The notes beneath the pieces are model-generated. The model was not told where the DNA came from, made no database searches, and saw nothing but the letters and a program-made list of their open reading frames with translations. Below, in pieces: positions 1-24,166 of a stretch of DNA of 24,166 nucleotides. How positions within the stretch are numbered: position 1 is the first letter of the stretch; the number at the start of each line of letters is the position of its first letter. The translations under genes and the position numbers were made by a program. The DNA comes from a virus: positions 1 through 24,166 of the IMG/VR virus record IMGVR_UViG_3300031952_000137. The stretch is one strand, 5' to 3'.

Positions 1-78
1 CCGTGGGAATGTAACGCATGCGACCGCATAATGACAGGCTTTGATAAGGCGTTCAACACGATTCAAAACGCGAGATAG
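1..78 (+). CDS. 3' end of an unidentified protein with a CxxC pair (partial)
   Basis: Frame 1 is open from the window edge to a TAG at 76-78 and gives about 25 residues that begin PWECNACDRIM. The WECNAC segment is a CxxC pair like those that bind zinc in HNH nucleases and zinc ribbons. HNH genes often lie just upstream of the small terminase in HK97-like phages, so the C-terminus of an HNH endonuclease is the natural guess. The fragment is too short to prove this. The stop lies just before the small terminase start, which fits a polycistronic late operon. Confidence 0.35.
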   Translation, partial: PWECNACDRIMTGFDKAFNTIQNAR

Positions 79-88
79 GTGAATGACG

Positions 89-580
89 ATGGCAGGCTAC
101 AGGGGCAAGCAAGGGCGGAAGCCAATTCCGACAGCCTTGAGGGTCATCAGGGGCAATCCGGGCAAGCGTCCGCTGCCCAAAGGCGAGCCGAAGCCGACCG
201 TCGGGCTACCTAATCCGCCTGACCACCTCACGGCGGAAGCCAAGCGTGAGTGGTGGCGGATGGGGCGTCGGCTAGTCAAGTTAGGCCTCATGACCGAGAT
301 CGACAAGGCAGCGCTGGCCGTCTACTGCCAAGCATGGGCTCGGTGGGAGGAGGCTGAGGCCAGGATCAGGGAGGTCGACCTGGTGATGCCTGGGGCGCAG
401 TTCAACAAGCAACGTAAGGAATTCATCAAGCAGGCGGCGGAGGCCATGCGCGATCTCATGCGTTACCTCGTCGAGTTCGGCATGACGCCGAGTTCGCGGT
501 CCCGCGTGTCGAGCGTGAAGCCGGCCGTAGATGAGGACCCCGTAGAGAAGTGGCTACGTGGTAGCAAGCGCACCCCCTAA
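89..580 (+). CDS. terS: Terminase small subunit, P27 family
   Basis: The small terminase recognises the phage packaging site and recruits the large subunit during DNA packaging. The N-terminus is basic and contains GRKPIPTALRVIRGNPGKR, the typical opening of P27-type small terminases (GRKP..T.L...GNPGKRPL). A helical region follows (about residues 45-135: LTAEAKREWWRM, YCQAWARWEEAEARI) and a loose polar tail ends near GSKRTP. The total of about 163 residues is normal for the family. I prefer ATG 89 because AGGTGA at 77-82 lies 6 nt upstream of it but directly abuts the alternative ATG at 83. The end overlaps the large terminase by 23 nt, as expected for a translationally coupled terS-terL pair. 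Confidence 0.9.
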   Translation: MAGYRGKQGRKPIPTALRVIRGNPGKRPLPKGEPKPTVGLPNPPDHLTAEAKREWWRMGRRLVKLGLMTEIDKAALAVYCQAWARWEEAEARIREVDLVMPGAQFNKQRKEFIKQAAEAMRDLMRYLVEFGMTPSSRSRVSSVKPAVDEDPVEKWLRGSKRTP

Positions 581-2225
581 GTCTGCCGTCACCGCCTACG
601 CTGAGGACGTGATCGCCGGCCGCGTCGTCGCTGGGCGACTTGTTCGGCTGGCCTGCGAGCGCCATCTACGCGACCTGGAGACGGGCAAGGAACGCGGGCT
701 GCACTTCGACGCCGAACAAGCCGAGCGCGTGATCGCCTTCTTCGCCCTCCTGAAGCATAGCAAGGGCGAGTGGGCGGGCCAGCCCTTCATCCTTGAACCG
801 TGGGAAGCCTTCATCGTCGGCTGTCTCTTCGGCTGGAAGCGGGCGGATGGCAACCGGCGCTTCCGTATGTCCTATGTGTCGGTTGCGAGGAAGAACGGCA
901 AGTCGACCCTGACTGCGGGCATCGGTCTCTACCTGGCCTTCTTCGATGACGAGCCCGGTGCGGAGGTCTACGCCGCAGCGACGAAGCGCGAGCAGGCGAA
1001 GATCGTCTGGTCCGAGGCCTCGCGCATGGTGAGCAAGACGCCGGCCATGAAGAAGCGCATCACGGCGTTCGTCGGCAATCTCCACGTCGAGAGTACCGCC
1101 CAGAAGTTCGAACCGCTCGGCGCGGACGCCGACAACATGGACGGGCTCAATGTCCACTGCGCGATCATTGATGAACTCCACGCCCACAAGACGCGCCATA
1201 TGCTGGACGTCCTGACGACGGCGACGGGGGCCCGGCGCCAGCCGCTCATCTTCGTCATCACGACCGCAGGCTTTGACCGCAACTCTGTCTGCTGGGAGCA
1301 ACACGATTACTCGGTGAAGGTGCTGGAAGGCATCCTGCCGGACGATACGTTCTTCTGTTACGTCGCGGGCATCGATGAGGGAGATGACTGGCGCGATGAG
1401 GCAGTCTGGCCGAAGGCGAACCCGAACCTTAACGTTTCTGTCAAGGCTGAGGATTTGAGGACGAAATGCAAGCGAGCCCAGGAAGTGCCCGGGCAACAGA
1501 ACGCCTTCCGCCGGCTGCATCTGAACGAGTGGACAGAGCAGTCCGAGCGCTGGCTGGACATGGCGGTCTGGGATGAGAACGGGGAGCCCTTCGACCCGAC
1601 CCTGCTACAAGGTCGGGAATGCTACACGGGGCTAGACCTATCGAGTACTAAAGACTTGACCGCGCTGGCGCTGTGGTTCCCTGAGCAGCACAAGGCGGTG
1701 ATGGCGTTCTGGGTGCCGGAAGAGGGCGTCCGTCAACGAGCCGACCGCGACCGCGTGCCTTATGATGTCTGGGTGCGTGAGGGGTATATCGAAGCCACCC
1801 CCGGCAATGTTGTGGACTATGATATAATTAGGGCGAGGGCTAACGAGCTTAGGCAGCTTTACAATATCAGAGAGATCGCTTTCGACCGCTGGAACTCGAC
1901 GCAGCTCCAGACGCAACTCATGGGCGACGGGTTTACGGTCGTGCCGTTCGGCCAGGGGTTCGCGTCGATGACGGCGCCGACGAAAGAGATCGAGCGGCTT
2001 GTCCTGGAGCGGAAACTGGGGCATGGCGGCAATCCCGTGCTGAGGTGGAATGCCTCGAACGTGGCGGTCTTACAGGACGCGGCCGGCAACCTCAAGATCG
2101 ACAAGGCGAAGTCGACGGAGAAGGTAGACGGCATGGTAGCCCTAGCGATGGCGATAGGTCGGGCGATAGTGCAAGAGGCGGAGCCGGTGAGCGTCTACGA
2201 GACAAGGGGCATCCTTAGTATATGA
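558..2225 (+). CDS. terL: Terminase large subunit (ATPase and nuclease)
   Basis: This is the packaging motor: an N-terminal ATPase drives DNA into the prohead and a C-terminal RNase H-like nuclease cuts the concatemer. A Walker A-type motif VARKNGKS is at residues 109-116 and a Walker B with catalytic acid, AIIDE, at 202-206. The nuclease domain begins near YTGLDLSSTKD (Asp360). Further candidate acids are Asp443 in AFDRWN and Asp524 in KVDGMVALAMA, which matches the usual three-acid pattern. The 555-residue length is normal for Terminase_1-type proteins. The start is GTG 558, the first start codon after an in-frame stop at 543-545, with only a weak upstream purine stretch, so translation is probably coupled to terS. 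Its TGA overlaps the ATG of the next small gene. Confidence 0.95.
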   Translation: MVASAPPKSAVTAYAEDVIAGRVVAGRLVRLACERHLRDLETGKERGLHFDAEQAERVIAFFALLKHSKGEWAGQPFILEPWEAFIVGCLFGWKRADGNRRFRMSYVSVARKNGKSTLTAGIGLYLAFFDDEPGAEVYAAATKREQAKIVWSEASRMVSKTPAMKKRITAFVGNLHVESTAQKFEPLGADADNMDGLNVHCAIIDELHAHKTRHMLDVLTTATGARRQPLIFVITTAGFDRNSVCWEQHDYSVKVLEGILPDDTFFCYVAGIDEGDDWRDEAVWPKANPNLNVSVKAEDLRTKCKRAQEVPGQQNAFRRLHLNEWTEQSERWLDMAVWDENGEPFDPTLLQGRECYTGLDLSSTKDLTALALWFPEQHKAVMAFWVPEEGVRQRADRDRVPYDVWVREGYIEATPGNVVDYDIIRARANELRQLYNIREIAFDRWNSTQLQTQLMGDGFTVVPFGQGFASMTAPTKEIERLVLERKLGHGGNPVLRWNASNVAVLQDAAGNLKIDKAKSTEKVDGMVALAMAIGRAIVQEAEPVSVYETRGILSI

Positions 2226-2380
2226 CGCGTCTCAAGGACATCCGCGATATCGTTGGGCTCCTGGGCGGCGGGTGTCTAGCAGCCGGCCTCGCAATGTTTG
2301 ACGTTAGAGTCGCCCTGATAACCGTCGGCGTTCTGCTGTTGTCCCTGGCTATCACGGGCGCATGGAGGGCAACGAAATGA
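2222..2380 (+). CDS. Small two-helix membrane protein between terL and portal
   Basis: A 52-residue reading frame begins at ATG 2222, which overlaps the terL stop (ATGA), and its TGA at 2378-2380 overlaps the portal ATG at 2377 (ATGA again). The product starts MTRLKDIRDIVGLLGGG and has two hydrophobic stretches, about residues 11-25 (VGLLGGGCLAAGLAM) and 30-46 (VALITVGVLLLSLAITG), separated by FDVR and ending in a positively charged WRATK. This looks like a helical hairpin in the inner membrane. AAGGGG at 2204-2209 is a somewhat distant ribosome-binding site. Small membrane proteins do occur at this position in other phages, but I do not recognise the family. Roles in prohead-membrane docking or superinfection exclusion are guesses. 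Confidence 0.72.
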   Translation: MTRLKDIRDIVGLLGGGCLAAGLAMFDVRVALITVGVLLLSLAITGAWRATK

Positions 2381-3918
2381 CTACGGGCCTCCTAGTTAGA
2401 CTCCTCAGCCCCCGAGCAGACTCCCCCTCGCCTGACGACGATGCCTGGTATGGCGCGGTCGGCTCGTCGATGCTCGCCCAGGCGGGCGTCCGCGTCGACG
2501 CCGACACAGCCCTCAAGGTAGCGACCGTCTTCCGTTGCGTGAGTATTCTCGCCGGCACGTTCGCCATGCTCCCGCTCGGGATATACGCTGACCAGGCCAA
2601 CGGTGCCAAGAAGCGCGCTACCGACTTGCCGCTCGACTACCTTCTGAGCGCGGAGCCGAACCGATACCAGGACTCATTCCAGTGGCGCGAGATGATATTC
2701 GGCCACATCTTGCTCAGGGGGAACCTCTACTGTCGCATCATCCCCGGCATGAGCGGCCCCGTCGGTGAACTCATACCGATGCACCCTGACAGCGTAACGC
2801 CTGAGCGCCTACCCGACGGGACGGTGCGGTACAAGGTGCGCCTCCAAACGGGACAGACGGAGATACTGAACCGAGACGATGTATTCCATGTGCCCGGCCT
2901 TTCCAGCGATGGGCTGACCGGCCTCTCGGTGGTGGGCCTCATGAGAGAGACCCTTGGGCTGGCCCTGGCGACCGAATCCTACGGAGCGCGGTTCTTCAGC
3001 CAGAACGCCCAGCCGAGCGGGGTGTTGACTATCCCAGGCACGTTGGAGGAGGAAGCCCTAGCAAGGCTGTCTAAGTCGTGGCAGGAAACCCACTCGGGCC
3101 TAGCCAACAGTCACAAGATTGCGATCCTTGAGCAGGGTTTGGACTGGAAGCAGGTCGGGATGACATCAGAGGATGCCCAGTTCTTGCAGACCCGCTCCTT
3201 CCAGCGCAACGAGATCACTACAGCGTTCGGCATCCCCCCGCACATGGTCGGGGACACCGAGAAGTCCACTTCCTGGGGAACGGGCATCGAGCAGCAGACA
3301 ATCGGGTTCGTGGTCTGGACGCTGCTGCCCTGGCTAGTGCGCTTCGAGCAAGCGGTCAACCGGCAATTGATCATCGGGCCACAGCCCCTCTACTCTAAGT
3401 TCAACGTCAAGGGGCTCCTTCGCGGCGACAGCGCGGCCCGCTATTCTGCCTATGCTATCGCCCGTCAGTGGGGCTTGCAGAACGCTAACGAGATTCGGGC
3501 GCTTGAAGATATGGACCCGATAGATGGGCCAGCAGGGGAAGAGTACCTGAACCCCTTGAACTTCGCGCCGGCAGGGACGACAGCGCCCAGGCCAGTTCCC
3601 CCGCCGCCGTCGAATGGGCAGGCGCAACTCCTGGCCCACGACTTTGTTGATCGTCTCGTCGCCAAGGAGATCGGGCTGGTGAGGAAGGCGGCGCTACGCT
3701 TCGCGGCAAACGGAGAAGGCTGGGAAGCGTGGCTCGTAGACTTCTACGGACGCCACGCGGAGGAGTTGGCGGCGACCCTTCACATCGAGCCGGACACAGC
3801 GGCACGGTACGCTGAGGAGCACCGGCAGCAGATCGCCCAGCACGGCGTCGGAATCATGGAGCAAATGGAATCAGAGTGGGCGTTGCGGCTTGCGACGTTA
3901 GCCCTTGGAGGTGAATAG
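2377..3918 (+). CDS. Portal protein, HK97 family
   Basis: The portal forms the dodecameric ring at one capsid vertex through which DNA enters and leaves and to which the connectors attach. The protein (513 residues from ATG 2377) shows the HK97-type pattern: early ALKVATVFRCVSILAGTFAMLPL, then PNRYQDSFQWREM, LLRGNLYCRI and a region around FGIPPHMVGD that is diagnostic of the family. A proline-rich linker (APRPVPPPPSNGQ, about residues 397-412) leads to a charged helical C-terminal tail of about 100 residues. I chose ATG 2377 over ATG 2362 because GGAGGG at 2364-2369 sits 7 nt upstream of it and it overlaps the stop of the preceding small gene. The next gene follows after 2 nt. Confidence 0.95.
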   Translation: MTTGLLVRLLSPRADSPSPDDDAWYGAVGSSMLAQAGVRVDADTALKVATVFRCVSILAGTFAMLPLGIYADQANGAKKRATDLPLDYLLSAEPNRYQDSFQWREMIFGHILLRGNLYCRIIPGMSGPVGELIPMHPDSVTPERLPDGTVRYKVRLQTGQTEILNRDDVFHVPGLSSDGLTGLSVVGLMRETLGLALATESYGARFFSQNAQPSGVLTIPGTLEEEALARLSKSWQETHSGLANSHKIAILEQGLDWKQVGMTSEDAQFLQTRSFQRNEITTAFGIPPHMVGDTEKSTSWGTGIEQQTIGFVVWTLLPWLVRFEQAVNRQLIIGPQPLYSKFNVKGLLRGDSAARYSAYAIARQWGLQNANEIRALEDMDPIDGPAGEEYLNPLNFAPAGTTAPRPVPPPPSNGQAQLLAHDFVDRLVAKEIGLVRKAALRFAANGEGWEAWLVDFYGRHAEELAATLHIEPDTAARYAEEHRQQIAQHGVGIMEQMESEWALRLATLALGGE

Positions 3919-3920
3919 AA

Positions 3921-5000
3921 ATGCCACTGCCGAAGCCAGAAGACGATGAGACCAAGGACGACTTCATAGATCGCTGCATGAGCGACCAGACGATGAACGA
4001 GGACTTCCCCGACCAAGACCAGCGGCGGGCCGTCTGCGAATCCCAGTGGGATAAAGACAAGGAGGGCTCGGCGGGGATGGCCCTAACAGGGCGCCCGTGG
4101 GCAATCATGCCCAGTGTCCTCTACGGGATGATCGAGCGTGTGAAGGCGGGCAATCCCTTCCAGGCGGGTCCGACACCCACGGCTTCCCGCAGGGGCACGG
4201 TGGCGGTGCTGCCGATCTATGGGACGATCACACAGAAGGGCGGCGGCGGGTTCCTGGACTTCCTTATGGGGTCAGGCACGAGCACCGAGAAGTTCGGCGC
4301 CCTCTTCAGTCAGGTCATGGCGGACGAATCGGTCAAGGCCGTGATCCTTGACATCGACTCCCCGGGCGGCTCCGTCTTCGGCGTGCCTGAGCTGGCGGAT
4401 ACCATCTTCAAGGCGCGGGGCGGCAAGCCCATCATCGCGGTTTCCAACTCCCTCGCTGCCAGCGCCGCCTATTGGCTGGCAACCCAGGCGGACCAGATCG
4501 TCGTCTCCCCATCGAGTGAGATCGGGTCAATCGGCGTCTATGCCCTACACGAAGATATCTCGGAGATGGTCAAGGGCATGGGGGTTGCGGTGACGCTGAT
4601 CTCTGCGGGGAAGCACAAGACCGAAGGCAATGAGTTCGAGCCCTTGGGCGAAGAGGCGCGAGATGCGATCCAGGCGCGGGTCGATGACTACTACGGCATG
4701 TTCGTCAAGGCCGTGGCCCGTGGCCGGGGAGTCATGGAGTCGGCAGTGCGCGGCGGCTTCGGCGAGGGCCGGGTTGTGGGCGCGGTAGACGCCGTGAAGT
4801 TGAACATGGCGGACCGCGTGGCGACGCTTAACCAGACGCTCCAGAGATTCGCTGGAAGCGGCGGGGCAACGATGCTTGCCGAGGAGCCGGTTGAGATTCT
4901 GGCGGAGGCGGAGCCGGTAGTTGTGGCCGAGGAGACCCCGCCTGAGAGCAAGGGCGAGTCGCTGGACATCCGGCGGCGACGGCTGGAGTTGGCGCGATAG
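3921..5000 (+). CDS. Prohead protease, S49 (SppA/ClpP-like) family, with N-terminal extension
   Basis: This serine protease matures the procapsid by cutting scaffold and capsid delta domains. The S49 core covers about residues 90-310. DSPGGSVFGV (146-155) is the oxyanion/strand motif, NSLAASAAYW (176-185) holds the likely nucleophile Ser181, and ISAGKHKTEGN (227-237) holds the likely general-base lysine (Lys231 or Lys233). Residues 1-45 are an extra segment with DDFIDRCM and FPDQDQRRAVCESQW, a cysteine-bearing motif I recall from the N-termini of other phage prohead proteins. Residues 315-345 are acidic and proline-rich and could act as a scaffold-like tail. GGAGGTGA at 3906-3913 lies 7 nt before ATG 3921. 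An internal ATG at 4078 would give a form lacking the extension. Confidence 0.9.
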   Translation: MPLPKPEDDETKDDFIDRCMSDQTMNEDFPDQDQRRAVCESQWDKDKEGSAGMALTGRPWAIMPSVLYGMIERVKAGNPFQAGPTPTASRRGTVAVLPIYGTITQKGGGGFLDFLMGSGTSTEKFGALFSQVMADESVKAVILDIDSPGGSVFGVPELADTIFKARGGKPIIAVSNSLAASAAYWLATQADQIVVSPSSEIGSIGVYALHEDISEMVKGMGVAVTLISAGKHKTEGNEFEPLGEEARDAIQARVDDYYGMFVKAVARGRGVMESAVRGGFGEGRVVGAVDAVKLNMADRVATLNQTLQRFAGSGGATMLAEEPVEILAEAEPVVVAEETPPESKGESLDIRRRRLELAR

Positions 5001-5011
5001 GGGGATAGCAA

Positions 5012-5359
5012 ATGCGACGAGGATTTTCACCAGCAGAACGTGGCCGCCGTGGTGGTCTAACGACGCGTGCCCACTACTCACCTGGGTACTTGAGGACTGG
5101 GGATGATGAGCGCGAGTTCAGCGCTGAGGAAATGGCAGACCTTGATAGTATTGAGGCATTGATGATGCCTCCTCATAGTTCACCTGCTGAGATGACGGCC
5201 CCCGCGAGAGATGCGTTTCTACAGTCACTCGTTCCTGCCGATATCGGATTGAGTGGCGAGGAGACCGAGCGATTGGCACGAGAGGCGCGGCGGCAACATT
5301 GTGCCAAAATGGCACGAACTCGCTGGGATAAACGGAAGGGGCTTGACAAACCGGAGTAG
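5012..5359 (+). CDS. Hypothetical protein between protease and capsid genes
   Basis: I do not recognise this 115-residue protein. It starts MRRGFSPAERGRRGGLTTR, is basic at the N-terminus and acidic in the middle (DDEREFSAEEMADLDSIEALM), and ends with a charged helix (ETERLAREARRQHCAKMARTRWDKR). No signal peptide or membrane segment is seen. AGGGGGAT at 4999-5006 is a good ribosome-binding site 5 nt before ATG 5012, and the gene is co-oriented in the operon, so it is probably real. Its position between protease and major capsid suggests a head-assembly accessory role, but that rests on context only. The -35 box of the capsid promoter lies inside its last codons. Confidence 0.7.
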   Translation: MRRGFSPAERGRRGGLTTRAHYSPGYLRTGDDEREFSAEEMADLDSIEALMMPPHSSPAEMTAPARDAFLQSLVPADIGLSGEETERLAREARRQHCAKMARTRWDKRKGLDKPE

Positions 5360-5371
5360 GCGCTTTATCAT
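5343..5371 (+). promoter_or_regulatory. Near-consensus sigma70-type promoter for the capsid gene
   Basis: TTGACA at 5343-5348 is a perfect -35 hexamer. After exactly 17 nt comes TATCAT at 5366-5371, one mismatch from TATAAT. Transcription would start at about 5378 and give a leader of roughly 170 nt before the capsid ATG. It is the best + strand promoter I found in the window and sits in front of the gene needed in highest copy. Whether it acts in the host, or only in lysogens or late infection, is not shown by the sequence. Confidence 0.65.
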
Positions 5372-5377
5372 CTAAGC

Positions 5378-5550
5378 AGATCATGACATAGTGGTCTTCA
5401 GCCGGACGGCTTCGACGAGTTCTGAAGGCTGAAGGCGACACAGAGATAGCGGCTTTGACGAGTCGCGTTCCCTGTAACCGCAAAACGTGCGGTGCGCAGG
5501 GCGCGGCTTTTTTGTTGCCCTTCGCACCGAGATAGCGAAGGAGTAACGAC
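5378..5550 (+). ncRNA. Structured 5' leader of the capsid mRNA (possible cis-regulatory RNA)
   Basis: This 170-nt stretch has no credible reading frame but several RNA structures. Arm 5394-5403 pairs with 5427-5436 (core CTTCAGCC/GGCTGAAG, extended by G-U and G-C). ACCGCA 5477-5482 pairs with TGCGGT 5488-5493. A larger hairpin pairs 5490-5502 with 5517-5529 (12 of 13 positions) and holds a run of six T (5508-5513) in its loop. It shares bases 5490-5493 with the smaller hairpin, so the two cannot coexist. A near-identical 14-mer occurs at 5407-5420 and 5450-5463, and GAGATAGCG at 5443-5451 and 5529-5537. AAGGAG at 5538-5543 is the capsid ribosome-binding site. An attenuator, translational control element or stability element are all possible. 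Confidence 0.45.
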
Positions 5551-6858
5551 ATGGCCACCTTGTGGCAGAAACTCATGCAAGAGAAGGCCGACCTCGTTGC
5601 CAGAGGGAAGGCCATTCTCGACGCGGCTGAGACTGAAGGCCGCGATTTGGCTGCTGAAGACTCGGCAGCCCTCGACGAAATCGATACGCGGATGCAGGCG
5701 CTCGGCCCCCAACTGGCGAGCGTCGAAGCCCAGCGCGAGCGCGAGCGCACCATGCCCGGCGCCGTGGCTTCCCCCGACCCGATAGTGGAGCGGGCCAAGT
5801 TCAAGACCTGGGGCGAGCAGCTTCAGGCAGTCGTGCGGGCCGCAGCGGGTGAGATTGACCCCCGGCTGACGCGGGTCAACGGCGACGGCGGGATCATGGC
5901 CGCAACCGGTATGAGCGAGGGCATCCCCGCTGACGGCGGGTTCCTCGTCCAGATCGACTTTGCGAGTGAGTTGTTGCAGCGCACCTACGACTCGGGCCTC
6001 GTGGCCGGTCGCTGCCGGCGAATCCCGATCAGCGCCAACTCCAACGGCCTCAAGATCAACGGGATCAACGAGACCAGCCGGGCCGACGGCTCGCGCTGGG
6101 GCGGCATTCTGGCGTACTGGAAGGCTGAGGCGGCTGCGAAGGCGGCCTCCGCTCCCAAGTTCCGCCAGATCGAACTCAACCTCAAGAAGCTCATTGGCCT
6201 CTGCTACGCCACTGATGAGCTGCTCCAGGACGCAAGCGCCCTCGGCGCCATCATCAGCGCCGGCTTCGCAGAGGAGTTCGCCTTCAAGATCGACGATGCG
6301 GTCATTGAAGGCACCGGCGCGGGACAGCCGCTGGGAATCCTCAACAGCGGTGCTCTCGTAACCCAGGCGGCGGAAGGTGGGCAACTAGCCCGAACCGTCG
6401 TGATCCAGAACATCGTGCAGATGTGGTCGCGGCTGGACCCGCGGTCGAAGGCCAACTGCGTCTGGTTCGTCAACACCGACGTTACCCCCCAGCTCTATAC
6501 CCTGGCGCTGGCCGTGGGTACGGGCGGGGCTCCGGTCTTCATGCCCCCGGGCGGCTTGGCCGATGCGCCTTACGCACGGCTGTTCAACCGGCCGGTCATC
6601 GAGATCGAGCAGTGCTCCACGCTGGGCACGGTCGGCGACATCATCCTCGCCGACATGAGCCAGTACTTGCTCATCGACAAGGGCGGGATTGAGGGTGCCA
6701 GCTCGATCCACCTGAAGTTCAACTACGACGAGACGGTCTTCCGGTTCGTCTACAGGGTTGACGGGCAGCCCACCTGGGCGGCTTCGGTAACCCCGTTCAA
6801 GGACGCGGCCACGACCAGGACAATCTCGCCGTGGGTAGCCTTGGCGACAAGGGCCTAA
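5551..6858 (+). CDS. Major capsid protein, HK97 gp5-like
   Basis: This is the main shell subunit with the HK97 fold. Residues 1-70 are a helical, charged delta-like domain (LMQEKADLVARGKAILDAAE, DEIDTRMQALGPQLASVEAQRERER) that normally serves as a built-in scaffold and is removed by the protease. The shell domain follows: EGIPADGGFLVQIDFASELL, LKKLIGLCYATDELLQDASA, the conserved GTGAGQPLGIL (about 252-262) and WSRLDPRSKANCVWFVN, then a C-terminus with FRFVYRVDGQPTW. The 435-residue length is typical of capsid proteins that carry their own delta domain. AAGGAG at 5538-5543 lies 7 nt before ATG 5551. The gene has its own upstream promoter and long leader, and the S49 protease gene lies two genes upstream. 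Confidence 0.95.
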   Translation: MATLWQKLMQEKADLVARGKAILDAAETEGRDLAAEDSAALDEIDTRMQALGPQLASVEAQRERERTMPGAVASPDPIVERAKFKTWGEQLQAVVRAAAGEIDPRLTRVNGDGGIMAATGMSEGIPADGGFLVQIDFASELLQRTYDSGLVAGRCRRIPISANSNGLKINGINETSRADGSRWGGILAYWKAEAAAKAASAPKFRQIELNLKKLIGLCYATDELLQDASALGAIISAGFAEEFAFKIDDAVIEGTGAGQPLGILNSGALVTQAAEGGQLARTVVIQNIVQMWSRLDPRSKANCVWFVNTDVTPQLYTLALAVGTGGAPVFMPPGGLADAPYARLFNRPVIEIEQCSTLGTVGDIILADMSQYLLIDKGGIEGASSIHLKFNYDETVFRFVYRVDGQPTWAASVTPFKDAATTRTISPWVALATRA

Positions 6859-6880
6859 GAGGGATTAGGAGGAGGATAAA

Positions 6881-7357
6881 ATGTCTTACCCGTGGAGTCT
6901 AGCTCAGAACTGCAAGATCGTTGCCGCGATCAACCCGTCGGCGGGCGCGGCTGTAACCGGCGACTATGTGTGCTTGAAGAACGCGCACAAGTGCTGGGTC
7001 TTGATCGGGTCTAGCGGTGGAAACGCGACTGCGGCCACCTTCGGGATCAACGAGGCGACGGCCGTGGCCCCTACGGGCGCAGTCGCAAGCACGGCTCTGT
7101 TCCCGAACTGGATCAACAACAGTTGTGCAGTGACGGACACTCTCGTCAAGGGGGCGGATGCCGCAACCGTGACGACAGACGGTCTCGCTACCCCAAAGGT
7201 GATCGTCATTGAGGTCGACCCGGCTCTATTGTCGGCTGGTTTCGACTGCATCGCCGTGACCGAAGGCGCATCGAACGCGGCCAACATCACAGCGGCTGTC
7301 TACATCATAGCCGAGCGATACCAGCAGGCGACACCGCCATCGGCGATCCTCGACTAG
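6881..7357 (+). CDS. Putative head decoration or accessory protein
   Basis: The 158-residue product starts MSYPWSLAQNCKIVAAINPS and continues GDYVCLKNAHKCWVLI, which looks like beta-strands rich in Ala, Thr, Val and Gly. It has no signal peptide, membrane helix or catalytic motif. Proteins with this SLAQNCKIV...GDYV.LKNAHK opening are, from memory, common directly after capsid genes in phages, but I know no established function. AGGAGGAGG just upstream of ATG 6881 is a very strong ribosome-binding site, which fits high expression next to the major capsid gene. A decoration or stabilising role is inferred from position, size and composition. Confidence 0.75.
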   Translation: MSYPWSLAQNCKIVAAINPSAGAAVTGDYVCLKNAHKCWVLIGSSGGNATAATFGINEATAVAPTGAVASTALFPNWINNSCAVTDTLVKGADAATVTTDGLATPKVIVIEVDPALLSAGFDCIAVTEGASNAANITAAVYIIAERYQQATPPSAILD

Positions 7358-7364
7358 CTTTAGC

Positions 7365-7392
7365 GGAGGGCGGGTTTAACCGCCCGCCCTCC
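7365..7392 (+). terminator. GC-rich hairpin between the two small head genes
   Basis: GGAGGGCGGG at 7365-7374 and CCCGCCCTCC at 7383-7392 form a perfect 10-bp stem with an 8-nt loop (TTTAACCG). No T-run follows (TTACCAAAAGG), so it lacks the hallmark of a simple intrinsic terminator. It may instead be a partial terminator, an RNase processing site or an mRNA 3'-end stabiliser. It lies between the stop at 7357 and the next ribosome-binding site at 7401. Confidence 0.55.
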
Positions 7393-7412
7393 TTACCAAA
7401 AGGAGTCTGAAC

Positions 7413-7898
7413 ATGACCATGTGGAATGCTTCACAAGGCGAGGCCGTCCGTGAATGCACGTTGGGTCTCCGTGTCGAGAAGTCCCTCGGCTGCGCGGCGG
7501 ACGCCAACATCTTCACGACCTACGGTAGGGTGCTCATCAAGTTGCTGATCGGGCAGGCGACGGCCGCCGAGGCCACAGGGGCGACAACGATCCTGCTCCA
7601 GGAAGAGACGAATACCGTCAACCTGTGCGCGGCAACGACCGTAACGGGCGACGCAATCGGCACGATGTATAGGCTGACAGGCGACCCAGCCGTGATTCTC
7701 TGCGGCACAGGCAACGTCCCGGTCATTGATGCCTCGGGGCTTCTGTCGGCGTTCCAACATGCCGACGTGATCGTTGGTCGAGAAGCAACGCTGGACGCCA
7801 TTCAACTCGTAGAAACGGGCAACTCCGCGACGCTCGTGATCAAGTGGGTATGCTTCTACGTCCCGCTGGATGAGGGTGCCTACGTCCGGGCGGCTTAG
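7413..7898 (+). CDS. Putative head decoration or accessory protein
   Basis: This 161-residue protein of unknown family starts MTMWNASQGEAVRECTLGLR. It has alternating hydrophobic beta-like segments (GRVLIKLLIGQ, ATTILLQEE, HADVIVGREATLDAIQLVE, ATLVIKWVCFYVPLDEGAYV) and several Cys. It is not obviously a copy of the preceding 158-residue protein. AGGAG at 7401-7405 lies 7 nt before ATG 7413. Its place between the capsid and head-tail connector genes suggests a capsid-surface or head accessory protein, by context only. Confidence 0.72.
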   Translation: MTMWNASQGEAVRECTLGLRVEKSLGCAADANIFTTYGRVLIKLLIGQATAAEATGATTILLQEETNTVNLCAATTVTGDAIGTMYRLTGDPAVILCGTGNVPVIDASGLLSAFQHADVIVGREATLDAIQLVETGNSATLVIKWVCFYVPLDEGAYVRAA

Positions 7899-7908
7899 GG
7901 GGTAGCAG

Positions 7909-8676
7909 ATGACAGTCTACAACCCTCAAACGGAAGCTCGGCTCAACAACATCCTGACGATCCTGGGGACGACCAAGAGATCATTCTGGCCGTTCTGGGA
8001 GAAGACAGGGCAATTGGTTACGGGCATCGGTCTGGGGGACTTGATACCCTCTGAGACCGCAGCCGCAGCAGAGGACTTGGAGCATGACTTCGCACCCCTG
8101 TTGCTGCCGTGCGGCCTCAATTCGTATCACTTCCACCCGACCGGCGACCACCACCTTGCGGGCATCGACAGCACGGCCTATGAGTTCACTGCCGCTGCCT
8201 TCAGTGTGGGTGCCTGGATACGGCCCAACGCTATCGCGTCCAATACCATCGTCGCCAAGTACAGCGCGACGGTCCGCGAGTGGCGGTTCTGGATAGATGC
8301 CGCTGGCTTGCTGGACCTGGAACTCTACGACGAAGCCGCTGACACGTCAGAGATCGCCATCAGCACTGCCGCCCTGACTTTGGGGCAGATGCAGTTCGTG
8401 GTCGCTACCTACGATGGGACGCCGGCGACGCCGCTGATCTACCTGTACGTCGATAGCGTAGCGGTCAACGATGGCAGTTCAACGGAGACAGGCGCTTTCG
8501 CGGACATGGTGGCCTCGGCAACGCCCTTGACCATCGGCTGCTCCGGCGTATCGGCCACTCCGGTCAACGAGTTTCACGGGCGGATCGCCATGCCGTTCAT
8601 CTGCGGCAAACAGTTGACCGCGGCTGAGGTCGTGGCGCTGAGGGACATCATGCGTCCCATGATCGGGATATCGTAA
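7909..8676 (+). CDS. LamG/concanavalin A-like jelly-roll protein in the head module
   Basis: The 255-residue protein has a short helical N-terminus (PQTEARLNNILTILGTTKRSF) and then a LamG-like beta-sandwich from about residue 75. Typical signs are FSVGAWIRPNAIASNTIVAKYS, WRFWIDAAGLLDLELYD, LGQMQFVVATYDGTPATPLIYLYVDSV and FHGRIAMPFICGKQLTAAEVVALRD. This ordered set matches Laminin_G_3-type domains, which usually bind carbohydrate. In this place, between capsid and connector genes, it could sit on the capsid surface and help the virion stick to glycans or particles. A tail-tip role is less likely from position. AGGGGGT just before ATG 7909 provides the ribosome-binding site. Confidence 0.8.
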   Translation: MTVYNPQTEARLNNILTILGTTKRSFWPFWEKTGQLVTGIGLGDLIPSETAAAAEDLEHDFAPLLLPCGLNSYHFHPTGDHHLAGIDSTAYEFTAAAFSVGAWIRPNAIASNTIVAKYSATVREWRFWIDAAGLLDLELYDEAADTSEIAISTAALTLGQMQFVVATYDGTPATPLIYLYVDSVAVNDGSSTETGAFADMVASATPLTIGCSGVSATPVNEFHGRIAMPFICGKQLTAAEVVALRDIMRPMIGIS

Positions 8677-8686
8677 CAGAATCCCC

Positions 8687-8720
8687 GTTGGGGCTGGCGC
8701 CTGAAAACGTCAGCCCCAAC
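8687..8720 (+). terminator. Strong hairpin closing the capsid/LamG block
   Basis: GTTGGGGCTG at 8687-8696 pairs perfectly with CAGCCCCAAC at 8711-8720. The stem extends inward by a G-U and two G-C pairs, giving about 13 bp around an 8-nt loop. It follows the LamG stop by 10 nt. The next bases are TGAAACC, so the U-tract of an intrinsic terminator is missing. Together with the 7365-7392 hairpin it may reduce read-through or protect the upstream high-copy messages. Confidence 0.55.
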
Positions 8721-8741
8721 TGAAACCGATAGGAGAAGCTG

Positions 8742-9683
8742 ATGGTTCTCTCCCTCGTAACCGGCCCCGCTACCGAGCCGCTGACAGTCGCCGAAGTGAA
8801 AGTGCACCTCCGCCTGGACGCTGCCTACGGCGAGCCTGCGCCTACCGCACCCACCGTGGCTCTTGTTGCGCCGGCGGCCCCCGGCAACGTCGACAACGGC
8901 GCCCATCGCTACCGCGTGACATTCGTGACCGCCGACGGTGAGACTGAGGGCGGCGACATATCCGCCGCAGTGACGGTTGTCGACAAGACGACAAACGGCA
9001 AAGTGCTGGTCTCAGCGATTCCCGTGGGTGGTAGCGCCGTGACATCGCGCAAGCTCTACCGCACGATCGCCGGCGGCACCGCCCATCTCTTCCTGGCGAG
9101 CGTCGCGGGCAACGTAACCACCACCTATACCGACAACATCGCGGATGCCGCGCTGGGCGCGGCCTGTCCTACGACGAACACGACGACCGACCCGCAGTTG
9201 AACGCGCTGATCAAGGCGGCGCGTCAACAGGTGGAGACGTTCACCCGGCGGGTGCTGATCACCCAGACATGGGACCTGATAGGGGACTTCTTTCCAACCG
9301 GACTCATCCGTCTTCCCTTCCCACCCCTACAGACAATTTCGAGCATCAACTACGTCAACGCGAACGGGACGGTAACTCTGTGGGCGGCGGCGAAGTACAT
9401 CGTCGACGCGCCGGAAGGCGACCACGCCCAACGTGGCCGGGTAACCCTGGCCTACGGGGAGACCTGGCCCGTAACGCGGGACATCGCTAACGCCGTCACC
9501 GTGCAGTTTATCGCCGGCTACGGCGCGTCGGCGGCCGTCCCTCAAGGGATCAAGCAGGCGATGCTCCTGATGATCGGCCACTGGTATGCGAACCGCGAGG
9601 CCGTGAACATCGGCAACATCGTCAACGAGATTCCCATGTCAGCGACCGCGCTGCTGTGGGGATACCGGGCATTGGAGGTCTAG
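8742..9683 (+). CDS. Head-tail connector (phiE125 gp8/HK97 gp6-like) with inserted Ig/Fn3-like module
   Basis: The ends of this 313-residue protein match the phage head-tail connector family that docks under the portal: N-terminal LVTGPATEPLTVAEVKVHLRL (1-26), then DPQLNALIKAARQQVETFTRR (150-170), LITQTWDLIGDFFPTGLIRL, INYVNANGTVTL, ITFAGYG-like FIAGYGASAAVPQGIKQAMLL and HWYANREA. Between residues about 30 and 148 sits an extra domain with HRYRVTFVTADGETEGG, SAIPVGGSAVTSRKLYRT and YTDNIADAALG, a beta-sandwich module I recall from tail fibre proteins. Without it the protein would have the usual size of about 190 residues. AGGAGA lies upstream of ATG 8742. The function is connector; the insert may be displayed at the neck. 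Confidence 0.87.
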   Translation: MVLSLVTGPATEPLTVAEVKVHLRLDAAYGEPAPTAPTVALVAPAAPGNVDNGAHRYRVTFVTADGETEGGDISAAVTVVDKTTNGKVLVSAIPVGGSAVTSRKLYRTIAGGTAHLFLASVAGNVTTTYTDNIADAALGAACPTTNTTTDPQLNALIKAARQQVETFTRRVLITQTWDLIGDFFPTGLIRLPFPPLQTISSINYVNANGTVTLWAAAKYIVDAPEGDHAQRGRVTLAYGETWPVTRDIANAVTVQFIAGYGASAAVPQGIKQAMLLMIGHWYANREAVNIGNIVNEIPMSATALLWGYRALEV

Positions 9684-9687
9684 GGAG

Positions 9688-10065
9688 ATGCCGCACGCCG
9701 ATCCGCAGAAAAGACGCGAATATGAAGCCGCTTACATGAGGGGATGGCGAGCCAGAAACTCAGCGAAGGTCGCGCAGTACGGCAAGGATTATCGCAAGAG
9801 AGTGCGTTCCCAGATAATCGAAATGTATGGCGGTAAGTGTGCCTGCTGCGGTGAGACAGAACCGCTGTTCTTGACGATTGACCACATCAACGGTGGGGGG
9901 AAAGTTCATCGGCAGCAGTTTCGTGGCATCCAGTCATTCTACTTCTCGTTGAAGAGGGAAGGATTCTCAAACGATTATCGCTTGTTGTGCTGGAACTGCA
10001 ATTCAGGTCGCTATTTTAACGGCGGTTCATGCCCTCATCAAGATAAGGGCGGGAGCGGGCTATGA
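9688..10065 (+). CDS. HNH endonuclease, free-standing
   Basis: The 125-residue protein has a basic helical N-terminus (RREYEAAYMRGWRARNSAKV) and an HNH core: CACCGE (residues 51-56), the catalytic stretch LTIDHINGGG with DH, and a second zinc pair in LLCWNCNSGR. This is the zinc-containing HNH group common in phages, either as small homing nucleases or as packaging partners when next to terminase. Here it sits among head-tail connector genes, which favours a selfish insertion. The coding sequence is visibly less GC-rich than its neighbours. GGAGG at 9674-9678 lies 9 nt before ATG 9688. Its stop overlaps the next ATG. Confidence 0.88.
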   Translation: MPHADPQKRREYEAAYMRGWRARNSAKVAQYGKDYRKRVRSQIIEMYGGKCACCGETEPLFLTIDHINGGGKVHRQQFRGIQSFYFSLKREGFSNDYRLLCWNCNSGRYFNGGSCPHQDKGGSGL

Positions 10066-10379
10066 AAGCTGGCACCCTTGATCGCCGTCTCAGTATTGAA
10101 TACTACACAGAGGCCCAGGATGCCTACGGCGAGGCGATCAAGACGTGGGTCGTCCTGGAGACCGTATGGGCTCAGATGACGCCCGTGCGGGGTACGGAGC
10201 GCTACGTGTCGCAGCAAGTGAGCGGCGAGGCAGAGATGCGCTTCCGCATCCGCTGGCGGACCGACGTGACCGACAAGATGAGATTGTACTGCGAGAACGT
10301 CTACTACAACATCACTGCCGTTCTGGAGATTGGCCGGCGGGAGGGCTTGGAGATCATGGGGAAGGCGTTCGTGCCCTGA
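10062..10379 (+). CDS. Head-tail joining protein (SPP1 gp16/HK97 gp7-like)
   Basis: The 105-residue protein begins MKAGTLDRRLSIEYYTEAQDAYGEAIKTW and continues WAQMTPVRGTERY and RFRIRWRTDVTDKMRLYC, the standard layout of the Phage_H_T_join family. These stoppers close the connector after packaging and join the head to the tail. The ATG at 10062 overlaps the HNH stop (ATGA) and GGGAG lies just upstream, so the inserted HNH gene still allows coupled translation. Its TGA overlaps the next ATG (TGATG). Confidence 0.9.
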   Translation: MKAGTLDRRLSIEYYTEAQDAYGEAIKTWVVLETVWAQMTPVRGTERYVSQQVSGEAEMRFRIRWRTDVTDKMRLYCENVYYNITAVLEIGRREGLEIMGKAFVP

Positions 10380-10780
10380 TGCAAGTAACCTGCACCATCG
10401 AGGGCATGGGCCACCTGAAGGCCCAGTTTGAGGAGCTGAGCAACAAGGCCCAGCGAGCCGTCATGCGGAGCGCCCTCAAGCAGACGGGCGCCGTGGTGGT
10501 CAAGGCGGCGAAGGCGACTGTGCCCGTGCTGACCGGCAAGCTCAAGAAGTCGATCAAGTCAAGCGTGAGCGTGAAAGAGGGCGGCGCGTCCTATGTCGAT
10601 ATCAGTTGGAGCAAGGATGCGTTTTGGGGGCTGTTCGTCGAGAAGGGTACGAGCAAGAGATCGGCTCATCCCTTCTTGCGCCCGGCGCTGGACGAGAGCC
10701 ATGCGGCTATCTTGCAGACATTCACCGAGGCCCTGAACCAGCAGATTCAGAAGCAGACAGCGAAGGCGAGGGCGCTCTAA
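10379..10780 (+). CDS. Head-tail connector/tail completion protein, HK97 gp10 family
   Basis: The 133-residue product has the features of HK97 gp10-like proteins: RAVMRSALKQTGAVVVKAAKATVPVLTG..KKSI near residues 28-60, then WGLFVEKGTSKRSAHPFLRPALDE (about 83-106). The VP..TG.L..SI and F.E.GT....HPFLRPA blocks are the family signature. It acts as a neck or tail terminator-interface protein. The start ATG 10379 overlaps the previous stop (TGATG); the longer open frame upstream is in the wrong frame of the joining protein and is not used. The stop overlaps the next start (TAATG). Confidence 0.92.
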   Translation: MQVTCTIEGMGHLKAQFEELSNKAQRAVMRSALKQTGAVVVKAAKATVPVLTGKLKKSIKSSVSVKEGGASYVDISWSKDAFWGLFVEKGTSKRSAHPFLRPALDESHAAILQTFTEALNQQIQKQTAKARAL

Positions 10781-11172
10781 TGGCGGACCTGGAGACTGTC
10801 TTGCAGACGCGATTGTCGACCTTCGCTGGGTTCACGGCCCTCGTGGGGACGCGGGTCTATCCGCTGAAGCTCCCGCAGAAACCTACGATGCCGGCAGTGA
10901 CCTATCAGCGCATCGATGGGGTACGGGAGAGCGGGATCGCAAACGAGCACGGCATGGCCCACCCGCGCATCCAGGTCGACTCGTGGGCGTCGAGCTACGG
11001 CGGCGCGAAGGCTGTAGCCGAGCAGGTCAGGCAGGCCCTTGAGCGGTGGTCAGATACAACGACAACGCCCGTCATCCTGGATTCATTTATCGACGGCGAT
11101 ACCGACCTGTACGAATCAGACGTGGAACTCTACCGCGTCAGCATGGACTATATCGTATGGTACAGAGAATAA
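10780..11172 (+). CDS. Tail terminator/tail completion protein (DUF3168-like)
   Basis: The 130-residue product starts MADLETVLQTRLSTFAGFTALVGTRVYPLKLPQK and continues MPAVTYQRIDGV, HPRIQVDSWASSYGGAKAVAEQVRQAL and a C-terminal strand LYRVSMDYIVWYRE. The order L..RL......L.G.RVYP...P....P.VTYQ is typical of DUF3168/gp17-like proteins, which cap the tail tube at the head-proximal end. ATG 10780 overlaps the preceding TAA. The next gene follows 9 nt after the stop. Confidence 0.9.
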   Translation: MADLETVLQTRLSTFAGFTALVGTRVYPLKLPQKPTMPAVTYQRIDGVRESGIANEHGMAHPRIQVDSWASSYGGAKAVAEQVRQALERWSDTTTTPVILDSFIDGDTDLYESDVELYRVSMDYIVWYRE

Positions 11173-11181
11173 GGAGGAGCA

Positions 11182-11436
11182 ATGGCTCTCTACATTCAGC
11201 GTTCCAGGGCATTGCGGATTCACCGACCGGGCAAGCCCGACCTCATGTCGGTGCGGCCCGTCGACCGCAAGGGGAACTATGCGGACACCGCCAAGCCGAC
11301 GCTCATAGAGCTCGGCCCCGACTGCGCGGTGGACCCGGCACGGCTCTTGAAGATCGGCGCCATCGAACCCTACGTGGCTCCGGTAGCCGAGAAGCCGAAG
11401 GGGAAGGAGGCCACCAGTGGCGAAGCAACCAGCTAA
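11182..11436 (+). CDS. Small hypothetical protein before the tail tube genes
   Basis: I do not recognise this 84-residue protein. It starts MALYIQRSRALRIHRPGKP, has a central PTLIELGPDCAVDPARLLKIGAIEPYV segment, and ends in a charged, Ala/Lys-rich tail. AAGGAGG immediately upstream of ATG 11182 is a strong ribosome-binding site and the last 20 nt overlap the next gene, so it is translated as part of the tail operon. A tail-assembly accessory role is guessed from position. Confidence 0.75.
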   Translation: MALYIQRSRALRIHRPGKPDLMSVRPVDRKGNYADTAKPTLIELGPDCAVDPARLLKIGAIEPYVAPVAEKPKGKEATSGEATS

Positions 11437-12136
11437 GGGGATGGCCGTCTACTTCGATGAGTTTGTCTTCTCAAGCTACTTGAACTCGACGGACCAGACG
11501 ATCACCCCAGAGACCCCCGTAGTGACCAGCCTGGGCGATGCGGGACCACGCCGCCTTATGGCGAACTATGACGTGTCCCATTCCGATCAGGGGTTCATGG
11601 ACACGCTAGATGATTCCTATGACGAGCAACTGTTCACGGCGATGGGCGAAGCTGGTGATCACTGTTTGTCCAAGCTGCCTACCGGAATCGCGGAGGCGAG
11701 CATCTCCTACGATAGCCTTGTGAAGATCAGCGGGGAGCCGCGCTCGGCTGCGGTCGGCGGCGCTATCCTGCTGAACTTCGATTCTCAGGGATCGGGCGGG
11801 ATCGTGCGCGGCGTCGTACTCCGCAGCGGCGCAGCGGTAGTGGGGAACGGCGCGGGCCAAAACCTGGGCGCTACCGTGGCGGGGCAAGAACTCGCCGTCA
11901 TGTTCCGGGTCATCGCTGTTGCGGGAGGCAACATCATCATGCACATCGAAGGCGGCGCTGCGGACCCCCCGGCTGTTGACATCGCCGGCCTGACCACTAG
12001 CACGATGACGGTTCCGGGTTGCGAGCGAGTCAGCACAGTAGCCGCGACCAATGCTTGGAAGCGGGTCGTGACTGCAGGGACATTCACATCGGCAACGATT
12101 CTCGTCACGATAGGCGTCGTGATGGGAACAGGCTAA
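11417..12136 (+). CDS. Tail tube-like protein 1 with C-terminal extension
   Basis: This 239-residue protein is clearly paralogous to the next gene. Both begin (M)xKQPAK and share TPExPVVTxLxDAGPRRxxxNYD, then a variable part and KISG....GG.I.F....S...VR. Two tandem major-tail-like proteins fit the slot just before the tail chaperone and tape measure. After about residue 140 this copy has an additional beta-rich domain (GATVAGQELAVMFRVIAVAGG to TILVTIGVVMGTG), possibly a surface domain on the tube. The start is GTG 11417: AAGGAGG at 11404-11410 is 6 nt upstream, and only this start keeps the KQPAK opening shared with the paralogue. An alternative ATG is at 11441. Confidence 0.75.
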   Translation: MAKQPAKGMAVYFDEFVFSSYLNSTDQTITPETPVVTSLGDAGPRRLMANYDVSHSDQGFMDTLDDSYDEQLFTAMGEAGDHCLSKLPTGIAEASISYDSLVKISGEPRSAAVGGAILLNFDSQGSGGIVRGVVLRSGAAVVGNGAGQNLGATVAGQELAVMFRVIAVAGGNIIMHIEGGAADPPAVDIAGLTTSTMTVPGCERVSTVAATNAWKRVVTAGTFTSATILVTIGVVMGTG

Positions 12137-12164
12137 TCATTAGAATAGCGTAGGAGGGATAATC

Positions 12165-12578
12165 ATGCCGAAGCAACCGGCAAAAAACGCGAATATTATG
12201 GTCGACACGGTAGTCATGGAGGACGACATTGACTCGTTCTCCCTGACAGTCACCCCGGAGGTGCCAGTCGTAACGGCCCTCAGCGACGCCGGCCCCCGGC
12301 GTGTTGTGGGCAACTACGACTACTCGCTAGACATCAGCGGCGCAAACGACTTCGCGGCAGGGATGAGCGATGCGACGCTCTACAACCTCTGCTCCGACGC
12401 GGCGGGCGGGCCGGTGGGCGTTGACCCCACGGGCGCGACCCCTGCAACCGCATCCGATCCGCACTACGACGGCACCTACATGTGCTCCAGCTACAAGATC
12501 AGCGGCGCCGTCGGCGGGCGTATCGACTTCGCGGCGACGCTGGTCGGCGCGTCAGCCCTAGTGCGAGCCGTGGCATAG
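12165..12578 (+). CDS. Tail tube-like protein 2 (short paralogue)
   Basis: The 137-residue product starts MPKQPAKNANIMVDTVVM and shares TPEVPVVTALSDAGPRRVV and a C-terminal KISGAVGGRIDFAATLVG block with the preceding protein, but lacks its extra C-terminal domain. Size, copy next to the chaperone gene and a strong AGGAGGGAT ribosome-binding site before ATG 12165 suit the main tail tube subunit, with the longer paralogue as a second tube or adaptor protein. The family assignment is from gene order and paralogy, not from a diagnostic motif. Confidence 0.75.
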   Translation: MPKQPAKNANIMVDTVVMEDDIDSFSLTVTPEVPVVTALSDAGPRRVVGNYDYSLDISGANDFAAGMSDATLYNLCSDAAGGPVGVDPTGATPATASDPHYDGTYMCSSYKISGAVGGRIDFAATLVGASALVRAVA

Positions 12579-12586
12579 GAGGCTTT

Positions 12587-13045
12587 GTGAAACCACAAGC
12601 GAGGCAAGTACCCTCTGACGACTGCGTAGTGACCATCGACAGCGTTGACTACGCGCTGCACGAGGGCGAGAGCGTGACCGTCGTGCCCGGCTTCTCCGTC
12701 GGGGACATCCAGCTTATGCGGCGCTTCTCAGAATTGCGGCCGCAGTTGGACGCCGCGACGAGTCCGGGCGAGCAGATCGGCATCACGGCGGACACCTGCA
12801 ACGAGATCATCGACGCGCTGAGTAAACGGCTGCTGGCCTGGACCTGGACGGATGACGCCGGGCGTTATCTGCCTCAGCCGCTCGGGAACCCAATGGCGTT
12901 CGCGCCCTTGCGTGTCGAGGAGCTCATGTACCTGGCGCTGATCGTCAGGGGGGAATCGCCGGGAAAACGAAAAAACGGTTCGAGGCCCTCGCCGACTTCT
13001 TCCTCGGCTACACGTACGTCGAAGCGCCGGGTACGGAAGGCATAG
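12587..13045 (+). CDS. Tail assembly chaperone G (unshifted product)
   Basis: The 152-residue product of normal reading starts with GTG 12587, with AGGAGG at 12577-12582 4 nt upstream. The longer open frame reaching back to 12482 lies inside the tail tube gene. The protein is helical and acidic in the middle (SVGDIQLMRRFSELRPQLDAA, TADTCNEIIDALSKRLLAW), and ends in a short basic tail after the slippery sequence. Gene order (tail tube, this gene, a shifted extension, tape measure) is the classic lambda G/GT arrangement. G and GT bind the tape measure and recruit tube subunits during tail assembly; neither is part of the virion in the known cases. Confidence 0.82.
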   Translation: MKPQARQVPSDDCVVTIDSVDYALHEGESVTVVPGFSVGDIQLMRRFSELRPQLDAATSPGEQIGITADTCNEIIDALSKRLLAWTWTDDAGRYLPQPLGNPMAFAPLRVEELMYLALIVRGESPGKRKNGSRPSPTSSSATRTSKRRVRKA

Positions 13046-13359
13046 AGCGACGCGGGCCACAGCCGGTAGAGGGCATCATATCCGAAGTCTGCGAGGCGTT
13101 CGGCTGCACGCCGGATGTCGCGCTGAGACAGGATTGGGCGCTAGTGACGGCGATACTCGACTACAGGACGGCGGCGGGAGCAGCCCGGTCCTTCAACGAC
13201 AAGGACGGCTTCAGCATGCTTGAGAAGAACCCGGCGCTGATCGAGAGCCTTGCGCGAATGGCGCGGGCGCAGCGGGGCCAGCCACTAGACGCGCCTGGGG
13301 CGGTAGACGAGGGCAAGGAAGTGGCGCGTCGGCACATGATTGAGCAAGAGGGCGAGTAG
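12587..13359 (+). CDS. Tail assembly chaperone GT (-1 frameshift product)
   Basis: A -1 shift at the slippery region continues translation from frame 2 into frame 1, which is open from before 12961 to the TAG at 13357-13359. If the shift occurs at the second heptamer the product is about 257 residues: 130 from G, then 127 starting RFEALADFFLGY and including EGIISEVCEAFGCTPDVALRQDWALVTAILDYRTA and a C-terminal RRHMIEQEGE. The D.ALV.AILDYR.A.....F segment resembles tail chaperone extensions. The frame-1 part has no ATG of its own near its beginning, so a start-codon search sees only its last 71 residues. Its stop directly abuts the tape measure ATG. Confidence 0.78.
12961..12976 (+). promoter_or_regulatory. 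Programmed -1 frameshift site with two slippery heptamers
   Basis: Two heptamers lie in the correct phase for simultaneous -1 slippage in the chaperone frame: G GGA AAA at 12961-12967 and A AAA AAC at 12970-12976. Both fit the X XXY YYZ rule; the first resembles the lambda G/GT site. Short hairpins can form just downstream, for example GCCGA at 12991-12995 with TCGGC at 13004-13008, but no strong stimulator is obvious. Confidence 0.78.
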
Positions 13360-15201
13360 ATGGCGACCTTAGCCGAACTCGTAGTGAAGATTTCGGGCGA
13401 TACAGCATCCCTGAGCGCGGCGCTGGGACGGGCCGAGAAGCTGATGGGCGGGCTCCAGGGTGCGGCTGGCAAGGTTGGCAGTGCCTTCGGTGGCATGGCC
13501 AAGATTGCGGGCGGGTTTGTCATGGCGCAAGGGATCATGTCAGCACCGGGCATCCTCATGTCTGCGGCCCAGGCAGCGGCGGATGAGGAAGCGTCCCTAG
13601 CACGGCTCCAGAAGGCGGTCGAGAACACCGGCGCTGTCTGGTCGACCTATGGTGGGCAACTCGATGCTGTTGTTGAGGCGGGGATGAAGCGCGGGTTTGA
13701 CGATGATGCCCAACGCGCCTCCCTATCCCTCCTGATGGCGCAGACGGGCAATGCAGACGAGGCTATGCGCCGTTTCGCGCTTTCCCAGGATGTTGCCCGT
13801 GGTGCTGGTATCGACCTGGAGATGGCATCCAGGCTCTTAGGCAAGGTGACTGAGGAGAACGCCAACGTCTTCAAGAGGATGGGTATCAACCTAGAAGCGG
13901 GCGCGTCTGAGGCAGAGGCGTTCGCAGCGCTGCAACAGAAGTTCGGCGGGCAGGCGGAAGCCTACGCCAAGTCATCCGCCGGCCAGTTTGAAGTCGCCAA
14001 GATTCAGATGGGGGAACTCAAGGAAGATATCGGGGCCGTCCTTCTGCCTGCCCTGGTAAAGCTGGCGGGCACCTTCACCGAGAAGGTCATCCCGGCCCTC
14101 CGTGAACTAGCAGCCGAGTGGATACCCAAGATCAAGCAGGCTTTCGCTGATTTCGCCAGCAGTTCGGTATTTGCAACGGCGCAAGTAGGAATCATGACGA
14201 TCTACGAAGCGGGCAAGGCCCTCGTCGATTTCATCTCAAACAACAAGGTGGCGATGATAGCGACCCTCACCGCGATCGGTGTCGCAATCGCCGTCGCCAT
14301 CGGGCCAGCGAGTCTCGCAATCGCCGCCATCGCGGGGATCATCCTCGCCGTCGGCTATCTTCGCCAGCACTGGGATGACATTCAGGCCAAAACGCTGGAG
14401 GTCTGGAACGGTATCAGCGACTTCCTGAATGAGAAGTTCGGCTTCCTGAAGGGCATCTTTGAGACGGCCTTCACCTACTACTACAACATCGCCATGTTCG
14501 TCTTCGCGGAGATTAAGAACTACATCGAGACGACGATCAATATCATCCGCGACATTATTGTAGTCGTCATGGCGCTGCTGAAAGGCGACTGGAGCGGTGC
14601 CTGGGAAGGCATGAAACAACTCGTGACCGACGTGTGGGAGGGTATCAAGGGCGCAATCATGCCCGCTATCGACCTCATCCGCAACCAGCTTCAGCTTCTC
14701 TGGGACGTAACGGAAGGGCTGCGGGGCTTCCTGGCGGACAAGTTTGCCCCTGCGTGGACGGGCTTGTCGTGGGTGTTCGGGGTCGTGCAGAGCATCCTGG
14801 GCGATCTACGTGATGCTTTCCAGTGGGTGATCGACAAGGTGTTCGCACTGAAGGACGCGGTGGAGGATGCGCTAGGGCCGCTGGGGGACCTGATCGACAA
14901 GGCAGGCGATCTCCTAGGCAAAGCCGGCGATATCGGCGGCGGTCTAAAGAAGGGCCTCGGCTTCGCCTCCGGCGGCGTTACGCCGTACTCAGGGCTCTTC
15001 AGTGTAGGCGAACGCGGCCGCGAACTCGTAGCTTTGCCCGGCGGAAGCCGTGTCTACTCCAACACCGAGAGCCGCCAGATGGTCAGCGAAAGCACGCGCA
15101 TCGGGCATCAGGGTGATACCTACTACGGTCCCGTTACTAACGTGATCCAGGGCGGGAGCGATGAGGACTTCGGGCGTCTGCTGGAGAGGCGGTTCCGATG
15201 A
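13360..15201 (+). CDS. Tail tape measure protein
   Basis: The tape measure fixes tail length, occupies the tube lumen and enters the cell envelope during DNA ejection. This 613-residue protein has an N-terminal helix-rich start typical of the family (MATLAELVVKISGDTASLSAALGRAEKLMGGLQ), Ala-rich helices, a strongly hydrophobic stretch at about residues 290-337 (VAMIATLTAIGVAIAVAIGP and following), a second one near 395-405, and a C-terminal motif FASGGVTPYSGLFSVGERGRELV...GGSRVYS (about 540-567) seen in many tape measures. By the usual rule of about 0.15 nm per residue the tail would be near 90 nm. It starts directly at the end of the chaperone frame and is followed by a convergent lipoprotein gene after 5 nt. 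Confidence 0.93.
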   Translation: MATLAELVVKISGDTASLSAALGRAEKLMGGLQGAAGKVGSAFGGMAKIAGGFVMAQGIMSAPGILMSAAQAAADEEASLARLQKAVENTGAVWSTYGGQLDAVVEAGMKRGFDDDAQRASLSLLMAQTGNADEAMRRFALSQDVARGAGIDLEMASRLLGKVTEENANVFKRMGINLEAGASEAEAFAALQQKFGGQAEAYAKSSAGQFEVAKIQMGELKEDIGAVLLPALVKLAGTFTEKVIPALRELAAEWIPKIKQAFADFASSSVFATAQVGIMTIYEAGKALVDFISNNKVAMIATLTAIGVAIAVAIGPASLAIAAIAGIILAVGYLRQHWDDIQAKTLEVWNGISDFLNEKFGFLKGIFETAFTYYYNIAMFVFAEIKNYIETTINIIRDIIVVVMALLKGDWSGAWEGMKQLVTDVWEGIKGAIMPAIDLIRNQLQLLWDVTEGLRGFLADKFAPAWTGLSWVFGVVQSILGDLRDAFQWVIDKVFALKDAVEDALGPLGDLIDKAGDLLGKAGDIGGGLKKGLGFASGGVTPYSGLFSVGERGRELVALPGGSRVYSNTESRQMVSESTRIGHQGDTYYGPVTNVIQGGSDEDFGRLLERRFR

Positions 15202-15206
15202 GAGGA

Positions 15207-15572
15207 TTATTCGCCGTTAAGAATGCGGCTGCACTCCTCCATGAGCATGTTCCCGACGCGCAATTTGTCGCCGGGGCTTGCTGTCTGGCCGGGGACCGCT
15301 GTTTGGGCAGGGAATGGCGTCGAAGTCGGACCAATCTCATCGGGACTTGCATCTATGACTTTCACCGTGTCCTCAGCCGACAATCCCTGGATGCTTCGGC
15401 ACAATGCAGGTGCGGCAGAGTCGGTCAGGATCACTCGCACTTGGAGCCGCATAGCCGATTCCGTGGTATCAAAGCCCTTCATGTGCAAGACCCTATCCGA
15501 TTTCGTATTCCCGCCGCCGCACGCCGCCGCTCCCAGCGCAAGTGCGGCTATGAGAACAATCGTCCATTTCAT
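15207..15572 (-). CDS. Small secreted lipoprotein on the opposite strand (moron)
   Basis: The 121-residue product has a clear type II signal: MKWTIVLIAALALGAAAC with a lysine, a hydrophobic core and a lipobox-like AAAC at residue 18, followed by GGGNTKSD. The mature part is small, with LHMKGFDTTESAMRLQVRVIL, a Pro/Thr-rich stretch near residues 82-100 and cysteines at 58 and 114 that could pair. AGGAG at 15585-15581 on the minus strand is 8 nt before its ATG. It is the only convincing reverse-strand gene, with its own extended -10 promoter, so it fits a lysogenic-conversion moron. Phage lipoproteins that block superinfection are known (TP-J34 Ltp, T5 Llp), but no sequence identity to them is claimed. 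The + strand ORF overlapping it is judged a shadow. Confidence 0.8.
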   Translation of the reverse strand: MKWTIVLIAALALGAAACGGGNTKSDRVLHMKGFDTTESAMRLQVRVILTDSAAPALCRSIQGLSAEDTVKVIDASPDEIGPTSTPFPAQTAVPGQTASPGDKLRVGNMLMEECSRILNGE

Positions 15573-15612
15573 TGTCTCTTCTCCTCTCAGAACCTAACGC
15601 GGCGGGGATTAA

Positions 15613-15632
15613 ATGATAACACACTTTGTCAA
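15613..15632 (-). promoter_or_regulatory. Extended -10 promoter of the lipoprotein gene
   Basis: On the minus strand TATCAT (15618-15613) is preceded by TGT, giving the extended -10 pattern TGnTATCAT. A TTGACA (15632-15627) lies only 8 nt upstream of the -10, too close to act as a normal -35, but extended -10 promoters can work without one. Transcription would start near 15606 and reach the ribosome-binding site and the ATG at 15572 after about 34 nt. Confidence 0.5.
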
Positions 15633-15643
15633 GGAGCAGCCTG

Positions 15644-18046
15644 ATGGCGCTTTCACCTAGCCTCTTCGATGGCGTAAATATCCTTGCGGCGCCCTACTCG
15701 CGCGCGTCATTCGTGCGCGGCGACGGCACCAGCCTGGGACCTGTTTTCGAGCCGACGCCGGTGCAAGTCTCCGGCGCCTTCGGCACGGTTGCGGCCGCAC
15801 AGCCAGGCGGCAAGTCCTTCCCGCTCTACGTCCAGCTCGTCTCTCCCGTCACCGAAGACAACGTGTCGACGCTCTGTGCGCTGTTTGACCCCGAGAAGAC
15901 GGCGGACGGCACGCTGGTCTATCTCAAGGCTACCGACGGGAACGCTGTCACGCGGCGCATGGCCGTGGCGATCCGCCAGATCATCCCTGACGAGCAAGCC
16001 TTGAGCGCGTTCCGCATCTCACTCTATGCGCCTGATCCGCGCTGGGAGCAAGACAGCGAGCAGACTGACACGCAGGCGGACAAGAACGCTAGCCCCGTCA
16101 ACTGGACGATCACACCGACCGGCTCGATGCGGACATACCCCACGATCGAGATCACGCCCGATGCGGTCAAGGCCCACGCCAACGGCTATATCGCCCGTAT
16201 GTTCGTCGTGACGGCGAACAAGGTCTCGCGCACTGTTATGGACTCGCTCGGGTTGGGCTTCCCCGTCGACATCATGAATCACCTATTCGACATGGCGACG
16301 CTGACTACCGGCTCAATGCAGGCAGACGGCGATGACCTGCGTGTCTTTGTCGACGGCAAACGCATCAAGAACTTCATCGGCGAGGACAGGTTCTTCGGTC
16401 ATATCGACGCTGCGACGACGAAGGTCTGGACTAACATAGCCTTCCGCCCCTGCCGCACGGCAACGCTGGACGCCGCCGCGTTCACTGCTATCAGCCCCGC
16501 GAACACGGAGAGCATCCACGTCGACAACATGGGCGGTCTAGCGGGCTGGCCTTCTAGCGGCTATCTCCTGCTCGACGACGAGGTGATCTACTACAGCGAG
16601 CGGGACAGCGCCTATTTCTACGATATTCGGCGCGCGCAGATGGGCACCGCTGCGGCTGCGCACAACGACGCCATCACGCTCTACTGGGTCGAGCATGAGA
16701 TACAGGTTCTCTATGACTACACGGCGGCAGCGAACCCGCCCGCGTCGACGGATGTGCAGCCCGTCATCGACCTGGAGAACTCGACGAATGCTTACCACGT
16801 CTACCCGGGTCCGTTCATCGACCCCGACAGTCTGCGCACCGGCCAATTCCTGGCGACGTACCGCGAGACTAACGACGTTGCGCCGTACCTGTCGATGGAC
16901 GATACCGGCGCCGTCATCAAGGTCGTTGATACCGCCCCGAGCGCGGGGAAGCCCGCACGCAACAACCTGGAGCTCTACACGCCGCTTGGCGTCGACACGG
17001 CGGCGGCCTCGCTGGAGCAGGACGTGACGGTGCCGAACAATATGCTCGCGCGGGTGTACGGGACGGACACGGACGGCAACGAGAGCCTGCTGGAGGAATG
17101 GAACCCCGACACGGATGGCGCGAATGAGCAGATAACGCCTGCGGGTGTGCTGACGCGGCTGCGCTATGAGGGACTGGTGCGGACGGTGACAGGCTTCACG
17201 GCGACGGGCGATGCCTATGATGCTGAACTAGCGGGGCCAGCTACAGCGCATCGGGGCTGGGCACCGACCTTCGTCCTGGCGCAGAAGACGGTCGTGTCGG
17301 GATTCGTGATTCGTGCCAAGAAGACTGCGGGCGCTACGGGCCATTTCTTCGTGGCCATTCGCGAGGCCAGCGACGCCAGCCCAACTGTCCTAGAAGTCTG
17401 GGGATATTACAACGTGGAGACCGCAGCCCTGGGTGTTGCCTACGCAGATGTCAAGTACCTCTTCCCCACTCCTGTAACCCTTGAGGTCGGCACCTATAGC
17501 CTTTATATGTACGCCGACACGATAGCTACTGCGTCGGTCTTCCTGAGTGGGATAGCGGGCCACGCTTGGACTTACCCCGTTTGGAAGAATGTCAGTGGCA
17601 CATGGGGGATAGTTAGCGAACCAGCGTACTCTATCTGGTTCCAGTTGCTCGGCGACGGCTCCGTGTGTCAGCCCGAAGTGCCGGTCGGCTCCGCCGCTAT
17701 CGCCCAGTACGACAACATCGAGATCACCTGGGATACCCCGCTCTACGTCAAGTTCCAGACAGCCGAAAGCGTCTACGCCTATAGTGGCATTCTGGAGAAC
17801 CTGACGACGGCGCAGAGTGTCAGCATTTACGCCATCGGCAAGGTCGCGGAGGCGCTAACAATCGACTGCGCTAAGCGCGAAGTCACCGGTGGCGAACTCG
17901 GTCTCCCTATCCCGTACTGCGCGGAGTGGAGCGACGAAGGCGCGGGTCTGTATCTGCTTCCTGGCGTCGCTAACTCTATGCGTTGGACGGAGGCCGGCAT
18001 CGGCACACTGACCTTTGTCACGACCTGGCGCGGGAGGTGGAGCTAG
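15644..18046 (+). CDS. Distal tail protein (Dit-like), enlarged by inserted modules
   Basis: Dit forms the ring at the tail tip on which Tal and fibres assemble. The N-terminal part (PSLFDGVNILAAPYSRASF, LYVQLVSPVTEDNVSTLCALF, FRISLYAPDPRWEQ) and the C-terminal end (TIDCAKREVTGGELGLPIPY near residue 740, then TLTFVTTWRGRW) are those of Dit-like tail proteins. At 800 residues it is about three times a simple Dit. The extra parts include a stretch with GYLLLDDEVIYYSERDSAYFY and RRAQMGTAAAAH (about 305-340) and a beta-sandwich, probably carbohydrate-binding, at about 530-670 (FVLAQKTVVSGFVIRAKKTA to YSIWFQLLG). AAGGAG at 15631-15636 is 7 nt before ATG 15644; the longer TTG start at 15626 is not needed. 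Confidence 0.83.
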   Translation: MALSPSLFDGVNILAAPYSRASFVRGDGTSLGPVFEPTPVQVSGAFGTVAAAQPGGKSFPLYVQLVSPVTEDNVSTLCALFDPEKTADGTLVYLKATDGNAVTRRMAVAIRQIIPDEQALSAFRISLYAPDPRWEQDSEQTDTQADKNASPVNWTITPTGSMRTYPTIEITPDAVKAHANGYIARMFVVTANKVSRTVMDSLGLGFPVDIMNHLFDMATLTTGSMQADGDDLRVFVDGKRIKNFIGEDRFFGHIDAATTKVWTNIAFRPCRTATLDAAAFTAISPANTESIHVDNMGGLAGWPSSGYLLLDDEVIYYSERDSAYFYDIRRAQMGTAAAAHNDAITLYWVEHEIQVLYDYTAAANPPASTDVQPVIDLENSTNAYHVYPGPFIDPDSLRTGQFLATYRETNDVAPYLSMDDTGAVIKVVDTAPSAGKPARNNLELYTPLGVDTAAASLEQDVTVPNNMLARVYGTDTDGNESLLEEWNPDTDGANEQITPAGVLTRLRYEGLVRTVTGFTATGDAYDAELAGPATAHRGWAPTFVLAQKTVVSGFVIRAKKTAGATGHFFVAIREASDASPTVLEVWGYYNVETAALGVAYADVKYLFPTPVTLEVGTYSLYMYADTIATASVFLSGIAGHAWTYPVWKNVSGTWGIVSEPAYSIWFQLLGDGSVCQPEVPVGSAAIAQYDNIEITWDTPLYVKFQTAESVYAYSGILENLTTAQSVSIYAIGKVAEALTIDCAKREVTGGELGLPIPYCAEWSDEGAGLYLLPGVANSMRWTEAGIGTLTFVTTWRGRWS

Positions 18047-19644
18047 TGCGCGACGTTGTATGGCTCCGCGCGGGCTTCCCGCCTTTCCGCCGTCTCTGCC
18101 GCCTCAGCACGGCGAACAATGTTGATCGCTCGTTTCACATCATGGACGCGGGGCAGGCCGTCGTGGAACTCGCCGCCTCCGACCCCGATATCGCCGAAGT
18201 CACCGAGGGGCGCATAGTAGAGATTCAGGGCTACCGGCGAATTAAGTGTGGGATTCCTGAGAACGAGGTGGCAGTCGCGGGTTCCTACGTTTGCTTTAGC
18301 GATGGCACAAAGCGCCACCGTGCACAAGCCTTTCGGACACCGCGTACTGGCGGCGGCCAGTTCACGGCGGTCAGCCTGTCGCTCTTGAAAGTCCTCGCGC
18401 CAACCGGCACGCTGCATCTGCATCTCTACTCGAACGCTGTGGCGACGGATAAGCCGGATACTGCACTCGCTACCAGTACGAATACGATCAACTGCGCCGA
18501 CCTCACAACCTCAGCAGAGTGGTACAGCTTCACCTTTGCCCCATTTCCCCTATCGTCGAACACCACTTACCACTGGGTTCTCGACGTAGATGATGCTGTT
18601 CAGGATAACGCCAATTACGTCCGCGTCGCTTACAGCCTAGCTGGCTACAACTTCAGCGGCAATCGGGCCTATAGCGCGGATAAGATCACTTGGTCTTCTT
18701 CTTCGACCAATGACTTCCTCTGCCGCTTCATCTGTGACTGGTATCGAGAGGTGCAGGCGGTAGCACCGTGGATCGGCTGGATAGATCAACTCGGCGATGA
18801 AGATGATACGGGCGTCGTCACCGTGGACTGCGTAGACGCCGCAACGAAACTCGGCGAACGGCACTCGGGTCTCACTACGGCTCGCAGCGGTTGCGCCGGC
18901 GGGATCGCGCGCGACCTCCTGTACGAATGCAACTCCCGCAACGGCCTCGGCATCATCTGGGACCCGAACTCTGAGGTCGGTATGCCCGTCGCCAACATTG
19001 ACGTGTCCGGCTCCTCCGTACTCGACGCCCTAAACAAACTCGCCGACGCGACGGGCGATGAATGGTGGTTTGAGTACGTCATCGCGCCGGACCAGCTCAA
19101 GATTATGCTCCACTGGGGCTGGCAACAGGGCTTTGACCTCTCCGGCCGCGTATGCCTACGTGACGGCTACGGCATCAGCAGTTTCGGCTACTCCCGCGAC
19201 GCGATAGAAGAGGCGGAGTCTGTCCTTGTCGTCGGCAGCGGCGGGACGATGAACGAGCGCCCGGGCGTCGTGCGCGCTGTCAATCAGCCCGAACGTGCGG
19301 CCCTGTCGGGGGTGCCCGTTCAGGGTGCGAGCCAGACGCAGCGGCTGCGACAGGTCTCCGAACCGGCGCTGGCGGCAGAGCGCGTCATTGTGGCGCCCCG
19401 CGAGAGCGATATCGGCGTGCTGGCACGGATAGCCGAGCGCGATCTTGAAGCCACGTGGGGAGCACTGGAAACCGTCTCGATGACGATCAATGAAAATGTG
19501 GACTGGGCGACGGTGCCCGTAGGGAGCATCGTGCGAGTAATCCACGATACGGCATGGGGCACGCTCGACCGGCATATCCGTGTCATGGAGATGCAGCCGG
19601 GCGATGGTATCTGCGACCTGGCAGTGCAGGTGCTCAATGACTAG
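18046..19644 (+). CDS. Tail-associated baseplate hub protein (Tal/Gp37-like) with inserted lectin-like module
   Basis: The 532-residue protein resembles the Gp37-like hub proteins that follow Dit in siphoviruses: GRIVEIQGYRRIKCG early, then WIGWIDQLGDEDDTGVVTVDCVDAATKL, IARDLLYECNSRNGLGIIWD, NIDVSGSSVLDALNKLADATGDEWWFEY, SYGYSRDAIEEAESVLVVGSG-like text and a C-terminal ISERDLEATWGALET. Residues about 79-233 form an inserted beta-sandwich: QAFRTPRTGGGQFTAVSLSLLKV, PTGTLHLHLYSNAVATDKPDTALA, FPLSSNTTYHWVLDV. The start is GTG 18046, overlapping the Dit stop (TAGTG), with GGGAGGT 7 nt upstream; the open frame further upstream is only a shadow in Dit. It probably closes the tail tip and contacts the host surface. 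Confidence 0.83.
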   Translation: MRDVVWLRAGFPPFRRLCRLSTANNVDRSFHIMDAGQAVVELAASDPDIAEVTEGRIVEIQGYRRIKCGIPENEVAVAGSYVCFSDGTKRHRAQAFRTPRTGGGQFTAVSLSLLKVLAPTGTLHLHLYSNAVATDKPDTALATSTNTINCADLTTSAEWYSFTFAPFPLSSNTTYHWVLDVDDAVQDNANYVRVAYSLAGYNFSGNRAYSADKITWSSSSTNDFLCRFICDWYREVQAVAPWIGWIDQLGDEDDTGVVTVDCVDAATKLGERHSGLTTARSGCAGGIARDLLYECNSRNGLGIIWDPNSEVGMPVANIDVSGSSVLDALNKLADATGDEWWFEYVIAPDQLKIMLHWGWQQGFDLSGRVCLRDGYGISSFGYSRDAIEEAESVLVVGSGGTMNERPGVVRAVNQPERAALSGVPVQGASQTQRLRQVSEPALAAERVIVAPRESDIGVLARIAERDLEATWGALETVSMTINENVDWATVPVGSIVRVIHDTAWGTLDRHIRVMEMQPGDGICDLAVQVLND

Positions 19645-19825
19645 GCGGAAACTCATCGGGCAATCGAAGCAGCGGCGGGGTCTCGGCTATCTACGGGGCA
19701 GTCTCGCCAAAGTCGATGAGCTGGAACGGGCGCCACAGGGCATCACCGCTACGGCAGGAACCGCCTCAATCATCGTGAAGATAGGCAATCGGCGTTACCG
19801 AGTTTCGGCCACGCGCCTAGATTGA
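19637..19825 (+). CDS. Small basic hypothetical protein after Tal
   Basis: ATG 19637 lies 8 nt inside the end of the Tal gene, with AGGTG at 19628-19632 just upstream. The 62-residue product starts MTRRKLIGQSKQRRGLGYLRGS and ends in a beta-like AGTASIIVKIGNRRYRVSATRLD. It is basic at the N-terminus, with no membrane segment or known motif. Short proteins of this type, with an N-terminal tail and one small beta domain, are common between Tal and fibre genes; the role is unknown. The open frame reaches further back, but the earlier part lies in the Tal gene. Confidence 0.62.
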   Translation: MTRRKLIGQSKQRRGLGYLRGSLAKVDELERAPQGITATAGTASIIVKIGNRRYRVSATRLD

Positions 19826-19846
19826 ATAGCTGAAAGGCATGGAGGA

Positions 19847-20029
19847 GTGAGAAGAGACGCAACGGTTTTCGCAGTTCCAGCGCAGGCGTTCTCACGAGCC
19901 CCGAACGAGAACATCCAGCATCATTGTCCACTCTGTGACAAGACATTGGGTTGGGACGAGTTTCAGGCCCACGCGACCGCTTGCATAGCAGCGCACCCTG
20001 AAGCGGTGCGCGAGATTGAGGAGAGGTAA
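19847..20029 (+). CDS. Small zinc-finger protein
   Basis: A 60-residue frame opens at GTG 19847 and ends 3 nt before the next gene. It contains HHCPLCDKTLGWDEFQAHATAC followed by IAAH (shown here in parts: HHCPLCDKTL, GWDEFQAHATAC), that is CxxC, 12 residues, H, 4 residues, C, which fits one C2H2/C2HC-type zinc finger. The start is uncertain because GGAGGA directly abuts the GTG, and no better start is visible before the finger. It could be a small DNA- or protein-binding factor within the tail region; I cannot assign a family. Confidence 0.55.
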   Translation: MRRDATVFAVPAQAFSRAPNENIQHHCPLCDKTLGWDEFQAHATACIAAHPEAVREIEER

Positions 20030-20032
20030 GAA

Positions 20033-20482
20033 ATGGCTGTAACAGCATTCTGGTACGCTAAGGGATTTCTTGCAGCGTTCAACAAGGAGACGGACTGGGC
20101 GGCGGACGCCATCAAGGTTGCTCTGACCACATCGACCTACACACCGAACCAGGATACCCACGACTACTTCAGCGACGTGACCAACGAAGTCTCGGGTACT
20201 GGGTACACGGCTGGCGGGGCGACGCTTGGGACACCGACCATCGCCAGCACCCTGAACGTGATCAAGTTGGATGGGGTCGATACCGTCTGGACAACCTCGA
20301 CGATCACGGCACGGCGAGCAGTGGTCTACGACTCGACGCCTGGCACTGCGGGGACTAATCCGTTGCTGTTCTGGGTAGACTTCGGTGTGGACGAGGTGAG
20401 CACCGCCGGCGACTTCACAATCACCTGGCACGCCAACGGGATGGCAACGATCACCGCGACAGACGCAACGGGGTATCCGTAA
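20033..20482 (+). CDS. Minor tail/tail-tip protein of a common phage family
   Basis: The 149-residue protein starts MAVTAFWYAKGFLAAFNKETDWAADAIKVALTTSTYTPNQDTHDYF and continues VTNEVSGTGYTAGGATLGTP, TARRAVVYDSTPGT, LLFWVDFGVDEVSTAGDFTITW. From memory, proteins with DTIKV.L..STYTPDQD and GTGYTAGG blocks are frequent beside tail fibre genes of siphoviruses; a precise role has not been set. The repeated beta pattern suits a tail-tip or fibre-associated structural protein. AGAGGTAAG precedes ATG 20033, and the gene lies 3 nt after the zinc-finger gene. Confidence 0.8.
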   Translation: MAVTAFWYAKGFLAAFNKETDWAADAIKVALTTSTYTPNQDTHDYFSDVTNEVSGTGYTAGGATLGTPTIASTLNVIKLDGVDTVWTTSTITARRAVVYDSTPGTAGTNPLLFWVDFGVDEVSTAGDFTITWHANGMATITATDATGYP

Positions 20483-20498
20483 GCCCAAGGGGTAGACG

Positions 20499-22739
20499 AT
20501 GGCGAACCCAGCGTCCGATATTCGGGCGGAAGTCCTTGCACGCCATCCCGATGCCGTTCTCATCGAGCGTGGCCTGAGTCATCTCCGGCACCAGCTCCCT
20601 GACCTCGACGGTAGGCAGCGCTTTGTTCTGAATGCCGTCATCGGGGCGCTGCACTACAAGGACGACAAGGCAGAGTGGCAGGAGATAGATGATGCCCTTG
20701 AGGACGACGGCGCTGAGGGGTTCAGCGTCCGCACGGGACACACCGGGCACCTGCTACGGATGGCGGCGGACGGCAAACGTCGCCTCTACCCGAACCGTTA
20801 CGACCTCACTCGCTATGTGGAGTTCTCCGCCCTACCGAGCGTGGGGACTCCGCAGCGGGGCGAGAACTACCTGGCATGGGACAGGCCCCACTTCGCCGTC
20901 AAGATGTTCTCCGGCGGCACCTGCGTCAAGTTCCTCTTCCTTCTCAAGGATGCGTCGGCTCCCACCAGCGTCAGCTTCAATGTTACCCTGGTCGGCCTGA
21001 CACGGCAGGGGCGCTTCCTGCTGGCGGACGGCGTGCCCGTGGCGGAGATGCGCCTGCCGACCGCTGTTGACGCGGCAGGGACGGAACGCGACTGCACCTT
21101 CACCCTCAGTACGGGGAAGGTAACGATCAGCCTCGATACCACCGGCCTCGCCTTCCCCATCGAGATCGACCCGACGGTGGACGTGCAGGTCGGGGCAAGT
21201 GGCGATGATGGATACAGATATTCCACCTCCTACTTCAACGTGGTCGCCACCTCCATGACTGTAGGTTACAGCGGCAGCGCCCGTCGCGGTTTCTATCGCT
21301 GGACTGGTGTAACACTCGCAGGGACGATTGATGTCTCCTACGTCCAGGTTTACCCCGGCAGTGCCGCAACTGGGATTCCCCAGCTAAAGATAAGAGGTGT
21401 TGACGAAGATAACCCAGCAGCACCAACAACTTATCAGCAATTCGACGCTGACCCCTTAACCGCTCACGGAATCGATTGGGATGGTGCTTGGACTGAGAAC
21501 CAATGGGCTCAGTCCCCTTCCCTGAACGACATCTTCCAAGAGTTGGTAGGCTCCTACACCATCTCCAACGATGCCGTCATGCTCCAGATAAACGACGATG
21601 GGGGGGTCGATAACAACTACCAGACGGTACGCACCTGGGACTACAACACTCACGGGTACGGCGCGAAACTCCACATCGAATACTCGGTCGGCGGCGGCGC
21701 GACGGTTCTTGCGGTTACGGCTCAGGCTACAGCCGAAGCCCTGCTGCCCACGATTACAACCGTCCGCAGCCCAACGATATTGGCCGTCACCGCAGAGGCT
21801 ACCGCCGAAGCGCCGCTCCCGACGATAGGGATATTCAAGACCGTCTTAGCCGTGACAGCCCTAGCGGTGGCAAGTGCCCTACTACCTACTATAGCCGCAG
21901 TCCGCAGCCCAACCGTCGCGGCCGTGACGGCGGAGGCGGCGGCGGCGGCTCCACTGCCGACCATCACTGCTGGCACCGGCACCACCGTTTTGGCCGTCAC
22001 CGCAGAGGCTACGGCAGACGCCCTGCTGCCGGCCGTAAGTACCATCCGTAGCCCGACCGTCTTAGCGCTCACGGCTGAGGCAACAGCCTTGGCTCCCGCG
22101 CCGACGATCACTGTTGGAGTTACCGCAACAATCCTTGCCGTGACAGCAGAGGCAACGGCGGATGCCTTGTTGGCCACAGTAGCAACTATCCGTAGCCCCA
22201 CGGTTCTGGCGGTTACGGCAACGGCCACGGCAGACGCCCCACTCCCCACGATCACCGCTATCAGGAACCCGACGGTTCTGGCAGTGACAGCAGAGGCGAC
22301 GGCAACATGCCCCCTACCTACGGTTACAGCTATTAGAAACCCCACCATCCTTGCAGTCACGGCCGAAGCCGCGGCTGCTTGCCCGGTCCCTACCGTAGCC
22401 GCTATCCGCAGCCCAATGATCCTTGCGGTTACAGCGATTGCAACCGCTATGGCCCCGGCGCCGACTATCACTGCCGGCGGGCTGGGGGTTGTCCTGGCAG
22501 TTCCGGCCGAGGCGATGGCGGCGGCTCTGTTGCCCGCAATCAGCACTGAATTGCCGAGCCTTCTTTCACTGTCCGCATCGTATGAGCCGACCCTTTCGCT
22601 CTCGGCATCACAGGAATCATCTATCGCGCTGTCCGCATCGTATGAGCCGACCCTTTCGCTCTCGGCATCACAGGAATCATCTATCGCGCTGTCCGCATCG
22701 TATGAGCCGCAACTAGATTTGGAGGCGAGCTATGGCTGA
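20499..22739 (+). CDS. Large modular tail fibre/receptor-binding-like protein with tandem repeats
   Basis: The 746-residue protein has three parts. Residues 1-232 include ALHYKDDKAEWQEIDDAL, YLAWDRPHFAVKMF and FPIEIDPTVDVQ, a beta-rich phage surface region. Residues about 233-398 form another module: RRGFYRWTGVTLAGTIDVSY, LKIRGVDEDNPAAPTTY, LTAHGIDWDGAWTENQW and AKLHIEYSV. Residues 402-687 are twelve repeats of about 24 residues on the theme TVLAVTAEATADALLPTI, followed by a short tail built of LSASYEPTLSLSASQESSIA repeats. No enzyme motif is seen. AAGGGG precedes ATG 20499. The end overlaps the BppU-like gene by 8 nt. A host-surface or glycan-binding fibre is the best guess. Confidence 0.78.
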   Translation: MANPASDIRAEVLARHPDAVLIERGLSHLRHQLPDLDGRQRFVLNAVIGALHYKDDKAEWQEIDDALEDDGAEGFSVRTGHTGHLLRMAADGKRRLYPNRYDLTRYVEFSALPSVGTPQRGENYLAWDRPHFAVKMFSGGTCVKFLFLLKDASAPTSVSFNVTLVGLTRQGRFLLADGVPVAEMRLPTAVDAAGTERDCTFTLSTGKVTISLDTTGLAFPIEIDPTVDVQVGASGDDGYRYSTSYFNVVATSMTVGYSGSARRGFYRWTGVTLAGTIDVSYVQVYPGSAATGIPQLKIRGVDEDNPAAPTTYQQFDADPLTAHGIDWDGAWTENQWAQSPSLNDIFQELVGSYTISNDAVMLQINDDGGVDNNYQTVRTWDYNTHGYGAKLHIEYSVGGGATVLAVTAQATAEALLPTITTVRSPTILAVTAEATAEAPLPTIGIFKTVLAVTALAVASALLPTIAAVRSPTVAAVTAEAAAAAPLPTITAGTGTTVLAVTAEATADALLPAVSTIRSPTVLALTAEATALAPAPTITVGVTATILAVTAEATADALLATVATIRSPTVLAVTATATADAPLPTITAIRNPTVLAVTAEATATCPLPTVTAIRNPTILAVTAEAAAACPVPTVAAIRSPMILAVTAIATAMAPAPTITAGGLGVVLAVPAEAMAAALLPAISTELPSLLSLSASYEPTLSLSASQESSIALSASYEPTLSLSASQESSIALSASYEPQLDLEASYG
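21702..22559 (+). repeat. Twelve 24-codon repeats in the fibre gene
   Basis: Eleven units of 72 bp and one of 66 bp encode TVLAVTAEATAxAPLPTI followed by a short spacer that often reads TAIRSP or TAIRNP. The protein pattern is well kept while the DNA has diverged, so this is an old repeat array under selection. The regular strand-like periodicity suggests a repetitive rod or beta-solenoid-like stalk. Confidence 0.85.
22569..22709 (+). repeat. Perfect 60-bp tandem repeat, 2.35 copies
   Basis: Units 22569-22628 and 22629-22688 are identical over all 60 bp, and 22689-22709 repeats the first 21 bp. The unit starts CTGTCCGCATCGTATGAGCC and encodes LSASYEPTLSLSASQESSIA in frame. Identity at silent sites shows a recent duplication. 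Confidence 0.95.
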
Positions 22740-23067
22740 GAATCAAGACATTTCGATGTTCAGGGGAGAAGACAAGATTCTCGAATGTACCCTGATACCC
22801 GTTACGAATATCGCGGGCTGGACGCTTGCCTTCACCCTACGGTCGACGCCGGAAAGCACGGATGCGTTGATCGAGAAGACCACGGGTGCGGGCATCACCA
22901 TCACGGTGCCGGCGACCGGTGTCTTTCAGGTAGCCCTGGCCGATACCGACACGGCAGCCGCCCTCCAACCAGGGAGGTACTACTACGACTGCAAGCGGAC
23001 GAATGCAGGCCTTGAGACGATCCTGGTCTACGGCATCCTAGAACTCTTGGCGGAGGTGACGCGATGA
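22732..23067 (+). CDS. BppU-like baseplate upper protein N-domain
   Basis: The 111-residue protein starts MAENQDISMFRGEDKILECTLIPVTNIAGWTLAFTLRST and ends TGVFQVALADTDTAAALQPGRYYYDCKRTNAG...ILELLAEVTR. The pattern of RG, a strand-rich centre, G.F.V.L...DT..L.PG.Y.YD and a closing G.L.L...VT matches the small immunoglobulin-like N-domain of BppU-type baseplate proteins. It is short, with no receptor-binding tail attached, so it may adapt other fibres. GGAGG upstream of ATG 22732 lies in the end of the fibre gene. Its stop overlaps the next ATG. Confidence 0.78.
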   Translation: MAENQDISMFRGEDKILECTLIPVTNIAGWTLAFTLRSTPESTDALIEKTTGAGITITVPATGVFQVALADTDTAAALQPGRYYYDCKRTNAGLETILVYGILELLAEVTR

Positions 23068-23150
23068 TGGGGCAAGACGACTTAGCGAACGCTTGGCGCT
23101 GGAGCGCCTGCGAATACAGTATCCCGACGGGAAGGAGGATCAAGGAGTGA
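23064..23150 (+). CDS. Possible 28-residue leader-type peptide
   Basis: ATG 23064 overlaps the stop of the BppU-like gene (ATGA) and has GGAGG at 23052-23056 7 nt upstream, so ribosomes should start here. The frame ends at TGA 23148-23150, which overlaps the GTG of the next membrane protein (GTGA). The product starts MMGQDDLANAWRWSACEY and has no recognisable domain. It may be a coupling peptide or a chance frame. An overlapping frame, open from 23060 with a TTG at 23093, could instead extend the next protein. Confidence 0.4.
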   Translation: MMGQDDLANAWRWSACEYSIPTGRRIKE

Positions 23151-23326
23151 ATACCGTGATGTTGAGGTTATTGATCACTGGGGCCTTCGCGCTCATAGCA
23201 CTGGGCGGGGCGTTGGCGCTGGAATTGATGGGCAGAGGCTGCTCGCCGTGGCTCATTGCATTACTTGGCGCTGTCACCGGCTACTTCTTCGGCCACGTTC
23301 AGGCCAACGGCTTCCACGGGAAGTAG
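23147..23326 (+). CDS. Small two-helix membrane protein, holin candidate
   Basis: From GTG 23147 (AGGAGG at 23133-23138, 8 nt upstream) the 59-residue product starts MNTVMLRLLITGAFALIALG. Two hydrophobic segments lie at about residues 6-24 and 34-48 (PWLIALLGAVTGYFFG), with a short polar C-terminus. It sits directly before another two-helix protein and an amidase, which is where holins and antiholins are found. A longer TTG start at 23093 would add 18 mostly charged residues. Holin function rests on size, topology and position. Confidence 0.65.
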   Translation: MNTVMLRLLITGAFALIALGGALALELMGRGCSPWLIALLGAVTGYFFGHVQANGFHGK

Positions 23327-23328
23327 CC

Positions 23329-23574
23329 ATGCCGACGATCCCGCACTGGCTCTGGCTTCTCTGGGTGCTTGACGGCTTCAAGTGGCTGGCCTGGTTCTTC
23401 GTCATCGAGGGGATCGCCATCGCCAACGGGCATCACAGCGCGGACACGCTATCTCAGATCGTCTGGGCTGCGCGGCTGCCAGCCGTCCTGTTCTTTATTA
23501 GCGCAGGCGTGGTGGTCTTCACAGCCATCTGGCTAATGCTTCACTTCACGTCCGGCGGCAAGTGGGGAATCTAA
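23329..23574 (+). CDS. Small two-helix membrane protein, holin or antiholin candidate
   Basis: The 81-residue product starts MPTIPHWLWLLWVLDGFKWL. It has two hydrophobic segments, about residues 7-31 (LWLLWVLDGFKWLAWFFVIEG region) and 52-74 (RLPAVLFFISAGVVVFTAIW), separated by a polar loop NGHHSADTLSQ. It starts 2 nt after the previous stop and its TAA overlaps the amidase ATG (TAATG), so the three genes are translated together. Together with the preceding protein it could be a holin/antiholin pair. The open frame further upstream is a shadow of the preceding gene. Confidence 0.65.
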   Translation: MPTIPHWLWLLWVLDGFKWLAWFFVIEGIAIANGHHSADTLSQIVWAARLPAVLFFISAGVVVFTAIWLMLHFTSGGKWGI

Positions 23575-24166
23575 TGTGCGTAAGAGCCAGATGCGATACA
23601 ATAGACACCTACCCGACGCCGAACTTCACGAAGGACCGGACGCAAGCAGTACGCTGGATCATCGTACACAGCACACGCGGCGGCTCTGACGACGATTATC
23701 AAGCAACTATCAACTGGTTCCAGAACCCCGCATCACAGGTGTCAAGTCACCTGCTCGTTTCACGCGATGGGCGAGTGGCACGCTTCGTCAGGGACGAAGA
23801 TACGGCTTGGCATGCTGGCTTCCACAATCCCTACACTCTCGGCATAGAGTTCGAGCAGGCCACAGCGGACACACCGTTTACGGATGGGCAATTAGCAAAG
23901 GGCGCGGACCAGTGCCACAACTGGCTAGGGAAGTTCGGTGACATCGCCATAGTCGGGCACGAGAACACACCGCAGGGTATTCAGAGCGGCAAGACCGACC
24001 CCGGCCACCTGTTCCCGTGGCCGCAGTTCATGGAGATGGTTATGGCAGATACAGAAGCGCGACAGTCTATCGCTATCCTCAAGCAGCAGGAAAGTCTGAA
24101 GGCGGCGGTCGGCGACAACGACATGGGCGTACTGATTGCACGGCTGCAATACTTTGGCGTCCTGCC
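23574..24166 (+). CDS. N-acetylmuramoyl-L-alanine amidase endolysin (3' end missing)
   Basis: The frame opens at ATG 23574, overlapping the previous TAA, and runs off the window after about 197 residues. It is an Amidase_2-type (AmpD/T7 lysozyme-like) zinc amidase that cuts the bond between MurNAc and L-Ala in peptidoglycan. Visible landmarks are WIIVHST (His32), SHLLVSRDGRVARFV, TAWHAGF (His80), LGIEFE (Glu92), IAIVGHENTP (His129) and GKTDPGHLFPW (Lys140, Asp142). His32, His129 and Asp142 are the likely zinc ligands. Residues after 155 (MADTEARQSIAILKQQESLK) form a linker or the start of a C-terminal region, which may bind the wall. As it lacks an end, the total length is unknown. Confidence 0.93.
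   Translation, partial: MCVRARCDTIDTYPTPNFTKDRTQAVRWIIVHSTRGGSDDDYQATINWFQNPASQVSSHLLVSRDGRVARFVRDEDTAWHAGFHNPYTLGIEFEQATADTPFTDGQLAKGADQCHNWLGKFGDIAIVGHENTPQGIQSGKTDPGHLFPWPQFMEMVMADTEARQSIAILKQQESLKAAVGDNDMGVLIARLQYFGVL

Follow-up and report, generated by a model that had tools for sequence, protein, structure and literature searches.

The 24,166 bases analysed here (the window) make up a virus record of IMG/VR and come from an uncultivated phage. Its head module comprises a terminase, a portal protein, an S49 peptidase (3921–5000), an ORF without a Pfam match (5012–5359) and an HK97-type capsid gene, which is taken to be the gene controlled by the leader that separates it from ORF 5012–5359. 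Folding of positions 5360–5560 returned −86.6 kcal/mol, compared with −65.0 ± 4.0 kcal/mol for dinucleotide shuffles (z −5.39, 0/200). A first-pass annotation had described two competing hairpins in this leader, and both are present where it placed them: ACCGCA (5477–5482) pairs with TGCGGT (5488–5493), and a larger hairpin shares positions 5490–5493 with it and holds the U6 run (T6 in the DNA) in its loop. That annotation did not include the promoter, the twin hairpins P1 and P2 or the hairpin over the Shine–Dalgarno (SD) sequence (Table 1).

Table 1. Features of the capsid leader and the gene that follows it in the window
Feature	Position	Strand	Details
Sigma70-type promoter	5343–5371	+	TTGACA 5343–5348, 17 nt spacer, TATCAT 5366–5371; 11/12 consensus matches
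P1 hairpin	5394–5436	+	Outer stem 5394–5403/5427–5436; loop motif CTTCGACGAG 5410–5419
P2 hairpin	5440–5475	+	Outer stem 5440–5443/5472–5475; inner stem 5449–5455/5460–5466; loop motif CTTTGACGAG 5453–5462
Intrinsic terminator	5462–5513	+	GTCGCG 5462–5467/CGCGGC 5502–5507; CCCTG 5470–5474/CAGGG 5497–5501; ACCGCA/TGCGGT 5477–5493; T6 5508–5513
Hairpin spanning the U run	5490–5529	+	CGGTGCG 5490–5496/CGCACCG 5523–5529, extended by GGGC 5499–5502/GCCC 5517–5520
SD hairpin	5514–5547	+	Covers Shine–Dalgarno AAGGAG 5538–5543; −17.4 kcal/mol
Major capsid protein gene (HK97 type)	5551–6858	+	Pfam PF05065 Phage_capsid, E 9.7e-48

The promoter is the sole promoter-like site in 4900–6900 (0.3 expected). 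As it ends at 5371, we infer that transcription starts near 5378, and start positions are predicted likewise for the leaders generally. A two-codon frame, ATG-ACN-TAG, lies in the 5′ part of the leader (5383–5391) and is kept in the window and in two related leaders, L003 and L027. In several subgroups of promoter-type leaders, the predicted start is followed by a short element resembling TGAATAGG or GACATAGNGG.

The terminator hairpin (5462–5507, predicted ΔG about −30 to −31 kcal/mol) ends exactly at the T6 run, and a U-run hairpin lies at the corresponding place in the window's relatives. The leader has an intrinsic terminator between promoter and capsid gene, the arrangement of a terminator-type transcription attenuator, and the U run lies only 30–45 nt before the start codon, so transcripts from the visible promoter must traverse the terminator. 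The terminator that the first-pass annotation had proposed, GCGC (5494–5497) with GCGC (5501–5504), is a pairing that exists and is followed by GGC and the T run, but as a terminator it does not rise above chance (two terminator-like sites in the 2-kb region vs 1.2 expected in shuffles). Nor can the 5490–5529 hairpin act as an antiterminator, since its 3′ strand is transcribed only after the U run, too late to prevent termination. The suggestion of a structured capsid leader that has mutually exclusive forms and the logic of an attenuator stands; the terminator and the candidate antiterminator are other hairpins than those suggested.

Searching viral contigs with the capsid and the protease revealed leaders homologous to that of the window in L003 (75.6 % identity over 197 columns) and L027 (85.1 % identity over 215 columns). 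In L027 the leader is retained in spite of a different set of genes between protease and capsid. A G-rich tract, with GG every ~5 bases and variable bases between (strand G 0.43–0.44 vs C 0.21–0.23, over a slightly longer stretch), precedes the capsid promoter in L003 (approximately 2560–2790) and L027 (approximately 5320–5560); the window has ORF 5012–5359 at that place.

The core of the leader consists of P1 and P2, whose loops carry the motif CUYYGNYGAG (CTTYGACGAG, repeated, in the window). In a MAFFT alignment of the window, L003 and L027 (subfamily A, a small sample), 5/10 pairs of the P1 outer stem show changes of both partners while every cell stays paired, and two-sided changes occur in three pairs of P2 and in 2/12 pairs of the SD hairpin. 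The covariation score was reached by 0/500 shuffles for P1, terminator and SD hairpin together and by 3/500 for P1, P2 and the spanning hairpin; resting on three sequences, this is limited evidence. Covariation in both alternative stems, which the first-pass annotation had named as support for switching, was thus seen in subfamily A for P1, P2 and the SD hairpin but not for the large 5490–5529 hairpin, 10/11 pairs of which are invariant in the three sequences. The terminator of subfamily A displays one-sided, wobble-preserving changes, L003 having lost 3 of the 11 pairs that form its outer and middle stems, and draws no support from two-sided changes among the three sequences.

Wider alignments point the same way for the twin hairpins. 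A MAFFT alignment of twelve twin-hairpin regions had 81.7 % paired cells vs 72.6 % in shuffles (0/500) and a covariation of 0.281 vs 0.167 (0/500), with slid controls reaching at most 48.9 % paired and a covariation of at most 0.136; 61/500 shuffles had at least as many pairs with two-sided changes as the alignment itself. Among 28 P1 cores (L413, L417, L340 and L416 left out), 6/7 pairs had two-sided changes and the covariation was reached by 0/500 shuffles; against one slid control there were fewer cells with two-sided changes (10 vs 13) and more paired cells (79.6 vs 40.8 %), in rows that had been cut around the loop motif, which favours the alignment of that motif. The pairs closing the P1 loop covary, from CU/AG to GU/AC in L392 and to CG/CG in L397, and by eye those closing the P2 loop read CG/CG in L419 and AG/CU in L004. 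The P2 loop is missing from L395 and L414, and neither hairpin of L413 or L417 carries the motif. A DNA operator reading was rejected, as several P1 outer pairs pass through G-U, favouring RNA. A kissing interaction between P1 and P2 was also dismissed as a general feature, the loops being complementary, by eye, in only about six leaders.

The family extends well beyond subfamily A. In a set of 175 non-redundant sequences preceding the starts of related capsid genes, the loop motif was found in L001 (the window), L003, L027, L004, L028, L030, L034 and L247, with two copies in each except L004. A capsid-blind pattern scan, in which hairpin stems before a capsid-like ORF were accepted and others outside long frames (e.g. 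L295) rejected, yielded, among the matches listed, L306, L296, L341/L379 and L340/L354 as well as repeats of known leaders. The remaining leaders came from a capsid-profile scan (36 loci) and a second pattern (65 stretches); profile-scan loci without a recognised leader include L390, L393, L398, L402, L406, L410 and L415. From another pattern (57 stretches), only the known leaders L048, L049 and L102 were accepted, most of the other stretches lying inside ORFs.

Sorted by eye, the family comprises 18 promoter/terminator leaders, grouped on those features (window, L003, L027, L004, L419, L395, L414, L385, L387, L397, L411, L412, L392, L413, L417, L247, L296 and L306), and at least 11 simpler ones, all upstream of HK97-type capsid genes. 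The promoterless leaders are L028, L034, L030, L354, L340, L404, L407, L409, L416, L418, L420, L436 and L443; L452 has a single hairpin, and L016, similar by eye, was left out. Promoter-type leaders run in the order sigma70 promoter, P1, P2, intrinsic terminator, U run, SD hairpin and capsid start, with the order of promoter, P1, P2, terminator and SD hairpin common to all 18, many of which have no evident sequence similarity to the window's leader. The best promoter pair contains an exact TTGACA in 16/18, and a strict TTGACA-N16-18-TANNNT rule holds in 10/18 of this set, itself grouped partly by the promoter trait, and within 300 nt upstream in 0/167 capsid loci without the leader. U runs are short or weak in 4/18 (L306, L296, L411 and L412).

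A model (R1) built from the twelve aligned regions recovered L387, L411 and L412, which lay outside its building set, at E 2e-6 to 5e-6; L397 was matched only at E 0.002, and L395, L414 and L419 were not significant. Strong R1 matches (E < 0.001) occurred once per record having any, in 10/17 records searched whole. When R1 was run on bacterial genomes (296 from the class of L247 and 350 from the phylum of L251), L247 itself was also found, and seven matches (L422–L428) were judged false, there being no capsid gene in the surrounding stretch; as false scores reached 34 bits, genomic context is needed below about 36 bits. R1 detected no leader in three of the nearest annotated capsid loci (Dagobah, ppBdUSDA122-1 and Kronos), and the window's leader DNA gave only 31-nt chance-level matches to the phage collection. 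On a quick tree of 75 capsids, leaders are patchy among leader-less capsids, four changes being needed per leader type; leader-bearing capsids therefore do not form a single clade, and the scatter suggests gain, loss or exchange of the leader.

The 3′ strand of P2 falls within the 5′ arm of the terminator, so the two are mutually exclusive and P2 is a candidate antiterminator, a role that we consider likely. Minimum-energy folds computed as the RNA lengthens show P2 earlier than the terminator apex, and at the U run the terminator takes the place of P2, in 18/18 leaders; in the window, the terminator is followed by P2 with the spanning hairpin at 5529 and, finally, by the terminator with the SD hairpin. 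The full-length fold favours the OFF form (−76.3 vs −67.1 kcal/mol). This fold switch supplies the upstream helix exclusive with the terminator that characterises attenuators, but not beyond shuffled upstream sequence at p 0.05: upstream pairing of the terminator 5′ arm averaged 0.69 vs 0.51 with shuffled upstream sequence and exceeded the shuffle mean in 17/18 leaders, without reaching significance (Fisher p 0.11, 10 representatives). Because the RNA is so GC-rich, some pairing of this arm is expected regardless. The lack of significance in this control is in keeping with a fixed, unregulated partial terminator, where promoter and terminator would set a constant capsid dose and P1 and P2 would serve as a stabilising 5′ structure, as is the terminator-like hairpin found within 200 nt upstream in 18/167 capsid loci without twin hairpins. 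A passive structure, however, needs no such strong conservation of the loop and of two hairpins across diverged leaders, and we judge a constant dose improbable.

The spanning helix can form between the terminator's 3′ part and the bases that separate the U run from the start codon. Most subfamilies have a counterpart at the same position with different sequences: CGGTGCG/CGCACCG in the window, GGCGTTTCGGGG/CCCCGCAACGCC in L004, GTGGCG-N-GCGGA/TCCGCCGCCAC in L385 and L397, GTCCGGGG/CCCCGGAC in L414 and GCCCGGC/GCCGGGC in L392. Compared with shuffled downstream sequence, the combined p was about 8e-7 (10 group representatives, treated as independent), with L247, L296, L306 and L412 not significant alone, and in a swap test most partners taken from another group did worse than a leader's own, L306 being the exception. 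The spanning helix is real and conserved. Such pairing of the terminator arm with sequence beyond the U run would be needless for a free small RNA, which bears on whether the leader could be a trans-acting RNA of about 130 nt that ends before the capsid gene by chance. Its own promoter and strong terminator would suit such an RNA, yet in promoterless members no start for a separate leader transcript is visible, and every accepted member lies directly before a capsid start (partly through selection, many having been found via the capsid gene). A trans-acting RNA thus appears very improbable.

At the level of translation, the SD core is at least partly covered by the SD hairpin in most leaders, L306 and L417 being exceptions. 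Freeing of the SD sequence by the spanning helix was rejected as a general rule, this helix being in the minimum-energy fold only at intermediate length and in 4/18 leaders (window, L027, L414 and L411). With the outer terminator pairs forbidden, it formed in 0/18 full leaders and did not free the SD sequence; together with the favoured OFF fold, this makes the translational lock weak as a switch. At least 11 leaders have twin hairpins with no visible promoter or U run, as would suit an autogenous translational operator, whereby the capsid (or protease or portal) protein would bind the twin hairpins and the terminator would merely trim or insulate transcripts. The motif CUCC can, by eye, pair with the SD sequence in several leaders (9 bp in L030; 6 bp in L418 and L420), but any GGAG offers CUCC a partner. 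The long proteins shared by all eight leader-bearing contigs compared are limited to portal, S49 protease and capsid, the other eight-contig clusters being antisense frames by their coordinates; these contigs are fragments, however, so a regulator located elsewhere would be missed. The promoter and strong terminator flanking the twin hairpins in 18 leaders also argue against such an operator, which we consider unlikely.

We regard it as probable that the leader is a cis-acting transcription attenuator before the major capsid gene. Under attenuation, the sigma70 promoter would start the RNA and P1 and P2 would fold first; if these were held, transcription would proceed into the capsid gene, and otherwise it would stop at the U run. 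The holder might be a phage or host RNA-binding protein that reads the two CUYYGNYGAG hairpins, as with BglG-type antiterminators. In RNA that has passed the terminator, the hairpin over the ribosome-binding site would form a second barrier, and the helix spanning the U run would be an alternative that may open this site. The conservation of the twin hairpins, and the promoter, terminator and SD hairpin with their order and overlaps, emerge from computation; regulation of the switch, the direction in which it works and the factor sensed are inferred. Two computed controls, the pairing with shuffled upstream sequence and the folding with the terminator forbidden, leave some elements of this model unsupported. 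It is conceivable, though doubtful, that twin-hairpin RNAs form a hitherto undescribed class gating major capsid protein synthesis across several phage lineages, controlling transcription in certain phages and translation in other ones, with a structural protein (capsid, protease or portal) as the sensor; head assembly would then report back on capsid output. The matching of capsid output to assembly in tailed phages is usually ascribed to promoter strength and gene order. With a conserved RNA switch, capsid output would be controlled directly at its gene, within a defined element of 130–170 nt, and the leader is a candidate for a new RNA–protein or RNA–ligand pair.

The closest known systems each share some of these traits. 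In the RAT leaders of BglG, SacY and LicT, a hairpin with internal loops lies upstream of an intrinsic terminator with which it shares bases, and holding the hairpin leads to read-through. Set beside them by description rather than by motif, the capsid leaders likewise have a hairpin just upstream of the terminator that shares bases with it and whose holding would mean read-through, but they carry two hairpins with the same loop and precede a phage capsid gene. Like riboswitches and protein-sensing leaders, they combine one conserved core with differing expression platforms (terminator type and SD type); unlike them, they match no Rfam family. The tandem hairpins with like loops are reminiscent of the guanidine-II (mini-ykkC) riboswitch, which consists of two hairpins with ACGR loops at transporter genes, whereas the loops in our alignments read YYGNYG, there is no Rfam match and the genes encode capsids. 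Mu-gpT-DE RNA is also a structured RNA beside a phage head gene, but is named as a downstream element, while the window's leader lies upstream of its gene and does not match an Rfam model. At the curated threshold, Rfam release 15 returned no matches in the window and 18 other loci, in line with the earlier suggestion of a new class; the window's leader had no match at E up to 5, and L385 and L411 had only far sub-threshold ones. No description of such a capsid leader was found in the literature searched, an absence within that search and not proof, and a search for the word 'capsid' in PMC2864571 and PMC8040213 gave no occurrence. The leader RNAs constitute a real, conserved and apparently undescribed family.

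Elsewhere in the window, a small ORF (2222–2380) encoding a hydrophobic protein of 52 aa overlaps the end of the terminase gene, and relatives of 56–61 aa occupy the same place in four of the seven other leader-bearing contigs compared. An ORF among the head–tail genes (9688–10065) resembles an HNH endonuclease by eye (CxxC, DHINGGG), and one on the minus strand (15207–15572), opposite to the structural genes, has a lipoprotein-like signal (LGAAAC). Finally, the 3′ part of ORF 20499–22739 contains tandem repeats (22196–22709) with a period of 60, perfect over 2.3 copies, and also a period of 72.

What the first reader, a model, noticed from the sequence alone, without database searches (positions are those of the whole stretch)
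15202..15643. Reverse-strand lipoprotein moron against the tape measure gene
It is the only convincing minus-strand gene in 24 kb: signal peptide with lipobox, good ribosome-binding site, own promoter, inserted between tape measure and Dit. Lipoproteins made from prophages can block superinfection; TP-J34 Ltp does so by acting on the incoming tape measure protein. A lipoprotein gene next to the tape measure gene makes the hypothesis that they co-evolve attractive. It may be a new superinfection exclusion system.
Basis: partly seen in the sequence, partly recalled or inferred. Interest (0 to 1): 0.75.

Follow-up and report, generated by a model that had tools for sequence, protein, structure and literature searches.

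The report
Reverse lipoprotein cassette beside tape measure
A small lipoprotein gene has been slipped backwards into a phage's tail genes next to the tape measure gene, and related phages carry unrelated membrane-protein genes backwards at one or other side of the same gene, so these are probably swappable cassettes that a resident phage uses to keep rival phages out, though no test of function has been done.

Summary
A 121-aa lipoprotein ORF (15207-15572, minus strand; lipobox GAAAC; Shine-Dalgarno AGGAGA) fills a 442-bp gap between the tape measure (TMP) and Dit genes. No comparable candidate arose in 100 shuffled windows. The protein has no detectable homologue. It is a moron: in relatives TMP and Dit abut, and the insertion point can be placed near the TMP 3' end. 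Two relatives carry unrelated reverse-strand genes in the same slot, a Pmp3/YqaE membrane protein (Pfam E=2.7e-13) and a 42-aa single-TM protein. Three others carry reverse-strand TM-protein genes at the other TMP flank. In a scan of 31 related loci, 5 of 25 TMP-flanking gaps and 0 of 73 other gaps held such a gene (Fisher p=0.0008). Five cassettes share an extended -10 motif (TGnTATNNT); window and L025 share 13 identical bases. At least nine related records carry integrases. The nearest functional precedent is HK97 gp15, a 62-aa membrane superinfection-exclusion moron directly beside TMP; TP-J34 Ltp is the lipoprotein analogue. This is a member of neither by sequence. Superinfection exclusion at the DNA-injection step is the best inference (about 0.5) and is untested. 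Co-evolution with TMP could not be tested. New variant of a known kind.

The parts
15207..15572 (-). Lipoprotein gene, 121 aa; 17-aa signal peptide, lipobox GAAAC, lipidated Cys18 (predicted); Pro/Thr-rich stretch about residues 82-99; no homologue found
   Evidence: no homologue
15580..15585 (-). Shine-Dalgarno AGGAGA for the lipoprotein
   Evidence: sequence
15613..15621 (-). Extended -10-like element TGTTATCAT, about 40 nt upstream of the ATG; identical in L025, similar in the other cassettes
15602..15632 (-). Element shared with L002: TTGACAAAGnGnGT-N9-ATCCCCGC; overlaps the Dit Shine-Dalgarno on the other strand; absent elsewhere in the window and in shuffles
15202..15643 (.). Whole inserted cassette between TMP and Dit; the right end keeps an AAGGnG..GCCT stretch that matches the TMP 3' end of cassette-free relatives (TTTAGG^GGTGCCTAAATG)
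13360..15201 (+). Tape measure protein gene (613 aa)
   Evidence: PHROG 58, E=8e-28
15644..18046 (+). Distal tail (Dit)-like gene, 800 aa
   Evidence: homologue in L061 = PHROG Dit

Best explanation
This is a moron: a discrete, reverse-strand, single-gene cassette inserted between TMP and Dit of a tailed phage with a long tail, probably temperate. It carries its own extended -10-type promoter and RBS, so it can be transcribed from the silent prophage against the direction of the late operon. It belongs to a set of cassettes that sit beside the TMP gene (upstream or downstream) in this phage group, with cargo that is unrelated in sequence but always membrane-attached (lipoprotein, Pmp3, single-TM, Zn-ribbon+TM). 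The most likely action is superinfection exclusion: the exported, lipid-anchored protein stands at the cell membrane and disturbs the step in which an incoming phage's TMP opens the path for DNA. Shown here: gene anatomy, insertion, alternative cargo, shared promoter-like motif, TMP-flank preference. Inferred: expression in the lysogen, lipidation and location, exclusion, TMP as target.
For: Lipoprotein anatomy far above chance. Cassette-free relatives have TMP and Dit 0-3 bp apart, while the window has 442 bp, L002 about 245 bp and L061 192 bp. The slot in L002 holds a reverse-strand Pmp3 protein (PF01679 2.7e-13; PHROG 38199, category moron, membrane associated, 1.6e-20); in L061 a 42-aa TM protein. 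TMP-upstream cassettes in L025, L033 and L013. Scan of 31 loci: 5 of 25 TMP-flank gaps versus 0 of 73 others, p=0.0008, with 0.17 expected in TMP flanks by shuffling. Shared extended -10; the 13-base identity window/L025 was reached in 0 of 500 shuffles. Integrases in 9 of 29 records searched, kin of this phage, including one cassette carrier (L033/G018). Precedent: HK97 gp15, annotated moron product, lies directly before TMP; gp15 is a membrane sie protein escaped by exchanging the tail tube/TMP region, and Ltp escape mutations lie in TMP (PMC4737114, PMC10883804).
Against: No functional data and no homologue of the lipoprotein, so its activity cannot be read from sequence. The record has no integrase (it is a fragment), so lysogeny is inferred from kin. 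Cargo could serve any envelope function. Related phages are not independent samples, and the TMP tree is poorly resolved. No -35 box and no terminator found. Codon bias of the gene is weak.
Confidence: 0.5

Rival explanations
1. Moron of another kind: lysogenic-conversion lipoprotein that changes host envelope fitness (stress, adhesion, receptor masking, membrane potential) with no role against phages; TMP flanks are simply tolerant insertion sites.
For: Cargo of relatives includes Pmp3/YqaE, a stress-linked membrane family; no sie domain found (PADLOC, Pfam). HK97 also carries morons away from TMP (gp22/gp23).
Against: Preference for TMP flanks over 73 other gaps; invariably membrane-attached cargo; characterised HK97 gp15 and Ltp act through the tail tube/TMP.
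Confidence: 0.33
2. Virion or lysis component: the lipoprotein is made late and acts in assembly, injection or lysis (for example an o-spanin-like protein).
For: Located among tail genes; short Pro-rich lipoproteins are known as o-spanins (general knowledge).
Against: Transcribed against the late operon; not near the holin-like genes at 23-24 kb; absent from nearly all relatives that have the same tail genes; replaced by unrelated proteins in L002 and L061.
Confidence: 0.07
3. The real gene is on the + strand: ORF 15198-15644 (148 aa) starts in ATGA overlap with TMP and ends in TGATG overlap with Dit, and the lipoprotein ORF is its antisense shadow.
For: ORF fits the gap end to end; L002 has a similar spanning + ORF.
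Against: It occupies the codon-aligned antisense frame, commonly open in GC-rich DNA; no family match; its frame has the poorer codon score (-0.081 versus -0.049); in L002 the minus frame is a clear Pmp3 protein; in L061 the + frame stops after about 21 codons (sequence); it leaves the signal peptide, lipobox and SD on the minus strand unexplained.
Confidence: 0.05

Closest known systems
HK97 gp15 moron (superinfection exclusion membrane protein)
   Same: Single small membrane-attached protein gene inserted directly beside TMP in a siphophage; predicted to act at the membrane.
   Different: gp15 is on the late-gene strand, upstream of TMP, 62 aa with one TM segment; no sequence similarity to the lipoprotein or to the L025 protein.
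Ltp of Streptococcus thermophilus phage TP-J34
   Same: Phage-encoded lipoprotein of similar size (121 versus 142 aa); proposed membrane-anchored sie.
   Different: No Ltp/host-cell-surface-exposed-lipoprotein domain found; Ltp is encoded in the lysogeny module, away from TMP.
Pmp3/YqaE proteins in phages (PHROG 38199; Paenibacillus phages BN12, PG1, Lily)
   Same: The L002 cassette in the same slot carries one; PHROG 38199 is classed as moron.
   Different: In BN12 it lies near the integrase/repressor region and in PG1 it lies on the + strand in the tail module; unrelated in sequence to the lipoprotein.

Membership tests
Moron element (general) | Inserted between genes that are adjacent in related phages | tested here: met
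   TMP/Dit 0-3 bp apart in cassette-free relatives
Moron element (general) | Own promoter | tested here: inconclusive
   No sigma-70 pair; shared extended -10 in five of six cassettes
Moron element (general) | Own terminator | tested here: inconclusive
   None found by consensus scan or inverted-repeat search, but the scans are simple, the host's terminators are unknown, and not every moron need have one
Moron element (general) | Deviant base composition | tested here: met
   GC 56.6% versus 60.3 and 62.1% in the flanking genes; same trend in L002 and L061
Bacterial lipoprotein | Signal peptide with lipobox and Cys | tested here: met
   Sequence pattern only; SignalP/LipoP not available
Ltp-type sie lipoprotein | Ltp domain/repeat homology | tested here: not met
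   No Pfam match at E<=1
Ltp-type sie lipoprotein | Gene in lysogeny module | tested here: not met
   Lies between TMP and Dit
Ltp-type sie lipoprotein | Blocks DNA injection of superinfecting phage | not testable with these tools
   Needs a plaque/EOP assay
HK97 gp15 type | Membrane-protein moron abutting TMP | tested here: met
   Position and membrane attachment only; opposite strand
HK97 gp15 type | Sequence homology to gp15 | tested here: not met
   No alignment
Known anti-phage defence families | PADLOC model match | tested here: not met

The most novel reading that the evidence does not exclude
The flanks of the tape measure gene are a dedicated exchange site in a group of environmental phages. 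Reverse-strand cassettes with a shared promoter element swap unrelated membrane proteins there, each an exclusion factor linked to and matched with the TMP it is inherited with, so that anti-TMP factors of many folds could be found by position alone.
Probability: 0.27. Interest if true: 0.8.

Novelty: new variant of a known kind. Interest (0 to 1): 0.55.

Why it matters
Exclusion proteins that act on DNA entry share no sequence signature and are hard to find. If the TMP flank is a reliable address for them, position plus reverse strand plus membrane signal becomes a search rule, and linkage to TMP makes the old question of target choice testable by swapping TMP alleles between laboratory phages.

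Tried and rejected
Homology searches for the lipoprotein in Pfam, NCBIfam, PADLOC, PDB sequences, phages, plasmids, viral contigs and genome contigs: nothing; PHROGs gave only weak signal-peptide-like hits. Single-sequence structure prediction: pLDDT 49, too poor for a fold search. Cassette-element pattern scan of viral contigs: besides L002 and L061 only two chance hits in unrelated contexts (L064, L065). The + strand ORF 15198-15644 was considered and rejected. Tape-measure search of cultured phages: only distant Gordonia phages at 33% identity. TMP tree: 3 changes of cassette state (bootstrap range 3-4), but a single origin is not ruled out. Canonical promoter and terminator scans empty. 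Rfam empty.

Full report
OBSERVATION. The window is a complete IMG/VR virus record of 24,166 bp, linear: the head and tail operon of a siphophage, all on the + strand. Between the TMP gene (13360-15201; PHROG tape measure, E=8e-28) and the Dit-like gene (ATG 15644) lie 442 bp with no convincing + gene. On the minus strand, 15207-15572 encodes 121 aa: MKWTIVLIAALALGAAA|CGGG..., with AGGAGA 7 nt before the ATG. A strict search for SD + signal peptide + lipobox finds this ORF only; 100 shuffled windows and 20,000 shuffled gaps gave none. Length and codon usage add little: long antisense ORFs are common here and the codon score is weak.

NO HOMOLOGUES. Pfam, NCBIfam, PADLOC, PDB sequences, cultured phages, plasmids, viral contigs and the genome-contig collection gave nothing convincing; PHROGs gave only weak hits over the signal peptide. 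The two contig scans use short exact peptide patterns and find close relatives only. A single-sequence model had pLDDT 49 and was not used.

THE SLOT. Relatives were found through TMP and Dit. In most of them TMP and Dit are 0-3 bp apart. Two have the gap. L002 (TMP 66% identical overall, 88-95% over the first 240 residues) carries, on the minus strand with AGGAGA, a 59-aa Pmp3/YqaE protein (PF01679, 2.7e-13; PHROG 38199 'moron, membrane associated', 1.6e-20). L061 carries a 42-aa single-TM protein with a GGGAG RBS. Cassette-free phages L017 and L024 end TMP as ...TTTAGGGGTGCCTAAATG, with the Dit start overlapping. In the cassette phages TMP ends after the equivalent Arg codon, and the ..GGGGGTGCCTA(A)-start stretch is found on the far side of the cassette. 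This places the insertion near the TMP 3' end and explains how Dit keeps its ribosome-binding site.

BOTH FLANKS OF TMP. A scan of 31 related loci (468 + strand genes), applying one rule to every uncovered gap of at least 110 bp (reverse-strand ORF, SD, hydrophobic segment), gave five hits, all beside TMP: window, L002, L061 downstream; L025 (63 aa, one TM) and L033 (113 aa, zinc ribbon plus TM) upstream. Counted by gap: 5 of 25 TMP-flanking versus 0 of 73 others, Fisher p=0.0008; 0.17 expected in TMP flanks from shuffles. The TMP flanks had already been looked at before the scan was written, so the p-value is descriptive. L013 has a sixth candidate upstream of TMP (44 aa, AGGAGG), found by hand and not counted. 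The loci are related, were centred on TMP, and are not independent; the TMP tree needs 3 changes for the six carriers (bootstrap range 3-4), but a single origin is not ruled out.

PROMOTER. No canonical -35/-10 pair is present. Five cassettes have an extended -10 TGnTATNNT and L002 has TATAAT, 21-47 nt before the start codon. Window and L025 share TGTGTTATCATTT, longer than any match in 500 shuffles, although their genes are unrelated and lie on opposite sides of TMP. Window, L002 and L061 also share TTGACA 7-8 nt upstream of the -10, too close to be a -35; it overlaps the Dit RBS. No terminator was seen.

LIFESTYLE. Tyrosine integrases occur in 9 of 29 records searched, including one cassette carrier (L033/G018). 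The window itself is a fragment without one. The group is therefore at least partly temperate.

MECHANISM. A reverse-strand gene with its own promoter inside a late operon is arranged for expression from the prophage (inference). Envelope proteins of several unrelated kinds in equivalent positions point to the cell envelope as the place of action. The common neighbour is TMP, the protein that opens the route for DNA in siphophages. HK97 gp15, a 62-aa membrane protein annotated as a moron product immediately upstream of TMP, excludes phages, and exchange of the tail tube/TMP region escapes it; Ltp escape mutants map to TMP (PMC4737114, PMC10883804). SNIPE, a membrane nuclease, also associates with TMP during injection (PMC13190303). 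Exclusion at DNA entry is therefore the best explanation, at about 0.5. The main rival is a lysogenic-conversion protein with another envelope role.

MEMBERSHIP. Moron: insertion and base composition met; promoter and terminator inconclusive. Ltp family: not met (no domain, wrong module). HK97 gp15: works-like resemblance in place and membrane attachment only; opposite strand, no sequence similarity. Novelty: a new variant of a known kind. The new elements are the reverse-strand cassettes with swapped cargo, their shared promoter motif, and their concentration at the two flanks of TMP.

Noticed in passing
window 12165-12578: Looks like a partial tandem copy of the major tail protein gene 11417-12136 (similar N-terminal region, ...TPEVPVVTALSDAGPRR).
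   Followed up: no
window 9688-10065: HNH-like ORF (two CxxC pairs) between head-tail connector genes, possibly a free-standing homing endonuclease.
   Followed up: no
window 20499-22739: Tail protein with many tandem repeats of about 20 aa (TVLAVTAEATADALLPTI) and a second repeat block at its C-terminus.
   Followed up: no
window 15198-15644 (+): A 148-aa + strand ORF fits the gap exactly, overlapping the TMP stop and Dit start; L002 has a similar 82-aa one. Probably the antisense shadow of the minus genes.
   Followed up: partly
window 15602-15632 (-) and the same place in L002 and L061: TTGACA conserved 7-8 nt upstream of the -10, too close for a -35; it overlaps the Dit RBS. Its role is unexplained.
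   Followed up: partly
L028 19337-19990 (-): Second reverse-strand lipoprotein in a related phage, with Thr-Pro repeats, about 8 kb downstream of TMP.
   Followed up: no
L031 10250-10516 (-): Reverse-strand exported 88-aa protein downstream of the tail genes.
   Followed up: no
L066 4001-4156 (Paenibacillus phage PG1, HQ332138 10820-10975): Unannotated Pmp3/YqaE gene in a 316-bp gap of the tail module of a cultured phage.
   Followed up: partly
L003 (IMGVR_UViG_3300031999_000880): Contig from another record with TMP 100% identical to the window over residues 1-287; it ends before the cassette.
   Followed up: no
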